NCBI RefSeq assembly: GCF_000179915.2
Contig: NC_014963.1
Span: 1,054,001 to 1,118,000 of the forward strand
DNA: 64,000 bases
Source: Terriglobus saanensis SP1PR4
GTDB lineage: Bacteria; Acidobacteriota; Terriglobia; Terriglobales; Acidobacteriaceae
Reading direction: 5' to 3'
The translations under genes and the position numbers were made by a program. This document shows positions 1-64,000 of the stretch, piece after piece; positions within the stretch are counted from its first letter, which is position 1, and each line of letters opens with the position of its first letter. The notes under the pieces were generated by a model. That model worked only from the letters and a program-made list of their open reading frames with translations, ran no database searches and had not been told where the DNA came from.

Positions 1-1
1 C

Positions 2-508
2 AGTGGCAAGGTCCTCAAACCGTACCAGAAGGCCCGCCTCACCAGCTTCTCCCATCCCGAAGACGACCCTCGCGGCAAGGGATACCAGGTGCAGCAGTCC
101 CTCATCGCCGTGGGCTCCGGAGGCATCTGGGGCAAGGGTGCGACCAAAGGCACACAGACCCAGGGCGACTTCCTCCCGATTCCGTATACCGACTTCATCT
201 TCGCCGCGCTCTGTGAAGAACACGGCTTCGTCGGCGCCGCTCTGGTCCTGATCCTCTACTTCCTGATCTTCATGCGCCTGGTGCAGAACGCTCAGACAGC
301 GAAAGATCTTCCCGGCACCTTCATCGTGATGGGGATCGTCGCCATCATGGTCTTCCAGCTCGCGATCAATGTGGGCATGGTGGTGGGTCTCGCTCCCGTT
401 ACAGGAATTCCGCTGCCTCTGTTAAGCTACGGCGGGTCCAGCGTCATCTTTACGTTTCTTGCACTTGGGATCGTGATGAACGTTCGGATGAGCCGCTTCG
501 TGAATTAA
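2..508 (+). CDS. rodA: RodA rod-shape-determining SEDS glycosyltransferase, C-terminal part (5' end outside window)
   Basis: Only the last ~168 residues are present; the reading frame is open from base 2. RodA is the SEDS-family peptidoglycan polymerase of the elongation machinery, in the inner membrane, working with PBP2. The visible part has the family's extracytoplasmic loop (QQSLIAVGSGGIWGKG), the PYTDFIFAALCEEHG motif, and the final membrane helices with the GIPLPLLSYGGSS signature. The same signature occurs in FtsW at 34311-35402, but this copy ends differently (NVRMSRFVN) and lies next to an RNase E/G gene, the usual neighbour of mre/rod operons, so RodA is preferred over a second FtsW. 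The stop codon lies inside a 20-bp palindrome. Confidence 0.9.
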   Translation, partial: SGKVLKPYQKARLTSFSHPEDDPRGKGYQVQQSLIAVGSGGIWGKGATKGTQTQGDFLPIPYTDFIFAALCEEHGFVGAALVLILYFLIFMRLVQNAQTAKDLPGTFIVMGIVAIMVFQLAINVGMVVGLAPVTGIPLPLLSYGGSSVIFTFLALGIVMNVRMSRFVN

Positions 509-516
509 TTCACGAA
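497..516. repeat. Perfect 20-bp palindrome across the rodA stop codon
   Basis: TTCGTGAATTAATTCACGAA reads the same on both strands and contains the TAA stop of rodA. No T-tract follows on the + strand, so a classical intrinsic terminator is doubtful. It could be a 3' RNA hairpin or a protein site. Confidence 0.5.
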
Positions 517-582
517 AAGCCGGGCACAAATCGTCGCGCGGTGGAGTCTATCGAAGGGAAGCTCTCTTCTTGAGGCGATGCC

Positions 583-1353
583 ATGTTGAGAACGAAGCAC
601 ACTCTTGGCCTTCTCTTTTCCTTCTGTTTTTCGGCTCCGGCGGTTCTCGGCCAATGCCCGGGAACATGTCCTGAACGTCATATCCTTTCGATTCAGGCGA
701 CCGGGACCGCCGTGGCGGATGCCGACAATGCAGTGGTGCACGTTGGCTATAAAGTTTTTGGCAAGGACGCGCAAAGCGCGTATTCCACGGCATCGCAAGT
801 CTCCACGGCAATCATGGAAGCACTTCTCCGCTTGGGTCTCACGAAGAGTGCGATTGAAAGCAGCAGCCAACTGATCGCACACACCCCTACCTGGGAACTT
901 CAACAGAGGCCGCTTTCGAACGAAGAGAGACAAAATATGCAGTTCGCCGTCGTTCAAGCTTGGACGGTGCAGGTGAAGCCCGACGGTGCGGCGGACGCTC
1001 TCCACACCGCAATCGAGGCTGGCGCAAACGAGAGCGGCTGGATCGAGTGGAAAGTCGCTGATTCCGCAAGTCTGCAGGCAAAGGCTTCGGCCCAGGCGCT
1101 CGCAAACGCTCGAACGATTGCCGAAGCCACAATGAAAAGCTCCAATATCCACCTCGGCCACCTCATCTCCATTACGGAAAACCAGAACGGATACGCCATG
1201 GGGGCTCTCGCGGGTAGCAGTTTTGGGAACGGCGGTCCGATCAATGGTGTTTTTGATCGTCTCCAGAACACCCCAGTCTCCGCCCTAGCCATCAGCTCCC
1301 GGCGGGTCGAATACACGGTGTCGTCTTACGTTACTTTCGCCCTGGAACCCTAA
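583..1353 (+). CDS. Secreted SIMPL (DUF541) domain protein
   Basis: This 256-residue protein starts with a signal peptide (MLRTKHTLGLLFSFCFSAPA) cut near AVLGQ, then one SIMPL/DUF541 domain. Family-typical features are the opening strand ILSIQATGTAVADADNAVVHVGYKV, the helix SAYSTASQVSTAIMEALLRLGLTKSAIESSS and the later run of alanines AKASAQALANARTIAEA. The domain family includes periplasmic YggE-like proteins linked to oxidative stress, but no precise activity is known. The start is placed at 583 with TGAGG 8 bases upstream. It lies 74 bases after rodA on the same strand and may be cotranscribed. Two cysteines (CPGTC) just after the cleavage site are unusual. Confidence 0.8.
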   Translation: MLRTKHTLGLLFSFCFSAPAVLGQCPGTCPERHILSIQATGTAVADADNAVVHVGYKVFGKDAQSAYSTASQVSTAIMEALLRLGLTKSAIESSSQLIAHTPTWELQQRPLSNEERQNMQFAVVQAWTVQVKPDGAADALHTAIEAGANESGWIEWKVADSASLQAKASAQALANARTIAEATMKSSNIHLGHLISITENQNGYAMGALAGSSFGNGGPINGVFDRLQNTPVSALAISSRRVEYTVSSYVTFALEP

Positions 1354-1836
1354 GTTCCTTTGCCCACAATAATATGTGGAGGCCATTCGCCATAGACCGG
1401 GCGTATGATGCACAATAACAACAGCACCCTGGAACTCCGGGTGTCACCAGCCCGCCGCACCCCAGCTTGTAAGAAGCTCGCGGCAGCGGGGCAACAGATT
1501 TGAAGTTTTACAGTCGACGGCAAAGGGCAGGGCCCTCCTCGGCTGGTAGATTTTGGGAAAGAACGCTCTCGGACGGCAAACGGCCCCGCCTCAGGAAATG
1601 AGGTTGTTTCGGCCACAACACCCGCAGCGTTGGTAGAAGCTTTGCAGAGCGGTTTCGGTACACAGCGCAGCACACCTCTCATGTTGCTCCCCTCGGAGCC
1701 AGCACAGGTAGCTTCGTGTGTAAACCGTAACGCACGCCTGCATTCCGCTCTCGCCCTTCCCCATCTCCCAGTCTAGGCACGCGCGAACGTCGCGCACCCT
1801 GCACATCTCTGCCGCCGGCGGAAATGAGTAGAAGGC
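1354..1836 (+). other. 483-bp non-coding gap / probable leader of the RNase E/G gene
   Basis: No convincing gene is present. Several hairpins can be drawn: CACCC..GGGTG near 1426-1444, GCCGC..GCGGC enclosing AGCTTgtaagAAGCT near 1455-1490, ACCAGCC..GGCTGGT bracketing about 1447-1545, and GGTTGT..ACAACACC near 1602-1625. I could not match it to RNase P, tmRNA, SRP or 6S RNA by recognised signature strings. Since RNase E in E. coli is autoregulated through a long 5' UTR, a structured leader for the downstream RNase gene is the best guess. The RBS-like AGAAGG lies just before the ATG at 1837. Confidence 0.35.
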
Positions 1837-4800
1837 ATGTCAAAAGAAATTTTTATCTCCTCAACACCGCATGAGACGCGGCTCGCCATCGTCGAAAACG
1901 ATGCCCTTTCTGAGATCTACTACGAGCGCGAGAACGAGTACACCCTCGCTGGCTCCATCTATAACGGTAAAGTTACACGCGTTCTTCCCGGAATGCAGTC
2001 CTCTTTCGTAGACATCGGCCTCGAGCGCGATGCCTTCCTTTATGTCACTGATTTCATGGAAGAAGCTGGAGACTCCGCCGACTTCGACACCGATAGTGCG
2101 AATGGTAGCGGAAGCAAGGGCGAACGCCGTCCGGCACGCGCTCTCGAAGCCCGTCCCGAAACAACCGTTGAAGGTAATCCTGAAACACGTTCCGAAGGTC
2201 GTAACGAGGGTCGAAATGAAGGCCGCGGAGAGGGTCGCCGTGGTGGACGCCGTCGTCGCCCCAATGATCGTCCGGATTTCAACGCCCCCGCGCAGAGCAC
2301 GGATGAACCGCAGGACTTTGTAGCAGAAGAGGTCCCCGCCACTCCGCCCGTAGCCGATGGAACCGACGCGGAAGCCGCCGAAGGCAGCCGCCGCTGGCGC
2401 GGTCGCCGTGGACGTCGTCGCGGCCGTGGATCGCGCGAAGGCGCACCGGAGACTACTCCCGGAGTGGTTGCCGAAACGGACGCAGAGCCCCTTCTTTATG
2501 GTCAGGCTGAAGAAGCAAATCTGGATCTGAACGCAGAGGAGAGTTCGGAAGAGACCTACACCGAAGCTCCTCCCGAGGTGCAGGCCGCACCGGAGTACAC
2601 CATAGAGCGTCCCCGCACGGAGCGTCCCGAAGGCCGTGGCGGGCGTGATCGTGGTCGTGGACGGGATGGCCGCAATGGCCGTGGTGGACGCGATCAGCGT
2701 GGCGGACGCGAACGTGAGCCGCGCGAAGAGCGCAGCAGTTTTGCCGCACCTGTTTACGGACAGGAAGAAGATGCACCAGCAGGCGAACCGATCATTCTTC
2801 CCGGCGAGTCCATTTCAAAGTACCGCGTCGGTGGCGATCCTAACCCCGCGCCCGTAGTCGCTCCGCCTACCGACGTTCTTTCCTCGGGTTCTTCCTTTGA
2901 AGTCAAAGGATGGGACGGTGGTCTTGTACTTCCCGGCGAAACGATTCGCCCACGGACACCCTCCGCAGGCGGCGAATCCCGTCAGGAATCACCACGTTCC
3001 TCAGAGCCTCGCCGCAGTGAGACCTCGCAGCCGAAGTCGGAAGCTCGTCCTGAAGGCCGAACCGAAAGTCGCCGCGATGGTCGTGGTGGTCGTAACGAGG
3101 GCCGCCGCGATGGACGCGGTGGTAATCGGAACGACAACCGTGGAAACGGACGCCGCGAGGATCGCCCACGCAATCCTCGTCCGGACCAGCCAGCAGTCTC
3201 CGCTACCGAGTTCATTCCAGTGCTTCTCTCGGAGGTCCGCGAGGAAGCCAGCCTCCGCCCGGCGACTTCGCAGAACTATGAGCAGCGCGTACAGCCGGTT
3301 GAGACTTTGCCGGAGCACATTCCCTTTGTTCCGACACCGGTCACGACCTTTCAGGCTCCGGTCATCGAAGAGCAGAAAGCCGCTCCGGTCCACGAGCCCG
3401 TCGATACGGTTGCGGTCAGCCCGGTTCCAGAACAGAAGCCAGCCGAACCGGTGGAGTTTGAACCCCGCGAAGGCGATGCGGCCAACCGCATCGACGCTCC
3501 CCGCTCCAGCTTCCGCCGCTGGCGCGAGCGCCGCGCCGCCGAAAAGGCTGCACGGGAAGCCGCCAAGCTCGCCGCTCTGGAAGCCCTGAACAAGCCCGAG
3601 CCGCCCGCACACGAGTTCACCACCATGCAGCCCACGGGTGAGCTTCTCTCGCGCAACGACCCCGCTCACGAAGCTGCGATCGATGCGTTTTCGTCTCCCG
3701 CAACCCCCATCGCCCACGAAGCAGCTGTGCAGTCGGTTCCTTTGGCTGGGGCTGTAACGACTCCCGTACCCGCTGTCCATACCCACTCCTTCGGCCAGGG
3801 CATGGTCGAAGAAGAAGAGGAGTTCGAGGAAGACGATCTTCAGATCGAATCCCTCCATGCTCACGCCGAAGAAGATAACGAAGAGATGGAAGAAGAGACG
3901 CTCGAAGGTGGACCGGAACTCGGTACCCTGCTTCGGGAAGTCTCGATCGAAGGCCGTACCCGTGCTGCCAATGAAGAGGCCGACGATCTGGAAGATACAG
4001 ACGAGCCCTTCTCCGAAGAAGACGGCGAATCTTCCGAGGACTCCGACGCAACCGCTCCTGCAGCCGCCAATGGCGAAGGCAGCCCACGCCGTGAGCGGTC
4101 GGACCGTGGAGATCGTGGCCGCCGTGACTCAGGTCGCCGTGACCGCAACGATCGTGGTGGAGATCGCAGCGGAGCACGCCGTACCGGTGGCAGTGGTGGA
4201 GGCGGCCGTGGTGGACGTCCTCGTGTCCAGGCATCGGACCTTCCCGCGATCTCTGACCTGCTCAAGCCCGGTCAGGAGATCCTCGTTCAGATCGCCAAGG
4301 AGCCGATCGCCAAGAAGGGTGCGCGTATTACCTCGCACATCGCCCTTCCCGGACGCTTCCTTGTCTTCATGCCGACGGTGAATCACACCGGCGTCTCGCG
4401 GAAGATCTCTTCGGACGAAGAGCGCCGCCGCCTCAAGACGATTCTTCTCTCCGAGAAGGGCGACGCAACGGGCGGCTTCATCGTCCGCACCGCCGCAGAC
4501 GGAGCCAGCGAAGAAGAGCTTCGCAGCGATCTTCGCTTCCTCATCAACCTCTGGTCGGACATCAAATCCCGCTCAGAGTCTTCCAAGTCTCCGGCGCTCA
4601 TCTACCACGATCTCAACCTCGTGGAGCGCATCCTGCGCGACCAGGTCGGCGACAACTTCTCCGCCATCTGGGTCGACACGGAAGCCGAGTATGAACGCGT
4701 CCTGCGCTTCCTGCAGCGCTTCCAGCCTTCGCTGATCCGCCGCGTCAAGCTCTACACCAAGGAAACGCCGCTCTTTGAACAGTTCGGCGTAACGGCGGAG

Positions 4801-5442
4801 ATCGACAAGGCGCTCAAGAGTAAGGTCTGGCTCAAGTCCGGCGGCTCCATCGTCATCAACCAGACGGAAGCCCTCGTGGCCATCGACGTCAACACCGGCA
4901 AGTACGTCGGCAAGACGACGCGGCTCGAAGACACCATCGTGAAGACCAACCTCGATGCCATCCCGGAGATCGTCCGCCAGATTCGACTGCGCGATCTCGG
5001 TGGCATCATCGTCATCGATTTCATCGACATGGACGACCGCAAGAACCGCAACAAGGTCATGCAGGCGCTCGACGATGAACTCAAGACGGATCGCGCACCC
5101 TCCAAGGTGTTGCAGTTCAATGACTTCGGTCTCGTGATCATTACGCGCAAACGGGTTCGCCAGTCTCTGGAGCGCACGCTTTCGACGCAATGCACGGTCT
5201 GCACCGGTACAGGCATGGTTAAGTCACCCATCACCGTGGCGAACGAGATCTTTATCGAGATGCGGAAGATGTATCGCCATATGGATAAGGGCGACATGAT
5301 GCTGCGGGTGCATCCCGAGGTCGTCAAAACGCTGAAGGCTTCCGGCTCACGCTGGCTCCTCGATATGGAAGAGCTCACCAAGAAAACCATCCTGGTCAAG
5401 AGCGATCCCAGCCTCAGCCCGGAGCAGTTCGACATCCACTAG
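1837..5442 (+). CDS. rng: Ribonuclease E/G with S1 domain split by a long Arg/Gly/Glu-rich insert
   Basis: Endoribonuclease of the RNase E/G family, 1201 residues, far longer than RNase G (~490). Residues 1-76 give the N-terminal strands and the first half of the S1 domain (AGSIYNGKVTRVLPGMQSSF, FVDIGLERDAFLYV). S1 resumes at about 800 (LLKPGQEILVQIAKEP). Between them lie ~720 low-complexity residues with many GRRDGRGG/RGG-like blocks and acidic stretches. The catalytic part follows: magnesium-binding Asp1017 (AIDVNTG) and Asp1061 (IVIDFIDMDDR), and the zinc-link CTVC (Cys1119, Cys1122). No degradosome-type tail follows; the protein ends ~80 residues after the zinc link. The insert is open and in frame throughout, so it is not a frameshift artefact. 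Predicted cytoplasmic RNA processing and decay. rng versus rne naming is arbitrary. Confidence 0.93.
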   Translation: MSKEIFISSTPHETRLAIVENDALSEIYYERENEYTLAGSIYNGKVTRVLPGMQSSFVDIGLERDAFLYVTDFMEEAGDSADFDTDSANGSGSKGERRPARALEARPETTVEGNPETRSEGRNEGRNEGRGEGRRGGRRRRPNDRPDFNAPAQSTDEPQDFVAEEVPATPPVADGTDAEAAEGSRRWRGRRGRRRGRGSREGAPETTPGVVAETDAEPLLYGQAEEANLDLNAEESSEETYTEAPPEVQAAPEYTIERPRTERPEGRGGRDRGRGRDGRNGRGGRDQRGGREREPREERSSFAAPVYGQEEDAPAGEPIILPGESISKYRVGGDPNPAPVVAPPTDVLSSGSSFEVKGWDGGLVLPGETIRPRTPSAGGESRQESPRSSEPRRSETSQPKSEARPEGRTESRRDGRGGRNEGRRDGRGGNRNDNRGNGRREDRPRNPRPDQPAVSATEFIPVLLSEVREEASLRPATSQNYEQRVQPVETLPEHIPFVPTPVTTFQAPVIEEQKAAPVHEPVDTVAVSPVPEQKPAEPVEFEPREGDAANRIDAPRSSFRRWRERRAAEKAAREAAKLAALEALNKPEPPAHEFTTMQPTGELLSRNDPAHEAAIDAFSSPATPIAHEAAVQSVPLAGAVTTPVPAVHTHSFGQGMVEEEEEFEEDDLQIESLHAHAEEDNEEMEEETLEGGPELGTLLREVSIEGRTRAANEEADDLEDTDEPFSEEDGESSEDSDATAPAAANGEGSPRRERSDRGDRGRRDSGRRDRNDRGGDRSGARRTGGSGGGGRGGRPRVQASDLPAISDLLKPGQEILVQIAKEPIAKKGARITSHIALPGRFLVFMPTVNHTGVSRKISSDEERRRLKTILLSEKGDATGGFIVRTAADGASEEELRSDLRFLINLWSDIKSRSESSKSPALIYHDLNLVERILRDQVGDNFSAIWVDTEAEYERVLRFLQRFQPSLIRRVKLYTKETPLFEQFGVTAEIDKALKSKVWLKSGGSIVINQTEALVAIDVNTGKYVGKTTRLEDTIVKTNLDAIPEIVRQIRLRDLGGIIVIDFIDMDDRKNRNKVMQALDDELKTDRAPSKVLQFNDFGLVIITRKRVRQSLERTLSTQCTVCTGTGMVKSPITVANEIFIEMRKMYRHMDKGDMMLRVHPEVVKTLKASGSRWLLDMEELTKKTILVKSDPSLSPEQFDIH

Positions 5443-5464
5443 AACGATCCGCACTCAGGAACGA

Positions 5465-5492
5465 TCAAAGCCACCCTCATCGGTGGCTTTGA
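5465..5492 (+). terminator. Terminator-like hairpin after RNase E/G gene
   Basis: A perfect 11-bp stem, TCAAAGCCACC / GGTGGCTTTGA, with the six-base loop CTCATC, begins 23 bases after the stop codon. No clear T-tract follows, so it may be a weak terminator or a 3'-stabilising hairpin. Confidence 0.5.
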
Positions 5493-5675
5493 CCGTTTGG
5501 GATATGTCCATCTGCGCCACGGTCCCGCGTTCCGTGATCCGAATTCTGCTTTCAGTCGTCTTAATCTACGCAGATCAATGATTTGGCAGACAATGGCAGT
5601 GGCACAACAAATCTCTCGTAGTTGGGTTACAGAGAACGAAGTCCCTTGAGGACGCTCATAAGGAGTTTTAATAAG

Positions 5676-6635
5676 ATGAGTCACAACGCAGGCCAGTTTT
5701 TTGTCCGGAATCGTGTCTTTGCAGCGGTCATTGCAATCTCTGCTGCCGCGATCGTACCTTCAGCGCACGCCGCCGCGGATCCCGCAGAGGCCCCTGCGTC
5801 GATTAACTTCAACACCAGCGTCGGCTCTCCCTTGAGCAACCTCACCTATGCCGATATGACGTACGGCGTGAGCAGCAGCGAGCCCGCCGCAGTCGCCGAG
5901 GAGCGCGACTCTCTGGCTTCGACCTCCGAAGCGGACCAACCTCCACCTCGCCGTCGTACCTATGGTCGCCCCCGTTATGCCGATAACCTGCACAACGCCG
6001 ACGGCTCGACCAAGATAGCCTTTGAAGTGGGCGGCGGGTTTGTGGCTCCCTCAGGTTCCACCGCACACTACCAGACCCTCAGCTACAAATTTTCCGTGGG
6101 TGGAGGTCTCAATTTCAACAAGAACTTCGGCGTTCTTCTGCAGTACGACTATGACCACATGAATGTTCCCGCCAGCATCATTCAAGCGATGCAGAACGCT
6201 TACGTTAACGGCGGCTATTCGGACGCTGCGGGTGTCGCAGGTCTGGATGCCAATACCCATCTCTGGTCCTTGTCGATCAACCCAACCTACAGCTTGCAAG
6301 GCGCCGGTCGTAGCGGCGCTTACCTGGTCGGTGGCGTGGGCTATTATCGCAAAACAACAAACTTTACATTGCCAGCGGTATCGGAATTTTGCGACAGCTT
6401 CGGCTTCTGCCAAGCCTTCAACAGCAATCAGACCGTTGATCAATACACCAACGGAGCGTTCGGCGTCAATGGCGGTGTAGGTCTTACTTACAAGCTGTCA
6501 AACTTCTCCTCCAACCGCCTCTTCGCGGAGGCGCGTTATGTCTGGGTAGACAATAACGGAGACAAGAATCAGTTCTATCTTCCCAACGGTTTCCGTACAG
6601 GCTACTTCCCTGTGACCGTCGGTGTGCGTTGGTAA
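5676..6635 (+). CDS. Outer-membrane beta-barrel protein
   Basis: 319 residues from the ATG at 5676, chosen because AAGGAG sits 10 bases upstream; an in-frame start at 5622 has no RBS. A signal peptide (MSHNAGQFFVRNRVFAAVIA...) ends near PSAHA-AAD. After a ~90-residue linker with low complexity and basic RRRTYGRPRY, alternating amphipathic strands form a small barrel (IAFEVGGGFVAPSG, YKFSVGGGLNFNKNFGVLLQYDYDH, FAEARYVWVDN), and the chain ends VTVGVRW with the C-terminal aromatic residue expected for BAM insertion. The barrel resembles OmpA/OmpW-type porin-family proteins, function unknown. Flanked by hairpins at both ends, so it looks monocistronic. Confidence 0.8.
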   Translation: MSHNAGQFFVRNRVFAAVIAISAAAIVPSAHAAADPAEAPASINFNTSVGSPLSNLTYADMTYGVSSSEPAAVAEERDSLASTSEADQPPPRRRTYGRPRYADNLHNADGSTKIAFEVGGGFVAPSGSTAHYQTLSYKFSVGGGLNFNKNFGVLLQYDYDHMNVPASIIQAMQNAYVNGGYSDAAGVAGLDANTHLWSLSINPTYSLQGAGRSGAYLVGGVGYYRKTTNFTLPAVSEFCDSFGFCQAFNSNQTVDQYTNGAFGVNGGVGLTYKLSNFSSNRLFAEARYVWVDNNGDKNQFYLPNGFRTGYFPVTVGVRW

Positions 6636-6667
6636 GCGATCGCACAACGAATCCAATCCATCTCGTG

Positions 6668-6703
6668 AACAAAGTTGCCAGCCTGCGGGCTGGCAACTTT
6701 GTT
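6668..6703. terminator. Strong bidirectional terminator hairpin after the barrel gene
   Basis: A perfect 16-bp inverted repeat, AACAAAGTTGCCAGCC / GGCTGGCAACTTTGTT, with a TGCG tetraloop, 33 bases after the stop codon at 6635. The GTTT end supplies part of a U-tract. Confidence 0.8.
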
Positions 6704-6776
6704 TCCAGCTCCCGGAAAAGCCAGTTCTATCCTCCGGCTGATACCCTTGATCGAGCAAAAATAAGCCGAGGAATTC

Positions 6777-8081
6777 ATGCAGATTGAAATGCCCACTGAG
6801 GGCTCACTTCCGGAGATCAAGGTCGAGCGTTCCGGCGCAGCGATGACCATCGTGACCACCCTGTTCTTCATCTGGGGCTTCGTCACGGTTCTCAACGACA
6901 TTCTCATTCCGCATCTGCAGAATGTCTTTGCTCTCTCGAACTTCCAGGCGATGTTTGTCCAGTTCGCCTTCTTTTCTGCCTACTTTGTCTTCGCTCTGCC
7001 GTGGGGCAAGGTCGTGGATCGCATCGGCTATCGCAATACGATGGTCGCTGGTCTCTGTGTCTCAGCCTGCGGATGCCTGCTCTTTCTTCCCGCAGCCATG
7101 CTCGCCTCCTACGCAATCTTCCTCTCAGCCCAGGTGGTGCTCGCCTGCGGCATCACGGCGCTTCAGGTTTCGGCTAATCCCTATGTGGCGGCGCTTGGCT
7201 CCAGCCGCACCGCCTCCAGCCGTCTTAATCTTGCGCAGGCGTTCAACTCGCTGGGAACGACGATTGCCCCGCACATCGGTGGTCTCTTCATCTTCTCCAC
7301 GGTCGCGGTCGTAGCTACTACGACGACGCTTACGGGTTCCGCTCTTCATGCGAACCAGCAGCAGCAGGCCGCCAGCGTCAAGCTGCCCTATATCCTCCTC
7401 GCCGGCATCCTCCTGGCCCTGGCTACCTTTATCCGTCTGCGCCTGCCTTCGTTCAGCAGCAACACCTCGGACATCCGCATCCAGGACGCCACGGCGAAGT
7501 CCGTCTGGCGTACGCCGCAGGTCGTTCTCGCCGTCCTTGGCATCTTCCTTTACGTGGGTGGAGAGGTCTCCATCGGCAGCTTCCTCGTCCGCTATCTGCA
7601 ACTCCCCAACATTGCGCATATGACGGAACTCACTGCAGCCTCGTATGTCTCCTACTACTGGGGCGGAGCCATGGTGGGCCGCTTTATCGGTTCCTGGCTT
7701 TTGCGCCGAATCAATGCTGGCGTTCTGCTGGCGCTCTTCGCCGCTATCGCCGGAACGCTTGTTCTCACTTCGATCCTGAGCCACGGCTACTTTGCCGCGA
7801 TCACCATCCTCTGCGTGGGTCTCTTCAACTCAATCATGTTCCCCTCGATCTTTTCGATCGGGATCGAAGGCCTCGGTCAGCGGACGAGCGAGGCTGCTTC
7901 GCTGATCGTCATGGCGATCGTCGGCGGAGCCATTATCCCCGTTGCACAGGGCAAACTCGCAGACAGTATCGGCATCCAGCACGCGCTCTTTATTCCGCTG
8001 GCCTGCTACGTCTACATTTTCTTCTTCGGTGTATGGGGAAGCCGTCGCAGCGCTGCGCATACCTCTTCCGCGCACGCATAA
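6777..8081 (+). CDS. FucP/GluP-type sugar:H+ symporter (MFS)
   Basis: 434-residue major facilitator with about 12 membrane helices. The opening FFIWGFVTVLNDILIPHLQ and the loop PWGKVVDRIGYRNTMV are characteristic of the fucose:H+ symporter family (FucP, glucose/galactose transporter GluP); ALQVSANPYVAALG and the later NSIMFPSIFSIGIEGLGQRT also fit. It imports a monosaccharide, possibly fucose, glucose or galactose; the sugar cannot be told from sequence. GAGG lies 8 bases before the ATG at 6777. It stands alone, with a terminator on the left and a palindromic repeat on the right, and no sugar-catabolic genes beside it. Confidence 0.88.
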   Translation: MQIEMPTEGSLPEIKVERSGAAMTIVTTLFFIWGFVTVLNDILIPHLQNVFALSNFQAMFVQFAFFSAYFVFALPWGKVVDRIGYRNTMVAGLCVSACGCLLFLPAAMLASYAIFLSAQVVLACGITALQVSANPYVAALGSSRTASSRLNLAQAFNSLGTTIAPHIGGLFIFSTVAVVATTTTLTGSALHANQQQQAASVKLPYILLAGILLALATFIRLRLPSFSSNTSDIRIQDATAKSVWRTPQVVLAVLGIFLYVGGEVSIGSFLVRYLQLPNIAHMTELTAASYVSYYWGGAMVGRFIGSWLLRRINAGVLLALFAAIAGTLVLTSILSHGYFAAITILCVGLFNSIMFPSIFSIGIEGLGQRTSEAASLIVMAIVGGAIIPVAQGKLADSIGIQHALFIPLACYVYIFFFGVWGSRRSAAHTSSAHA

Positions 8082-8094
8082 CGACTTATCGTTT

Positions 8095-8240
8095 GTCATT
8101 CCGTAGCGAAGCGAAGGAATCTGCTTTTGTGCCCCATTCTTTCGCGGCTTTATCGCGAAAGGGTGGGGTCGCGCGGAGCGCACAAACCAGATTTTGAACG
8201 GAGAAGAAAAGCAGATCCCTTCGCCTACGCTGCGGGATGA
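8095..8240. repeat. Nested palindromic intergenic element (families A and B)
   Basis: Outer arms: GTCATTCCGTAGCGAAGCG.. at 8095-8127 and its approximate reverse complement AAAAGCAGATCCCTTCGCC.. at 8207-8240. Inside sits a second palindrome (family B, 8129-8183), GTGCCCCATTCTTTCGC..GCGAAAGGGTGGGGTC. Related copies occur at 39151-39366, 39549-39601, 55360-55412 and 56722-56774. It lies between convergent genes and may act as a two-way terminator. Confidence 0.75.
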
Positions 8241-8265
8241 TAAAGTTTAGAGCCGTCATGCAGCT

Positions 8266-9624
8266 TTACCGCATGGCGGCTTCTACTTCTTTCGCCGTGT
8301 GGGCGAGCGAACCGATCAGGTCGACCAGTTTCCCCTCTTCGTTCACATAGACCACATCTTCAATGCGAACTCCGATCTGCTCTTCAGAAATGTAGATTCC
8401 CGGTTCGATCGTAAAGACGTTGCCTCGATCGAGCGGCTTCGCCGGATCATACGGATCGTGCACATCGATCCCCACGGAATGTCCAAGCCCGTGGAGGAAG
8501 TACTTGCCGAGCGGCTCTCCATGCAGATCTTTGCCGTGCGTGTTGATGTAGTCGAAGGCGACTTTATCCAGCGTATCGCGGACGTCCGCGATACGCTCGT
8601 TCACATTGCCCAGGCGCATTTTGCCCGCAACAAATGCCGCAGCCGCAGCCTGCTGCGCTCCCAGCACGATCTCGTAGATCTCCTTCTGCCGGGCGGTGAA
8701 GTGGCCCGTCGCAGGCATAGTGCGCGTGATATCCGAGGCGTACATCGAGTATTCGCAGGCCGCGTCGATCACCACCACTTCGCCTGCCTTGATCGTCGCG
8801 GAGTTGTCGGAGTAATGCAGCGTTACAGAGTTTGGCCCGGTGCCCACGATGGGAGCGTAGCTCTCGCGCTCGCAGCCTTGTTTCATGGACTCCGCAATCT
8901 CCACACCCGCCACCGTTCGTTCCGTGACACCGGGCTTGATCGCCTTCATGCCCGCAAGCTGTGCCTTGATGGAGGCGTCACTCGCCTTCTTCAGCAGCGC
9001 AATCTCTGCGGGGCTCTTGATGCTGCGGAGAGGTATCGTCAACGCGCGTACATCATGCGCCTCCGGAGCCGTATCGTTGCCGACGGAGGCCGCCAGAAAG
9101 CGCATCACCGCATTGCCTGCTTCGAAGTCCGTCTGCCACCACAGCGTCCGCAGACGCCTGCGATCTGCCTCTGCGAACTGAGCCAGCACGCCGGGTAGAT
9201 CGCGCATCGGCATCACCGCATCCACGCCAGCCTTTGTGGCTGCATCAGTAGCAGAGGCGTCCAGCTTCGCGCCCGTGTATTTTTCCATCACGAAGTTGCG
9301 CTCGGGGAGGAAAAGGATCTCGCGATAAAAGTGCGCAGGGACCTTCGTTCCGATGCGCGGAAGTACCGTCTCCGGGCCTTCGCCCACGATCACCAGGGCC
9401 GCACCGGGCTCCGTCCAACCTGTCAGGTAATAAAAATCGGAGTCTTGCCGGTAGGGCATGAAATCCAGCAGAGGTTCGGTGGCGGCAAACAGAACCGCCG
9501 CGCCGCCGTTCAGGCTGGCAGACAGTTTCACACGCCGCTCGCGATACTCGTTCTTAGGAACGGTGTCGAGAGCGACAGCTGAGGTCGTAGACAAAACGAG
9601 GGCGAAGACGGCTCGAAGAATCAT
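8266..9624 (-). CDS. Exported Xaa-Pro aminopeptidase (M24B, PepP-like)
   Basis: 452 residues from the ATG at 9624, chosen so that the protein opens with a clean signal peptide (MILRAVFALVLSTTSAVALD); an in-frame start 9 codons upstream is also possible. The N-terminal creatinase-like domain contains YLTGWTEPGAALVI. The pita-bread domain shows the metal ligands: Asp in VVIDAACEYSMYASDITRT (two Asp), His in HGLGHSVGIDVHD, Glu in FTIEPGIYI and Glu in GVRIEDVVYV. All five dimetal ligands are present, so it should be active, cleaving N-terminal residues before proline, probably in the periplasm. Downstream is the nested repeat; its own upstream region is short (68 bases). Confidence 0.88.
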   Translation of the reverse strand: MILRAVFALVLSTTSAVALDTVPKNEYRERRVKLSASLNGGAAVLFAATEPLLDFMPYRQDSDFYYLTGWTEPGAALVIVGEGPETVLPRIGTKVPAHFYREILFLPERNFVMEKYTGAKLDASATDAATKAGVDAVMPMRDLPGVLAQFAEADRRRLRTLWWQTDFEAGNAVMRFLAASVGNDTAPEAHDVRALTIPLRSIKSPAEIALLKKASDASIKAQLAGMKAIKPGVTERTVAGVEIAESMKQGCERESYAPIVGTGPNSVTLHYSDNSATIKAGEVVVIDAACEYSMYASDITRTMPATGHFTARQKEIYEIVLGAQQAAAAAFVAGKMRLGNVNERIADVRDTLDKVAFDYINTHGKDLHGEPLGKYFLHGLGHSVGIDVHDPYDPAKPLDRGNVFTIEPGIYISEEQIGVRIEDVVYVNEEGKLVDLIGSLAHTAKEVEAAMR

Positions 9625-9692
9625 TGTGGGAACATCGTATCGCCAATCCAAACCGAGACATAGGCAAATAGCTCAGGGAGCAATCGCCCTAT

Positions 9693-10064
9693 TCAATTTC
9701 GAATAATTCTTCTTGCAAGCTGTAGTTCTAAGACGAGTACGATCCGCTCCGGTCCAAGCAGAAGCGTGCGTTCGGATAATTCCGTCCCAAAATAAATGCT
9801 AGGAGTCGGATCCTCTACGACAATCTGTGTCCAAGGAATGAAAAGCTTTGGACGGAACAGACCCCAAGGTATGGCTAAGTGTAGGTAAAGACCTTGATCG
9901 TCGGAGCCAATAGTCAAAATACTTCGCAGCATCCCAAGCGTGGACGCATCCTGAAAGTGCTTTGCTCCTTTGGGAAACGACAGAGTTGTCTTGTAATGCT
10001 GCGCCAGCTTTGACCAGCGATCACGCCAACCGAACCCCCTGCTAAGGTAAGAATAAAAAGCCAT
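9693..10064 (-). CDS. Hypothetical 123-residue protein coupled to the upstream glycosyltransferase
   Basis: Not recognised. It starts with an ATG that overlaps the TAA stop of the GT2 gene by one base (TAATG), which strongly suggests translational coupling. No signal peptide or clear membrane helix is seen. The second half has strand-rich alternation (GLYLHLAIPWGLFRPKLFIPWTQIVV, then IYFGTELSERTLLLG), compatible with a small PH-like or membrane-peripheral fold; this is inference. Base use is somewhat AT-richer than the neighbouring genes. Possible role as an accessory factor for the glycosyltransferase. Confidence 0.65.
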   Translation of the reverse strand: MAFYSYLSRGFGWRDRWSKLAQHYKTTLSFPKGAKHFQDASTLGMLRSILTIGSDDQGLYLHLAIPWGLFRPKLFIPWTQIVVEDPTPSIYFGTELSERTLLLGPERIVLVLELQLARRIIRN

Positions 10065-11716
10065 TAGATCCCCATGGGATAAGGCTTCTCGTGCATCTCC
10101 TGGCCCACGTTCAAACGATCAAACCGACCCTGCAACAGGCTCAACGCACCCGTCGTCCAGTATCCGAGAACGAAGAGAAGAAGGAAGGGAATTGTGAAGT
10201 AGTTCTCGCTGCCGATCGCGTACCAGACTGTCCACGCGAAGTAGCAACCGATGAGCAGTTCGATCCACGGCACAATGCCGAGACGCTTGCGATACTTATT
10301 CGCCTGCGCCTTTTCACCCTTTTTCTCAACACGATACTTCGGCGTGCGCGCAAAGGCGGTCTTCACACCGAAGAGCGCTTCCAGCACGGCCTTCGTATTC
10401 GTAATCGTGAGTCCGACACCCAGCGCCATCAGGAAGGGAAGATACAGAAACGTCTTGTACCAGGTCTTCGGGTGGAGCTCTTTCTGCGACACAAGATAGA
10501 AGGACGACACGGAGAAGGTGCTCGCCATGAACAAAGGGAAATCGATCAGCAGCATCTGGATCCAGCCCTGCCAGCTGCGAATCACCATCGCGGGCATCAG
10601 CAGCGTGCTCAGCACGATCATCAGCGGATAACTGATGTTGGCCGTCAGGTGATACCAGGCTTCCAGCTTGGTGTGCCAGGGAGCATCGCTCTTCAGCACG
10701 CGCGGCAGAATCTTCTTGCCGGTCTGGATCAGACCCTTCGCCCAGCGCGCCTGCTGTGTCTTGAAGGCCGTCATCTCGATGGGCAGCTCCGCAGGGCACT
10801 CGACGTCCTGGAGGTAAAGAAACTTCCAGCCCTTCAACTGCGCTCGGTAGCTGAGATCGGTATCTTCAGTTAGTGTGTCGTGCTGCCATCCACCGGCTTC
10901 GTCGATGGTCTCGCGCCGCCACATGCCCGCTGTGCCGTTGAAGTTGAAGAAGACACCCGCGCGCGAGCGTCCGCCGTGCTCCAGAACGAAATGCCCGTCT
11001 AGAAGGATCGCTTCGACTTGCGTCAGAAAGCTGTAATCGCGGTTCAGATGCGTCCACCGCGTCTGCACCATGCCGATGTGCTCATGGCCAGGAACTTCCT
11101 TGAACTGGTGAATGACCTGCATCAGCCACTCTTCAGGAGGGACAAAGTCCGCGTCGAAGATGGCGATCAACTCGCCCTTTGCCGACTTCAGGCCAGCATC
11201 GAGCGCTCCCGCCTTATAGCCGTAGCGGTTCGTCCGGTGAATGTAGTGGACCGGCTGGGGAGGCAGGCCGCCAAAGCCATCGGCGTAACGCTTAACGATC
11301 TGTGCCGCGACCTCGGTCGTCTCGTCGGTGGAGTCATCCAGCAGCTGGATCTCGAAACGGTCGCGTGGATAGTCGATCCGGCAGCAGGCGTCCAGGAGAC
11401 GGTCGACGACGTACTGCTCGTTGTAGATGGGTAGCTGGATCGTGACAAAGGGGAGCTCGCTCTCTTCAAACCGCGCGGCGGGCGTCTTCCAGGAGGCCGC
11501 GTTCTTCCGGTTGCGGAAGTACAGCCACACCAACTGGTAACGGTGGATGCCGTAGAACGCCAGAATCACCATCACCAGAAAATAGGGGATGAGCATGTAC
11601 GTATCGAACGCGTTCCAGCGGTACATGTGCTGGAAGGTGTGATCGCCGTAGTGGCTGCGCCAGTAACGCCTCACCCCATGCTGAGAGGCAAACAGAATCA
11701 CGTGCATTGAAAGCAT
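10064..11716 (-). CDS. Processive family-2 glycosyltransferase, cellulose/glucomannan-synthase-like
   Basis: 550 residues with membrane helices at about 38-60 and a cluster from about 360 to the end. The cytosolic GT2 domain carries all expected motifs: LPIYNEQYVVDRLLDA, LLDDSTDET, FDADFVPPEEW (DxD), TLTEDTDLSYRAQ (TED) and QQARWAKG (QxxRW). The layout (TM, GT domain, TM bundle, no PilZ) is closer to plant CslA/CslC-like and bacterial mannan/glucan synthases than to BcsA. It probably uses a nucleotide sugar to make a beta-linked polysaccharide and pass it across the inner membrane. The start may be 9 bases downstream (MHVILFAS). No bcs genes are nearby. Confidence 0.85.
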   Translation of the reverse strand: MLSMHVILFASQHGVRRYWRSHYGDHTFQHMYRWNAFDTYMLIPYFLVMVILAFYGIHRYQLVWLYFRNRKNAASWKTPAARFEESELPFVTIQLPIYNEQYVVDRLLDACCRIDYPRDRFEIQLLDDSTDETTEVAAQIVKRYADGFGGLPPQPVHYIHRTNRYGYKAGALDAGLKSAKGELIAIFDADFVPPEEWLMQVIHQFKEVPGHEHIGMVQTRWTHLNRDYSFLTQVEAILLDGHFVLEHGGRSRAGVFFNFNGTAGMWRRETIDEAGGWQHDTLTEDTDLSYRAQLKGWKFLYLQDVECPAELPIEMTAFKTQQARWAKGLIQTGKKILPRVLKSDAPWHTKLEAWYHLTANISYPLMIVLSTLLMPAMVIRSWQGWIQMLLIDFPLFMASTFSVSSFYLVSQKELHPKTWYKTFLYLPFLMALGVGLTITNTKAVLEALFGVKTAFARTPKYRVEKKGEKAQANKYRKRLGIVPWIELLIGCYFAWTVWYAIGSENYFTIPFLLLFVLGYWTTGALSLLQGRFDRLNVGQEMHEKPYPMGI

Positions 11717-11942
11717 GGAAACGGAAGAGTACAGGGCAAAGCTCCGGGAGTGTGAGTTCGAGACCTCTCGATTTTACGCGACGAGCTACTTTTCCTCGCA
11801 CTTTCTGCAATTTGGCAGGCTCCTCCTTCTGGGAGAGGGGTTGCCGGGAAAGATGGAAGGAATACTCCGGACGTTCCAGTGTTCTAGATGCAGAGGCGGA
11901 GTGCTCGAAGCTCCCCGCCCGCAAAGAGGAGAGTATCCATCG

Positions 11943-12908
11943 ATGAGCGCACTCGATCCCCAAGTAAACGCTTTTTTGGAACAATTTCACGCCAACCAGG
12001 CACTCCAGCCCTCTCCGACCGAAGCCCCTTCTGCAATGGAAAAGATTCTCGCAGTCCGAGACTGGATGACTTCGGCTCGTGGGCACGGGATTGCGTTCGA
12101 ATCCGTCACAAGGGTCCGGGATTTTGGTATACCAGGTACAGCTGGCAAGGTGCTTGTCCGTTTGTACGTACCGAAGGGGAAATCTGCTTTGCCCATGCCC
12201 GCGCCGGTGCTCGTCTACTACCACGGCGGTGGTTTTGTCGCAGGCGATCTTGAGGGGTATGACAACTTGCTTCGGGCGCTGGCCAATCGTGCCCAGTGCC
12301 TCATCGTCTCCGTGGCTTACCGTCTTGCTCCGGAGCATCCTTATCCTGCTGCAAACGAGGACTCCTGGGCTGCACTTACATGGGTTCACGAGCACGCCGC
12401 GGAAATAGGAGCCGATCCGAAAAGAATCGCGGTCGGAGGGGATAGTGCAGGCGGTCTGTTGGCGGCGTGGGTGGCGCAAAAGGCCGCGAAGGCGGGACCG
12501 AAACTGAGTGTGCAAGTGTTGCTCTACCCCTGCCTCGATGCCACGACCTCGAGGTCTTCCTGGAAAGAGTTGGGCACGGGTGCGTACTTTCTCTCGCATA
12601 CCCAAATGCGGGAATGGTACGACGCTTACCTGCCGCCGGGGATAAACCGGGAAGACCCGAAGGTGTCCCCGCTCTTCGCCAGCGACCTCACCGGCGTTGC
12701 TCCGGCGCTGATCATCACGGCAGATCACGACCCTTTGCATGTTGAAGGAGATGAGTACGCCGCCAGGCTAAAGGCTGCAGATATTCCTGTGTATCACACG
12801 TGCTGGCCCGGCATGGTGCATGGCCTTGCCTCCATGGCTGGCGTGATTGATGCAGGCAAGGCTCTGATCGATCAGACGGGCGCTGCACTTCGAAAAGCGT
12901 TTGCCTAG
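11943..12908 (+). CDS. HSL-family alpha/beta hydrolase (esterase)
   Basis: 321-residue carboxylesterase of the hormone-sensitive-lipase group. The oxyanion motif HGGGFVAG, the nucleophile GDSAGG, the acid in IITADHDPLH and the histidine in WPGMVHG are all visible in order. Start set at 11943 (MSALDPQVNAF), after AGGAG in AAAGAGGAGAG; the reading frame stays open to 11715 but the added residues look non-coding. No signal peptide, so cytoplasmic. It likely hydrolyses short-chain esters; substrate unknown. Divergent from the GT2 gene and 12 bases before the flavoprotein gene, with which it may be cotranscribed. Confidence 0.87.
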   Translation: MSALDPQVNAFLEQFHANQALQPSPTEAPSAMEKILAVRDWMTSARGHGIAFESVTRVRDFGIPGTAGKVLVRLYVPKGKSALPMPAPVLVYYHGGGFVAGDLEGYDNLLRALANRAQCLIVSVAYRLAPEHPYPAANEDSWAALTWVHEHAAEIGADPKRIAVGGDSAGGLLAAWVAQKAAKAGPKLSVQVLLYPCLDATTSRSSWKELGTGAYFLSHTQMREWYDAYLPPGINREDPKVSPLFASDLTGVAPALIITADHDPLHVEGDEYAARLKAADIPVYHTCWPGMVHGLASMAGVIDAGKALIDQTGAALRKAFA

Positions 12909-12920
12909 GGCGCGGAACAA

Positions 12921-14105
12921 ATGGCTGGAAAGATGCAAAGTGAATTGACTCGGTGGTGGGACGTGATTGTTGTAGGGGCGGGACCGGCGGGCTGTTCTGC
13001 GGCGTACGATCTTGTTCTAAGCGGCAGGCGCGTCCTGCTCCTGGATAAAAATGATTTCCCTCGATCCAAGGCATGTGCTGGCGGTCTAACAATGAAGACG
13101 GTGCAAGCTTTGCGCTATTCCGTTGAGCCAGTTACGAGACAACTCATTCGTCATGTTTCTTTGGAAAGCAAAAACAAAAAATCCCCACTTTTAGAAGGAG
13201 TTTATCCGTTTGTTGTCATGACGGTCCGTTCGGAGTTCGATGATTATTGCTTTAAGAAAACGAAAGAATTGGGTGCGGATTTTCTAAGAATCCGTGGGAT
13301 CAAAAGGATAAAACAGGATGGCAAAGGTGTAACTGTAGAAACAGAGACAGAGACCTTGCAGGCAAAATTTGTCATTGGAGCGGATGGCGCAAACAGCGTA
13401 GTTCGACAATTCTGTACAGATCTCGCTTCTGTCAAAAAGGGCTTTGCATTGGAAGCACAGCTTCCAATGCAATCGGAAACTCGTACGGTAACAATCGACG
13501 TAGGTGCGGTGAAAGATGGTGCTGCATGGATCTTTCCTAAAGGAGATCACCTCAATGTTGGGTTATACGTTATCAACGAGGAAGAGCATCTCAGCCGCAA
13601 GCTGCTGTTGGATTACATCCGGCGTAAGTTCGGCTCCGAGATAGAAGGACAGATCAGTCATGTCGTTGGACAATACCTTAACTCTTATGGATGGGAAGGT
13701 CGATGTGCCCAGGGACGCGTGCTTCTCGCAGGAGATGCGGCTGGTTTGACAGATGTTATGACCGGCGAGGGTATTTATAGTGCAGTATTAAGCGGACAGA
13801 TAGCAGCTCAAGCTATCGAAGAACATCTCTGCGGTCGAGCGGTTGCTGCAGATGCTTACCAGAAAGGTTTGCGGCCGCTCATCAATCGATTGTCGCTCTC
13901 TGCACGGGCAGCATCTCCCTTTTATAGCAACCCGAATTTTTTGCTGAACGTGCTGTCCATTCCAGGGGTAAGTTCCCTCCTGATGAAGGCCTACACGCGT
14001 AATTTGGGGGCGCACGGAAGTGGTCCTTCTAGATCTCAAATACTGGCGAGGAAGCTGACCTACGGTTTGCTCGCAGGTCTTGGTCAGAAGAAGCAAGCCT
14101 CCTGA
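12921..14105 (+). CDS. Geranylgeranyl-reductase family FAD-dependent oxidoreductase
   Basis: 394 residues. FAD-binding Rossmann start DVIVVGAGPAGCSAAYDLV with the acidic LLLDKNDFPRSKACAGG, the middle motif FVIGADGANSVVR, and the second FAD motif VLLAGDAAGLTDVMTGEGI. This is the arrangement of BchP/ChlP and archaeal prenyl reductases, which saturate isoprenoid double bonds. No chlorophyll genes are nearby, so the substrate may be a quinone, carotenoid or lipid. The first ~220 codons are clearly AT-richer than flanking genes (for example AAA-rich stretches near 13167-13190), which could mean acquisition by transfer. Alternative start at 12933. Twelve bases after the esterase gene. Confidence 0.82.
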   Translation: MAGKMQSELTRWWDVIVVGAGPAGCSAAYDLVLSGRRVLLLDKNDFPRSKACAGGLTMKTVQALRYSVEPVTRQLIRHVSLESKNKKSPLLEGVYPFVVMTVRSEFDDYCFKKTKELGADFLRIRGIKRIKQDGKGVTVETETETLQAKFVIGADGANSVVRQFCTDLASVKKGFALEAQLPMQSETRTVTIDVGAVKDGAAWIFPKGDHLNVGLYVINEEEHLSRKLLLDYIRRKFGSEIEGQISHVVGQYLNSYGWEGRCAQGRVLLAGDAAGLTDVMTGEGIYSAVLSGQIAAQAIEEHLCGRAVAADAYQKGLRPLINRLSLSARAASPFYSNPNFLLNVLSIPGVSSLLMKAYTRNLGAHGSGPSRSQILARKLTYGLLAGLGQKKQAS

Positions 14106-14261
14106 CTCAAGAGACGCAGACCAGGATTTTATGTTCGCAGACGCAATTCATCCCACAACGTACTTCAGCACTTTGTTGGCTGAATTATCGAGCGACAAAT
14201 CGCAGTGCCGGGGCTGGGGAAATAAGGCTGAGGCTGTAGGCACGACAGCGACGGCAGAACA

Positions 14262-14288
14262 AAGAGACGGGCAATTCGTCTGTCTCTT
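14262..14288. terminator. Possible hairpin between convergent genes
   Basis: AAGAGAC and GTCTCTT flank a 13-base interior in the 191-bp gap between the flavoprotein gene and the leftward coiled-coil gene. The stem is short and imperfect inside, so the call is weak. Confidence 0.3.
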
Positions 14289-14296
14289 GCGACTTG

Positions 14297-14680
14297 CTAC
14301 CGCATCGCCAGAAAAATCAGAAGACCGACTGCGGCGATCAGTGAGACAAGGCTAGCAACGAGAAGCAACTTGATGGTTCGGGCAGCGGAGTTCATCCGCG
14401 TATCCATCTCCGTGATGCGAGTATCCAGGGCGGCAACGCTTTCGCCCAGCCTACGCACATCGTCGCCCACGCTGCCAAGCAGGGCGTTCTGCTCCTGCAC
14501 CTGCCGGGCAAGGGACGCGTGTCCACTCTTCACCTGTCCCAGGTCGCTCTGGATGGATTCGGAGATACCCGTCAGCACGGCGGCATCGCCACCCTTGTCG
14601 AAGTACTTCTGCGCCAGCGGGACAAGATGCCGAATATGGGGGAGTAGTTCTCCTACCTGAAACAACAGTTTAGGCCACAT
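14297..14680 (-). CDS. Coiled-coil protein with C-terminal membrane anchor
   Basis: 127 residues from the ATG at 14680, which follows GGAGGAGAG seven bases upstream; the frame opens 7 codons earlier without an RBS. A predicted helical coiled coil spans roughly 45-100 (LGQVKSGHASLARQVQEQNA, then VRRLGESVAALDTRITEMDT), followed by one hydrophobic helix LLLVASLVSLIAAVGLLIFLAM at the very end: a tail-anchored arrangement with most of the chain on one side of the inner membrane. Function unknown. It overlaps the 3' end of the VKOR gene by 11 bases and is the last gene of this leftward operon. Confidence 0.75.
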   Translation of the reverse strand: MWPKLLFQVGELLPHIRHLVPLAQKYFDKGGDAAVLTGISESIQSDLGQVKSGHASLARQVQEQNALLGSVGDDVRRLGESVAALDTRITEMDTRMNSAARTIKLLLVASLVSLIAAVGLLIFLAMR

Positions 14681-15167
14681 GAATCTCTCCTCCCTGGGCA
14701 CGGAGATGCAGGCCGGGTCGTGCCGCTCTGCGCGACAGCCACAGATTGATCGCTGCCAGTAGCAGGGTCACAGCGATAATCCCCTGCGACCATACGCAGT
14801 AAATGCACCACTTCTCCAGGACGTATTTCTCGAGGAAGGTAAGAATCAGCGCAAAGAAGAATCCAACCTGCGCGGCTTCAAAGGCCCAGAAGTCGAAACC
14901 GAAGAGTGCGAGCACGGCAATCAGCAGATAGCCCACGATGCCAAAAGCGGCAATCGGAATATGGCCCTTCGCTTGGGGATTTTCGTCGAAGCTGCGCGGC
15001 GGAAAGACCGCAAAACGCGAATGATTCACTGCTCCACAGTCCCAGTTTTCGGTTACCGCGCACGGTGGAGCGGCGTTGGGGTCCTGCATATGAATGCGGA
15101 GTGCCAGAACGGATACGACGGCGCCGGCCAGGGCCAGCAATGCAATAAGAATTCGTGTAACTCGCAT
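14670..15167 (-). CDS. Vitamin K epoxide reductase (VKOR) family thiol-disulfide oxidoreductase
   Basis: 165-residue inner-membrane protein with about four helices. Both cysteine pairs of the family are present: Cys36/Cys44 in CAVTENWDC, in the periplasmic loop after the first helix, and Cys121/Cys124 in CIYC at the quinone-binding site. Bacterial VKOR replaces DsbB, reoxidising a DsbA-like partner using quinone. There is no fused thioredoxin domain, and no dsbA gene in the window, so the partner is elsewhere. Lies 34 bases after the beta-barrel gene and overlaps the next gene by 11 bases, so the four genes 18119-14297 look cotranscribed. Confidence 0.88.
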   Translation of the reverse strand: MRVTRILIALLALAGAVVSVLALRIHMQDPNAAPPCAVTENWDCGAVNHSRFAVFPPRSFDENPQAKGHIPIAAFGIVGYLLIAVLALFGFDFWAFEAAQVGFFFALILTFLEKYVLEKWCIYCVWSQGIIAVTLLLAAINLWLSRRAARPGLHLRAQGGEIHVA

Positions 15168-15201
15168 AGACCTTCGACTCTACCCGTGGCGGCCCACAAC
15201 T

Positions 15202-15999
15202 TCAACCGGGCTTGTGTCCGCGCCAGACCCGATGCGGCAGCAGGTAAGTAAAACCGGCGAAGCCGTACCAGTGCGCTGAAGTCGATGTGAGGCCCCGATT
15301 GAAGCCAGCATCCAGAATGAGATACGGCCGGATCGAGTAGGCGCCATTCCACAGGGTGCCGATGGCATCGGTGCCCGTATCCGGCTGCGTAAAATGCCAG
15401 ATCTCCGCGCTCAGGGCATACTTTTTTGTGATGTTTCCGGAGACCGCCAGGGTCTGTCCAAACTGCACGCCGCCGCTCACCTGGTTGAAGAGGAAATTTG
15501 TATCGTAATGAACGCCGAAGAGATTTCCACTCGCCAGTAAAGCCCCACCCTGCGAAAGTCCGTCCACATCCAGATCGGGCGTGCTCCCGGAGCGAATCCG
15601 ACGCGTATAGGCCAGCGCGACCGTTGGCCGGACGTCATGGCCTTCCTTCAGGTCGCTTAGGACGAGCTGCAGGCCTGCGAGCAGATCGCCGGTGTCGTCC
15701 TGGCCGAATCCATGGGATTGGGTGTGTGCCCAGGGCTGCGACTCCACCTGCACCATGACATGGTGAGTGAGCGCGATCTTGGTGGTCTGCGCGATGCTGA
15801 ACTGGGTATCGACGTCGGTTGTCTCAGCCCCGATCAGCGCACCCTGCTCGAATTGCACATACCCTACGGGAGGAATATGGGCAGGATTCGTGACCGTAGG
15901 GCGTGCCGGGTCAGCGATAGGGACGCCGTGGTCAAACTGTTCCTGCGCAGCGGCAGAGAAGCAGCTTAGAAGAAGTAGAAGCCATGAGGCCAGGCGCAC
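15202..15999 (-). CDS. Exported outer-membrane beta-barrel protein (phenol_MetA_deg-like)
   Basis: 265 residues beginning with GTG; the TAG stop of aroDE and this GTG share one base (TAGTG). The signal peptide (MRLASWLLLLLSCFSAAAQ) is followed by PARPTVTNPAHIPPVGYVQF and alternating strands (KIALTHHVMVQVESQPW, TVALAYTRRIRSG, GVQFGQTLAVSGNITKKYAL), matching the pattern of the MetA-pathway outer-membrane barrel family, whose members are often just labelled transporter. Exact role unknown. Unlike the barrel at 5676 it has no terminal aromatic residue (ends HKPG). Confidence 0.7.
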   Translation of the reverse strand: MRLASWLLLLLSCFSAAAQEQFDHGVPIADPARPTVTNPAHIPPVGYVQFEQGALIGAETTDVDTQFSIAQTTKIALTHHVMVQVESQPWAHTQSHGFGQDDTGDLLAGLQLVLSDLKEGHDVRPTVALAYTRRIRSGSTPDLDVDGLSQGGALLASGNLFGVHYDTNFLFNQVSGGVQFGQTLAVSGNITKKYALSAEIWHFTQPDTGTDAIGTLWNGAYSIRPYLILDAGFNRGLTSTSAHWYGFAGFTYLLPHRVWRGHKPG

Positions 16000-18119
16000 T
16001 AGCGCTTCTTCGTAGACTTCTTGAGAGGAGCTTTCTTTTCCGCCACCTTCCTGGGTGGCGCTTTCTTTACAGGTGCAGCGGCTTTCTTAGGAACCAGCTT
16101 CTTTGCCACTACTTTTTTTGTGACTGCTTTCTTTACAACCGCTTTCTTGGTGGGTGCTTTCTTTGCGGCTACTTTGACGGGCGCGGCCTTTTTGGCAACG
16201 GACTTCTTCAAGGCCACTTTCTTCGCCACCGACTTTTTGGCCACAGCTTTCTTCACGGCAGGCTTTGTGACGACCGGCTTTCTGGCAACAGCCTTCTTGG
16301 GCGCTACTTTCTTTGCCGCGACCGGGATTGCAGCTTTAGTCGAAACCGTCTTGACGGGAGCTTTCAGGACGGGCTTCGCCTGCACCGGCACAGGCACAGG
16401 CTTGGGCTCGATTTTCTTTTCCAGTGCTGGCTTCTCCACCGCCGGAGCAGGCTTGGGAACGATGGGAGCGGTTGGATTTTCTACAACAGGAGGCGCTGGT
16501 TTCTCCACCACAGGAGCCACCGGCTTTTCCACTACGGGAGCCACGGGAACGGGAACCGGAGGCATGTTTGCCTCGGCCTGCTGCTTCAGTGCGTGGAGCA
16601 CAACGCGCAACATCTCTTCCTGCGGTGCGGGCTTGCCCGTCCAGATCTCGAACTGACGCGCACCCTGCTGCACAAACATCTCCACGCCCAGCACGACCGC
16701 AATGTTCTTGGATCGCGCCAGACGAACCAGCGGCGTCTCAATCGGGTTGTAGACGAGGTCGAAGAGCAAGCCAGTATTCAACTCCTCGGCGGAGATAGGC
16801 GCTGCAATCTTCTGCCCCAGCATGCCGTAAGGCGTTGCGTTGATCACGACGTCAAATCGCGTCTTCGCCAGCTGATCGCGCCGCATGACCTTGGCTCCGG
16901 CCTGGCGCGCCAGCTTCTGCGCCTTTTCGGGGGTGCGATTTAGGATGCTGACCTCGGCACCCTTGTCCTTCAGTCCAAAGACAGCGGCACGCGCTACGCC
17001 ACCCGCGCCCAGCACGAGTACTTTGGCTCCGCGCAGAGGAACGCGACGCTCCAGCGGACCAACGATGCCACCAACGTCCGTGTTGAAGCCATAGAGCTTC
17101 CCATCCTGCGCCCGCACGACCGTGTTGCATGCGCCGATCTTTGCGCTCAGTGGGTCGGTCTTCTCCAGGTGCGCAAGAATATCCGTCTTCAAAGGCATGG
17201 TGACGGAGACGCCATGAATCGGCAGCTTCTCCATGACCTTGAGCAGGTCCTTCACATCGCCTGTCTCCAGCGCCACATAGACAGCATTCACCGTCTCGCG
17301 CCGGAAGGCGGTATTGATCATCAGAGGCGACAGGGAACTGGTCACCGGGGATCCAGCCACACCGTAGATGCGGGTCGAAGCTTCGATCCCGTCCATACGG
17401 TAGAGCTCAGTCAACGTCCGCGCTGCTACCTGTCCGGGGGCTGTCTCTTCGCCGACCGTGGCCGCTCCAAAGGTGAAGACCGATCCAAAACGAGGTCCCA
17501 GAATCCGTGTTAGAACGCCAAAATTACCCATCGCCAATGCCACCACGTTGGCATCTTCGGCATGCTTTTCCAGGAGGGCCGTGACCTTCAGGTTGTCGGG
17601 AAGAGACTTCGCCGTGGGCACAATCTTGTAGAAATCCGGGGAAAACTTCGCCATCCGGTCGTATACGGCATCCAGGTCGGGCGTGCCCTTGAAGTCGTGA
17701 AAGCTAAGCATGACGACGCATCCTGCATCGCGAAGCTTGTCCAGCGCAGTTGCCTTCAGCGCCTCGGCTGTTTCGACCTCCATGTCCACGATCTGGCAGC
17801 CGCTCTTCGCGGACGCCAGTAGATGCTCCATCTGCTCTTCTGCGGAACCGGCAAAGTCGCCGCCATTCGCTTTGCGGCGACAGGTCGCGATCATGGTGAT
17901 CAGGGGGCGGTCGGACAGAAACTGTTTTAGTCTGCCGGTAACCAGTTGCGGCTTCTCCAGCGAGTCGAGCCGGAGCTCCAGAAAGGGCGTCTCCCGTCCC
18001 ACTTCGGCCGCGCGGTCGAGCATCTCGCCCGCGTTTTTGGCTGCTATGGGCACACAGACGCGCCCGATCCTCGACCGAAGGTACTGCGCTGTAAAATTGG
18101 TACTGCTAAGTGTGCCCAC
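15999..18119 (-). CDS. aroDE: Bifunctional 3-dehydroquinate dehydratase (type I) / shikimate dehydrogenase with Lys-rich tail
   Basis: 706 residues. AroD (about 18-245) has the catalytic His141 (SFHDF) and Schiff-base Lys165 (DFYKIVPTA). AroE (about 250-515) has SLSP (262-265), catalytic Lys311 (VTMPLK), Asp348 (GFNTDVGG) and the NADP motif GAGGVARAA. It performs steps 3 and 4 of the shikimate pathway. Residues 519-706 form a non-enzymatic tail: first Pro/Val/Glu-rich repeats (VAPVVEKP), then a histone-H1-like Lys/Ala region (KKAVAKKSVAKK). The tail stays in frame to the stop. GTG start at 18119. Divergent from ssb, with an inverted repeat between. Confidence 0.92.
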   Translation of the reverse strand: MGTLSSTNFTAQYLRSRIGRVCVPIAAKNAGEMLDRAAEVGRETPFLELRLDSLEKPQLVTGRLKQFLSDRPLITMIATCRRKANGGDFAGSAEEQMEHLLASAKSGCQIVDMEVETAEALKATALDKLRDAGCVVMLSFHDFKGTPDLDAVYDRMAKFSPDFYKIVPTAKSLPDNLKVTALLEKHAEDANVVALAMGNFGVLTRILGPRFGSVFTFGAATVGEETAPGQVAARTLTELYRMDGIEASTRIYGVAGSPVTSSLSPLMINTAFRRETVNAVYVALETGDVKDLLKVMEKLPIHGVSVTMPLKTDILAHLEKTDPLSAKIGACNTVVRAQDGKLYGFNTDVGGIVGPLERRVPLRGAKVLVLGAGGVARAAVFGLKDKGAEVSILNRTPEKAQKLARQAGAKVMRRDQLAKTRFDVVINATPYGMLGQKIAAPISAEELNTGLLFDLVYNPIETPLVRLARSKNIAVVLGVEMFVQQGARQFEIWTGKPAPQEEMLRVVLHALKQQAEANMPPVPVPVAPVVEKPVAPVVEKPAPPVVENPTAPIVPKPAPAVEKPALEKKIEPKPVPVPVQAKPVLKAPVKTVSTKAAIPVAAKKVAPKKAVARKPVVTKPAVKKAVAKKSVAKKVALKKSVAKKAAPVKVAAKKAPTKKAVVKKAVTKKVVAKKLVPKKAAAPVKKAPPRKVAEKKAPLKKSTKKR

Positions 18120-18127
18120 AATCGTGG

Positions 18128-18174
18128 AATTTTACGCTTAAGTCCCTTTATCCGCAAGCCTTTAGCGTAAAATT
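18128..18174. promoter_or_regulatory. Inverted repeat between aroDE and ssb, possible promoter/operator
   Basis: AATTTTACGCT (18128-18138) and AGCGTAAAATT (18164-18174) are exact reverse complements with a 25-base spacer. Each arm contains TAAAAT in outward orientation, a plausible -10 box for aroDE (left) and ssb (right). A third TAAAATTG lies at about 18092 within the start of aroDE. No good -35 boxes seen, and the left arm is only ~10 bases from the aroDE start. Confidence 0.45.
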
Positions 18175-18250
18175 GTGCAAGGTGCACCCTCGGGCGCAAC
18201 ACCTTCTGATCTGTTATCTTCATCTCCAACCCGAAAGGAAGTACCTGTTT

Positions 18251-18742
18251 ATGGCAAAGGGCGTCAACAAAGTTATGCTCCTCGGCAACGTCGGAAAAGA
18301 CCCGGAGATGCGCGCCTCGCAGAGTGGCATGGTGATCGCCAGCTTCTCCCTGGCCACCGCCGACCGGCAGAAAGACCAGACCGGCAACTGGGTCGACAAG
18401 ACCGAGTGGCACAATCTGGTCTGCTTCGGCCGTACTGCCGAAATCGTTCGCGACTACGTTAAAAAGGGCACACAGCTCTTCGTAGAAGGCAAAATTCAGA
18501 CCCGTTCCTGGGACGATAAGGAATCGGGACAGAAGAAGTACCGTACCGAAATCCTCGTCAACGAACTCTCGCTCCTCGGCAGCCGCCAGGGTGGAGAATC
18601 GGGTGGCGGTTCCAGCTACTCCGCCTCCGGTGGAGGAGCCAGCAGCTACAGCAAGAGCACGGCCTCCTTCGATCAGCGCCCGTCGCAGCCGCAGGAAGAC
18701 TACGCCGACGCTGGGATCACCGACGACGATATCCCCTTCTAA
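18251..18742 (+). CDS. ssb: Single-stranded DNA-binding protein
   Basis: 163 residues from the ATG at 18251, preceded by AAAGGAAG; the longer open frame to 18110 encodes nothing SSB-like. OB fold at 3-110: NKVMLLGNVGKDPEMR, ATADRQKDQTGNWVDKTEWH, and the FVEGKIQTRSW strand. A Gly/Ser-rich linker (about 118-145) leads to the acidic tail DAGITDDDIPF, the protein-docking tip. It binds ssDNA in replication, repair and recombination. The gene is alone rather than between rpsF and rpsR, suggesting a paralogue or a rearranged locus. A terminator follows. Confidence 0.96.
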   Translation: MAKGVNKVMLLGNVGKDPEMRASQSGMVIASFSLATADRQKDQTGNWVDKTEWHNLVCFGRTAEIVRDYVKKGTQLFVEGKIQTRSWDDKESGQKKYRTEILVNELSLLGSRQGGESGGGSSYSASGGGASSYSKSTASFDQRPSQPQEDYADAGITDDDIPF

Positions 18743-18771
18743 AGTGTTTCCGTCCTTCTGATCGCTCTTAA

Positions 18772-18800
18772 GCCAAAGCCCCTCCAGGAGGGGCTTTGGC
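18772..18800 (+). terminator. Terminator hairpin after ssb
   Basis: GCCAAAGCCCCTCC pairs exactly with GGAGGGGCTTTGGC around a central A (in practice a 12-bp stem with a 5-base loop), starting 30 bases after the ssb stop. No long T-tract. Confidence 0.65.
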
Positions 18801-18906
18801 GTGGGCGGCCAAAAGGTAAGGCCCAAAATGGGAACCGAAAAAACCATCCCAAGATGTCCCAAAGATTCGGTGTGCCCAGAATCGAACACTTCCCTATGCT
18901 CAAGTG

Positions 18907-19812
18907 ATGTCGCAGAAACAGACCTCCCTCCCTATCGCGATCACTGCCGCTGCCGTCACGATCTTTTCCTGGGCCTCCGCTTACCCTGCGATTCGCGTCG
19001 GTTTGAGGGGCTTTAAACCGGTGGAACTCGCCTCATTGCGTTTTTTCACGGCATCGCTCGTGTTTCTCGTCATTCTCGCGATCAAAAGGCCGCCACTTCC
19101 GCGTGGCAGCCATCTCTTTCGCATTGGTCTTGCTGGAGCCCTGGGGATCGTGATCTACAACCTCGCGCTGAACGCAGGGGAATTGACTGTCTCTCCTGTT
19201 ACGGCCAGCTTCTTGATTAACTGCATGCCCGTCTTTGCGGCTCTCCTCGGAGTGACTTTTCTAGCGGAGCGCCTCAGTCCGATCGGCTGGTTCGCTATCG
19301 TGCTCAGCTTCACAGGGGCGACGATCATTGCGTTTGCCACGCCGAACGGGTTTCACTTCGGGGTTGGAGCCGTACTGATTCTTCTCGCGGCGCTCTGCGC
19401 ATCCGTTATGGGCACGTTGCAGAAGACGCTGCTGCGCACCTATCCTTCCATCTCAATCACTGCGTGCCTCATGTTTACGGGAGCGATTATTCTTTCGCCC
19501 TATCTCCCGGAGGCGCTCAAGGTGGCGGCGCATGGTCCGCGCGAACCGCTCTTTGCCGCGCTCTTCCTGGGGATCTTTCCCGCCGCGATCGGTTATCTCG
19601 CCTGGACGATTGCGCTGTCGCGCTTCACCCTCAACCAGACCGCGAGCCTCCTCAACCTCGTTCCCATCGTTACGATTGCTATCTCGTATCTCTGGCTTCA
19701 TGAGATCCCCGCGTTAAGCAGCTTCTATGGGGGTCTCCTCGCCATCGCAGGGGTCATCCTTCTCAGTCGCTATGGGAGAGCCCCGGCGGGCGTCCTCAGC
19801 GGCGTCCGCTAG
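18907..19812 (+). CDS. EamA/DMT-family transporter
   Basis: 301 residues with ten predicted helices in two EamA repeats. The first repeat opens SWASAYPAIRVGLRGFKPVELASLRF, typical of RhaT/YdcZ-like metabolite exporters. Second repeat begins near SVMGTLQKTLLRTYPSISIT and contains FPAAIGYLAWTIALSRF and PIVTIAISYLWLHE. It probably exports a small metabolite; substrate unknown. GTG (18904) and ATG (18907) are adjacent start choices; neither has a good RBS. A second, only distantly similar EamA gene lies at 42324. Confidence 0.85.
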   Translation: MSQKQTSLPIAITAAAVTIFSWASAYPAIRVGLRGFKPVELASLRFFTASLVFLVILAIKRPPLPRGSHLFRIGLAGALGIVIYNLALNAGELTVSPVTASFLINCMPVFAALLGVTFLAERLSPIGWFAIVLSFTGATIIAFATPNGFHFGVGAVLILLAALCASVMGTLQKTLLRTYPSISITACLMFTGAIILSPYLPEALKVAAHGPREPLFAALFLGIFPAAIGYLAWTIALSRFTLNQTASLLNLVPIVTIAISYLWLHEIPALSSFYGGLLAIAGVILLSRYGRAPAGVLSGVR

Positions 19813-19877
19813 AGAATTTCGCAGAGCGAAATAGTGTGGAAGGGCGGCAGGTTCAGCTCGGCGGTTACACTGGATGC

Positions 19878-20213
19878 ATGATCGACGAAGCTACGTTCCG
19901 CCGCCTTTCCGACTCTGTCCTCGAAGACCTGAAGCAGTCCCTGATCGAGGCTGAGGAAGACGGTGGATTTGAAGCCGAAGAAAAGAACGGCGTCCTGAAC
20001 GTGCTCTTTGAAGACGACAGCGCCAAGTTTGTCTTCACGCCAAACACGCCCGTGCGCCAGATCTGGATCTCCGCCATCTCCACCAGCTTCAAGCTGGAGT
20101 ACAACCAGACCACAGAGGCCTTCACGCTGCCCAAGACAGGCGAGACCCTCAAGCCGCTCACGCAGCGCCTCCTGCGCGAACACACGGGCAACCAGGACAT
20201 CGTCCTCGTTTAG
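19878..20213 (+). CDS. cyaY: Frataxin-like iron-binding protein CyaY
   Basis: 111 residues, starting MIDEATFRRLSDSVLEDLKQ. The frataxin order is visible: acidic first helix (SVLEDLKQSLIEAEEDGGFE), strands NGVLNVLFEDDSAKFVFTP, the signature VRQIWISAIS (family consensus QxW[LI]A/S), then FKLEY and a C-terminal helix (LKPLTQRLLREHTG). Frataxins bind iron through the acidic ridge and modulate iron-sulfur cluster assembly by IscS/IscU. No isc or suf genes are in the window. The start at 19878 is chosen because earlier in-frame codons from 19836 lack family similarity. The gene sits 65 bases after the EamA gene and 22 before a GT2. Confidence 0.78.
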   Translation: MIDEATFRRLSDSVLEDLKQSLIEAEEDGGFEAEEKNGVLNVLFEDDSAKFVFTPNTPVRQIWISAISTSFKLEYNQTTEAFTLPKTGETLKPLTQRLLREHTGNQDIVLV

Positions 20214-20235
20214 CGTACGTGCTACAACGGTACCC

Positions 20236-21003
20236 ATGCCCGCGCTCTCCGTCGCCATCATCACGCACAACGAAGAGGCCAACCTCGCACGGACGCTCCG
20301 CTCTCTTCCGGAGGGCTGTGAGGTCGTTGTGGTGGACTCGGGATCGACCGATGGAACGCTGACCGTTGCGAGTCAATACGGTGCGCGCGTGATTGAGCAG
20401 CCGTGGCTGGGTTTCGCAGTGCAAAAGAATCTTGCTCTCTCGGAGTGCACCGGCGACTGGGTGCTTTCGCTCGATGCCGACGAAGAGCTGTCGCCTGCTC
20501 TGCGCGACGAGATTGTTTCTCTTGTGCAGGGGCAGCCTCTCCCGGGAAAGCCAGAGGCGTATTTCGTACCGCGAAAGAATTTCTTCCTTGGCCGGTGGAT
20601 CCGCTTTGGCGGCTTTTATCCCGACGCAAAGCTTCGCCTCTTTCGCAAGGGTGTTGCGAGCTTCGAGCCTCGTCCTGTGCACGAAGTGATTCGTTTCGAC
20701 GGCGCTTCCGGCAAGTTGCAGGGGGCGCTTCTGCATCATGCCTATCCCACACTGAGTGGATACTTGGAGCACATGAACCGCTACAGCACATTGGGTGCGG
20801 AGATATTGCAGCAGAAGGGCAAGACTTCGGCGAGTGCCTTTGATTTCATTGCCCACGTATTCCTGGCACCAGCCGCGACGTTTGTCTGGAACTACGTCTT
20901 CCGCAGCGGCTTCCGCGATGGGCGAGAAGGTCTTCTGCTGCACCTGTATCACGCCAGCTACACGAGCTGGAAGTATGCCAAGGCGTGGGAGAAGGCTCGC
21001 TAG
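20236..21003 (+). CDS. Family-2 glycosyltransferase (WaaE/KdtX-like)
   Basis: 255 residues. LSVAIITHNEEANLARTLRSLP opens the nucleotide-sugar binding fold; VVVVDSGSTDGT and WVLSLDADEELSP (DxD) follow, then FFLGRWIRFGGFYPDAKLRLF and VHEVI. This is the pattern of LPS-core beta-1,4-glucosyltransferases of the WaaE/KdtX group. It lacks the large membrane cluster of the GT2 at 10064 and ends with an amphipathic helix. Start at 20236; the frame is open further upstream, overlapping cyaY in another phase, but those codons are non-coding. Its TAG stop overlaps the TAG of the convergent YfiH gene by four bases (CTAG). Confidence 0.85.
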   Translation: MPALSVAIITHNEEANLARTLRSLPEGCEVVVVDSGSTDGTLTVASQYGARVIEQPWLGFAVQKNLALSECTGDWVLSLDADEELSPALRDEIVSLVQGQPLPGKPEAYFVPRKNFFLGRWIRFGGFYPDAKLRLFRKGVASFEPRPVHEVIRFDGASGKLQGALLHHAYPTLSGYLEHMNRYSTLGAEILQQKGKTSASAFDFIAHVFLAPAATFVWNYVFRSGFRDGREGLLLHLYHASYTSWKYAKAWEKAR

Positions 21004-22052
21004 CGAACGCCAATGACGGACATCATGCGTCCAGTGAAGCCCTCTTCGGTGCGATGCGAGAAGTAGCGTGAGGTTCCGCACGCGGTGCAGGTTCCAACCA
21101 CAGAGATCTTCTTGGCCGAGATGCCAGCGTCGAGCAACTGGCGGCGGTTCGCTTCCCAGAGATCGAGGTGTAGTTGCGGACCAATTGGGGAATGTCCGGG
21201 AGCGCGCGCTGTCATGAAGAGCAGAGGATATTTGTCGCGGATCGGTTCGGATTCGTAGACGTCGCTGAAGAGCTCTGGAGCATAGGCAAACTGCGATTCG
21301 AACTCGTGACGGACCTCTTCGCCTACCGAGTAGCAGCAGGGGCCGATGCCCGCGCCGATGGCGGCGACGATGTCCTTCGGGTCGGTGCCGTATTCGATCT
21401 TCATGGTGCCCACACCGCGCTCCACGATGCGCGCGAGCGTGCCTCGCCAGCCAGCATGAAATGCTGCGACCGCGCCGTTCTTGCGGTCGTAGAGCAGAAC
21501 AGGAATACAGTCGGCGGTCATGACACCCAGCAGGCGATGCGGGAGGTCAGTCATTACGGCGTCGCCGCGAAGGTGGGTCGCCTCGGTATCCCGCAGGACA
21601 CGCACGACGGGTGTGTGACGCTGCTGCAGCGTTACGAGCTTCCAGTCTTTGGCTTCCTTGCCCAAAAGGGCTTGCATCATCCGCGTGCGGTTGGCTTCGA
21701 CATTCTTGCGCTCATCGTGCGAGGTGAAGCCGAGATTCAGATCGCCCTGCGACTTGGGTAAGCCGGGACGATAGACGCGGGTCACACCACCGGAGCGGGT
21801 GGAAAATCCGTGAACGACCGCAGGGGCCTTTGCCAGAAGGGAAGAGAAATCGAAGTCGATCTTCGGTGTTGGAACTTTAGTCGTTTCTGCGGCCAGCTTC
21901 TTCTTTTTGCCGACAGGTTTGCGCGCGCCTTCGGTCCAGGTTCCTTTGCGGCTGGAACGTGTGCCGTGGGTCAGTCCGATGGAGGCGAGGAGGTCGTCCA
22001 CGCCGCGAATGGCTGCTGGACTTTCTAAAGATGAAACGGTTTTTCGGGTCAC
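21000..22052 (-). CDS. pgeF: YfiH/PgeF laccase-domain protein (purine nucleoside phosphorylase / peptidoglycan editing factor)
   Basis: 350 residues. The DUF152 fold begins near 68 (LLAKAPAVVHGFSTRSGG) and shows NLGFTSHD, QRHTPVV, the ligand Cys in MTADCIPVLLYD, HAGWRGT and GAGIGPCCYSVG. Family members act on purine nucleosides and, in E. coli (YfiH), keep serine out of peptidoglycan stems. Residues 1-67 are an extra basic segment (RKPVGKKKKL) absent from usual ~245-residue members. Last gene in the leftward run from aroK; 41 bases after the small membrane protein. Confidence 0.88.
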   Translation of the reverse strand: MTRKTVSSLESPAAIRGVDDLLASIGLTHGTRSSRKGTWTEGARKPVGKKKKLAAETTKVPTPKIDFDFSSLLAKAPAVVHGFSTRSGGVTRVYRPGLPKSQGDLNLGFTSHDERKNVEANRTRMMQALLGKEAKDWKLVTLQQRHTPVVRVLRDTEATHLRGDAVMTDLPHRLLGVMTADCIPVLLYDRKNGAVAAFHAGWRGTLARIVERGVGTMKIEYGTDPKDIVAAIGAGIGPCCYSVGEEVRHEFESQFAYAPELFSDVYESEPIRDKYPLLFMTARAPGHSPIGPQLHLDLWEANRRQLLDAGISAKKISVVGTCTACGTSRYFSHRTEEGFTGRMMSVIGVR

Positions 22053-22093
22053 TGGTCTATTTTATCCGTGCGTAAAAAGGGAAAACGGCGAGG

Positions 22094-22330
22094 TTATCGC
22101 CTTCGGTCCTCGAACCACTTTGCGAAGCCGAGAAGAAGAAGGAAACCGGAGGCGGGGAGGCAACCGAGGGCAAAGATCAGGCCGAACCAGCCCAGGTTGC
22201 TGGGCGGTCCGTGCTGTCCAAGGCCTCCACCGATCTTCACCAGGATCGCGAAGATCACGCCCGCGATGAAGATGCCTGTGCCTACCCGAAGAATGGAGCG
22301 TGTGTCATTGCGCATCTTTCCTGGGGTCAT
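22094..22330 (-). CDS. Small two-helix membrane protein
   Basis: 78 residues with two hydrophobic helices (VGTGIFIAGVIFAILVKIGG and WFGLIFALGCLPASGFLLLL) and a basic C terminus FEDRRR. Its ATG overlaps the stop of the DUF420 gene (ATGA), so it is translationally coupled. Function unknown; being in the heme O synthase/DUF420 operon, a role in cytochrome oxidase assembly is a guess. Confidence 0.65.
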   Translation of the reverse strand: MTPGKMRNDTRSILRVGTGIFIAGVIFAILVKIGGGLGQHGPPSNLGWFGLIFALGCLPASGFLLLLGFAKWFEDRRR

Positions 22331-22893
22331 CTGCTGATCGCAGCCTGCATCAGGTACACGGCGACGCCGGTTACAGACACGTAAAGCCAGATGGGAAAGG
22401 TGTAGCGGGCGATCTTACGGTGAAGGACGAACCGCTCCGACAGAGAGAAGAAGAAGGTGATGAGGACGAGCGGAAGGGCTACGACTGAGAGAAAGATATG
22501 CGAGATCAGCAGTGCCAGGTAGCTGTGCCAAAGGGGGCCGGTGTGCGCGATGGGCAGGTGGTATTCGCCGTGGAGCGCGTGGTTGGCGAGATACGAGACC
22601 AGGAAGATCGTGGAGAAGACGAAGGCGGTAAACATCGACGCGCGGTGCTGACGGATTTTTCGCTGCCGAATGAACCAATAGCCGAAGACGAGGGCAATCG
22701 CGGAGAGCGAGTTGCAGATCGCATTCACCGTGGGCAGAAACTTGAACTGGCTTCTGTCTGCGTCGATGGGAGGATGGACATACACGAGCCAGAAGATGAA
22801 GGCGCTGGCAGCTGCCGAGATCGCGAGAATCAACCAGATGATCGAAGTCGGTGTGTGGATCTGGGGTGCAGGGGAGGCTTTGCTGCTCGTCAT
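22327..22893 (-). CDS. DUF420 membrane protein (CtaM/YozB-like)
   Basis: 188 residues, about five membrane helices. The DUF420 pattern is visible: FKFLPTVNAICNSLSAIALVFG, FIRQRKIRQHRASM, VSYLANHALHGE and HLPIAHTG.. with conserved histidines. In Bacillus and Staphylococcus, DUF420 proteins (YozB/CtaM) support heme-A-type terminal oxidase assembly. The heme O synthase gene lies just 12 bases upstream in the same direction, and no oxidase subunits are in the window. Coupled by ATGA to the next gene. Confidence 0.83.
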   Translation of the reverse strand: MTSSKASPAPQIHTPTSIIWLILAISAAASAFIFWLVYVHPPIDADRSQFKFLPTVNAICNSLSAIALVFGYWFIRQRKIRQHRASMFTAFVFSTIFLVSYLANHALHGEYHLPIAHTGPLWHSYLALLISHIFLSVVALPLVLITFFFSLSERFVLHRKIARYTFPIWLYVSVTGVAVYLMQAAISR

Positions 22894-22905
22894 TCGTTGG
22901 GCTCT

Positions 22906-23859
22906 CTAGTAGGCGATACGACCCACCGCGTCCAGCATCATGGCGGCGAGGAGAAGGGGGAGGTGGATCACGCTGACGCGGAGAAGCGTGCGGGCGTAGT
23001 TGCGTGAGACCGCTGGGGGAAGACCGCGTGTGATCTTCGTGAACTGGATCGTGTACGCCAGGTAGATGAGATCGAGGACGATGGCACAGGCTCCATAGAT
23101 GCGGCCCGAAGTGCCGAGGTAGACGGGCCAGAGCGAGACCGGGAACATCAGCACGGCATAAAAGAGCGCCTGCGCGGCGGTGGCCCGGCCTTTGGGTGAA
23201 ACAACGGCTGTGACGCGGATGCCGGCGAGGGCGTAGTCGTCGCGATAGAGCCAGCCGATGGCCTCAAAGTGAGGGAACTGCCAGACGAAGATGATGGCAA
23301 AGAGTGCGACGGCGGGCCATTCGATCATGGGGCGGGCGGCGGTCCAGCCAATGATGGCCGGAAGCGCTCCCGGGAAGGCTCCCAAAAAAGTAGCTGCCAT
23401 GCTGATGCGCTTCATCGGGGTGTAGACGGCGACGTAGCCTACGGCGGTGAGCAGGGTCAGGATCCCGGTGAGGTAGTTCGTGGTGAGCGCGAGAAAGATT
23501 GACCCACCGGCGATGGCGGTAAAGCCGACGATCAAGCCGTGCGCCAGACCGATGCGCTCCGCCGCCATGGGGCGCATCCGCGTGCGGGGCATGAGGGCGT
23601 CGGTGCGGCGTTCGAGCACCTGGTTCAGAGCGCCTGAACCGCAGGTAACGGCGGTGATGCCGATCATGGCGTTGATGAACTGAATATGGAAGGGACTGAT
23701 GCCGGAGCGCAGGCAGCCGAGATAGAACCCGGCGGCGGCGGTGATGACGACCATCAGGGTGACGCGCGGCTTGAAGAGTTCGCCATAGTCGGAGAAGAGC
23801 GTGTGGCTGGCCGCTTTACGCGACTTGCTCTGCCCGGCGATGGAAGTGGTGGCGCTCAC
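22906..23859 (-). CDS. ctaB: Heme O synthase (protoheme IX farnesyltransferase)
   Basis: 317 residues of the UbiA superfamily with about nine helices. FKPRVTLMVVITAAAGFYLG opens the domain; the prenyl-diphosphate/Mg motif appears as NQVLERRTDALMPRTRMRPM (the NxxxDxxxxRT pattern), and the second, shortened motif as the loop WLYRDDYALAGIRVT. It adds farnesyl to heme B giving heme O, the precursor of heme A in terminal oxidases. Forty-seven bases after the AI-2E-type gene and 12 before the DUF420 gene. Confidence 0.95.
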   Translation of the reverse strand: MSATTSIAGQSKSRKAASHTLFSDYGELFKPRVTLMVVITAAAGFYLGCLRSGISPFHIQFINAMIGITAVTCGSGALNQVLERRTDALMPRTRMRPMAAERIGLAHGLIVGFTAIAGGSIFLALTTNYLTGILTLLTAVGYVAVYTPMKRISMAATFLGAFPGALPAIIGWTAARPMIEWPAVALFAIIFVWQFPHFEAIGWLYRDDYALAGIRVTAVVSPKGRATAAQALFYAVLMFPVSLWPVYLGTSGRIYGACAIVLDLIYLAYTIQFTKITRGLPPAVSRNYARTLLRVSVIHLPLLLAAMMLDAVGRIAY

Positions 23860-23906
23860 TCTTCAAGGATAGCAGTGAGCGCCCACACGGAGGGTTTGGG
23901 GGCAGG

Positions 23907-24968
23907 TCAGACTTTAGGCGGGGCAGGAAGAGCTTCTTCCTTTTGCACAAGGAATTCGTCCGCGAAGACTGCCACCAGGGCTGCAGAGGGAACAGCGACG
24001 AGAGCGCCGACGATCCCGGCGAGCGTGGATCCCACCAGAAGGGCAATCAGGACTGCGATTCCCATGAGGTCAACGCTCTGTTTCATGATGCGCGGCGTCA
24101 GCCAGGCGTTTTCAAACTGGGTATAGGCCGCGTAGAAGATGAGCACCAGGAAAGCGTGGGGCCAGGAGTCCGCAGCGGCGACGCCGAAGACAATCACGAT
24201 GGTGACCAGGTTTCCCGCGATGGGAATGATGTTTGTAATGCCCATGAGAATGCCGAGCAGAACGAAGTAGCGGATATGGAGCGCGCCGAAGACGATCAGG
24301 CTGTACGCACCCTGGATGCCCATCAGGATGAGTTGTCCGATCAGCCAGCGGGAGACTCGCTCCTCAGCGACACGGAACATCCCATCCATACGGCGACGGA
24401 AACCCGTTTTAAGCGTAGATAGGAAATACTTGTAGACCTCGTCGCCTTCAAGAATGAAGTAGACCGTAAGAATGATCGTGGTCACGATATCGAAGAGGTG
24501 TTCCGCCCACAAGGGCAGGGAAGACACGATATAGGCGGCCGTTGCGGAGGCGGCAGTCTCCACGCGCGTAGTAATGTTTTCGATGCCTAGCTTGTCGGCG
24601 AGTGGCATGTTCTTGATTCGGGCAAGCAGAACGGGAATACGCGCAGGCAGATCGGTAGCGAACTCCTTCAAATCTCGCATGACGGGCGGAAGGCCCAGGC
24701 GGAAGAAGAGGAACAGAGCGCCGAAGAGGGCCACGAGAAGAATGACGACGGCGATGGGTCGTGAGGGATGCCAGCTGCGAATCTTCCAAGTAGTGATCTT
24801 TGCCACCACGGGCGAGAGGACCACGGCGAAGAGGGCCGACACGTAGACAATTTCAAGGACGCGGAGAAGATGCCAGCCAGCGTAGAGAAGAATAAGCATG
24901 GCAAGCGTGAAGACAATGTATCCGCGGACCTCTCGCACACGTGCGGCTTTGGTTTCTGGAAGTGGCAG
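23907..24968 (-). CDS. AI-2E/UPF0118-family permease
   Basis: About 353 residues. Eight hydrophobic segments; family signatures are YVSALFAVVLSPVV, FILEGDEVYKYFL, GQLILMGIQGAYSLIVFGA, ILMGITNIIPIAGN and TPRIMKQSVDLMGIAVLIALLVGSTL. Members export peptides, autoinducers or Na+; the substrate here is unknown. The start is problematic: no ATG before the first helix. A CTG at 24968 follows AGGAG by seven bases; GTG at 24938 is an alternative with a poorer RBS. The frame is open far upstream into aroK in another phase, which I reject as coding. Fourth gene of the sigma/aroK-side leftward block. Confidence 0.82.
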   Translation of the reverse strand: MPLPETKAARVREVRGYIVFTLAMLILLYAGWHLLRVLEIVYVSALFAVVLSPVVAKITTWKIRSWHPSRPIAVVILLVALFGALFLFFRLGLPPVMRDLKEFATDLPARIPVLLARIKNMPLADKLGIENITTRVETAASATAAYIVSSLPLWAEHLFDIVTTIILTVYFILEGDEVYKYFLSTLKTGFRRRMDGMFRVAEERVSRWLIGQLILMGIQGAYSLIVFGALHIRYFVLLGILMGITNIIPIAGNLVTIVIVFGVAAADSWPHAFLVLIFYAAYTQFENAWLTPRIMKQSVDLMGIAVLIALLVGSTLAGIVGALVAVPSAALVAVFADEFLVQKEEALPAPPKV

Positions 24969-25038
24969 CGTCGTTCTCCTGAAAAGCTTTGTCCGTGAGA
25001 TGCCGGCTGTCGCTTTGGGGTTCGGTGAGTCCGCAAAT

Positions 25039-25614
25039 CTATAGATTCTGTAAGCGTTCCTGAATGGTGATGACGGTCTCGTCGGGGGTCTTTCCTTCTG
25101 TGGCCACGGTGATTCGTGCGATGCGGCGGTACAAGGGGAGGCGGGCGCGGAAGCGGGCCTCGGCGGCAACGGGATCGGCAAGATTCGGGCGGACGGCAGC
25201 GTCGGGCTGGAGCATGCAACGGTCGAAGAGAGCAGGGAAGCCTGCGTCGAGGAAGACGACGGCAGTGGCGGGGGTCTGTTCCAGAAGAAGGCGGTTGGTG
25301 AGGACCTCCGGAGCACCGCCGCCCAATGCAATCACCGTATTCCGATGGCCCAGGGCGTGCGCGATGGCGTGCGATTCGAAGCGGCGGAAGGTGTCTTCGC
25401 CGTGGGTGTTGAAGATGTCCGCAATCGTGGAACCGTGGCGCTCTTCAAGGAGGGCATCTATATCGAGGAAGTCCCAGTGGAGTGCGGCGGCGAGGCGACG
25501 GCCAGCGGTGGTTTTACCCGCTCCCATGAACCCGGTGAGGACGATGCGTTTTAGTTGCGATGGCAGGGAATGAGGCACTGGGGTTAATGGTAGCGGAACG
25601 GTTGTGGTGGCCAT
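25039..25614 (-). CDS. aroK: Shikimate kinase
   Basis: 191 residues from the ATG at 25614, with GGAG seven bases upstream. P-loop GFMGAGKTTAGR, the DIDALLEERHGSTIADIF segment (shikimate-binding Asp), RRFESHAI, GGGAPEV, and the lid RPNLAD followed by RLPLYRRIA. It phosphorylates shikimate, the fifth step of the chorismate pathway. In many bacteria aroK pairs with aroB; here it is followed 70 bases later by the AI-2E-type permease. A longer open frame to 25869 passes through a terminator and is rejected. Confidence 0.93.
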   Translation of the reverse strand: MATTTVPLPLTPVPHSLPSQLKRIVLTGFMGAGKTTAGRRLAAALHWDFLDIDALLEERHGSTIADIFNTHGEDTFRRFESHAIAHALGHRNTVIALGGGAPEVLTNRLLLEQTPATAVVFLDAGFPALFDRCMLQPDAAVRPNLADPVAAEARFRARLPLYRRIARITVATEGKTPDETVITIQERLQNL

Positions 25615-25857
25615 GCGATTCTCCGGATCTGGTGCAGAAATTTGAAGTGCAATGGAAAGAGCCGCGTTCCCTGTGGGAATCGCGGCTCGGAGGATTCTGA
25701 GATTCATCTCTGAATTTAGAGAGGATTTCGGGCAGATTCCGCACGGGCCGCTACTGGATACCAGTAACGGAAGGTAAAGCAGGCGGTCTGGAAGCTGCAC
25801 ATCATTCTGAAAATAAATGTACGCGCATTGCTTTGGGGGTTGCAAGGGCGAAGGCAC

Positions 25858-25886
25858 AAAAAGCCCCACTCGTTGGAGTGGGGCTT
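25858..25886 (-). terminator. Intrinsic terminator of the sigma-factor operon
   Basis: On the minus strand AAGCCCCACTC pairs with GAGTGGGGCTT (11 bp, four-base loop), followed by TTTTT and G. It starts 20 bases after the stop of the gene at 25906, separating it from aroK. Confidence 0.85.
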
Positions 25887-25905
25887 CGTGTCGGATTCAG
25901 CAGAA

Positions 25906-26184
25906 CTAATCGATCTTGCTCTTGTCGGTTTCGAGGGAGTTCTGGATTTTGCTCCAGAGTTCCGGGGAGGGGTCGATTTCGTTTTCAGGCTCCAGGAGCA
26001 TGCGAGCCTGTTCGGCGATGTACTCGAGATCGCGCACGAGTTCAGCGCAGGTCGGATTTTCGCGCAGAATGCGTGCATAGCGCGGATCCTCGGAGATGCG
26101 TGAACCGGAGGACTTGGAAAACAGCTCAGGGAGCTGGTTGAGAAACTCCTCGGAGGTCATATTCAGTTCGATGTTTTCGGTCAC
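25906..26184 (-). CDS. Small acidic protein coupled to an ECF sigma factor (candidate regulator)
   Basis: 92 residues, acidic, no transmembrane helix and no HxxxCxxC zinc anti-sigma motif. Its ATG overlaps the sigma gene's stop (ATGA) and an intrinsic terminator follows, so the two genes form a two-gene operon. Helical throughout: SEEFLNQLPELFSK, CAELVRDLEYIAEQARMLLE, PELWSKIQNSLETD. The WSKIQ segment near the end recalls short acidobacterial proteins found after RpoE-like sigma genes. A soluble anti-sigma or co-regulator is likely by position only. Confidence 0.7.
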   Translation of the reverse strand: MTENIELNMTSEEFLNQLPELFSKSSGSRISEDPRYARILRENPTCAELVRDLEYIAEQARMLLEPENEIDPSPELWSKIQNSLETDKSKID

Positions 26185-26834
26185 TTCGCGGCCTCCTGCT
26201 TTGGCATGGCCTGTTCGTTCTGACGAAGGATTTCGCGGAGCTTCAGCCGAGCCTTGTGCAACTGTGATTTGCTATTTCCGGTAGAGCATTCGAGCATGCC
26301 CGCGATCTCGTTATGCTCGAAGCCTTCGACATCGTGCAGGACGAAGACAAGGCGATACCCGGGAGGCAGGGTCGCGACGGCACGTTCCAGCGCGACACGG
26401 TCCACGGAGCCGGAAAGATGAGGGTCGCGGCTGCCGAAATCACGCTTGGGCGCATCTTCCTCGGAGGGATTGATGGTCTCTTCGAGCGAGACGAGCTGCA
26501 GGCCCTTCTTGCGCAGGTGCATCAGGACTAGGTTCACCGTCAGGCGATGCAGCCAGGTAGAGAAGGCGCTTTCGCCACGGAAACTGCCGAGTTTGCGATA
26601 CAGATGGAGGAAGGCCTCTTGGGTCATGTCCTCGGCTTCAGAGACATTGCCGAGCATACGGAGGCAAAGCGTGTAAACGCGACGCTTATGCAGGGCGTAA
26701 AGCTTGGAGAAAGCATCGGCGTCGCCGTTTTTTGCTTTCTCGATCGCTTCTGCTTCGCCCGCGATGGGAGGGTTCCGCTTAAATAAGCCGGGCGTTGCGT
26801 TGGTTGTGGTCATTCCTTGAACTTGCACCTGCAT
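26181..26834 (-). CDS. ECF-family RNA polymerase sigma factor (RpoE-like)
   Basis: 217 residues. Region 2: AFSKLYALHKRRVYTLCLRMLGN with AEDMTQEAFLHLYRKLGSFRGESAFSTWLHRLTVNLVL, including the -10 recognition helix. A linker with PSEEDAPKRD is followed by region 4: RAVATLPPGYRLVFVLHDVEGFEHNEIAGMLECSTGNSKSQLHKARLKLRE, with its helix-turn-helix for the -35 element. The start may be the ATG at 26813 (MTTTNATP) instead of 26834; the latter has GAGAAG upstream. A perfect palindrome lies 16 bases before the start. Confidence 0.92.
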   Translation of the reverse strand: MQVQVQGMTTTNATPGLFKRNPPIAGEAEAIEKAKNGDADAFSKLYALHKRRVYTLCLRMLGNVSEAEDMTQEAFLHLYRKLGSFRGESAFSTWLHRLTVNLVLMHLRKKGLQLVSLEETINPSEEDAPKRDFGSRDPHLSGSVDRVALERAVATLPPGYRLVFVLHDVEGFEHNEIAGMLECSTGNSKSQLHKARLKLREILRQNEQAMPKQEAAK

Positions 26835-26849
26835 GCGCTTCTCAGTCCT

Positions 26850-26873
26850 GAAGATTCCTGGTCAGGAATCTTC
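26850..26873. promoter_or_regulatory. 24-bp palindrome upstream of the sigma gene
   Basis: GAAGATTCCTG and CAGGAATCTTC are exact reverse complements around GT. It lies in the leader of the sigma gene, 16 bases before the ATG at 26834. It could be an operator or a 5' RNA hairpin that hides the ribosome site. Confidence 0.5.
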
Positions 26874-27015
26874 GCTTCCTGTTTGTTGTACAAAGCCCAC
26901 GCATTTACAGGATAAATCAACGGGGCGGCCGCGTTCACCGGCGACGGGAGCTTCGTCTGGTGAGTTGGAAGGAATGGAGGGCTGTAAGGTTGCCTATTTA
27001 CGCCACGAAAAGAAT

Positions 27016-28068
27016 TTACGAACCAATGAAGCGCGCATAGAGGGATCGCGCTACGGCGACGTCTGTAGTGCCCTGAATCAGTGCCCGGCCATCCGCAAAG
27101 ACGGTGAGCGTGTGCGGCGTGCGTTCGAAGCGAAGCAACATCTGGTTGAAGCGGACGGCTCCGTGGGGGGAGAGGCGCGCGGCAAGTTCCTGCAGGTCGA
27201 CGGGGCGCTTGTGTTCGTGGATTTGGACAGAGTTCCGTCCGCAGAGGGTGATCTGAGGGCGGCCTGCGCCTTGGAGATGCGGGAAACGGTGGTGGGCGCA
27301 GATCTCGCAGTCGGCCCGAGGGGTGCCGGTGCGGATCTCGGAGTGGTCGCCGGTCCAGAGATCCAGCGAAAAGAGCGTGCGCCGCAGGGCCGGGGCGTTT
27401 CCGGTGAGGAGCTTGAGGGCTTCGGTGACGGCGAGCGAGGCGGCGAGGTTGACGGCGGTGTTGAGAATGCCGGCGGTGTCGCAGGTTTCCACGACGCCCG
27501 ACGGCGGTGCAGGGAAGATGCAGGCCAGGCAGGCGGTCCGTTTGGTCTCTCCGAGGTCCGCGGGCAGGATGTTCATTGTGGCGGCGTAGGAGCCGATGGC
27601 AGCGGTATAGATCCACGGCTTTTGCTGCTGGACGGCGTAGTCGTTGAGAAGATAACGGGTTTCGAAGTTGTCTGTGGCATCGAGGAGGATGTCCGCGTCG
27701 CCGAGCAGGGCGTGGATATTGGTGGGGGTAAGGTCAGCGATATGCGCGTGGACGGTGACCTCGGAGTTGAAGTCGGCGATACGACGGCGGGCGGCTTCGG
27801 CCTTGGGAAGAGACTCCAGGGCGTCGGCTTCGGTGAAGAGGACCTGACGCTGGAGATTGGAGGGCTCGACGAAGTCGCGATCGATGAGTGTCAGGGTGCC
27901 GACGCCTGCGCGGGCGAGAAGCGATGCGGCGGCAGCACCGGTGGCTCCTACGCCGATGACGGCGGCGTGGGCATTCTTGAGTTTCTGCTGGCCCGAGAGG
28001 CCGATGGGGGAGAAGAGGGTCTGGCGCGAGTAGCGGTCGGTTGGGTCAATTTTGTTTTCTGGGATCAA
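27016..28068 (-). CDS. ThiF/MoeB/HesA-family E1-like adenylyltransferase
   Basis: 350 residues. N-terminal YSRQTLFSPIGLSGQQKL is the family start; the nucleotide fold follows: AAVIGVGATGAAAASLLARAGVGTLTLIDRDFVEPSNLQRQVLF (GxGxxG, Asp, RQ finger). The adenylation-site segment is LLDATDNFETRYLLND. Zinc-type cysteine pairs CLAC and CEIC occur at about 180 and 256. The last ~90 residues form an extra domain (PHLQGAG...FADGRALIQGTTDVAVARSLYARF), which resembles the C-terminal extension of acidobacterial MoeB-like proteins; no rhodanese signature. It activates a small ubiquitin-like sulfur carrier (MoaD or ThiS type); which one is uncertain as neither is nearby. Divergent from murF. Confidence 0.85.
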   Translation of the reverse strand: MIPENKIDPTDRYSRQTLFSPIGLSGQQKLKNAHAAVIGVGATGAAAASLLARAGVGTLTLIDRDFVEPSNLQRQVLFTEADALESLPKAEAARRRIADFNSEVTVHAHIADLTPTNIHALLGDADILLDATDNFETRYLLNDYAVQQQKPWIYTAAIGSYAATMNILPADLGETKRTACLACIFPAPPSGVVETCDTAGILNTAVNLAASLAVTEALKLLTGNAPALRRTLFSLDLWTGDHSEIRTGTPRADCEICAHHRFPHLQGAGRPQITLCGRNSVQIHEHKRPVDLQELAARLSPHGAVRFNQMLLRFERTPHTLTVFADGRALIQGTTDVAVARSLYARFIGS

Positions 28069-28120
28069 CGGACGGCCTTTCTGCGCTGTGTCTATTCTAA
28101 GTGTTGTTCAGGAGAGTGCG

Positions 28121-29536
28121 ATGAAGCTGACGTTGGGGCAGGTAGCGGATTGGATCCACGCGGAGGGCGAGTTTGTTTCGACCGACGAGGTGGTGGGGTA
28201 TTCCATTGATTCGCGGACGGTGGGCGCGGGTGAGTTGTTTTTTGCTGTGATGGGCGAGCGCTTCGACGGGCACGAGTTTGTAAAGACCGCGCTTGAGGCC
28301 GGAGCGGTGGCTGCGGTGGTCAGTATGCGGTGGGTGGTTTCCGCGGAAGTGGATCCCTGCAAATTGCTGCGTGTCCCCGATGGGGAAGACTGTGTTTTGA
28401 GCGCGTTGCAGAAGCTGGCGCGTGAGGTGCGCAAGAGCTGGGGCGGGCGCGTGATCGGCGTGACGGGTTCCGCGGGGAAGACGACGACGAAGGAGTGCGT
28501 CGCGGCGGTGCTGGCGGCGAAGTTCAAGGTGCTGAAGTCCGCGGGAAATCTGAACAACCACTTCGGTGTGCCTTTGCAGCTGCTGCGTCTCGAAAAAGAA
28601 CACCAGGTGGCCGTGATTGAGATGGGGATGAACCATGCCGGGGAGATCGCGACTCTGGCGAAGATCGCAGAGCCGGACTGGGCCGTAGTGAGCAATGTGG
28701 CGGCGGTGCATCTTGAGTTTTTTGCGGACGGGATGGAGGGGATTGCGCGGGCGAAGAAGGAACTGGTCGATGCTCTTCCTGCTGCCGGGGTCGCGTTCCT
28801 GAACGCCGATGATGTCTTTGTTTCGACCTTCGGGGAGGGGCATGAAGCAAGGATGTTCGGGTTGAGTGAGACTGCCGATGTGCGCGGTGTGGAAGTGAAG
28901 AACGTTGGCCTGGAGGGAATGCAGTTTGTAGTGCAGGTGACGGCGCGCGAGGGTCGCGTAGCCGACAAGATGCGCGCACGCATCGCCTTGCTTGGTGAGC
29001 ACAACGTCTACAACGCATTGGCGGCGATTGCCGTGGGGTTGGAGAGCGGGATGACGTTGGGCGAGTGTGTTTTTGCGCTCGACAGCGTGGTGCCCAGCGA
29101 CAAGCGCGGCGAGATGATCGAGTGGCACGGAGCGCGTTTGATCAACGATTCGTATAACTCCAACCCTCGCGCGCTGGAAGCTATGGTGGATGCCCTGATG
29201 GCGATCGAGGGAGGCCGACATATTGTGATCGCGGGCGAGATGCTGGAACTCGGACAGGATGCAGGGAAGCTGCATGCGGCCTCCGGGCGACAGATGGCGA
29301 AGCGCGGTGTGGATGTTGTGGTGGGTGTGCGCGGATTTGCGGAAAGCCTTGCCGGGGTAGCGAAGATGAGCGGCGCAGAGGCGCTCTTCGTGAAGACGCC
29401 CGAAGAGGCCGGGGCGTGGATGAAGGCGAACTTGCGCGAGGGAGATGTAGTCCTGCTTAAAGCCTCGCGTGGTGTGCGGCTGGAGAAGGCACTGGCTTCG
29501 CTCGTCGAGGATGAGGTTGACGCAGAGGTGGGGTAA
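28121..29536 (+). CDS. murF: UDP-MurNAc-tripeptide:D-alanyl-D-alanine ligase
   Basis: 471 residues from the ATG at 28121, with AGGAGAG just upstream; the open frame to 28052 is extra. Mur-ligase P-loop GVTGSAGKTTTKECVAAVL, the central NHFGVPLQLL and IEMGMNHAGEI motif (carbamylated region and metal ligand), then INDSYNSNPRALEAMVDAL and GEMLELG of the C-terminal domain. It adds D-Ala-D-Ala to complete the UDP-MurNAc-pentapeptide in the cytoplasm. First gene of the dcw block; murE, ftsI, ftsL and mraW/Z are not upstream. 52 bases divergent from thiF/moeB. Confidence 0.95.
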   Translation: MKLTLGQVADWIHAEGEFVSTDEVVGYSIDSRTVGAGELFFAVMGERFDGHEFVKTALEAGAVAAVVSMRWVVSAEVDPCKLLRVPDGEDCVLSALQKLAREVRKSWGGRVIGVTGSAGKTTTKECVAAVLAAKFKVLKSAGNLNNHFGVPLQLLRLEKEHQVAVIEMGMNHAGEIATLAKIAEPDWAVVSNVAAVHLEFFADGMEGIARAKKELVDALPAAGVAFLNADDVFVSTFGEGHEARMFGLSETADVRGVEVKNVGLEGMQFVVQVTAREGRVADKMRARIALLGEHNVYNALAAIAVGLESGMTLGECVFALDSVVPSDKRGEMIEWHGARLINDSYNSNPRALEAMVDALMAIEGGRHIVIAGEMLELGQDAGKLHAASGRQMAKRGVDVVVGVRGFAESLAGVAKMSGAEALFVKTPEEAGAWMKANLREGDVVLLKASRGVRLEKALASLVEDEVDAEVG

Positions 29537-29553
29537 AGGCGCATCCTACTGGC

Positions 29554-30267
29554 ATGGTTAAAGAACTGGCAGTGGGCGGCGGCAAAAGCGGAAGCAGGGC
29601 GATCTCGGCTCCTAAAAAAGCAGTGAAGAAGGCTGCGAAAAAGTCTGCCAAGAAGGCGGCTCCGCACGCGTTGAAGATCGACTCTGAGAAGTCGCTGCGT
29701 GAGACCTTGGGGCTGGCTTCGAAGAAAGCAGCCAAGAAAGCTGCAAAGAAGGCGGCCAAAAAGGCAGCAAAGAAGGCAGCCAAGAAGGCAGTTAAGAAAG
29801 CCGCGCCTCTGCATGGTGGGAAGAAGCACGATCTGGACAGGGCCTTCCATCACCTGGAGCGCACGGGGTCTGTCGTAGCTCTGCTGGAAGACCACTCCGG
29901 CGGAGATCTTCGTGCTCTATTACAGGAAGCAACACAGGCCTACGACGCGGCTCTGGCGTCGGGCGATCGTTACGATGTGGACGTGGCGACCGGACTGGCT
30001 CGGGCGTGTGAGCATCTGGCGCTGGGTGGCATGTATGAGGCCTGGGAGCGCCAGCCTTCGGATCTGGGAGATGTGGGTCACGTTGATGTGGAGAAGGTGC
30101 TCTCCCGTGTGGAGCACGCCCAGGAAGATGCCAGTGGACGGGCGGTGGAGTGGCTCGGAATTGCGATCTCGATCCTCCAGCAAGCTGAGGAAGAGGGCGG
30201 CCGTCCTCACCTGGTCTGGGAGTTGACGAAGGCGGCTGAAGGGTTGCTGGAGGCCGCTGAGGCCTGA
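29554..30267 (+). CDS. Lys/Ala-rich (histone-H1-like) protein with acidic helical C-terminal domain
   Basis: 237 residues, 17 bases after murF. Two basic blocks, KKAVKKAAKKSAKKAA (about 21-36) and seven near-perfect KKAA units (57-84), bracket a short segment LKIDSEKSLRETLGL. Residues ~95-237 form an acidic, probably all-alpha domain (LDRAFHHLERTGSVVALLED; DVATGLARACEHLALGGMYEAW; GRAVEWLGIAISILQQAEEE). The basic half suits DNA or RNA binding like bacterial H1 (Hc1/BpH1-type) proteins. Not a recognised cell-wall factor; the position between murF and mraY is odd. The C-terminal domain is unrecognised. Confidence 0.75.
   Translation: MVKELAVGGGKSGSRAISAPKKAVKKAAKKSAKKAAPHALKIDSEKSLRETLGLASKKAAKKAAKKAAKKAAKKAAKKAVKKAAPLHGGKKHDLDRAFHHLERTGSVVALLEDHSGGDLRALLQEATQAYDAALASGDRYDVDVATGLARACEHLALGGMYEAWERQPSDLGDVGHVDVEKVLSRVEHAQEDASGRAVEWLGIAISILQQAEEEGGRPHLVWELTKAAEGLLEAAEA
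29722..29805 (+). repeat. Seven in-frame 12-bp units encoding KKAA
   Basis: The 84 bases are seven 12-bp units of the AAGAAGGCAGCC type with third-position variation (one unit ends in Val instead of Ala), inside the Lys/Ala-rich gene. Unit length is a multiple of three, so copy-number change would not break the frame. Confidence 0.8.
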
Positions 30268-30322
30268 GCCTTCGCGCAGACCTGGTCGGAACCAATCGCG
30301 CTGGCGGCCGTATAACGTTCGT

Positions 30323-31684
30323 ATGAAGAAGATCCGTACGAGCCTGGCGCGCGCCAGGTTTCTTCGCAGTTTATTGCTCGGAGTCGCGGGGATCCTCGCA
30401 GGCTGCTCTATGGGTTCCGCACAGGCTGCACTTCCGAAACAATGGCTGACTTCGACTGATTTATATGGAAACCATCTTTATCGGCGACTGACTCTCACTC
30501 TGGATGGAACGAACCTCAAAGGAACCTTTGACGGAGATCCGCTTCAGGGAACCCTGGAGAAAGGCCGGATTCATTTTCTGGCGAGAGACCCGCAGAATAC
30601 GCTTTACGATCTCCAGGGCAGTCTTCGTGAAGAACGAATGACCGGGGTGCTGAGCGTAACGCGATCAACCGATCTAAACCTTCACGTGCAACATGCATTT
30701 ACGGGGCGTGTCCTGGAGGATCGGCTGGCCGGTCCTCCGCGGTCCATTGAGTTCAAGCCGACAAAGTTTTTCAACCAGTTTTCGGCGGATACGGACCCGG
30801 TACTGACCATCTGGCCGGGGGATACAATTCACACCACGACGCTCGACTCTGGCGGCGTGGATGAGCACGGCATAACGCAGGCGCTTTACGGAAACCCGCA
30901 GACTGGGCCGTTTTACGTAGGTGGAGCGGAGCCAGGAGACGTTCTGGCGGTTCACGTGAGGCATCTGCGGCTCAATCGCGGCTACGCCGACAGTCTGGAT
31001 GCGATCGCGGAACGGGCGAAGACTTCGGCGCTCGCCGTGAAGGCTGAGAGTCTGGGAAATAGCGTTCGTTGGAAGCTGGATGTGGAGCGTGGCGTTGCGA
31101 CTCCGGAGAGCGCTACAGGGCATCTCGCCCACTTCGCCGTTCCTTTGCGCCCGATGTTGGGTTGTGTCGGAGTTGCTCCGGATTTTGGTTTCGCTCCCTT
31201 CTCGACAGGGGAACAGGGAAGATACGGGGGCAATATGGACTACAACCAAGTCGTCGAGGGATCGACGGTTTACCTGGCTGTGACGCAGCCGGGCGCTTTG
31301 CTCTACCTGGGCGATGGCCATGCCGCGATGGGAGACGGGGAGACCACGGAGTGGGCGCTGGAGACCTCGATGGACGTGGAATTTTCAGTCGACGTAATCC
31401 CAAAGAAGCGAATCGCCACACCAAGGGTAGAGACCGCCACGCATCTCGCGGCGCTCGGCTTCGCTGGCTCATTGGACGACGCTACGCGGCGGGCGACTGC
31501 AGGAATGGTCCAGTGGCTGGTGCAGGACTACCATCTGACGCCGTCGGAGAGCGCACAGGTTCTCGGCAGCTCGGCTGAGTACGTCATCTCGGAGATAGCG
31601 GACAGGGATGCCAGTGTGGTTTTGAGGCTCAGAAAAGAGATCCTGCAAAGCCTTTCCCGCGAAGGGAACAGTCCGGACAAGTGA
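30323..31684 (+). CDS. Secreted acetamidase/formamidase-family protein
   Basis: 453 residues. An N-terminal signal with the lipobox-like LAGC (GVAGILAGCS) suggests a lipoprotein or exported protein. Residues ~36-130 form a beta domain (LTLTLDGTNLKGTFDGDPL); from ~140 the FmdA/AmdA fold is seen: PVLTIWPGDTIHTTTLDSGGVDEHG, GAEPGDVLAVHVRHLRLNRG, PLRPMLGCVGVAPDFG, GGNMDYNQVVEGSTVYLAV, LGDGHAAMGDGETTEWALE. The usual metal-binding residues (His, Asp, DGHAAxGDGE) are there, so it should hydrolyse an amide. Substrate unknown; insertion in dcw hints at an envelope amide but this is speculation. Confidence 0.82.
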   Translation: MKKIRTSLARARFLRSLLLGVAGILAGCSMGSAQAALPKQWLTSTDLYGNHLYRRLTLTLDGTNLKGTFDGDPLQGTLEKGRIHFLARDPQNTLYDLQGSLREERMTGVLSVTRSTDLNLHVQHAFTGRVLEDRLAGPPRSIEFKPTKFFNQFSADTDPVLTIWPGDTIHTTTLDSGGVDEHGITQALYGNPQTGPFYVGGAEPGDVLAVHVRHLRLNRGYADSLDAIAERAKTSALAVKAESLGNSVRWKLDVERGVATPESATGHLAHFAVPLRPMLGCVGVAPDFGFAPFSTGEQGRYGGNMDYNQVVEGSTVYLAVTQPGALLYLGDGHAAMGDGETTEWALETSMDVEFSVDVIPKKRIATPRVETATHLAALGFAGSLDDATRRATAGMVQWLVQDYHLTPSESAQVLGSSAEYVISEIADRDASVVLRLRKEILQSLSREGNSPDK

Positions 31685-31801
31685 AGGGTCTCTCTCTGGC
31701 GGGAACCTGCGACGGCACCCGGGCGATTTGCTGCGATGTTCACAGGCGATGGGCGAATAGGATTTTGAAGGACGCATGCGCGCTTGCTGCGGAGGATCCT
31801 T

Positions 31802-32938
31802 TTGCTCTATTGGCTGCTGTATCAGAAGCTTTTTCCTTACTTCCGCGTCTTCCGTATCTTTCGCTATCTCACCCTGCGGACAGGGTTTGCGAGCCTGACG
31901 GCGCTTCTGATCGGGCTTTTGATCGGGCCGTTTGTTATTGACCGGCTGCGCGAATTCCAGATTGGGCAGTACATCCGCGAAGAAGGACCGGAGAGCCACC
32001 AGAAGAAAAGCGGCACGCCGACGATGGGTGGTGTCCTCATCTGCATCTCGATCCTGGTGCCAACGCTGCTTTGGAGCGATCTCAGCAATCCCTTTATCTG
32101 GGTGGCGGTGCTTTCAACGCTGGCGTTTGCGGCCATCGGATTTACGGACGACTACATCAAGGTCGTGCATAAGCGGAACCTTGGTCTGACGAGCAAGCAA
32201 AAGCTGTTGCTGCAGTTTCTTGCCAGCGGATGTGTGGCGGCGGCGCTGCTCTATCTGCGCTCACGGGGAAGCTACTCTACGCGGCTGGTGGTGCCGTTCC
32301 TCAAAAATTACAAACCCGACCTGATCTGGGCGTGGATGGGGCACATCCCGCATCTGTCCTGGCTGGCGTTCATTCCCTTCACGATCTTCGTGATGCTGGT
32401 GATTTCTTTCAGTTCAAATGCCGTGAATCTGACGGACGGCCTGGATGGGCTGGCGATCGGATGCACGATTGTGGCGGCGGGCGCGCTGACGATGCTGACG
32501 TATGTCAGCGGTCACGTGGTCTTCAGCGACTATCTCGAATTGCAGCGCATGCCGCTGGTGGGAGAGTTGACGGTCTTCTGCGGAGCGATGGTGGGGGCGA
32601 GTATCGGGTTCCTTTGGTACAACGCGCATCCGGCAGAGATTTTTATGGGCGATGTCGGCTCGCTCGCTCTGGGGGGTGCTATTTCTACGGTAGCGGTGAT
32701 CATCAAGCAGGAGCTTCTGCTGCCCTTTATCGGTGGCGTCTTCATCCTGGAAGCGGTGAGTGTGATGCTGCAGGTGGGCAGCTACAAGTTGCGCGGAGGG
32801 AAGCGGATCTTCCGCATGGCTCCGCTTCACCATCATTTTGAGCTGGGCGGATGGAGCGAAAGCAAGGTGATCACGCGCTTCTGGATTATGGCTCTGGTCT
32901 TTGCACTGTTTGCTCTGACAACATTGAAGTTGAGGTAA
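31802..32938 (+). CDS. mraY: Phospho-N-acetylmuramoyl-pentapeptide transferase (lipid I synthase)
   Basis: 378 residues, ten membrane helices. Start is the TTG at 31802 (protein MLYWLLYQKLFPYF), six bases after GGAGG and aligned with the E. coli start MLVWL; the TTG at 31784 has no RBS. Catalytic landmarks: GPESHQKKSGTPTMGG, FTDDYIKVVHKRN (two Asp), NLTDGLDGLA, MGDVGSLALGG and the HHH in PLHHHFELGGW. It transfers phospho-MurNAc-pentapeptide from UDP to undecaprenyl phosphate, the first membrane step of peptidoglycan synthesis. Two bases separate it from murD. Confidence 0.96.
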   Translation: MLYWLLYQKLFPYFRVFRIFRYLTLRTGFASLTALLIGLLIGPFVIDRLREFQIGQYIREEGPESHQKKSGTPTMGGVLICISILVPTLLWSDLSNPFIWVAVLSTLAFAAIGFTDDYIKVVHKRNLGLTSKQKLLLQFLASGCVAAALLYLRSRGSYSTRLVVPFLKNYKPDLIWAWMGHIPHLSWLAFIPFTIFVMLVISFSSNAVNLTDGLDGLAIGCTIVAAGALTMLTYVSGHVVFSDYLELQRMPLVGELTVFCGAMVGASIGFLWYNAHPAEIFMGDVGSLALGGAISTVAVIIKQELLLPFIGGVFILEAVSVMLQVGSYKLRGGKRIFRMAPLHHHFELGGWSESKVITRFWIMALVFALFALTTLKLR

Positions 32939-32940
32939 CG

Positions 32941-34299
32941 ATGGAACTGAAGGGCAAACGCGTTCTCGTCGTGGGTATGGGGAAGAGCGGCCTTGCGGCG
33001 GCGCGGTTTTTACGCGCGCGTGGGGCGATCGTGACCGTGAGCGACGCGCGCCCTTCCACATTGCTGTCTGGGCCGATTGCGGAGTTGCTGGCGATGGGCG
33101 CTGCGGTGGAGACGGGCGGACACGGTCTGCTGACGTTTCGCAGGCAGGACCTGATCGTGGTAAGCCCCGGTGTGCCGATGGATACGCCGGAGTTGAAACA
33201 GGTTCGGGCGCTGGGCGTGGAGATGATTGGCGAAGTGGAACTGGCTTCGCGGTTTCTCAATGGAAGTGTCGTTGCCATTACGGGGTCGAACGGGAAGACG
33301 ACGACGACTTCGTTGATCGGAGAGATTCTGCGCGGAGCGGGTGTGCCCACACTGGTGGGTGGAAACATCGGTCTGCCGGTCGTGGAGATGGTGGCCGAGA
33401 GTACCGATACGACGTGGAGTGTCCTGGAGATCTCCAGTTTCCAGTTGGAGACGGTGGAGACCTTCGCTCCGAAGATCGCCGTGGTGTTGAACATCACGCC
33501 CGACCATCTGGACCGGCATGGGACGTTTGAGAAGTACGCGGAGGCGAAGACGCGCATTACGGAGATGCAGACGCCTGCGGATTTCCTTGTGCTGAACGCG
33601 GAGGACAAGCCGACGCAGATGGTGGCAGCGAAGACGAAGGCGCAGATCTTCTGGTTTTCGCCGCGCAGGCCGATCAAGCAGGGCGCGTTTGTGCACGGCG
33701 ACAGCATCCTGTTTCTTCCGCGCGAGGGTGGCAAGGCGGAGCCGGTGATGCCGGTGAGCGAGATTCCTCTGGTGGGAGCGCACAACGTGGAGAACGTGCT
33801 GGCGGCGGTGTGCGCCTGCAGGCTCGCGGGTGTTTCGAGTGAGAAGATTCGCGAGGGTGTGCGCGGCTTCAAGGCAGTAGACCACCGGTTGCAGTTTGTC
33901 GCGGAGGTCGCAGGGGTGAAGTATTACAACGATTCCAAGGCGACGAACGTGGATGCGACGGCGAAGGCGCTTGCTTCGTTTGAGGGTAATGTCCTCCTGA
34001 TTCTAGGTGGCAAAGATAAAGGTTCGGACTACACGGAGCTGAACGATCTGCTCCGCGAACGGGTAGTCACTGTTTACACCATAGGTTCGGCTGCGGAAAA
34101 GATAGAGACGCAGCTGGCGGGTGTGATGACACTGAAACATGCGGAGACCCTGGAGCGCGCCGTAGCGTTGGCGACAGAGGATGCCAAGGCGGGCGATACG
34201 GTTCTGCTGGCGCCAGCGTGTGCGAGCTTCGATCAGTTTGAGAGCTATGAGCATCGCGGACGCGAGTTTGTCCGGTTCGTGACAGAGATCAAGAGGTAA
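32941..34299 (+). CDS. murD: UDP-N-acetylmuramoyl-L-alanine:D-glutamate ligase
   Basis: 452 residues from the ATG at 32941, two bases after mraY. Domain 1 VLVVGMGKSGLAAARFLRARG; P-loop ITGSNGKTTTTSLIGEIL; LEISSFQLETVETF and ITPDHLDRHG (metal/ligand region); C-terminal YYNDSKATNVDATAKALASF and LGGKDKGSDY. It adds D-glutamate to UDP-MurNAc-L-Ala in the cytoplasm. All Mur-ligase motifs are present. Eleven bases separate it from ftsW, consistent with one transcript. Confidence 0.97.
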   Translation: MELKGKRVLVVGMGKSGLAAARFLRARGAIVTVSDARPSTLLSGPIAELLAMGAAVETGGHGLLTFRRQDLIVVSPGVPMDTPELKQVRALGVEMIGEVELASRFLNGSVVAITGSNGKTTTTSLIGEILRGAGVPTLVGGNIGLPVVEMVAESTDTTWSVLEISSFQLETVETFAPKIAVVLNITPDHLDRHGTFEKYAEAKTRITEMQTPADFLVLNAEDKPTQMVAAKTKAQIFWFSPRRPIKQGAFVHGDSILFLPREGGKAEPVMPVSEIPLVGAHNVENVLAAVCACRLAGVSSEKIREGVRGFKAVDHRLQFVAEVAGVKYYNDSKATNVDATAKALASFEGNVLLILGGKDKGSDYTELNDLLRERVVTVYTIGSAAEKIETQLAGVMTLKHAETLERAVALATEDAKAGDTVLLAPACASFDQFESYEHRGREFVRFVTEIKR

Positions 34300-34310
34300 G
34301 CGAAAGCAGT

Positions 34311-35402
34311 ATGGCAAAGCGCGTTGGCGTGGACAAGTGGTTGTTCGGAACGGTGCTGTTGCTGGTCCTCTTTGGACTGGTGATGGTCTTTTCCGCGTCC
34401 GCGGTGATGGCGAAGTCGATGTTCGGTTCCCCGTACTTTTTTGTGACGCGGCAGGCAATCTGGGCAAGTCTGGGTCTGGTCGCCATGGTGCTGTTGATGA
34501 AGGTGGATTATCGCCTCTACAACAACCCCAAGGTCGTCTTTCCCGCAGTGGGTATCACGGCGCTTTGTTTGACCGTCGTCTTTGCGATGCGGGATTCGCA
34601 CAATACCCATCGCTGGATCAAGTTTGGCGGCGCGTCGTTCCAGCCGAGCGAACTGGCGAAGCCTGTGCTGGTGCTGTTTCTGGCGTATTTTCTGCAGACG
34701 CGGATTCACCAGATGGAGGATTGGAAGGGAACGATCCTGCGGGCCGCAGCACCTCCACTCTTCTTTATCGCTCTGATTTTGAAGGAGCCGGATCTGGGAA
34801 CGGCGATGGTCTGTGCGGGCGTGCTCGTGCTGATGCTGTATCTCGCAGGTGCACAGACGAGGTACTTCCTGATTGGATTTGCCGGTGCTGCGCCGGTGCT
34901 CTATTACCTGTTGTTTCACGTGGCGTGGAGACGCGCGCGCATGCTGGCGTTCGTGAATCCTGAGGCCGATCCGCGCGGCAGTGGATTCCATATTCTGCAA
35001 TCGCTGATCGCTGTGGGAACGGGCGGTGTTTACGGACATGGACTGATGGAGGGCATCCAGAAGCTCTTCTACCTGCCGGAGCCGCACACGGATTTTATCT
35101 TTGCGAATGTCTGCGAGGAGCTTGGGCTGATTGGAGCCTTGTTTGTGGTGGCGCTCTTCTGCATGTTGGGATATCGCGGCCTGCGCACGGCGTTTCTCAC
35201 CACCGATCCGTTTGCACGGTTCATGGCATTTGGGCTGACGACGGCGATTCTGATTCAGGCGTTTTTCAATATCAGCGTCGTTCTCGCGCTGCTGCCGACG
35301 AAGGGGATTCCGCTGCCGTTCATCTCCAACGGTGGAACGAGCGTGTTTATTACGCTGGCCGGGATGGGTGTGCTTCTGAATATTTCGCGTGAGATCGATT
35401 AG
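34311..35402 (+). CDS. ftsW: FtsW septal peptidoglycan polymerase (SEDS)
   Basis: 363 residues, about ten membrane helices. GLVMVFSASAVMAKSMFGSPYFF opens the SEDS core; RWIKFGGASFQPSELAKP, GLGSG-type loop QSLIAVGTGGVYGHGLMEG, PEPHTDFIFANVCEELGLIGALF and GIPLPFISNGGTSVFITLAGMG follow. SEDS proteins polymerise lipid II, FtsW at the septum with FtsI. Called FtsW not RodA because of its position between murD and murG and the FxSNGGTS signature. The catalytic Asp motif falls in the loop after helix 7. FtsI is not in the window. The stop is immediately followed by the GTG of murG. Confidence 0.95.
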   Translation: MAKRVGVDKWLFGTVLLLVLFGLVMVFSASAVMAKSMFGSPYFFVTRQAIWASLGLVAMVLLMKVDYRLYNNPKVVFPAVGITALCLTVVFAMRDSHNTHRWIKFGGASFQPSELAKPVLVLFLAYFLQTRIHQMEDWKGTILRAAAPPLFFIALILKEPDLGTAMVCAGVLVLMLYLAGAQTRYFLIGFAGAAPVLYYLLFHVAWRRARMLAFVNPEADPRGSGFHILQSLIAVGTGGVYGHGLMEGIQKLFYLPEPHTDFIFANVCEELGLIGALFVVALFCMLGYRGLRTAFLTTDPFARFMAFGLTTAILIQAFFNISVVLALLPTKGIPLPFISNGGTSVFITLAGMGVLLNISREID

Positions 35403-36509
35403 GTGAAGCGAGTCAGCGAGTCAGCGGGTCAGCGAGTCAGCAAGCTCAGGGTTTTGATGGCTGGTGGCGGGACGGGGGGGCATGTGATCCCGGCGCTAGC
35501 AATTGCGCGGGAGTTGCGGGATGCGCATGGCGCTGAGGTCCATTTTCTTGGGACAGAACGTGGGCTGGAGACGAGGCTGGTTCCTGAGGCCGGGTTTGCG
35601 ATCTCGTATGTGCAGGTTGGCATGCTGAAGAATGTAGGGCTGCTTACGCGGGCGAAGACTTTGCTGAACCTGCCGCGTGGTGTGTTCTCTGCGATGCGGT
35701 TGTTGCGGGAGTTTCGACCGGATGTCGTCGTTGGGGTGGGCGGGTATGCGAGCGGGCCGGGGATGCTGGCTGCGATCTTTCGCCGTATTCCGACGCTGGT
35801 CTTCGAACCCAATGCCGAACCGGGGATGGTGAATCGATATATCGGGAAGTATGTAAGCGCGGCGGCGATCTCTTTCGAGACGACGAAGCGGTTTTTTCGG
35901 AACGCGAAGGTGACGGGAAGGCCGGTGCGTGCGGAGTTTTTCGCCATCGGGCCGAAGGTCGATGCTCCGCCACGACTGCTGATTCTGGGTGGATCGCAGG
36001 GCGCGCGGGGACTGAATGAAATCATGCCAAAGATCGCGACAGACCTGCTGGAAAAGGTTCCGGGACTTACGATTGGCCATCAGGCGGGCGAGCGTCACGC
36101 CGAATCGACGCGGGAGGCCTATCTGCGCGAGGGGGTAGATCCCCGGCGCTACGAGGTCTATGCGTTTCTGGAGGATACGCCTGCCGCGATGGCGAAAGCG
36201 GATCTGATCCTCTGCCGAAGCGGCGGAACTGTGGAGGAGTTGTGTGCTGCGGGAAGGCCTTCAATCCTGGTGCCGTTTCCGCAGTCTGCGGACGATCACC
36301 AGAGCCGCAATGCCGAGGCAATGCAGGCGGGTGGAGCGGCGATCTGGTTGCCGGAACGCGAGATGACTCCGGAGTTGCTCACGACGATGCTGCATGACCT
36401 TCTGCTGGACGTTGCTCGACTGGAGCAGATGAGTGCCGCAGCGCGGGCGATGGCGCACCCTCATGCGTTGGAAGAGATCGGTGCCATGGTGGTGGGATTG
36501 GCTCGATAG
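35403..36509 (+). CDS. murG: UDP-GlcNAc:lipid I N-acetylglucosaminyltransferase
   Basis: 368 residues, starting with a GTG that directly follows the ftsW stop. LRVLMAGGGTGGHVIPALAIA gives the first G-loop, VVVGVGGYASGPGMLAA the second, then ILGGSQGARGLNE and LCRSGGTVEELCAAGRPSILVPFPQS of the UDP-GlcNAc site. It turns lipid I into lipid II on the inner face of the membrane. The first ~13 residues are encoded by a tandem octamer repeat; the conserved part begins only at LRVLMAGG, so translation may start further in (ATG at 35457 would remove a needed strand). Confidence 0.95.
   Translation: MKRVSESAGQRVSKLRVLMAGGGTGGHVIPALAIARELRDAHGAEVHFLGTERGLETRLVPEAGFAISYVQVGMLKNVGLLTRAKTLLNLPRGVFSAMRLLREFRPDVVVGVGGYASGPGMLAAIFRRIPTLVFEPNAEPGMVNRYIGKYVSAAAISFETTKRFFRNAKVTGRPVRAEFFAIGPKVDAPPRLLILGGSQGARGLNEIMPKIATDLLEKVPGLTIGHQAGERHAESTREAYLREGVDPRRYEVYAFLEDTPAAMAKADLILCRSGGTVEELCAAGRPSILVPFPQSADDHQSRNAEAMQAGGAAIWLPEREMTPELLTTMLHDLLLDVARLEQMSAAARAMAHPHALEEIGAMVVGLAR
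35409..35440 (+). repeat. Four tandem copies of an 8-bp unit at the 5' end of murG
   Basis: CGAGTCAG occurs four times head to tail (third copy CGGGTCAG), starting six bases inside the predicted murG frame. An 8-bp unit is not a multiple of three, so slippage would shift the frame. Confidence 0.8.
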
Positions 36510-36524
36510 AGACTTGCGCAAAAG

Positions 36525-36555
36525 AAGAGGGCCGGGATCTCTCCCGGCCCTCTTT
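36525..36555. terminator. Bidirectional intrinsic terminator between murG and the YXWGXW gene
   Basis: AAGAGGGCCGGGA / TCCCGGCCCTCTT, a perfect 13-bp stem with loop TCTC, followed by T-G-TTCTTT on the + strand; on the minus strand the stem is followed by CTTTTG. It lies 15 bases after the murG stop and 20 bases beyond the convergent gene's stop at 36575. Confidence 0.85.
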
Positions 36556-36574
36556 GTTCTTTGGTGCGGATGGT

Positions 36575-37570
36575 TTAGCGATGTCCGCCGCCACCACCAC
36601 CGTGGGCTCCACCGCCGCCTGCTCCACCACCGTGGAAGCCACCGCCACCACCGCCGCTGAAGCCACCGCCGCTGGGACGAGCACCACCGAAGCCGCCAGA
36701 GGATGCACCGCCGCCAGAGAAGTTACGTGCTCCGCCGCCGGAAGGTGCGCTGCCTGAGAAGCTGCGGCCCGTATTGCCGCCCTGTGGTCCGCCAGAGAAG
36801 CTGCGTCCGGTGTTACCCGGCTGCCCGCCGAATCCACCGCGGTTCACATTTCCGCCCTGGGCAAAGCCATGGCCGACGTTACCCTGTTGTCCGCCAAAGT
36901 TGCTGCGGTTGCCGTTGTTCTGGCCGCCGAAGCCACCACGGTTTTCATTGTTCTGCCCGTTGAAGCCGCCACCGCGGTTTCCATTGATGGTTGCGCCGCG
37001 GTTGCCGTTGAAGCCGCCGCCACGATTGTCTGCGAAGCTCCGACCGCCGGGGTGGAAGCCATTGTGTCCGCCGAAGCCGCCGTTGTAGAAGTGGCCGCCG
37101 AAGCCGGGACGGAAGCGGTTGACGGACGAGTTGTACCAGAAGTGTCCGCCCCTCCAGTAGCCGCCATAGAAGCCGACGCCGAAGTAGCCGAAGCCGTAGT
37201 CAATGCCACCGTAGTAGCCGATGCTGGTTCCCCAGTATCCCGGGCACCATCCATAGCCGCCACCGTAGGGCCCCCAGTATCCAGGAGTCCAAAGAGCGTT
37301 GACGTACGGAGGCTGAACCCATGCGCCGTCTACCCAGTAGTAATCGCCAGCAGCGGGGTCCCAGGCCCAGTAGCCAGGCGTCCAGATATAGCCGTCTCCG
37401 GGAGAGTAGGGCTGCTCATAGTCCGGGATAGGAGGCGGAGCAATGTTGGCCGAGATGGCTACCTGTGCTTCGGCCTTTAGGGTCGTAATTCCGCTCAGGG
37501 GCAAGGCCACGAGAACTGCCGCGAAGAAAACTTTGCCGGCGATTTGTTTAATGCGATTGTTGTAGCCCAT
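36575..37570 (-). CDS. Secreted YXWGXW-repeat, Gly/Asn-rich protein
   Basis: 331 residues. A signal peptide ends near AEAQ. Residues ~45-125 carry the aromatic motifs of YXWGXW proteins: YIWTPGYWAWDPAAGDYYWVDGAW, LWTPGYWGPYGG and YGWCPGYWG. From ~165 the chain is a low-complexity Gly/Asn/Ser/Phe region with repeats of NRGGFGGQ and GRSFSGG, ending in a Gly/His tail (HGGGGGGHR). Probably an exported surface or matrix protein; no enzymatic motif. It is on the minus strand inside the otherwise rightward dcw cluster, between murG and murC, so it is transcribed separately. Confidence 0.82.
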   Translation of the reverse strand: MGYNNRIKQIAGKVFFAAVLVALPLSGITTLKAEAQVAISANIAPPPIPDYEQPYSPGDGYIWTPGYWAWDPAAGDYYWVDGAWVQPPYVNALWTPGYWGPYGGGYGWCPGYWGTSIGYYGGIDYGFGYFGVGFYGGYWRGGHFWYNSSVNRFRPGFGGHFYNGGFGGHNGFHPGGRSFADNRGGGFNGNRGATINGNRGGGFNGQNNENRGGFGGQNNGNRSNFGGQQGNVGHGFAQGGNVNRGGFGGQPGNTGRSFSGGPQGGNTGRSFSGSAPSGGGARNFSGGGASSGGFGGARPSGGGFSGGGGGGFHGGGAGGGGAHGGGGGGHR

Positions 37571-37777
37571 CTCTTACTCCCTGCCTTCGCTTTCTTCGCG
37601 GGCCGCTGATCGAACTGCGGTTGCGAGAGGCTATCGGCATGTTACCGGCTGGTGAATCTCGCCTTGGTCCGGCTCATGTTTTATAGAACACGGAAATATC
37701 AAAAGGGTTGCGCGAGGTAATGGCGCGGATTGGCGTCTGCACGTTTGGCATCGACCTCTGGCTGATAGAGTTTTGGG

Positions 37778-39142
37778 ATGTTCGCATCGGGTCAGCAGAG
37801 GGTTCATTTTATCGGTATTGGTGGCATTGGCATGAGCGGGATCGCGGAGATCCTGCTGACGATGGGGTATCCCGTCTCGGGGTCGGACCTACGGTCGAAC
37901 GCGGTGACCGAGCGGTTGCAGGGGATGGGCGCGAAGATCTTTCTGGGGCACGATGCGGCCAATGCACGCGACGCGGACGTGATCGTGACGAGTTCCGCTG
38001 TTGCGAAGAGCAATCCTGAGGTGGTGGAGGCGCGCTCTCGCAAAACGCCGATCATCCATCGGGCCGAGATGCTGGCGGAGTTGATGCGGCTGAAGTACGG
38101 CATCGCCATTGCCGGTATGCACGGGAAGACGACCACGACGAGCATGGTGGCGAGCGTTCTGGCGGGTGGCGGATTGGACCCGACGGTGGTGGTCGGCGGG
38201 CGGGTGAATGCGCTGGGTTCGAATGCGCGTCTGGGGAACTCACGCTACCTGGTGGCGGAGGCCGATGAGAGCGACCGCAGCTTCCTGAAGCTTTCGCCGA
38301 TTCTGGCGGTGGTGACGAATCTGGACCGCGAGCACATGGACGCGTATCGCGATATGGCGGATGTCGAGACAGCGTTTGTGGAGTTCATGGATCGCGTGCC
38401 GTTTTATGGGGCGACAACCGCCTGTATCGACGACCCAATGCTGCGGGCGATTTTGCCGCGCGTTCGGCGGCGTGTGATGACCTATGGCGAGAGTCCGGAT
38501 GCCGATTTCCAGTTGCGCATGTTGCCGAAAGATTCCGACTGCCATGCGGTCTTTGAAGTGAACACGAAGGGGCTGCTGCTTGGGCCGTTTCGGTTGCATG
38601 TGCCGGGTAAGCACAATGTTTTGAATGCGACAGCAGCGGTGGCGATTGGTGTGGAGCTGGGGATCGCGCCTTCTCAGATCGCCGAAGGGCTGGAGGCTTT
38701 TCGAGGTGTGGATCGGCGTTTTCAGGTGAAGGGCGTGGTTCGTGGGGTAACGGTGGTGGACGATTATGGGCACCATCCTACCGAGGTGCGGGCCACCCTG
38801 CAGGCGGCGCGGGAGTGCGGCTATGGCCGGGTTCTGGTGCTGTTTCAACCGCATAGATACTCGCGGACCGCAGAGCTGATGGAGGAGTTTGCCACGGCTT
38901 TTGGGGATGCGGACCTGGTGGAGGTGGTGGATATTTATGCAGCGAATGAGGAGCCGATTGTGGGTGTGACGGCGGAGGCGCTGGTGGCGCAGATGCAGGG
39001 GACTCGGGCGGAGTACGCCGGATCGTTTGAGGAGGCTGTGGGGAGGTTGGTCTCGGAGGCACGGGATGGGGATGTGATTTTGACGATGGGTGCGGGGAAT
39101 GTCTCGCAGGCCAGTGGGATGTTGATGTTGGCTTTGGTTTAG
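37778..39142 (+). CDS. murC: UDP-N-acetylmuramate:L-alanine ligase
   Basis: 454 residues. VHFIGIGGIGMSGIAEILL starts the UDP-binding domain; ATP P-loop IAGMHGKTTTTSMVASVL; VAEADESDRSFLKLSP; NLDREHMDAY; C-terminal DYGHHPTEVRATLQAARE and FQPHRYSRTAELMEEF; MGAGNVSQ near the end. It adds L-alanine to UDP-MurNAc, the first ligase step. No clear RBS is seen. The gene is separated from murG by the oppositely oriented YXWGXW gene and needs its own promoter. In many bacteria murB follows; here there is a 573-bp repeat-containing gap and then ftsQ. Confidence 0.96.
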   Translation: MFASGQQRVHFIGIGGIGMSGIAEILLTMGYPVSGSDLRSNAVTERLQGMGAKIFLGHDAANARDADVIVTSSAVAKSNPEVVEARSRKTPIIHRAEMLAELMRLKYGIAIAGMHGKTTTTSMVASVLAGGGLDPTVVVGGRVNALGSNARLGNSRYLVAEADESDRSFLKLSPILAVVTNLDREHMDAYRDMADVETAFVEFMDRVPFYGATTACIDDPMLRAILPRVRRRVMTYGESPDADFQLRMLPKDSDCHAVFEVNTKGLLLGPFRLHVPGKHNVLNATAAVAIGVELGIAPSQIAEGLEAFRGVDRRFQVKGVVRGVTVVDDYGHHPTEVRATLQAARECGYGRVLVLFQPHRYSRTAELMEEFATAFGDADLVEVVDIYAANEEPIVGVTAEALVAQMQGTRAEYAGSFEEAVGRLVSEARDGDVILTMGAGNVSQASGMLMLALV

Positions 39143-39150
39143 TCTCTTTT

Positions 39151-39366
39151 GTCATCCCGTAGCGGAGCGAAGAGATCTGTTGTTATCGCGCGGCGCGCGA
39201 TCGTATGCGCCTTCGGCGCATAACAAAAGCAGATTTCTCCGCTCCCGCTACGCGGTCGGTCGAAATGATGGTGGTGTGATATGTGCGGGGCGGCGGGTGA
39301 AGCCTCCGTCATCTCGACCGGAGCGACAGCTTTATCGTCGCGTAGCGGAGAGATCTGCTTTTCCTG
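39151..39366. repeat. Palindromic intergenic repeat, family A (two units)
   Basis: First unit begins GTCATCCCGTAGCGGAGCG and returns as AAAAGCAGATTTCTCCGC..; between them sits a small stem TATGCGCCTTCGGCGCATA. A second unit (about 39310-39366) has GTCATCTCGACCGGAGCGAC and ends GCGGAGAGATCTGCTTTT. Same core as 8095-8240 and 55360-55412. Confidence 0.7.
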
Positions 39367-39548
39367 TTTTTAGCTAAGCCACCGCGGGAGCCAGTCCACA
39401 AAAACCTGTCAAGCCCTTCCGAAGAGATTTTCCTCGCAAACGGTAGAAAGCATGAGTAATAGAGTCCCTCCAAATTGCCGTTTTACCTACCTTGAATCGC
39501 TACAATTAAAACAGCCGAAAAGACCGTACTTCCTGAAGCCTCTGGTTT

Positions 39549-39601
39549 GTGCGCTCCGCGCGACCCCACCCTTTCGCAAAGAGCGCGAAAGAATGGGGCA
39601 C
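39549..39601. repeat. Palindromic intergenic repeat, family B
   Basis: GTGCGCTCCGCGCGACCCC..CCTTTCGC and GCGAAAGAATGGGGCAC form a hairpin almost identical to 8129-8183 and 56722-56774, here as a stand-alone element in opposite orientation. Confidence 0.75.
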
Positions 39602-39715
39602 AGGTTTTGAGGAGTCGTTCCTTGGCGGGTACCCCTTGAATGCGTTGATGCGGTTGTAGGTGGGGTTGGATATATTCAAGGTTGGCGATTCCCGCGATCT
39701 CTTGCTCAGAGGCCC

Positions 39716-41092
39716 ATGCGGACAAAAGATGTCATAGGAAAGCGTGCTTCGGCCGTGCTGGATACGCCGGAGGACAAGTTCGTCCCGGAAAACGAGACGC
39801 GCTGGTCCCGGGGTGACGTGCGCAGGCCCGAACCTCCGCGTCCGCGTCGGGAGATGGTGGAAGACTTCTCCGACGATGCAGACACGGCCGCATTTCTGCG
39901 TTCGACGGGTCGGGGACGGCGCATCCGCCGAGGACTGATTCCACAGACCAAGTGGGGAAGGATCGCTGCTGGCTCCGCGCTGGCGCTTTTCCTGGGCGGT
40001 ATGGGAGCTGCCGTGTGGACGACTTCGCGCTTCTTGATGCATGACGAGCATTTTCTGATCCCGTCTTCGCAGGCGATTGAGATCGACGGGAATAGTCACG
40101 TTTCGCGGGCTCAGATGCTGAGTGTCTTTGGTGAAGATGTGGACCGCAATATTTTTCACGTTCCGCTGGCGGAGCGGCGGACGGAACTGGAAACCATGCC
40201 GTGGGTGGAGCACGCCAGCGTGATGCGGCTGCTTCCGAATCGCATTCGCGTCCACGTGGTGGAGCGGACGCCGGTAGCCTTTGTGCGCCAGGGCGGCACG
40301 ATTGGTATGGTGGACGTCCACGGTGTTCTGTTGAACCTTCCCGCAGACTCTCCGGGAAATCCGAATTATTCGTTTCCTGTGGTGACGGGCATCAGTTCGC
40401 AGGAGCCGTTGAGCACGCGCGCTCCGCGGATGAAGCTGTATACGCGTTTCATCCAGGAGCTGGATGGTGGCGACGCGAAGCTTAGCGGACAGTTGAGTGA
40501 AGTGGACTTGTCCGATCCTGAGGATGTGAAGGCGCTGATTCCGGACCACAACACCGAGGTGCTGGTCCACTTTGGCGAAGAGAATTTTCTGGACCGCTTT
40601 CACCGCATGCAGGAGCATATGCCGGAGTGGAGACAGCAGTATCCGCGGCTGGCGAGTGTGGATATGCGGTATGAGCGGCAGGTCGTTCTGCAGATGCCTC
40701 AGAATGCGAGTGGCGGCGGAACTTCGTCCGCAAATGCTCCCGCGCCCGTTTCTTCGACTGCACCGACTGCTGTCAAGGCTGCTCCTTTGGCCGTCGTACA
40801 GTCCAACAAAGTGCAGGCCAATAAACCAGCGCCCTCCGCTCCTGTAATCGACGCGGAGAAGAAGACTCCTGCGGTCGCCAAAACAGTTGCGCCAAAGAAG
40901 CCTGCTGCACCAGCCAAGGTGTCGGATGCGAAGGCGGCGGCTTCGGCGAAGCGGGTTGCGGCGATCAAGTTGTGGATGGCGCAGCGCGAGAAGGTTCGCC
41001 AGGCGCAGAAGAGTGCAGTGCCGCATACATCGACTGGGGCTCCTGTTCGCATCGCACCTATGACCCCTGGTCAGACCGGGCGGGTGGAGTAG
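39716..41092 (+). CDS. ftsQ: Cell-division protein FtsQ
   Basis: 458 residues. A ~80-residue cytoplasmic N terminus rich in charged residues, then one helix (GSALALFLGGMGAAVWTTS), a POTRA domain opening IEIDGNSHVSRAQMLSVFGED with NIFHVPLAERRTELETMPWVEHASVMRLLPNRIRVHVVERTPVAFV, and the FtsQ beta domain (GMVDVHGVLLN). It links early and late divisome proteins from the periplasm. Unusually, residues ~330-458 form an Ala/Pro/Lys-rich, low-complexity C-terminal extension (APAPVSSTAPTAVKAAP; AKTVAPKKPAAPAKVSDAKA). FtsL and FtsB are not visible nearby. Five-base spacing to ftsA. Confidence 0.9.
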   Translation: MRTKDVIGKRASAVLDTPEDKFVPENETRWSRGDVRRPEPPRPRREMVEDFSDDADTAAFLRSTGRGRRIRRGLIPQTKWGRIAAGSALALFLGGMGAAVWTTSRFLMHDEHFLIPSSQAIEIDGNSHVSRAQMLSVFGEDVDRNIFHVPLAERRTELETMPWVEHASVMRLLPNRIRVHVVERTPVAFVRQGGTIGMVDVHGVLLNLPADSPGNPNYSFPVVTGISSQEPLSTRAPRMKLYTRFIQELDGGDAKLSGQLSEVDLSDPEDVKALIPDHNTEVLVHFGEENFLDRFHRMQEHMPEWRQQYPRLASVDMRYERQVVLQMPQNASGGGTSSANAPAPVSSTAPTAVKAAPLAVVQSNKVQANKPAPSAPVIDAEKKTPAVAKTVAPKKPAAPAKVSDAKAAASAKRVAAIKLWMAQREKVRQAQKSAVPHTSTGAPVRIAPMTPGQTGRVE

Positions 41093-41096
41093 CGAC

Positions 41097-42320
41097 TTGG
41101 AGAAGAGCGACAATCTGATCACAGTGCTGGATGCCGGGAGCGCGAAGAGCTGCGTCCTGGTGGCAGAGCTGCAGGATGGCGTTCTTCGGTATCGCGGACA
41201 CGGGATTGAAAAGTCGCGCGGCATGCGCAAGGGACTGATCGCGGAGCTTGGACCTGCGGCTGAAGCGATCAATAAGGCCGCGCTGACGGCGGAGCGCATC
41301 GCCAAAGTTGGGATTGAGACGGCCGTCGTCGGCGTAGGCGGAACGCATGTGCGCGGTGTGAACTCGCGCGGCGGCATCAGCATGGGAAGCCGGATGCGGG
41401 AGATTACACGCGAAGAGGTTCGTGCAGCCGTAGACCGTGCGCGCAGTGTCGCTCTGCCTGCCGACCGTGAGATTCTGCACCTTTTGCCGCAGGAGTTCAT
41501 CCTGGACGATCAGCCGGGCATTCACGATCCGATTGGGATGGTGGGGACGAAGCTTGAGGTGAACCTGCATCTTTCGACATGCAGCGGCGGCGTAGCCCAG
41601 AGTGTGGTGACGTGCGCGAATCGTGCCGGTCTGGAAGTGATCGACACGGTGTACGAGGGAATTGCTTCGGCAGAGAGCGTATTGAGCGCGGATGAGCGTG
41701 AGCTTGGTGTCTGTCTCGCCGACATCGGCGCGAGCACGACGGAGCTGGTGGTCTTCTTTGAGGGCTCGGTCGCGCATACGGCGGTGCTGCCGATTGGTGG
41801 AGATCACTTCACGAACGATCTCGCGGTAGGACTTCATGTCCCGGTGGACGAGGCCGAAGAGTTGAAGCTGATGTACGGCAACTGCGTAGTGACGAGCGTG
41901 CCGTCGTTGAACGAGATTGAGATTGGCGGAAACCTGGCGACGGGTGGCGGCACTCCCCGGCTGGTACGGCAGAGATTTTTGGCGGAGATCCTGGAGCCGC
42001 GTGCGCGTGAGTTGTTCCAGATGTTGCGGGACAATCTGCGGCAGGGCGGTGTTCTGGAAGCCCTTGGAACTGGCTGTGTGTTGACCGGTGGGGGAGCGAA
42101 TCTTGCAGGCCTGCTGGATGTCGCGGAGAGTCTGCTGCGCACGCCTGCGCGGATCGGAACTCCGGTGCCGTTGTCGCGGATGCCTCCTGAACTGGCGAAG
42201 CCCGAGTTCGCCACGGCGATTGGGATGCTGCTGTACACGCACCGCACGCAGGTGCGGAAGGCCAGCGAAGAGCTTGGTCTGAAAGCGAAGTTGAAGGCGA
42301 TCTTTGCGGGCAGCTTCTAA
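41097..42320 (+). CDS. ftsA: Cell-division protein FtsA
   Basis: 407 residues. Start is the TTG at 41097, with GGTGGAG upstream and only four bases after the ftsQ stop. Actin-like fold: VLDAGSAKSCVLVAEL, GISMGSRMREIT in the 1C domain, DIGASTTELVVFFEGS (phosphate 2), VLPIGGDHFTNDLAVGL and TGGGANLAGLLDVAE. The C-terminal LKAKLKAIFAGSF is the amphipathic membrane-targeting helix. It tethers FtsZ filaments to the membrane. In most clusters ftsZ follows directly; here an EamA gene lies between. Confidence 0.95.
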   Translation: MEKSDNLITVLDAGSAKSCVLVAELQDGVLRYRGHGIEKSRGMRKGLIAELGPAAEAINKAALTAERIAKVGIETAVVGVGGTHVRGVNSRGGISMGSRMREITREEVRAAVDRARSVALPADREILHLLPQEFILDDQPGIHDPIGMVGTKLEVNLHLSTCSGGVAQSVVTCANRAGLEVIDTVYEGIASAESVLSADERELGVCLADIGASTTELVVFFEGSVAHTAVLPIGGDHFTNDLAVGLHVPVDEAEELKLMYGNCVVTSVPSLNEIEIGGNLATGGGTPRLVRQRFLAEILEPRARELFQMLRDNLRQGGVLEALGTGCVLTGGGANLAGLLDVAESLLRTPARIGTPVPLSRMPPELAKPEFATAIGMLLYTHRTQVRKASEELGLKAKLKAIFAGSF

Positions 42321-42323
42321 GCG

Positions 42324-43229
42324 GTGAGTGGAGCGGGGAAAAGCCGGGAGCTGCGCGCCTATGGTGCGCTTGCAGGCGGGGTCTTTTGCATTGCGTGGTC
42401 GGCGATCTTTGTCCGATGGACTTCGATGCCGGGGCCAGCTTCTGCCTTTTATCGGTTACTGTTTGCGTTGATTGCGCTTAGTTTTTTCCTTCTTCGATTC
42501 AGGCGGGAGCTTGTCTCCATGCGGCGCTCCGCAGTTCTTCTGGGGTTGCTCGGGGGCGCGTTCTTTGGGGCGGACGTCGCTTTGTTCAACAGCGCGGTTT
42601 TGAAGACGTCTGCTGCGATCGCTACTCTATTCGCGAACAATGCGCCTTTGTTTGTCGGGCTGCTTACGTGGGCGATCTGGCGTCGGCGGCCTTCCATTGC
42701 GTTCTGGATGGGGCTGGGGATTGCGATGGCTGGTTCCATCTTTATCTTTCGCGCGGACGGAGCGCGGTTTGCGGGAAGTGCTTCAGGGGACTGGATGGCT
42801 GTGGGCGCGTCGTTTTGTTTCGGGGCTTATCTCGTGATCACGGGAAGATTGCGGGAGCGCGTGAGAACGGAGCTGCTGCTGGGTATTTCCTTTCTTGGAA
42901 GCACGCTGGCGCTTTTGTTTTATAACCTGGGCACGCATACGTCTCTTCGTATTCCGGATACGAAGGCCCTGGCTGCGCTTTTAGGGCTGGCGGTTGTTTG
43001 CCAGTTGCTGGGGTACTTTTTTCTGACGTATGCGCTGGGGCATCTGTCTTCTACGGTTACGTCCGTGACGCTGTTGTTGATTGCGCCGCTTACGGCGGTG
43101 ATTGCTCTCGTTCTGTTTGGAGAGAGCGTTGGTGGTGCACAGATCATTGGAGGGATCCTTGTTTTGGCCGGGGTTGGGCTGACGAACCTTGTTTCGGCGG
43201 GACGAGGGCGGATTGCGTCGGCGGTTTGA
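42324..43229 (+). CDS. EamA/DMT-family transporter between ftsA and ftsZ
   Basis: 301 residues with ten helices in two EamA repeats: CIAWSAIFVRWTSMPGPASAFYRLLFA opens the first; DWMAVGASFCFGAYLVITGRLRE the second, closing TSVTLLLIAPLTAVIALVLFGES. GTG start at 42324, three bases after the ftsA stop, so probably translated from the ftsA transcript. It probably exports a metabolite; substrate unknown. Not a known division protein, so a passenger or a lineage-specific addition. Only modest resemblance to the EamA gene at 18907. A family-C repeat follows before ftsZ. Confidence 0.84.
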   Translation: MSGAGKSRELRAYGALAGGVFCIAWSAIFVRWTSMPGPASAFYRLLFALIALSFFLLRFRRELVSMRRSAVLLGLLGGAFFGADVALFNSAVLKTSAAIATLFANNAPLFVGLLTWAIWRRRPSIAFWMGLGIAMAGSIFIFRADGARFAGSASGDWMAVGASFCFGAYLVITGRLRERVRTELLLGISFLGSTLALLFYNLGTHTSLRIPDTKALAALLGLAVVCQLLGYFFLTYALGHLSSTVTSVTLLLIAPLTAVIALVLFGESVGGAQIIGGILVLAGVGLTNLVSAGRGRIASAV

Positions 43230-43263
43230 CGGGGATCGCTTTTTGAGCGAAGGATGGGCCTTG

Positions 43264-43309
43264 CGTATAACCCACACATCGCAAAGAGAGCGATGTGTGG
43301 GGCACCCGT
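43264..43309. repeat. Palindromic intergenic repeat, family C
   Basis: CCCACACATCGC (43271-43282) and GCGATGTGTGGG (43290-43301) pair perfectly over 12 bp around AAAGAGA. A near-identical copy is at 56643-56690, also flanked by GCGxATAA and GGxCACCC. Lies between the EamA gene and ftsZ. Confidence 0.75.
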
Positions 43310-43504
43310 GTTTTGAGTTTCCTGAGGATCTGGTTGTCGTGACGGAAGTTGTAGGGCGAGATGTACCAAGTCAGGCACGTTCGCCTGTTTTCAACGGGCG
43401 TCCGCAGGGTGTGACGTGCCAGAATGAAGATGCGGAATGACGATCGGTGAATGAGATTGAGCCACGCCGAATCGCGCCAAAGTTTTCTAGGAGAACCCCC
43501 GACC

Positions 43505-45037
43505 ATGCTGCCTGACGACGACCTTCGGATCCAGTACCAAGACGAGATGCCGCGTGGAGCGCGCATTAAAGTGATTGGTGTGGGCGGCGGAGGCAATAAC
43601 GCCGTCAACCGCATGATCGAAGCTGGTGTTGAGGGGGTTGAGTTTATCGCCGCAAATACCGATGTGCAGGCGCTGAAGACCTCGCGCGCACCGGTGAAGC
43701 TGCAACTAGGCGTAAAGCTGACGAGTGGTCTGGGCGCGGGTGCGAATCCTGACGTGGGCCGACGCGCGGCGCTGGAAGACTCCGACAAGATCATCGAGGC
43801 GCTCGAAGGCGCAGACATGGTCTTTGTCACGACTGGTTTGGGCGGCGGCACCGGAACCGGTGCTGCTCCTGTGATTGCTTCGCTGGCGAGTGAGATGGGC
43901 GCGTTGACCGTTGCGGTCGTGACGCGTCCATTCAGCTTTGAGGGCAAGCGCCGCATGATGCAGGCGGAACGTGGTTTGCAGGAGCTTCTGGAAGCGGTAG
44001 ATACGGTCATCGTGATCCCGAACGAAAAGCTGCTGGCCGTTGCGAAGGATGCTGGTTTCTTCGAGAGTTTCCGTATTGCGGACGATGTTCTCAGGCAGGG
44101 TGTGCAGGGCATTTCGGACATTATTACGATTCCGGGAATCATCAACCGCGATTTTGCCGACGTGAAAACCACGATGGCGGGCATGGGTTATGCGGTGATG
44201 GCGACGGGCGTTCGCAGTGGCGAGGACCGCGCGCGGAATGCGGCGATTGCGGCGATGGCTTCTCCTTTGCTGGAGGCCGGTGCGATCGATGGAGCGCGCG
44301 GAATTCTGATCAACATTACGGGGTCGAGTTCGCTGAAGCTGAGCGAGGTCAATGAGGCTTCGACGTTGATTCAAGATGCGGCGCACGAGGACGCGAACAT
44401 TATTTTTGGTGCGGTACTGGATGAGTCGATGGGCGATGAGGTGAAGATCACTGTCATCGCTACGGGATTCAAGGAAGAACAGCATGATCGCCGCGAGCGG
44501 ATGCTGCAGGAGAGCGGACTGCCTGCAGCGCGCATCGAACCGACGATTACGCGCCGGGCTGTGAACCCTGTGGCTGTTCCGATTGTGACGCCTGCTCCGA
44601 CTGCGGTGCGCTTTGCCAGTGAAGAGCGTGAGGCTGCGAAGCAGGTTTTTGCTGCGCCGGAAGAGCGCGCGCCATTCGCTGTGGATGAGGTCGAGGAGCG
44701 CGAAGAGTCGGTTTCGCCCGAGATGTCGCCGATGCAGCGTGCCAACGCGGCTCTGGATGAAGCGGAGCAGGAACTGGTTCCGGTGCCTGCTTCCATCTTC
44801 GATGACGATTTCTTTCAGCGCTCTGCACGGGCCACTGTAGACCGCGACGCTCCCAATCGTTCGCAGAATCCGCCGCGTGTCTTCACTGCGGACGAGAATC
44901 CGGCGACCGAGGTGCGTGGCGGCGTGGCGGAACCTGGCGTACGCGTTCCGGGATTTGCCAGCGTCTCTTCAGAAGGGCCTGCGCACGATCATGACGAATT
45001 GGATATCCCCGCGTTTCTGCGTCGCGGATCGAATTAA
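43505..45037 (+). CDS. ftsZ: Cell-division GTPase FtsZ
   Basis: 510 residues from the ATG at 43505, with AGGAG 11 bases upstream; the open frame to 43451 is non-conserved. Tubulin-like core: [27 protein letters not shown], the signature [27 protein letters not shown] and NADVxT-type region [18 protein letters not shown]-dependent polymer that forms the Z ring. The linker from ~340 to 495 is longer than the E. coli one and Glu/Ala-rich; the conserved tip is [14 protein letters not shown], matching the FtsA/ZipA-binding peptide. The region upstream holds a repeat and may hold a promoter. Confidence 0.97.
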
Positions 45038-45115
45038 CACTTTAGACGTATGCACGGAATCTGGAAGTGATGTCTGAACGTGATCTATTGGAAGTATGTG
45101 GCCCCGGGAGTCTGG

Positions 45116-46396
45116 ATGAAGAAGTTGAGTGTTTTGCCTGTACTACTTGCCCTGGTTCTGTTGGCGACTGGAACGTTGAGCGCGACGGCGCGTAGCGCGC
45201 GTGCTCATGCCAAGGTAGGAAGGGTGCACGAGTCTCCTCGCGCGGCTGCGAAGATGTCTCGCCTGCAGCATGGAAGACGTTCCGCCACGGCCCCGGTTGT
45301 GGCTGGAGCGCGACGCAGGGGCAGACGCGGAGCTTCTGCCAAAAACATTATTGTGGCTTCACACGGACGCCGACAAGTGCGTTGGGCTGAGCATTTTTCG
45401 GCACCGTCGTTTGCGGAGAACGTCGACAACCTGACGCTGGGCGATGTGAGCGCGGGAGAAGATCCGATTGTGCGCGCTTCGCTGATCCAGGCGTTGGGCA
45501 ATATGAATGGAACGGCGTTGGCAATCGATCCCAAGACGGGTCGTCTGTTGGCAATGGTGAACCAGAAGCTTGCACTGGGCCCGGGTGCAGAGCCCTGCTC
45601 CACGATCAAGCTGAGCGTGGCGCTGGCGGCGCTCTCTGAGGGTTTGATCAAGCAGGACACGCCGGTGAATATCGGTGGGCACTACAGCCTGGATCTGACG
45701 CATGCGCTGGCGAAGTCGGTGAATCCGTTCTTCGAAGTGCTGGGACGTCAGCTTGGGTTTGAGCGCGTGAAGCATTATGCGAACGAGCTTGGTCTCGGCG
45801 AACTGGCTGGCTACAACGTGCGCGGCGAGCAGTTGGGAACGTATCCGAGCGAAGAGCTTCCCAAGTCGCAGGGTGGCGTGGGCCGTATGTGTTCGTTTGG
45901 CGAAGGCATCTCGATGACGCCGATGCAGCTGGGCGCGATTGTGTCTGCGATTGCCAATGGCGGCACGCTGTATTATCTGCAACATCCGACTACGCCGGAG
46001 GAGATTGCGAACTTCTCTCCCAAGGTGAAGCGTCAGCTGAACATTGGACCGATCATTCCGGAGATCCTTCCCGGTATGGCAGGCGCGGTGAACTTCTCCA
46101 ACGGTACGGGACGCAGTGTGCGGGCTAACTTTTCCGAGTTTCCTGTGATGGGCAAGACGGGAACGTGCTCGAACAACGGCACGCGGTACGGCTGGTTTGG
46201 ATCGTTTGCGGACACGCCGAACGGGCGCATCGTGGCGGTGTTCTTCCTTACGGGCGGACGTCCCACGTTTGGGCCGAAGGCTGCCGAACTGAGCGGTATG
46301 TTCTATCGCGCACTGGCGGACAGAAGCTATTTCCTGCGGGCTTCGAATACTACGGTGCCTGCAACGACTCCGGCGATTGGGCCGGGACAACAGTAA
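45116..46396 (+). CDS. Exported penicillin-binding transpeptidase-domain protein without dimerisation domain
   Basis: 426 residues, start at 45116 (MKKLSVLPVLLALVLLATG; GGGAG upstream). Signal peptide, then a basic low-complexity segment (HGRRSATAPVVAGARRRGRR), then a transpeptidase fold with Ser162-xx-Lys165 (CSTIKLS), Ser201-x-Asn203 (KSVNPFF) and Lys347-Thr-Gly (GKTGTC). All three active-site motifs are intact, so it should bind penicillin and act on D-Ala-D-Ala. There is no N-terminal dimer or PASTA domain, so it differs from FtsI and PBP2; it may be a class-D-beta-lactamase-like or small class-B enzyme. Directly after ftsZ, it may act at the septum. A terminator follows. Confidence 0.82.
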   Translation: MKKLSVLPVLLALVLLATGTLSATARSARAHAKVGRVHESPRAAAKMSRLQHGRRSATAPVVAGARRRGRRGASAKNIIVASHGRRQVRWAEHFSAPSFAENVDNLTLGDVSAGEDPIVRASLIQALGNMNGTALAIDPKTGRLLAMVNQKLALGPGAEPCSTIKLSVALAALSEGLIKQDTPVNIGGHYSLDLTHALAKSVNPFFEVLGRQLGFERVKHYANELGLGELAGYNVRGEQLGTYPSEELPKSQGGVGRMCSFGEGISMTPMQLGAIVSAIANGGTLYYLQHPTTPEEIANFSPKVKRQLNIGPIIPEILPGMAGAVNFSNGTGRSVRANFSEFPVMGKTGTCSNNGTRYGWFGSFADTPNGRIVAVFFLTGGRPTFGPKAAELSGMFYRALADRSYFLRASNTTVPATTPAIGPGQQ

Positions 46397-46415
46397 GACT
46401 TTCTACTGGCGGATC

Positions 46416-46447
46416 AAGGGCGCGGTGCCACTATGGACCGCGCCCTT
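46416..46447 (+). terminator. Terminator hairpin after the transpeptidase gene
   Basis: AAGGGCGCGGT and ACCGCGCCCTT pair perfectly over 11 bp around a 10-base loop, 19 bases after the stop codon. No long T-tract, so moderate confidence. Confidence 0.6.
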
Positions 46448-46481
46448 GCCATGTGCGCTGCAAGGCTCTTGAATGGTGTGT

Positions 46482-48053
46482 ATGAAGATTTTGACGGCAG
46501 CGGAGATGGGTGAGGCGGATCGCGCGAGCGTGACTGCGGGTATCTCGATGGCGACCCTGATGCAACATGCGGGCGAGTCGGTGGCGCGGTTTGTGCGATC
46601 GCAGTATCCGCAGGCGCAGAGGGTTACGGTGCTGTGCGGTACGGGCAACAACGGCGGCGATGGCTTTATTGCGGCCAAGGTGCTGGCCGATGCGGGCGTA
46701 GATGTTGCGGTGCTGCTGGTGGGCGATGAGGCGAAGCTGAAGGGCGAGGCCGCGGATGCTTACTCGCTGCTGGACGGCCGAGGCGTTGCGGTGTTTGCGT
46801 TCGAAGCGGAGGGGTTGGGTGCTCTACTCTCCGGTGCGGATCTATTGCTGGATGCGGTGACGGGGACGGGCTTCAAGGCTCCTCTGCGAGGCGATGCGGT
46901 TGTGTTGCGCGAGCTCATTTCGGGGTTGAAGGTGCCGGTGGTGGCGGTGGACCTGCCGACGGGATGGGATGCGGATTCGGTAGTGGAGACGTTTCCCGGA
47001 GCGTTTCGCGCGGATGCCGTAGTGACGTTTACCGCGCCGAAGCTGGCGCATGTTCTGGGGCATCTGACGCCGGGCGTGTTCGGGCCGGTGGTGGTGGTGG
47101 GAATTGGATCGCCGGAGTCTGCTGTGGTGTCGCAGCAGAGGCTGGTGTGGGCTGGAGCTTCGAAGCGAATGACGGAGAAGGTGCGGCCGATCAATTCGAA
47201 CAAGGGCAAGTTTGGACGCGTGCTGCTTATCGGTGGAGCGCTGGGGAAGGCGGGTGCGCCTTCGATGAGTTCGCTGGCTTGCCTGCGTACAGGTGCGGGG
47301 CTGGTGACAGTGGCGGTGCCTGCCGTGATTCTTCCGACGGTAGCGGCGATCACACCGGAGTTGATGTGTGCTCCGCTGGTCCACGATGCGGAGGGGGTCT
47401 TGTCGCTTGCAGCGTTGGAGATCGCGTTGAAGCTGGCGGAGAAGATGGACGTGCTTGCCGTGGGGCCGGGGATTTCGACGGAGGGTGAGGCGAGCGAGTT
47501 TGTGCGGCGGTTTGTTGCGGAGACCAAGCAGGCTCTGGTGCTCGATGCGGACGGGTTGAATGCGTTCGCTGGGAAGACGGATCTGCTGCGCGCACGTGGG
47601 GGAGCTTTGGTACTGACACCGCATCCAGGCGAGATGGCAACGCTCCTCGGTGTGACGGTGAAAGAGGTCGAGGCGGACCGTGTGAACCTTGCCCGTAAGT
47701 TTGCGACGGAGCATGGGCTAACGCTGGTGCTGAAGGGATGGCGCACGCTGGTCGCGCATCCGGATGGGACTGTTGCGGTCAATACGAGCGGCAATCCTTC
47801 GATGGCGAAGGGTGGAAGCGGCGACATCCTTACGGGCATTGTTGCGGCGATGGTGGCGCAGCATCGCGAGAACGTTGCGGAGGCGGTGAATGCCGCGGTG
47901 TATCTGCATGGTCTTGCCGGAGATTTTGCGGCGCACGCGATGGATGAGCACTGCGTGCTGGCGACGGATACGGTGGCACATCTGAGTGCTGCGTTTCGGT
48001 ATCGTTCGCAGGACACGGATGGATTTGAATGGATTGCGGGGTTGCGGAAGTGA
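46482..48053 (+). CDS. nnr: Bifunctional NAD(P)H-hydrate epimerase / ADP-dependent dehydratase
   Basis: 523 residues from ATG 46482 (an in-frame ATG at 46473 is possible). N-terminal YjeF_N epimerase: LTAAEMGEADRASVTAGISM, VLCGTGNNGGDGFIAAKVLAD, AVDLPTGWDADS. C-terminal ribokinase-like YjeF_C dehydratase: NKGKFGRVLLIGGALGKAGAPSMSSLACLRTGAGLV, LDADGLNAF, LTPHPGEMATLLG and NPSMAKGGSGDILTGIVAAM. Repairs hydrated NADH/NADPH. Overlaps tsaE by four bases (GTGA), the common nnr-tsaE arrangement. Confidence 0.95.
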   Translation: MKILTAAEMGEADRASVTAGISMATLMQHAGESVARFVRSQYPQAQRVTVLCGTGNNGGDGFIAAKVLADAGVDVAVLLVGDEAKLKGEAADAYSLLDGRGVAVFAFEAEGLGALLSGADLLLDAVTGTGFKAPLRGDAVVLRELISGLKVPVVAVDLPTGWDADSVVETFPGAFRADAVVTFTAPKLAHVLGHLTPGVFGPVVVVGIGSPESAVVSQQRLVWAGASKRMTEKVRPINSNKGKFGRVLLIGGALGKAGAPSMSSLACLRTGAGLVTVAVPAVILPTVAAITPELMCAPLVHDAEGVLSLAALEIALKLAEKMDVLAVGPGISTEGEASEFVRRFVAETKQALVLDADGLNAFAGKTDLLRARGGALVLTPHPGEMATLLGVTVKEVEADRVNLARKFATEHGLTLVLKGWRTLVAHPDGTVAVNTSGNPSMAKGGSGDILTGIVAAMVAQHRENVAEAVNAAVYLHGLAGDFAAHAMDEHCVLATDTVAHLSAAFRYRSQDTDGFEWIAGLRK

Positions 48054-48487
48054 TTGAGAAACGATTGAAGACGCGCAGCGTGAATGGCACGCTGGCGTTG
48101 GGCCAGACGATCTATGAGTTGATGTTGCCTGCGCCGCGACTGGTGATTCTGCGCGGCGAGTTGGGCGCAGGCAAGACGACCCTGGTGAAGGGCATTGCCG
48201 AGGCGATGGGCGCGGCCCTGGCAGAGGATGTTACGAGCCCGACGTTCACGCTGGTGCATGAGTATAAGGGTAAGACGAAGCGGCTTTATCATCTCGATCT
48301 TTATCGGCTGGAGACGGAGCGGGAGTTGCTCACGCTCGGCCTGGAGGAGATGGAATCGGAGCCCGATGCGCTGGTGCTAGTGGAGTGGGGAGAGAAGTTT
48401 CCTTCGCTCGTGGCACGGGCGGGAGGCGAAATCGCGATCTCGCCTCTTGAGGGCGACGAGCGTTCCTTTTTGGTACGGATGCTCTGA
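48050..48487 (+). CDS. tsaE: tRNA threonylcarbamoyladenosine biosynthesis ATPase TsaE
   Basis: 145 residues from the GTG at 48050, which overlaps the nnr stop (GTGA); an ATG at 48029 in the same frame would add seven residues. Walker A RGELGAGKTTLVKGIAEAMG, EDVTSPTFTLVHEYKG, the LYHLDLYRLETERELLTLGLEE segment and VLVEWGEKFPS. TsaE is the ATPase of the TsaBDE complex that makes t6A37 on ANN-decoding tRNAs. TsaB and TsaD are not in the window. Confidence 0.92.
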   Translation: MIEKRLKTRSVNGTLALGQTIYELMLPAPRLVILRGELGAGKTTLVKGIAEAMGAALAEDVTSPTFTLVHEYKGKTKRLYHLDLYRLETERELLTLGLEEMESEPDALVLVEWGEKFPSLVARAGGEIAISPLEGDERSFLVRML

Positions 48488-48553
48488 TTCACCCTTTTGA
48501 GGGATGTAGAAGTCTTGCTCTCCGGATATTCTACGAGCCGAGGAGTACGACTC

Positions 48554-49567
48554 ATGAACCGCCGAGATGTCTTGAAGTACTCTGCTTATGCGGCCGCATT
48601 CTCTGCTTCTCCATCGCTCGTTTCCGCACAGAAGACCTCCAATTCGGAGTTGCTCACGCGCGGGGATGCTTTGAATCCAAGCGGAATCCGCATGGCGGGT
48701 ATCCAGATGATTCCCGTCGTAGGAGGCAAGTATAAGGTCTGGACGAAGCGGATTGGTTCCGGACCGATCAAAGTGTTATTGCTGCACGGAGGGCCTGGAG
48801 CAACGCACGAGTATCTCGAAGCCATGGAGTCCTTCCTGCCGCAGGCGGGCATCGAGATGTACTACTACGACCAGCTTGGTGTGGGTAACTCCGATGTTCC
48901 CGATGACCCGGCGCTTTGGACTTTGCCGCGTTACCTGAGCGAAGTGGAAGAGGTTCGTCGCGGGCTGGGCCTGGACCACTTTGTTCTCTACGGCCACTCG
49001 TGGGGTGGCATCCTCGCGATGGAGTATGCGCTGACTTATCCGCAGCATCTGCGCGGTTTGGTGATCTCGAATATGACGGCGGGCATCCAGTCTTATTTGA
49101 AGCGAATTGCCGTGCTTAAAGCGCAGATGCTTTCGCCTGAGATGCGGTCGCGATTGGACGCACTGGAAGCTGCGAAAGACTATGACAATCCCGAGTACTC
49201 AAGGATTGTGGAGGAGAACCTCTACCCGCAGGTGCTTTGTCGCACGAAGCCTTGGCCCGAACCATTTGACCGTTCGTTTCGCCACTTAAACCAGAAGATC
49301 TACAACCAGATGCAGGGCAAGAGCGAATTCGAAGTGACGGGCAACCTGAAGGATTGGGAGCGCTGGGACCGGCTCCATGAGATCAAAGTGAAGACACTTA
49401 CGATGGGCGCGACTTACGACGAGATGGATCCTGCCGACATGAAAAAGATGGCGACCATGATGCCGAACGCCAGTTATGCCTTCTGTCCCAATGGAAGCCA
49501 CATGGCCTTATGGGACGATCAGGCCGTCTACTTCAAGCAGCTTCTCGCTTTCCTGGGCAGCGTGTAA
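48554..49567 (+). CDS. Tat-exported proline-iminopeptidase-like alpha/beta hydrolase
   Basis: 337 residues from ATG 48554, with AGGAG eight bases upstream. The start MNRRDVLKYSAYAAAFSASP is a twin-arginine signal (RRDVLK). The alpha/beta hydrolase follows: LLHGGPGATHEYLEAMESF (HGGPG oxyanion loop), the nucleophile LYGHSWGGILAMEYAL, acid in TMGATYDEMDPADM and histidine PNGSHMALWDDQ. The HGGPG and GHSWGG pair is typical of proline iminopeptidases and related tricorn-factor hydrolases. Likely periplasmic, folded before export. Convergent with the GlxA-like regulator, one base between stop codons. Confidence 0.87.
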   Translation: MNRRDVLKYSAYAAAFSASPSLVSAQKTSNSELLTRGDALNPSGIRMAGIQMIPVVGGKYKVWTKRIGSGPIKVLLLHGGPGATHEYLEAMESFLPQAGIEMYYYDQLGVGNSDVPDDPALWTLPRYLSEVEEVRRGLGLDHFVLYGHSWGGILAMEYALTYPQHLRGLVISNMTAGIQSYLKRIAVLKAQMLSPEMRSRLDALEAAKDYDNPEYSRIVEENLYPQVLCRTKPWPEPFDRSFRHLNQKIYNQMQGKSEFEVTGNLKDWERWDRLHEIKVKTLTMGATYDEMDPADMKKMATMMPNASYAFCPNGSHMALWDDQAVYFKQLLAFLGSV

Positions 49568-49568
49568 T

Positions 49569-50525
49569 TCAATCGCTCAAATTTCGCGACCGATTGAAGC
49601 GGGTAGCGTAAGCGCTGGGTGAGATGCCGATCACGCGCATGAAGGTTCGTCGCATGGCATCTGCTGTGGCAAATCCGCAGGTGTCTGCGATCTCCTTGAG
49701 ACCGAGAGAAGAGCTGTCGATCTGCTGCTGCGCGGCTTCTACGCGCATGCGGTCTACGAACTGGCCGGGATTCATGCGGGTCTCGCGAAGACAGACGCGG
49801 GTGAAGTGACGTGCGCTCATGCCGATGCGTTCGGCCAATCTCTCTATGGTGAGATCGTCGCGCAGGTGTTCGAGCATCCAAACTTGTAGTTCGCGTAGCG
49901 GTTGTGAGGTGATCGCCTGCCGCGAGAGCATGTGACTGTACTGCGATTGCCCACCGGGGCGAACGAGAAACATCACAAGATGGCGCGCGATCTCCAGCGC
50001 GACGGCGTGTCCGCAATCTTCTTCGACGAGAGCGAGGGAGAGATCCATACCGGCGGTGATTCCTGCCGAGGTGTAGATCGAACCGTCTTTCAAAAAAATC
50101 GGATCCGGTTTTACCTGGACGGCGGGGAATTCTTTGGCGAGACGATCGCAAAAGTTCCAATGCGTGACGGCCTGTCTTCCGTCGAGGAGACCTGTAGCAG
50201 CCAGGGTAAACGCACCTGTACAGATGGTGGCGATGCGGCGTGAGCGCGAGGCTGCGTCTCTGATCCATGCGAGAAGCTTTTCATCGTAGACTCCGCTCTC
50301 TGCACCGAGTCCGCCTGCGATCACGAGCGTGTCGATGGGACCTGTTATCTCTTCCAGAGGTTTGGCGCCGGTTAAGGAGATTCCGCGATGCGTTTCCAGA
50401 ACGGATGCGCCGTCGGGGGAGCCGAGTTCCACGGTGTAACCCGGAGCACTTGAAAACACTTCGAGGGGCCCGGTGACATCGAGGACCTGAACGGGTGCGG
50501 CACCTGTGATTACGATTCGACGCAT
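49569..50525 (-). CDS. GlxA-type transcriptional regulator (DJ-1/PfpI + AraC DNA-binding domain)
   Basis: 318 residues. Residues ~1-175 are a DJ-1/PfpI domain (IVITGAAPVQVLDVTGPLEVF; LVIAGGLGAESG; the nucleophile-elbow ATICTGAFTLAATGLLDG with Cys). Residues ~210-318 are AraC/XylS with two helix-turn-helices: LTIERLAERIGMSARHFTRVC and LKEIADTCGFATADAMRRTFMRVIGISPSAY. In such proteins the PfpI part senses a ligand, often a nitrogen compound. Divergent from the HD-domain gene with a palindrome between. Target likely the HD gene. Confidence 0.88.
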   Translation of the reverse strand: MRRIVITGAAPVQVLDVTGPLEVFSSAPGYTVELGSPDGASVLETHRGISLTGAKPLEEITGPIDTLVIAGGLGAESGVYDEKLLAWIRDAASRSRRIATICTGAFTLAATGLLDGRQAVTHWNFCDRLAKEFPAVQVKPDPIFLKDGSIYTSAGITAGMDLSLALVEEDCGHAVALEIARHLVMFLVRPGGQSQYSHMLSRQAITSQPLRELQVWMLEHLRDDLTIERLAERIGMSARHFTRVCLRETRMNPGQFVDRMRVEAAQQQIDSSSLGLKEIADTCGFATADAMRRTFMRVIGISPSAYATRFNRSRNLSD

Positions 50526-50585
50526 GTCTGAGTGTACGAAAGGTGATGTCCGAAAATGCAGTTTCTGTGTCGTGGCGTACGGGGA

Positions 50586-50610
50586 ACAAGACTCCTAACG
50601 TAGGTCTTGT
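50586..50610. promoter_or_regulatory. Operator-like inverted repeat upstream of the HD-domain gene
   Basis: ACAAGAC (50586-50592) and GTCTTGT (50604-50610) are exact inverted repeats with CCTA..TAGG nested inside. It lies between the divergent GlxA-like regulator and the HD gene, 24 bases from the HD start, so it is a candidate regulator binding site. Confidence 0.5.
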
Positions 50611-50633
50611 AAGCAAAAACGAGGAGAGACAAC

Positions 50634-51284
50634 ATGCCGACGATGAACGCTTTATTGCAGATTCCCGATTCCAAACTCGCCAAGGAAGCCACAGAGATCC
50701 TTCGCACATACGCCACCAGCCTGATCTACAACCATTCGCTGCGCGTCTATCTATTTGCTGCAGAGCAGGGACGCGAGAAGAAATTGCATTTTGATCCTGA
50801 ACTGCTTTACATCAGCGCTGCCTTTCACGATCTGGGACTGGTCAAGGAGTTCTCCAGCGCCGACGAGCGTTTTGAAGTGGATGGCGCCAATGCTGCGCGG
50901 CGGTTCCTGGCCTCACACGGTATTCCGGAGGAGCAGGTGCAGACGGCCTGGGAGGCGATTGCCTTGCACACCACGCCGGGTGTGACGCAGTACATGCGTC
51001 CCGAAGTCGCGCTGCTGTATACCGGTGTCGGTCTGGACGTGCTGGGTGAAGGCTTCGAGGGCTTTCCCACCGAGCTGCGCGAGGAGATCGTCGCGCAGTA
51101 TCCGCGAGAGGACTTCAAAGCGGGGATCGTGCAGGCGTTCTTTGGTGGATTCGCCCATAAGCCCGGAACGACCTTTGGTACCGTAAAGGCCGATGTCTGC
51201 GAGCGTTTTATTCCTGGGTACCGGAGTCCGAACTTCTGCGATCTGATTGCTGCGTCGCTGTTTCCGGACTCCCGTTCCTCGTAG
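50634..51284 (+). CDS. HD-domain phosphohydrolase-family protein (cyanamide-hydratase-like)
   Basis: 216 residues; GAGGAGAG lies five bases before the ATG. HD-domain metal ligands: NHSLRVYLFAA (His), AAFHDLGLVKE (HD), and a later His in WEAIALHTTPG with Asp further on (GVGLDVLG). The spacing and the FEVDGANAARRFLASHG segment resemble the cyanamide hydratase / DDI2-like subfamily of HD proteins, where the ligand is zinc and the substrate a small nitrile-like molecule. The GlxA-type regulator next door fits a nitrogen-compound detox role, but the substrate is not shown. Confidence 0.8.
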   Translation: MPTMNALLQIPDSKLAKEATEILRTYATSLIYNHSLRVYLFAAEQGREKKLHFDPELLYISAAFHDLGLVKEFSSADERFEVDGANAARRFLASHGIPEEQVQTAWEAIALHTTPGVTQYMRPEVALLYTGVGLDVLGEGFEGFPTELREEIVAQYPREDFKAGIVQAFFGGFAHKPGTTFGTVKADVCERFIPGYRSPNFCDLIAASLFPDSRSS

Positions 51285-51468
51285 GAGGAAGGATATTCGA
51301 ATCGGAACGTGGGCCGCATTTATCCTATGTACCGAGGTCCGGTAAAGGGAGTTTCTCTTTCCCGCCTCTGGGCCCTCGAATATCCACGCGTGGGACGCGC
51401 AGATGCTGTTCCTCGCAGAACACGGCGATTGCGTATGAAGCGCTTGCCTAACTCGGAAAGGAACAAAC

Positions 51469-51984
51469 ATGTCGAACACAGCTGAACTTATCGCTCGCCA
51501 AAAGGCTCCGTTGGCTACACCTTCGGATATCGACGCCAAATCGGTGAAAGATATCACCGGAGCTCTCAACGCTTTGCTGGCCGATGTCTTCACCCTTTAC
51601 CTCAAGACGAAGAACTTTCATTGGCATATGAGCGGTCCTCACTTCCGCGACTATCATCTTCTGCTCGACGATCACGGCGACCAGCTTTTTGCTATGACCG
51701 ATGACATCGCAGAACGTGTTCGCAAGATCGGGGGAACAACGATTCGTTCGATCGGGCAGATCGCACGTTTGCAGCGTATTGCCGACAACGATGCGGAGTA
51801 CGTTACGCCGAAGGACATGCTGAGCGAGCTGCATGAGGATGAGAAAGCGCTTGTTTTGAGCATGCGCGCTGCCCATGTGCTCTGTGACGACGCGGAGGAT
51901 GTCGCGACGGCGAGTCTTTTGGAGAACTGGATCGACCAATCGCAGCGCCGCGGCTGGTTCCTCTTTGAATCGACACGCAACTAA
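51469..51984 (+). CDS. dps: Dps-family ferritin-like DNA-protection protein
   Basis: 171 residues; GGAAAGGAAC is upstream of the ATG. Four-helix bundle with the ferroxidase ligands of Dps: His in LKTKNFHWHMSGPHFRDYH, and Asp/Glu in HLLLDDHGDQLFAMTDDIAER. The RKIGGTTIRSIGQIARLQRI loop and AAHVLCDDAEDVATASLLENWIDQS helix also fit. The N terminus is long enough (about 25 residues) to bind DNA but has few lysines. It oxidises Fe2+ with peroxide and stores iron. Stand-alone gene with a hairpin after it. Confidence 0.9.
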   Translation: MSNTAELIARQKAPLATPSDIDAKSVKDITGALNALLADVFTLYLKTKNFHWHMSGPHFRDYHLLLDDHGDQLFAMTDDIAERVRKIGGTTIRSIGQIARLQRIADNDAEYVTPKDMLSELHEDEKALVLSMRAAHVLCDDAEDVATASLLENWIDQSQRRGWFLFESTRN

Positions 51985-51988
51985 ACAC

Positions 51989-52022
51989 ACGCCTGCACGA
52001 GGATAAGTCCTTGTGTAGGCGT
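51989..52022 (+). terminator. Terminator-like hairpin after dps
   Basis: ACGCCTGCACGAGGA pairs with TCCTTGTGTAGGCGT over 15 bp (two G-T wobbles) around TAAG, five bases after the stop codon. No T-tract. Confidence 0.5.
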
Positions 52023-52109
52023 ACCTTCGCGTATTCAGGATGAAGCGCCGAAGGTTGCGCCGTGCGCCGCATAAAAGGGCTTGGAGCGGGTAGACGGTAC
52101 ACTGAATGA

Positions 52110-53915
52110 ATGCCGCCGATCATTAACGCTCAGTCGCTGAGCAAGCGTTTTGGAGCGAAGCCGCTCTTTGAAGATATTTCGTTCACCATCAATGATGGCG
52201 ACCGCATTGGCTTGATTGGGCCAAACGGCGCTGGAAAATCCACGTTGCTGGCGATTCTTGCCGGACGCGAAGACACCGATACGGGTGAAGTCGCGATGCG
52301 GAAACGCGCGCGCGTGGGCTATGTCGTCCAGAACTCCGAGTTTGCACCGGGGCAGTCGATCCGCCACGTACTGGAGCGGGCGCTGCACGCCGCAGGTGTG
52401 CCGGAGGGCGAGCGGGAGCAGAGGCTTCGCGAGACGCTGGGACGAACAGGGTTTGTGGACGAGAACGCGGAGGCTGCGAAGCTCTCCGGCGGATGGCGCA
52501 AGCGCCTGGCGATCGCCGAAGGTGCCGTAACCGGCCCCGACGTTTTGCTGCTGGATGAACCGACGAACCATCTCGATCTGGGCGGCATTCACTGGCTGGA
52601 AGAGCTTTTGTCGCAGGCTCCGTTTGCGTGCGTAATTATTTCGCATGATCGCTACTTTCTTGAAGAAGTCGCCAACGAGACGATGGAGTTGAACCGCGTC
52701 TATGCGGGCGGCGCTCTGCGTGTGAAGGGCAAGTATTCCAAGTTCCTGGAAGAGCGCGAGCTTTACCTGGAGGCGCAGACAAAGCAGCAGGATGCGCTGA
52801 AGAACCGTGTGAAGACCGAAGTGGAGTGGCTTCGCCGCGGACCCAAGGCTCGTACGACGAAGAGCAAGGCGCGTATCGATTCAGCCCACGAGATGATGGG
52901 TCAGTTGGCCGAGGTAAATCAGCGGACGAAGACCACGTCTGCGGGCATTGATTTCACGGCGACGGATCGCCAGACCAAGCGACTGGTAGAGATGGAAGAT
53001 GTAGGCTGCGTTCTGGGTGAACGGACGATTCTGAACAAGCTGGACTTTGTTATGACAGCGGGAATGCGTCTGGGCCTGGTGGGGCCGAATGGTTCCGGCA
53101 AGACCACGCTGCTGAAGCTGTTGACGGGCGAACTGGAACCGACGCGCGGAACGATCAAGCGCGCACAGATGCTGCGGACAGTTTACTTCTCGCAGAACCG
53201 CGAGATCGATACGAGCCTGACGCTGCGCCGCGCGCTGGCGCCCGAGGGCGACTCCGTGGTGCATAACGGCAACGTGATTCACGTGGCGAGTTGGGCTTCG
53301 CGTTTTCTCTTCACGGGTGAGCAGTTGAACCAGCCGGTAGAGCGGTTGAGCGGTGGCGAGCGGGCGCGCGTGTTGATCGCGCGGCTGATGCTGCAGCCCG
53401 CCGATCTTCTACTGATGGATGAGCCGACAAACGATCTGGATATCCCGACGCTTGAGATTCTGGAGGCGAGCCTTCTGGAGTATCCCGGAGCGCTGGTGCT
53501 GGTGACGCATGACCGCTACATGCTGGACCGCGTGAGTACGACGGTGCTTGGTCTCGATGGCAAGGGCGCGACAGAGCGGTTTGCCGATTTTGCCCAGTGG
53601 GAAGAGTGGATGGTGGCGCGTGACGGCGATCTGAGCGAAGAGCTTCTGAGCGTTGGACCTCGCACTGCCGAAGTGAAGAGCAAGGCGACGAAGAAGAAGC
53701 TCTCGTATCTCGACCAGCGCGATTGGGATTCGATCGAGAAGCGCGTGGAAGAGGCCGAGGCCCGGTTGAACGCGGCACATGACAAGCTGGAGGATTCGGC
53801 GGTGACATCGGATGCGGTGAAGTTGCAGGCGGCGCTGGATGAGCAGGCGAGCGCACAAGAGGCCATGGATGGTTTGTATGCGCGTTGGGCTGAACTGGCT
53901 GAGAAGGCTGGATAA
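52110..53915 (+). CDS. ABC-F family ATPase (Uup-like)
   Basis: 601 residues, two ABC domains and no membrane part. First: Walker A IGLIGPNGAGKSTLLAIL, signature LSGGWRKRLAIAEG, Walker B VLLLDEPTNHLDLGG. Second: LVGPNGSGKTTLLKLL, LSGGERARVLIARLM, LLLMDEPTNDLD. The linker between them has the basic ABC-F P-site-tRNA-interaction segment (EVEWLRRGPKARTTKSKARI). The last ~75 residues form a coiled-coil tail (DWDSIEKRVEEAEARLNAAHD...), as in Uup, which binds DNA. It acts on the ribosome in translation quality control. No antibiotic-resistance signature is clear. Confidence 0.92.
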   Translation: MPPIINAQSLSKRFGAKPLFEDISFTINDGDRIGLIGPNGAGKSTLLAILAGREDTDTGEVAMRKRARVGYVVQNSEFAPGQSIRHVLERALHAAGVPEGEREQRLRETLGRTGFVDENAEAAKLSGGWRKRLAIAEGAVTGPDVLLLDEPTNHLDLGGIHWLEELLSQAPFACVIISHDRYFLEEVANETMELNRVYAGGALRVKGKYSKFLEERELYLEAQTKQQDALKNRVKTEVEWLRRGPKARTTKSKARIDSAHEMMGQLAEVNQRTKTTSAGIDFTATDRQTKRLVEMEDVGCVLGERTILNKLDFVMTAGMRLGLVGPNGSGKTTLLKLLTGELEPTRGTIKRAQMLRTVYFSQNREIDTSLTLRRALAPEGDSVVHNGNVIHVASWASRFLFTGEQLNQPVERLSGGERARVLIARLMLQPADLLLMDEPTNDLDIPTLEILEASLLEYPGALVLVTHDRYMLDRVSTTVLGLDGKGATERFADFAQWEEWMVARDGDLSEELLSVGPRTAEVKSKATKKKLSYLDQRDWDSIEKRVEEAEARLNAAHDKLEDSAVTSDAVKLQAALDEQASAQEAMDGLYARWAELAEKAG

Positions 53916-53972
53916 TAGGCCCTCCCCGATGGCCGGAAAGCAACCTCGGCAAACGTAGGGCGTGCTGCCACA

Positions 53973-55178
53973 TCAGGTGGGGCCTTGCTTCAAGATAAGT
54001 GCGTTTTGTGGACTGACGGAGCTAGATCTAAGTTGGAACCTATCCGCGAGTCTATGGCCAATCCTGATCATTGGACGCTCGACCACATAATAGCTAACGA
54101 GTGCCGCAATTAAGGTGAAGAGGTAGCGCAACGGAAATGACGACATAATGACTAGAGGGTGCCAGGTGATTCCCATTTCCGGTCGCGCTGGTAAGAAGAA
54201 CAATACATGCCACAGGTAAAGACTGTAAGACAAGCGCCCCACGTACCGAATTGCTCTATTTTCCAGAAACCTAGTAGAGAGGCTCCTGGGATGGGTCACG
54301 GTAGACACAATCCAAAGAGTGAAGCAATAGAAGATGTATTTCTCAGATCGATCCAGTGTGTCCGTCGTAAAGAGGCCGCTCGGCTGGTTTACGGTTCTCA
54401 GGCTCACGAGTAGAACCGTAATCAGAACTGTTATCCAAGGAGACAGATAGGCTTTTACGGTTTCAAGGTTTTTCTTGTTTTGAAGCAGCGCGGCTGCTAG
54501 CGCCGCGAATAATAAATAAGGAAGAACGACATTCGTCATTCGGAATCGGGAAGCCAAGTCGATATGGCATACGTTGACAAGAAGCCTGTTCAGGATGACA
54601 GAACTGAACCAGAGACTGGCGAGGACGAGAATACGCCTTCTCTTGAAGAAAAAAAGTGTTGCCGAGATCAGGATGTAAAAATGTTCCTCTACGGCCAAGG
54701 TCCAGAAGTGACCAGTGAGCAGAGTTCTAATGTTCTCCCGCGCTGACACGTGCGAGTTATACAAAAAGTTCTGATATCCAAACAGTGCACCGATCCAAAA
54801 TTTTGGTGACTCCATAACTACGCCGCCCACCATGAGCAAACCCACCACTCCCAGATAGGCGCAGGCGGCAGGCTGAATACGAAAAAATCTTCGTATGTAA
54901 AAAGAGGCGATCTTGAACGTCGCGAATTTTTCCTCTTCGCCCAATATGCGTGAGCAGATTAGAAAGCCGCTAATGGCAAAGAAAAGCTCCAATCCCCACG
55001 CAGTGCGAATTTTGAAGGCTTGCAGGGAAAAATTTCCAGTCCATGCATCGTGATGGATCATAACAGCGGCGATGGCGATCGCGCGCCAGCCATCCAGACT
55101 TGGTAAATAGCCTGATTTCGTTTGCCGTACTGGAAGTGTTGTTGAATTTATTGAAGTTTGCACAATACCTTTTGCCAT
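53973..55178 (-). CDS. Acyltransferase-3 family membrane protein (OafA/NolL-like)
   Basis: 401 residues from ATG 55178; a TTG at 55208 is possible. About ten helices. The opening YLPSLDGWRAIAIAAVMIHHD and AWGLELFFAISGFLICSRIL are the family motifs, with the catalytic His pair; LLTGHFWTLAVEEHFYIL and SYSLYLWHVLFFLPARPE follow. It moves an acyl group, typically acetyl, onto a cell-surface sugar such as O-antigen or peptidoglycan. The gene is clearly AT-richer than neighbours, as is its promoter side, which suggests recent acquisition. No flanking mobile element seen. Confidence 0.87.
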   Translation of the reverse strand: MAKGIVQTSINSTTLPVRQTKSGYLPSLDGWRAIAIAAVMIHHDAWTGNFSLQAFKIRTAWGLELFFAISGFLICSRILGEEEKFATFKIASFYIRRFFRIQPAACAYLGVVGLLMVGGVVMESPKFWIGALFGYQNFLYNSHVSARENIRTLLTGHFWTLAVEEHFYILISATLFFFKRRRILVLASLWFSSVILNRLLVNVCHIDLASRFRMTNVVLPYLLFAALAAALLQNKKNLETVKAYLSPWITVLITVLLVSLRTVNQPSGLFTTDTLDRSEKYIFYCFTLWIVSTVTHPRSLSTRFLENRAIRYVGRLSYSLYLWHVLFFLPARPEMGITWHPLVIMSSFPLRYLFTLIAALVSYYVVERPMIRIGHRLADRFQLRSSSVSPQNALILKQGPT

Positions 55179-55359
55179 TTGAGATTCACTGAGATCACGG
55201 ACACACAATGAAAATTGAGGACAGTTGGAACCGACCCTCCAGGGCTGGTATATGGGATTTCTTTCAGAGTGTGCGTGTTTTGGTTGCCTAAGAGCTAAAG
55301 TCGAGGAGAGACGTGGGCGATCTTAATGTGTGTGGGCTCGTGAAGGGGATGGAAGAGAC

Positions 55360-55412
55360 AAAGCAGATCCTTCCGCTTCGCTGTGGGATGACAAAGAGAA
55401 GCGGAAGGACAA
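55360..55412. repeat. Palindromic intergenic repeat, family A (compact copy)
   Basis: AAGCAGATCCTTCCGCTTCG at 55361 with GGGATGACAAAG and then GAGAAGCGGAAGGAC: a compact copy of the A-type palindrome, at the 3' end of fabI, eight bases before its stop. Confidence 0.6.
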
Positions 55413-55420
55413 AAGAGATC

Positions 55421-56188
55421 TTAGAGACCTGTGACGTTGTATCCACAGTCGACGAAGGTGACTTCGCCGGTGATGCCGCTGGCGAGGTCGGATGCGAGGA
55501 AGATGGCCGCGTTGCCGACTTCGACGGTCTCTACGTTGCGGTGAAGCGGGGCGCGTTCTTCCACGGCGTTCAGGATCTTGTTGAAGTCGCCGATGCCGCG
55601 TGCGGCGAGCGTTTTGATGGGGCCTGCGGAGATGGCGTTGACGCGGATCTTCTTGCTGCCGAGCGAGGCGGCAAGGTAGCGCACCGTGGCTTCCAGTGCG
55701 GCCTTGGCGACGCCCATGGCGTTGTAGTTGGGGAAGACCTTGGTGGAGCCGTAGTAGGTCAGTGTGAGGATCGAGCCGCCGTCGGTCATGAGTGGAGCTG
55801 CGCCTCGGGCGACGGCAATGAGCGAGTAGGCGCTGACGTCGAGGGCGACGCGGAAGTCTTCCCGTTTCGTTTCGAGGAAGTCGTTCTTGATGGCATCTGC
55901 AGGCGCGAAGGCGACGGAGTGGACGATGATGTCCAGCTTGCCGTAGGTGGCCTTGAGCTGTTCGAAGACATTGTCGATTTCAGCATCGACGGAGACGTCG
56001 CACTGGAAGGCCTTGGCGTCGTTCAACTCCGGAAGGAGGGCTTCGGCTTCGCGGGCGAGGCGTTCGCTCTGGTAGCAAATGGCGACGCGTGCGCCGGCCT
56101 CATTGAGCTTCTGGGCGATGGCCCAGGCGATGGAGCGCTTGTTGGCGAGGCCGAAGACGACGGCGACTTTTCCCTTGAGATCGATCAT
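55421..56188 (-). CDS. fabI: Enoyl-[acyl-carrier-protein] reductase (NADH)
   Basis: 255 residues. The short-chain dehydrogenase variant of FabI: NAD-binding VVFGLANKRSIAWAIAQKL, acid CDVSVDAEIDN, IVHSVAFAPADA, and the Y-x6-K pair in YYGSTKVFPNYNAMGVAKAALE. LGSKKIRVNAISAGPIKTLAARGI follows. It performs the last step in each fatty-acid elongation cycle. Triclosan target; no FabK or FabV is nearby. Starts 35 bases after the EVE gene, with which it probably shares a transcript. Confidence 0.95.
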   Translation of the reverse strand: MIDLKGKVAVVFGLANKRSIAWAIAQKLNEAGARVAICYQSERLAREAEALLPELNDAKAFQCDVSVDAEIDNVFEQLKATYGKLDIIVHSVAFAPADAIKNDFLETKREDFRVALDVSAYSLIAVARGAAPLMTDGGSILTLTYYGSTKVFPNYNAMGVAKAALEATVRYLAASLGSKKIRVNAISAGPIKTLAARGIGDFNKILNAVEERAPLHRNVETVEVGNAAIFLASDLASGITGEVTFVDCGYNVTGL

Positions 56189-56223
56189 TCTTTTTGTGAT
56201 TTCCTTCCGGCTGATTCCGTTTG

Positions 56224-56601
56224 TCAGGATACCAGCCAGTCGTACTGCTCGTCCGTGAGGGGCACGACGGAGAGGCGGAACTGGCGGAAGAGGATGGAGT
56301 CGGTGAAGACGCCGGCGGCCTTGATGTCAGCGAGAGACTTCGGGGTTTTGAGAGCCTTGACGGGCTTGATGATGACCTTAGGATCCTTGGGATCGCTGGC
56401 GTCTACGCTGACCACCTTCGCCGTACCGACGGCTTCCTTGCCGATGTTCGAGTGGTAGATGACGAGCTTTTCGCCTTTTTTCATCCCACGCAGGTACAGG
56501 AGGGCCTGGTTGTTGGCGATGCCGTCCCACGTGGTCTCGCCGTCGCGGATGAGGTCGTCGAAGGAGTATTTGTTTGGCTCTGATTTCAGGAGATAGGGCA
56601 T
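56224..56601 (-). CDS. EVE-domain protein
   Basis: 125 residues forming one EVE (PUA-like) domain: YLLKSEPNKYSFDDLIRDGETTWDGIANNQALLYLRGMKKGEKLVIYHSN, then GTAKVVSVDASDP, and FRQFRLSVVPLTD. EVE domains bind modified bases in DNA or RNA (for example 5-methylcytosine derivatives). No restriction or modification gene is next to it, so a housekeeping role is more likely than defence. Upstream is an intergenic region with two repeats. Confidence 0.87.
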   Translation of the reverse strand: MPYLLKSEPNKYSFDDLIRDGETTWDGIANNQALLYLRGMKKGEKLVIYHSNIGKEAVGTAKVVSVDASDPKDPKVIIKPVKALKTPKSLADIKAAGVFTDSILFRQFRLSVVPLTDEQYDWLVS

Positions 56602-56642
56602 GGAGTGAGTTTATCGTTTTGGTGGGGATTTGATGGATGCGC

Positions 56643-56690
56643 TTTGCGCATAACCCACACATCGCAAAGAGCGCGATGTATGGGACACCC
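56643..56690. repeat. Palindromic intergenic repeat, family C
   Basis: CCCACACATCGC (56654-56665) and GCGATGTATGGG (56673-56684) pair with one mismatch around AAAGAGC. Close copy of 43264-43309. Confidence 0.7.
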
Positions 56691-56721
56691 AGTTCTGGGG
56701 TTTTCCTCACAAATCAGGTTT

Positions 56722-56774
56722 GTGTGCTCTGCGCGACCCCACCCTTCGCGATGAAGCCGCGAAGAATGGGGCAC
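56722..56774. repeat. Palindromic intergenic repeat, family B
   Basis: GTGCTCTGCGCGACCCCACCC with CTTCGCG and GCGAAGAATGGGGCAC. Third copy of the B palindrome (others 8129-8183, 39549-39601), 32 bases from a family-C copy. Confidence 0.7.
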
Positions 56775-56782
56775 GAGGGTAT

Positions 56783-57634
56783 CTACGAGCTTTGGGTGTC
56801 GGCGATGAGTTCGAGGATGTCCATGTCGTCTTCGGAGAGGTTGATGTTCTGGGCGGAGACATTTTCTTCAAGATGGGCGACGGAGGAGGTGCCGGGTATC
56901 GGAACCATCACGAGTGAGTGTTGCAGCAGCCAAGCCAGGGAGATCTGGCTGAGCGTGAGATTGCGTTCGTGGGCGAAGCTGTCCAGCGCGCCGCCGGGTT
57001 TGGCGAGCGAGCCTGCGGCGACGGGGTACCAGGGAATGAAGGCGATGTTGTTCTGGGTGCAGTAGTCGAGGACGGCTTCGTGTTTGCGTTCGGTGAGGTT
57101 GTACTTGTTCTGCACGCTGACGATGGGAACGATGGTGCGGGCGTGTTCGATCTGTTCGACTGTGACTTCGGAGAGGCCGATATGGCGGATCTTTCCCTGT
57201 TTCTGCAGGTCGGCGAGTTTGCCCAGAGACTCTTCCGCAGGCACCTTGGGGTCGATGCGATGGAGTTGATAGAGATCGATGCGTTCGAGCTTGAGGCGGC
57301 GGAGGCTCATCTCCACGCACTGGTGAAGGTACTCCGGACGCCCGCAGGGTGCGGCCTTGGCAGGTCCCTGGCGGGTGATGCCGCCCTTGGTGGCAATGAT
57401 GAGGTTTTTTGCATAGGGATAAAGCGCTTCCGCGATGAGCTCTTCGGCGATGTTGGGGCCGTAGGCGTCGGCGGTGTCGAGGAAGTTGACGCCGAGTTCG
57501 AGCGCGCGATGAAGGACTTTGTGGGCCTCGTCACGGGAGCGAGGTTCGCCCCACGCTCCCTCGCCTACGAGGCGCATGGTTCCGTAGCCGAGTCGATGAA
57601 TGGGAAGGTCGCCGCCGAGAAGAAAGTTTTCCAT
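56783..57634 (-). CDS. Aldo/keto reductase
   Basis: 283 residues from the ATG at 57634 (MENFLLGGDLPIHRLGYGT); a longer open frame is not conserved. (beta/alpha)8 barrel with the catalytic tetrad: Asp and Tyr in FLDTADAYGPNIAEELI, Lys in LIIATKGGI and His in LYQLHRIDPK. The C-terminal NADPH site IPGTSSVAHLEENV is present. An NADPH-dependent reductase or dehydrogenase; substrate unknown. Last gene of the leftward operon that runs from 62078, 26 bases after the GerMN gene. Confidence 0.88.
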   Translation of the reverse strand: MENFLLGGDLPIHRLGYGTMRLVGEGAWGEPRSRDEAHKVLHRALELGVNFLDTADAYGPNIAEELIAEALYPYAKNLIIATKGGITRQGPAKAAPCGRPEYLHQCVEMSLRRLKLERIDLYQLHRIDPKVPAEESLGKLADLQKQGKIRHIGLSEVTVEQIEHARTIVPIVSVQNKYNLTERKHEAVLDYCTQNNIAFIPWYPVAAGSLAKPGGALDSFAHERNLTLSQISLAWLLQHSLVMVPIPGTSSVAHLEENVSAQNINLSEDDMDILELIADTQSS

Positions 57635-57660
57635 GGCCGATTGGATGCTGCGGAGGTTGA

Positions 57661-58344
57661 CTACGGATGCGTTGCGTTGGCGGTGTCCACGCTGTGGTAG
57701 GTGCGTGCGAGATCGATGTGGCCCGCGAGTGTGGCCCGCTGCTGGCCGTCGACAAGAAAGCGGACGTAGCTGATCGACGGCAGGTTGGCGTGCAGCGTGC
57801 CGATGATGGAGAGGACCGTGAGCGTCTCCGTCTCGATACCGGAGGGATGAGCGTCGGCCCATGAGCCGCGCAGATTGACGACCGCCAACTCACCGGAGGC
57901 ATGGGTCATGGGATCGGCGTCTTCGGCCTTGGATGGAAGCTGAGGAACGCCCAGGCTCTCGCTGCCTGCGCGCTGCGGCGCGGTGAGCGGAAGGTTGACG
58001 AGGTAGACGTCTTCCACGGCAATGCCGCCGGGTAAAGGATGTTCGGCGCGCGGGAGGGCGTCGTCCGAGAGGAGACGTTCTACGAGGGCGCGTGCACGCA
58101 CGGCAGACTCGCCGGGAAGCGCGACGGAGAGCTCCGTGTTGGTGATGGTGCCGTCGGCGTCATGCGCGAGGGCAAAGGTGATGCTCTCGGCCTGCGAGGA
58201 GGACGGCGCGGCGATGGGGGTATCGTCGCCTTCCGTGCCCGCAGTGGAGCGTACGCGTTGATGCAGGTAGATCAGGTATCCGGCCATGAGGACGGAACTG
58301 CCGACGAGGATCCAGAAGAGGAAGCGCTGATAGCGGGAGATCAT
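57661..58344 (-). CDS. GerMN-domain exported protein
   Basis: 227 residues. An N-terminal helix (FLFWILVGSSVLMAGYLIYL) anchors it, then one GerMN domain: GESAVRARALVERLLSDDALPR, IAVEDVYLVN, GELAVVNLRG, TVLSIIGTLHANLPSISYVRFLVDG. GerM-type domains occur in spore and cell-wall proteins next to amidases. Its ATG overlaps the stop of the amidase gene (ATGA), so translation is coupled. Probably cell-envelope, with the amidase as partner. Confidence 0.85.
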   Translation of the reverse strand: MISRYQRFLFWILVGSSVLMAGYLIYLHQRVRSTAGTEGDDTPIAAPSSSQAESITFALAHDADGTITNTELSVALPGESAVRARALVERLLSDDALPRAEHPLPGGIAVEDVYLVNLPLTAPQRAGSESLGVPQLPSKAEDADPMTHASGELAVVNLRGSWADAHPSGIETETLTVLSIIGTLHANLPSISYVRFLVDGQQRATLAGHIDLARTYHSVDTANATHP

Positions 58345-59057
58345 TGCGCCGCTCCCATGGTGGGATCGATTTTGCCGTGCCAGAAGAGCACCGCTCCAGC
58401 AATGGCTTCGGCGACGCGCTGCTGGTAACCCGCGTCTGTGGGCGGTTTGCTGCCATCGGCGTTCAGAGACGCGATTTCAATGGCGATAGCGGGGCAGAGA
58501 AGATTGTCGAGCGGCGGCATCCATGTGCGTCCCGAAGATACGGGGATCTGTGAACGCGAGAAGGCGGTAGAGATCTCGGAGGAGAGACGAAGACTACTGG
58601 CGATGTAGGTGGACTGCGCCTCATCCCAGGGGACGATCGAAGTTGCAGGAATAATCGTGGCTTCAGGTAGGGCGGAGGTGTAGATATGTACGCCGGTTCC
58701 GGTAGGCGCGCTGTGCAGGATGATGCAGGCTGCGGGGTGTGCCTGATTTTGCAGGCCAGCTCGTTGATCGGTGGTGGGTGTTGGCGTGGGGTCGCCTTCG
58801 CGGGTCATGCGGACATCGAAGCCGCGCGCTGAGAGCAGAGGACGAATGCGGTTAGCGAGTTCGAGCGTGACGGCTTTTTCCAGAACGCTGTCGCCAACCT
58901 TGGCTCCGCCGTCTGCGCCGCCGTGGGCTGGATCGAGAAAGATCACGGCCCGGAGATGCGGTGGTGCAGGCGCTGGCGTCTGCACTGCCACCTGGGCCGT
59001 GATGGCCCAGATGGAGGCAGAGGTGATTCCAGCTGCAGCGACCTTAGTCCAGCGCAT
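58341..59057 (-). CDS. N-acetylmuramoyl-L-alanine amidase (Amidase_3)
   Basis: 238 residues from ATG 59057. A hydrophobic start (MRWTKVAAAGITSASIWAIT) suggests export. The amidase fold: FLDPAHGGADGGA (zinc His), EKAVTLELANRI (zinc Glu), ACIILHSAP (zinc His), IAIEIASLNADG (catalytic Glu). All ligands are present. It removes the stem peptide from MurNAc. The family's usual SPOR or AMIN domain is missing and the typical N...H loop is shortened. Overlaps DUF1015 by 14 bases and is coupled to GerMN by ATGA. Confidence 0.85.
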   Translation of the reverse strand: MRWTKVAAAGITSASIWAITAQVAVQTPAPAPPHLRAVIFLDPAHGGADGGAKVGDSVLEKAVTLELANRIRPLLSARGFDVRMTREGDPTPTPTTDQRAGLQNQAHPAACIILHSAPTGTGVHIYTSALPEATIIPATSIVPWDEAQSTYIASSLRLSSEISTAFSRSQIPVSSGRTWMPPLDNLLCPAIAIEIASLNADGSKPPTDAGYQQRVAEAIAGAVLFWHGKIDPTMGAAQ

Positions 59058-60456
59058 AGAAGGCGAGGCCTGAGAGCAGCTTTGGATAGAAATCCGTGGA
59101 CTTCTGCGGCATGACGTCGAGTGCGAGCGAGACATCACGGAGCTGGTCGAGCGTAACCGGCTTGATCAGGAAGGCAACGTTCGCTTCGCCGCTCGCAACC
59201 TTCGCGACGGCGTCGGAGGCGGAGCGGAGGTAGCGGAGGTTTTCCTGGTTGCGGATCGACTCCTGCGTGAGGCCAAGAAGCTGCTCAAGGACGAGTGCGT
59301 GCAGCTGCACGACGTCGAGCTGGCGCTGCTTCTCGCTGATATTGGAGAGCGCCTTGGAGATGGCTTCGGCGTTCGCCTTGAGAAGGTAGTTACCCTCTGC
59401 CGTGGCGGCGATCATCGCCACGCCTTCGGTGGCGTTCAGCGGAGCGAGAAGTTCGTTCGCGCTTTCGAGGGACTCTTCATCGGTCGTGCCGGAGCTCTTC
59501 GCGGCAACGTCGAGTTTCTCGATCTCGAAGTAGGGCTTGGCGCGTTCCAGGAAGGCAGCGACGGAGAAGTCTTTGAGCCCGACCACGAGGCGATGCGTGG
59601 GCAGGATGGTGATGCCGGGAGCGTCCATGTTGACGAGGGTCATCATCATCGCGGCTTCCGGGAAGGGAGGCGTGGGGAGCTGGGCGTGGCCTTCATCGGC
59701 GCGGTTCGAGGGGGATTCGAAGCTCTTCGTGGTGTCGCTGACGCCGAGTTCCGCAGCGCGCTCGCGGGCGTAGGCCGTGGAGGTCTCATAGCGATGGTGT
59801 CCGTCGGCGATAATGAGCTTCTTATCGCCCATGGCGCCCACAACGAGGTTGAGGATCTGGGGATCGGTAACCTTCCAGAGCATGTGCACGACGCCGTACT
59901 CATCCGTGACGGACTGGTCGGGCGGCGTGGTGACATGACCGGTCGCGTTGCCGAAGATGAGCTTCTCCACAGAGAAGGAGGGGTCGCTGTAGAGCATGTA
60001 GATCTGTTCGCAGTAGGTGCGGGTGGCCTTGAAGAGATTCAGGCGGTCGGACTTCGGCTTGGAGAGCGTCTGTTCATGGCGATAGACGACCTTCTCCGCG
60101 TAGTCGTAGAGATGACCGAGGCAGATGAAGCCGCGGCGTTCGCGCACTTCGGTGGTGCCGGGAACGGTGTAGCGCTGGGCGTAGCCGTAGACGGCGGGCT
60201 CAGACTCTTCTTCGAGTATGGCTTCTTTGCGCCACTCCTTGAGGGAGTCGGCGGCGCGTGTGTAGACGTTGGGGCCTGCTTCTGTGTCGGTGTCGAACTT
60301 CTTGCCGAGGATGACGCGGATGAGGTTATAGGGGCTGGCGTCGTAGTAGGCCTGCTGCATGGCGGGCGAGATCTTGTCGTAGGGCTGAGTCACAACCTGC
60401 TCGAGGGCAACTTTGGACGTGTCGTAACGAAGGGCGCGGAAGGGGTAGATACGCAT
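59044..60456 (-). CDS. DUF1015 family protein
   Basis: 470 residues from the ATG at 60456. MRIYPFRALRYD is the family start; VTQPYDKISPAMQQAYYDASPYNLIRVIL, YRHEQTLSKPKSDRLNLFKATRTYCEQIYMLYSD and the hallmark IADGHHRYETSTAYARER follow. Family members are related to SbnI and SerK, free-serine kinases, but this group's activity is not established. Cytoplasmic; one of the more conserved proteins in the operon. Shares 14 bases with the amidase gene and lies 47 bases after the polytopic membrane protein gene. Confidence 0.85.
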   Translation of the reverse strand: MRIYPFRALRYDTSKVALEQVVTQPYDKISPAMQQAYYDASPYNLIRVILGKKFDTDTEAGPNVYTRAADSLKEWRKEAILEEESEPAVYGYAQRYTVPGTTEVRERRGFICLGHLYDYAEKVVYRHEQTLSKPKSDRLNLFKATRTYCEQIYMLYSDPSFSVEKLIFGNATGHVTTPPDQSVTDEYGVVHMLWKVTDPQILNLVVGAMGDKKLIIADGHHRYETSTAYARERAAELGVSDTTKSFESPSNRADEGHAQLPTPPFPEAAMMMTLVNMDAPGITILPTHRLVVGLKDFSVAAFLERAKPYFEIEKLDVAAKSSGTTDEESLESANELLAPLNATEGVAMIAATAEGNYLLKANAEAISKALSNISEKQRQLDVVQLHALVLEQLLGLTQESIRNQENLRYLRSASDAVAKVASGEANVAFLIKPVTLDQLRDVSLALDVMPQKSTDFYPKLLSGLAFYALD

Positions 60457-60503
60457 CTGGTGGGTCTGATCTCCAGGTTCTGGTCTGCCTCGATTGTACG
60501 TGC

Positions 60504-62078
60504 CTAGCGTTTGTAGACGTCGTAACGTCCGTCGACGCCGTTGAAAGTGTAGGCGGAGAAGATCTGGCGGAAGTGGGGGTCCGTGGAGAACCAGCGGAGC
60601 AGATTGTCGTGGCGGTCTTCCAGAAACTGGCACTGGATGGCCGGGTCATAGCAGCGCTCGATCAAGATGAGAGCAGGTTGCCAGCGGTCCAGATCTTCGT
60701 CCATAAAGCGATGCTGCGTGGCTTCCAGGGATTGGAGGGTCGCCGGGCTGAGGCGTCGTTTGGGGGCGATGATCTGGTCTTGGTTGCGAAGGATCGCGGG
60801 GAGAAGCCAGAGGTTATTCATGCGCGAGGCCCAGGTGAGGTGGAACTTCGCGATGGGCATCATGGCTTCTTCGACCTCCATGGTGAGGATGGCGACAGAA
60901 ATTCCCGGGGGAAGATTGCGAAAGACCGCGGGATCGGGCGAGTCGAGCGGGAAGGATCGCGCGGGTGTGATGGGATACCGGGAGAAGTGCAGTGTGAGGA
61001 AGACGGCGAGGGCACCGACGGCAGCGGTGGCAGGGAAGAGCCAGCGCGGAAGGGAGAAAGTACGGTCGGCGAAGTCCTTCCAGAGGAGCAGGGCGAGCGT
61101 GCAACCGAAGAGGCTGATGGCCGGAAGCTGCTGGTAGTACCATCCCGTTCCCTGCAGATAGTAGGCTGCGGTTGCCGCGAAGGATGCGGTCAGGAGGATC
61201 CTGAGGACGAGAGGGTTTGAACGGCTCCGAACGAAGAGTATCAGGGCGAGGACAGCCAGGACGTGCAGCTCGATGGCGTTGGAAAAGAGGAGTGCCGGGG
61301 AGAGGTTTCCAATCGCCCAGTAAGTGGCGCGAACGATGGGAACGGCGGTGTGGATGTACTCCGGTGCGAAGGTACGCAGAGCTGCGAGGAAAAGGAGCCC
61401 ACTGGCGGCTGCGGTGAGAAGTTCGGGGCGGAAGAGGGTTCGCAGGGAACGCCGGGCGAGGACAAGCGTCAGTTCGATGGCGACTAGGATGAGAGCGTGA
61501 TGGGGTTTGAGGCAGACGGACATCGCTGCAAGAATTCCGATGGCGATGCGTGTCGAGGCCTTCGGCAAACCTTCGGAAGGAAGTGCGGCGAGAAGCAGGT
61601 ACGGAAGGATCAGGAAGCCGAGGACATGGTCGCGCTGGCCGAAGTCGCGTGCGGGCGCCACGGCGAAGATGGCTACGAATGCGAATGCGAGCCAGAGCTT
61701 TGCGGCTGGGGTAACGCGAGGAAGCTGCCCTGCGAGGGTCAGTTTGTTCACAAGATGAACACACAGCCATGCTGAGAGCACTTCCGCGAGCATCACACAG
61801 AACTTGAACACCGTTGTGAGCGGGAGATGCGTTATACCTGCGATAGCGGATGGGACCGCGGAGAGCCAGAGAACCAGCGGCGGGTTGGAATCAAAGATCT
61901 CGGGGCCATAGACGCGAGATCCATGAAGGACCCGCCCCCCGAGCAGGAGAAACCAGAACTGGTCGTGGCCGATAGGAGCCAGCAGGCTGAGCACAATCGC
62001 CATGCCGCAGGCGGCTATAAGTAACGCCGCGAATACGTTGCGCGGGATGTTTACGGAACTTCTATCGGAAGTCTGCAT
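60504..62078 (-). CDS. Polytopic membrane protein, GT39/PMT-like
   Basis: 524 residues with about ten membrane helices and a soluble C-terminal ~150 residues. The loop GHDQFWFLLLGGRVLHGSRVYGPEIFDSNPPLVLWLSAVP resembles the first periplasmic loop of ArnT/PMT-type glycosyltransferases (the acidic pair), and AVAPARDFGQRDHVLGF contains further charged residues. It probably transfers a sugar from a polyprenyl-phosphate carrier, but this is not certain. Divergent from the first VWFA gene. First gene of the leftward operon. Confidence 0.65.
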   Translation of the reverse strand: MQTSDRSSVNIPRNVFAALLIAACGMAIVLSLLAPIGHDQFWFLLLGGRVLHGSRVYGPEIFDSNPPLVLWLSAVPSAIAGITHLPLTTVFKFCVMLAEVLSAWLCVHLVNKLTLAGQLPRVTPAAKLWLAFAFVAIFAVAPARDFGQRDHVLGFLILPYLLLAALPSEGLPKASTRIAIGILAAMSVCLKPHHALILVAIELTLVLARRSLRTLFRPELLTAAASGLLFLAALRTFAPEYIHTAVPIVRATYWAIGNLSPALLFSNAIELHVLAVLALILFVRSRSNPLVLRILLTASFAATAAYYLQGTGWYYQQLPAISLFGCTLALLLWKDFADRTFSLPRWLFPATAAVGALAVFLTLHFSRYPITPARSFPLDSPDPAVFRNLPPGISVAILTMEVEEAMMPIAKFHLTWASRMNNLWLLPAILRNQDQIIAPKRRLSPATLQSLEATQHRFMDEDLDRWQPALILIERCYDPAIQCQFLEDRHDNLLRWFSTDPHFRQIFSAYTFNGVDGRYDVYKR

Positions 62079-62206
62079 GCGAGGTGTACTCTTCGACTCT
62101 GATCAGGTGGTTGCGCATGGTGCGCAAGGACTGCTGCGGATGGGTGGAGCGAGGCCGCAGCAGGCTTCTGTTTCGTTCCGTGCGGCGTCTCATGTTAAAG
62201 GTCATT

Positions 62207-63229
62207 ATGCGGCATCGGTGTCTTTATCTCACGGTTCTAGCGCTTCCGTTCCTTGTGTTGAGATGTCCAGCAGCTCACGCCCAGGAAAATCCCCTGGGTA
62301 ACGTGCAGACGGCGCAGCCTGCCCCAAAACCAGTGGTAAAACCCGAGGTAACCGAGGGGCCGGATGCCGCGCGGGACGCTACCTCGCACCCGACACGGAC
62401 GATCCGCGTGGAGTCGAACCTGGTGCTGGTTCCGCTGACGGTGACGGACGATCGCAACCGCCTGGTGACCGGCCTGGAGCGCGACAACTTTTATCTTTAC
62501 GAGAACAACCAGCCGCAGACGATCAAAACCTTTTCCACGGATGACGCACCCGTGAGTATAGGGATCGTCTTCGATCTGAGCGGAAGCATGATGTCGAAGT
62601 TCGGACGGGCACGGAAGGCGTTGAGCGAGTTCATGCGTACCTCCAACCCGCAGGACGAGTTTTTCGTGGTGGGATTCAATGACCGGCCTGCGGTGATCGT
62701 CGATTACACCTCGAATGTGGACGATGTGGATGCGCGCATGGTGATGTTGCGTCCGGAGCGGCGTACGGCCCTGATCGATGCGGCGTACCTGGGTTTGAAC
62801 AAGCTGAAGGACGCCAAGTATGAGCGCAAGGCGTTGCTGATCATCTCGGACGGTGGAGACAATCGCAGCCGGTACGTGGAAAGTGAGCTGCGGCGCGCGG
62901 TGCGCGAGAGCGATACGCAGATCTACTCGATCGGCATCTTCGATGTTTATGCCGCGACGCCGGAGGAGAAGAGCGGGCCTACGCTGCTGATGGATATCTG
63001 CGAAATGACGGGGGGACGAATGTTTCGCGTGACGGATGCGGACGAGCTGGGCGATATTGCGGCGCGTATCAGCGCGGAGTTGCGGAACGAATATGTCCTC
63101 GGATTCAAGCCCACGGACCTTCGTCATGACGGTAACTGGCGTAAATTGAAGGTGAAGATGAATGCGCCGGCAGGTCTGCCGCCGCTTACAGTACATAATC
63201 GCCAGGGGTACTATGCACCGTCGGAGTAG
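62207..63229 (+). CDS. Exported VWFA-domain protein (acidobacterial type), copy 1
   Basis: 340 residues from ATG 62207, chosen for AAAGG six bases upstream and a clean signal peptide (MRHRCLYLTVLALPFLVL, cut near AHA-QE). After a ~60-residue linker, a beta domain (VESNLVLVPLTVTDDRNRLVTGLERDNFYLYENNQPQTI) leads into the von Willebrand factor A domain: MIDAS FDLSGSM, TALIDA and ISDGGD. The pre-VWA module is the acidobacterial VWFA-related type. Binds a divalent cation and a protein partner, probably outside the membrane. The next VWFA gene overlaps it by 18 bases. Confidence 0.87.
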   Translation: MRHRCLYLTVLALPFLVLRCPAAHAQENPLGNVQTAQPAPKPVVKPEVTEGPDAARDATSHPTRTIRVESNLVLVPLTVTDDRNRLVTGLERDNFYLYENNQPQTIKTFSTDDAPVSIGIVFDLSGSMMSKFGRARKALSEFMRTSNPQDEFFVVGFNDRPAVIVDYTSNVDDVDARMVMLRPERRTALIDAAYLGLNKLKDAKYERKALLIISDGGDNRSRYVESELRRAVRESDTQIYSIGIFDVYAATPEEKSGPTLLMDICEMTGGRMFRVTDADELGDIAARISAELRNEYVLGFKPTDLRHDGNWRKLKVKMNAPAGLPPLTVHNRQGYYAPSE

Positions 63230-64000
63230 AGGGTGGAGCTGTGCGGCGGGCGTTTTCCTGCTCGCTACAAGTGTGTGGGGGCAACAGCCCTCGTTATCGG
63301 TGGATCGCGACCCGGTGCCATCGCCGGACGGCGACGCCGTGGTCCAGACCGCACCGCCAGTTCCTGCCGCGCAGAGTGCGCGTACGGTGGAGCGCGCCGC
63401 TGGAGGACGGTACACCCTGCGTGCCGAGGTGGGAGAAGTTCGTCTGAACGCCAGCGTGCTGGAGAATGGGCGGGCGGTGCAGACGCTGACCCAGGACGCC
63501 TTCCATGTCTTCGAAGATGGCGTTCCGCAGACGATTGCCAGCTTCCGGCATGAAGACCTTCCGGTGTCGCTGGGGATTTTGATCGACAGTTCGGGCTCGA
63601 TGTATGACAAGCGCGAGGCCGTGGGCAAGGCTTCGCTGGATTTCGTCCGTCTGTCGAATCCTAAGGACGAGGCGTTTCTCGTGGACTTTTCCGATGAGGC
63701 GTTCATCGATCAGGACTTCACCAGTGATGTGAAGAAGCTGGAAGACGGCCTGGGCTATGTGAAGGCCAGTGGTGGGACGGCGATCTACGATGCAGTCGTC
63801 GCCAGCGCCGATTATCTGGCCAAAAACGCCAAGCTGCCGAAGCAGGTTCTGCTGATTGTTACGGACGGTGACGATAATGCGTCGGGATCGACGCTCGAAG
63901 ATGCGATTCGCCGCGTGCAGGAGCTGGACGGGCCGGTGATCTACTGCGTCGGTCTGCTCTTCGGGCCGGATAGCAACAAGAGCGAGAGCCGCCATGCGCG
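63212..64000 (+). CDS. Exported VWFA-domain protein, copy 2 (3' end outside window)
   Basis: 263 codons are visible, running past the window edge. The ATG at 63212 overlaps the end of copy 1 by 18 bases. Signal peptide (MHRRSRGWSCAAGVFLLATS, cut near VWG-QQ), then the pre-VWA module (LNASVLENGRAVQTLTQDAFHVFEDGVPQTI) and the A domain with MIDAS residues in LGILIDSSGSMYDKR, GGTAIYDAV and VTDGDDN. Domain order is the same as copy 1, so the pair arose by tandem duplication or are paralogues. Reading frame was followed by hand and has no stop. Confidence 0.85.

Follow-up and report, generated by a model that had tools for sequence, protein, structure and literature searches.

The single RNase E/G gene of Terriglobus saanensis carries a low-complexity insert of about 700 residues in the S1 domain of its product, where it occupies the loop joining strands 3 and 4. 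The segment is a real and conserved extreme of a known kind of insert and is undescribed in the open-licence literature that we searched. What is new is that the acidobacterial inserts reach an excess of up to 786 residues, judged against sizes taken from the literature for other lineages, and that they retain clade-specific short motifs within fast-diverging sequence. By a modest balance we think it probable, from the pattern of conservation, that the protein is an RNase G-type enzyme with a degradosome-like scaffold in its S1 loop, which would replace the C-terminal tail in its job.

A long insert within the S1 domain

The window analysed here is a stretch of 64,000 nucleotides of the T. saanensis SP1PR4 genome (NC_014963.1, positions 1,054,001 to 1,118,000), and its features are collected in Table 1. 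The genome is a single contig of 5.1 Mb, and its one match to PF10150 (RNase_E_G) is the gene at 1837-5442, which scores 339.3 bits against a cut-off of 25.5 and also passes the cut-off of TIGR00757 (474.7 versus 325.95 bits). The best equivalog-level match is to RNase G (NF008689), whose 480.5 bits fall under the cut-off of 594; this score is lowered because the insert breaks the match into two stretches. The two aspartates and the CxxC zinc-link of the family are present and conserved in an alignment of 91 sequences, the aspartates being residues that we take to be catalytic by correspondence to the E. coli enzyme. An HMM of 515 positions, made from 17 short homologs that lack the insert, matches up to its position 512 at residue 1200 of the 1201, so that a C-terminal extension is absent, and the protein does not have the long scaffold that follows the catalytic domain in E. 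coli-type (type I) RNase E. RNase G (rng) likewise has no C-terminal extension; the RNase G model, however, has no long S1 insert. The gene lies downstream of PBP2/RodA-like genes, the upstream neighbours being read from their translations as penicillin-binding protein 2 (PBP2), RodA and a SIMPL-type protein.

Two alignments split the S1 domain at the same place. In a phmmer search of the PDB, residues 4-76 match residues 3-76 of E. coli RNase E (2vrt) and residues 799-1133 match residues 84-418 of the same chain, and thus the loop between strands 3 and 4 holds 722 residues in the window protein versus 7 in E. coli. With the insert-less HMM, model positions 11-110 align to residues 1-98 and positions 111-512 to residues 797-1200, for an excess of 698 residues over the insert-less state. 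Alignment of a homolog with no insert to 4OXP, the S1 structure from Caulobacter, also breaks in this loop. The uracil pocket of the E. coli S1 domain is described, in the part of PMC6538622 available to us, as formed by phenylalanines and a KGAA loop; F57 and F67 align with these phenylalanines and K827-G828 with the KGAA loop, all are kept in the window protein, and the insert departs from the S1 fold right after the strand that bears F67.

Structure prediction gave a divided answer. For the window protein AlphaFold gives a well-folded core, and residues 35-106, which include the first half of S1, stay below pLDDT 50, so that the S1 fold is not visible in this model. For a relative with an excess of 301 residues (L115) the model resolves both halves, with S1 strands at 51-60, 65-69 and 76-79 and then at 429-436 and 445-447, lying on both sides of the insert in blocks of mean pLDDT 86-96; the insert itself (about 97-419) is mostly of low confidence. 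A Foldseek comparison of this model with E. coli RNase E covers 810 columns (E 2.6e-38) at an rmsd of 16, and its domain arrangement is therefore unreliable. The alignment used as the first AlphaFold input comprised the window protein and 90 of 112 prepared references, which are the 91 sequences mentioned above, and the second comprised 76 rows. The segment has the properties of an S1 insert, namely its place in the strand 3-4 loop, its charge and its disorder, the last judged from low pLDDT and composition, while its excess lies outside the length of about 50-150 residues given for alpha-proteobacterial and plant inserts.

These results bear out most of what the earlier note had read from the DNA. 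It had placed an RGG/acidic low-complexity segment at 2065-4240, which corresponds to residues 77-801, and both alignments put this segment inside S1 and neither N- nor C-terminal to it; its statements that Asp1017, Asp1061 and the CTVC zinc-link are intact, and that the segment is internal to S1 where the E. coli scaffold is C-terminal, hold as well. The AlphaFold model that it suggested failed for the first half of S1 in the window protein and succeeded only in the relative.

Table 1. Features of the T. saanensis RNase E/G gene, in window coordinates
Feature	Residues	Position	Strand	Remarks
RNase E/G gene	1201 aa	1837..5442	+	single open frame; sole PF10150 match of the genome
N-terminal subdomain and first half of S1 (strands 1-3)	1-74	1837..2058	+	
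Low-complexity insert, S1 strand 3-4 loop	77-801	2065..4239	+	mostly pLDDT <50
Arg box GSRRWRGRRGRRRGRG	183-198	2383..2430	+	identity 0.80, 60 relatives
RG-rich block	259-298	2611..2730	+	
Motif copy 1 PIILPGESISKYRV	318-331	2788..2829	+	identity 0.77 (residues 319-330), 60 relatives; pLDDT >50, surroundings <50
Motif copy 2 WDGGLVLPGETIRP	359-372	2911..2952	+	SKY part degenerate
Predicted charged helix FRRWRERRAAEKAAREAAKLAALEAL	559-584	3511..3588	+	outside conserved boxes
Acidic run and moderately conserved EEETLEGGPELGTLLREVSI box	659-706	3811..3954	+	predicted helix 696-704
RG/RGG-rich block closing the insert	762-798	4120..4230	+	
Second half of S1, with K827-G828 (KGAR)	805-836	4249..4344	+	
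Catalytic D1017		4885..4887	+	invariant, 91 aligned sequences
Catalytic D1061		5017..5019	+	invariant, 91 aligned sequences
Zinc-link CTVC	1119-1122	5191..5202	+	C1119/C1122 columns conserved >=90%

Distribution of the insert in Acidobacteriota

PF10150 is present in 172 of the 198 acidobacterial genomes searched. We took 151 loci, which yielded 152 homologous ORFs and, with the window gene, 153 rows; the counts that follow are of loci, not of independent species, and include duplicates (L029, L030 and L076 have identical cores, L071 and L130 are identical, L001 is the window gene, and some of the genomes seem to belong to one species). A split S1 match was found in 88 rows, in 87 of which the excess is above 90 residues, with a range of 105-786. 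Comparison of insert position across acidobacterial RNase E/G proteins, which the earlier note had proposed, thus gives the same S1 split in relatives, and besides the window gene there are 86 loci that have the two S1 halves in a single frame and an excess of more than 90 residues (in L139 a frame break occurs later, in the core). An assembly or sequencing error joining two genes, the alternative that the note itself had raised, is therefore scarcely conceivable: the insert is not an artefact, because it lies in one open frame of the sole RNase E/G gene in a single-contig genome and is common to relatives. Three loci on MAG contigs (L106, L139 and L141) have either an interrupted frame or a match that is short and gapped, likely through sequence errors, and LPGES, a motif described below, occurs in all three.

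A quick LG+G4 tree was made from 146 cores, and its outer order is unsure given a long-branch warning among the insert-less rows. Seven of the 153 rows, with a best core match of fewer than 330 model positions, were left out (two pieces of L139, and L124, L125, L131, L138 and L141). The large-insert rows fall in one group of 98 (SH-aLRT 90), outside which lies a row with an excess of 38 residues. Inside this group is one of 79 rows (SH-aLRT 99, starred) in which LPGE is found in 64 of the 64 rows with a readable insert; 14 of the other 15 rows are cut before S1, and in the remaining one, L106, the frame is broken and LPGES lies in the other frame. A group of nine (98, starred) carries a repeated FER(V/I)xDDE motif in seven rows and neither motif in two, and the members of a group of ten (98, starred) bear an insert that has neither LPGE nor FER. 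These relationships among sequences suggest a single origin of the insert within the phylum. A separate paralog group of 12 rows (L008, L010, L012, L020, L022, L026, L059 and L061-L065) has no S1 insert and a C-terminal extension, and hence two layouts coexist in the phylum. Two MAG contigs titled Rhodanobacteraceae (L140) and Acidimicrobiia (L134) carry RNase E/G genes that group within Acidobacteriota, and are perhaps misbinned.

In the sister clade (inserts L017, L044-L049 and L052), at least two copies of the FER motif occur in seven inserts. The pattern FER(V/I)xD(D/E) has 17 matches in 19 LPGE-free inserts versus 0.025 expected by shuffling, with a regular expression that was chosen after reading the inserts. 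A genome-wide search with FxRVxD was dropped as too permissive, since it gave 6-18 matches per genome in seven genomes with 0-4 in controls.

Conserved motifs in a fast-diverging segment

The window insert consists of 14.7% K/R and 20.4% D/E, and the segregation of its RG-rich and acidic blocks is 2.3 times that of 100 shuffles (z 6.9), in keeping with the RGG/acidic character that the earlier note had reported. Over 80 inserts the segregation averages 2.7 times that of shuffles, with a mean z of 8.0 and a lowest z of 1.7. Nineteen of residues 659-698 are acidic and none is basic (K/R), and the predicted helix 696-704 that follows falls in the EEETLEG..LGTLLREVSI box. The charged helix at 559-584 is modeled by AlphaFold in the window protein with a pLDDT of about 71-82. 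Few stretches of the insert rise above 50, and the first LPGE box is one of them in the models of both the window protein and L115, at about 60.

Short linear motifs, for which the earlier note had suggested a search, are indeed present. LPGES was flagged by six-residue words common to 64 inserts longer than 400 residues, and the chief insert motif in Terriglobia is PI(I/V)LPGE(S/T)(L/I)SKYR. In the first box the P, G, E and Y are identical in 68 of 68 inserts, these rows having been picked for LPGE. At least two copies of LPGE occur in 41 of the 68 inserts and one copy in the other 27; the second box frequently reads WDGGxxLPGE(S/T)(L/I)SRHR. Each of seven loci titled Bryobacterales, Bryobacteraceae or Bryobacter has a single copy. 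Against 60 LPGE-bearing relatives, residues 1-74 of the window protein have a mean identity of 0.83, the core has 0.77 and the whole insert has 0.19; within the insert, box 1 (0.77) and the Arg box (0.80) stand out from box 2 (0.44), the remaining boxes, which are weakly conserved (0.34-0.40), and the acidic blocks (0.37). Both the 68-row conservation table and the 60-row identity table hold LPGE-carrying rows only.

A strict form of the motif has 98 matches in the 68 inserts versus 0.0 expected in shuffles; this form was chosen post hoc, and the LPGE and FER patterns were first counted in the sequences that had yielded them, so that the shuffle comparisons are post hoc too. A check in 26 family genomes, of which 22 were new to the analysis, gave 33 matches of the strict DNA pattern in 23 genomes, with one match for the reversed control. 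Each of these 23 genomes has at least one match within an RNase E/G frame. Among 30 loci of this check, the motif lies in an RNase E/G frame in 28; in L168 it lies in a 24-residue frame and L158 has no LPGE match. As to the other three genomes, one has F and L in place of Y in its two boxes, one has a gene cut by a contig end and one has no RNase E/G match. LPGE boxes are thus found in 24 of the 24 readable genomes of the family.

In the window's own genome, a looser LPGE pattern occurs at four places (control, one), two of which are in frames of 14 and 19 residues. The long frames that carry it are only RNase E/G and one other, which we read as an SLBB-type protein. A docking motif common to other proteins of the genome was rejected on the ground of these few places. 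A PDB search with residues 312-341 gave no meaningful match (best E 1.3, as expected by chance), and no paper on LPGES with RNase E, or on the insert or its motif, was found among the titles and abstract openings of open-licence papers.

Two other accounts of the insert can be weighed against this pattern. One is neutral expansion of low-complexity sequence in a tolerant loop, with no specific function, as might be expected from inserts that vary so widely in length and mostly align so poorly. Neutral drift is nevertheless disfavored, because motif copy 1 is conserved as strongly as the catalytic core and LPGE is present in all readable rows of the clade, as it is in all readable family genomes, and we regard this account as very unlikely. 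The other is that the insert acts mainly by condensation, as an RG-rich, charge-patterned polyampholyte in which the LPGE boxes would be minor recruiters. The blocky charge of the 80 inserts and their RG-rich blocks would suit such a role, as would the acidic and Arg-rich tail of PNPase in the same lineage, and there is a parallel in alpha-proteobacteria, where RNase E gathers RNA decay enzymes into BR-bodies (as described in the accessible part of PMC12691583). However, charge blocks are common in disordered proteins, and conservation is highest in the LPGE and Arg boxes and lower in the acidic blocks; condensation as the main function thus seems to us quite unlikely.

Comparison with known inserts and scaffolds

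The nearest known counterpart is the RNase E of Caulobacter crescentus and other alpha-proteobacteria (4OXP), in which, according to the portion of PMC4245959 that we could consult, the same S1 loop carries a charge-rich insert that is predicted to be disordered and lies in a partner-binding fragment. That source gives lengths of about 50-150 residues for S1-loop inserts in alpha-proteobacteria and plants, as opposed to about 700 here, and the Caulobacter enzyme has a C-terminal scaffold in addition; the portion consulted describes no LPGE motif in the Caulobacter insert. It further reports that a helix of the Caulobacter insert protrudes into the RNA-binding site and that a catalytic fragment containing the insert binds the helicase RhlB. 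The chloroplast RNase E of Arabidopsis also has an S1-loop insert, whose deletion lowers activity (cited in the same portion of PMC4245959); the plant insert is much shorter and belongs to a chloroplast enzyme, and it was compared by description alone.

The RNase E scaffolds of E. coli and Pseudomonas are, in the part of PMC11964227 available, likewise long disordered regions, in which short linear motifs occur together with Arg-rich segments that bind RNA. They lie C-terminal to the catalytic domain, whereas in the window protein that tail is absent and the low-complexity region is in S1. The same part states that the PNPase- and RhlB-binding motifs of C-terminal scaffolds differ between lineages, and a lineage-private motif is therefore to be expected. 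The excerpt available of a 2011 survey (PMC3071783) gives the RNase E/G of Fibrobacteres/Acidobacteria as 511 residues long with no predicted degradosome potential, an entry that the sequences from Terriglobia, a soil lineage, contradict. The earlier interpretation was right about the loop position and the contrast with E. coli, and it omitted both the published S1-loop inserts and the LPGE motif.

A possible scaffold at the mouth of the cleavage channel

If the S1 loop does serve as a scaffold, a long and probably disordered segment would have grown between strands 3 and 4 and assumed the role that the C-terminal tail plays in E. coli. The LPGE(S/T)(L/I)SKYR boxes would then be docking sites for a partner protein that takes part in RNA decay, the Arg and RG boxes would be sites of RNA binding, and multivalent self-association may arise from the alternation of acidic with basic blocks. 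Tethering beside the S1 uracil pocket would hold RNA and partner together at the mouth of the cleavage channel. The first LPGE box looks like a candidate docking site of about 12 residues, and conserved short motifs of this kind support a docking-platform role for the insert. By analogy, the binding of RhlB by the insert-containing fragment of the Caulobacter enzyme offers a precedent. Several observations run against the scaffold reading: the PDB search with the region of copy 1 gave no meaningful match; the window model shows the first half of S1 only at low confidence; copy 2 is degenerate in the window protein and 27 of the 68 inserts have a single LPGE; boxes other than copy 1 and the Arg box show identities of 0.34-0.44; and the ten insert-bearing rows outside the LPGE clade, together with two rows of the FER group, have neither motif.

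Alternatively, the target of the LPGE motif could be RNase E itself. The chief rival to the scaffold reading is accordingly a regulatory gate in cis, in which part of the insert would fold over the RNA channel and the motif would dock on its own catalytic domain or on that of a neighboring protomer. Such a gate would resemble the protruding helix of the Caulobacter insert, and it would agree with the departure of the insert after the F67 strand, with the acidic run and its predicted helix at 696-704, and with a motif pattern that hardly occurs in this genome outside RNase E/G, as would suit a target in cis. Nevertheless, some 700 residues and the repeated LPGE copies in most inserts exceed the needs of a gate, the Arg and RG blocks suggest RNA binding, and the pLDDT of the motif is only moderate in both models. 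We consider a gate rather unlikely, and scaffolding remains the reading that we prefer. Should the loop prove to be a scaffold, a degradosome hub can sit inside the catalytic fold, beside the RNA-binding pocket, and the short peptide could serve as bait in a search for the partner.

PNPase tails in the same lineage

In Terriglobales the PNPase tail, which is acidic and Arg-rich, often contains (T)I(T/L)(L/I)EGG(D/G)(D/E)F, followed by a sequence like EPNFNR(A/V)(D/E)GAP and then an Arg/Gly-rich end. Among the first six such tails, PNFNR is present in five and the EGG part in three; the PNPase of the window's genome has the EGG part only. A DNA pattern for the EPNFNR part gave a single match in each of 12 of the 26 family genomes, every match lying in PNPase, and its reversed control gave none. 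PNFNR is absent from the PNPase tails of three genomes of the FER clade (L209, L217 and L218) and of L211, from the family of L209.

Such tail motifs would fit a lineage-specific decay complex. One may tentatively extend the scaffold reading to an acidobacterial degradosome, in which an RNase G-type enzyme with a scaffold in its S1 loop and lineage-specific docking motifs, and a PNPase with a tail motif, would meet on a shared hub where the cleavage channel opens; taken as a whole this picture is possible, and we hold it with some doubt. In such a complex LPGE(S/T)(L/I)SKYR would serve Terriglobia and the repeated FER(V/I)xDDE the sister clade, while the PNPase of Terriglobales would use its private EPNFNR(A/V)(D/E)GAP tail motif.

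A sequence of the RNase E insert, TLEGGPEL (window 3898-3921), resembles TLEGGDDF of a PNPase tail (L199). A link between the two was discarded: the shared pattern occurs at three places in the genome, two of which are these genes, but the reversed control also occurs at three. The TLEGGPEL box is not general in RNase E, being matched by regular expression in 17 of the 68 inserts, and the TLEGGDDF-type part is absent from three of the first six Terriglobales PNPase tails. C-terminal motifs of the EPNFNR(A/V/I)(D/E) type were seen in the PNPase genes of relatives (L203-L207 and L235-L246). One genome of the family (G219), which is 99% complete, has no PF10150 match, yet it encodes a PNPase with the EPNFNR motif (L238).
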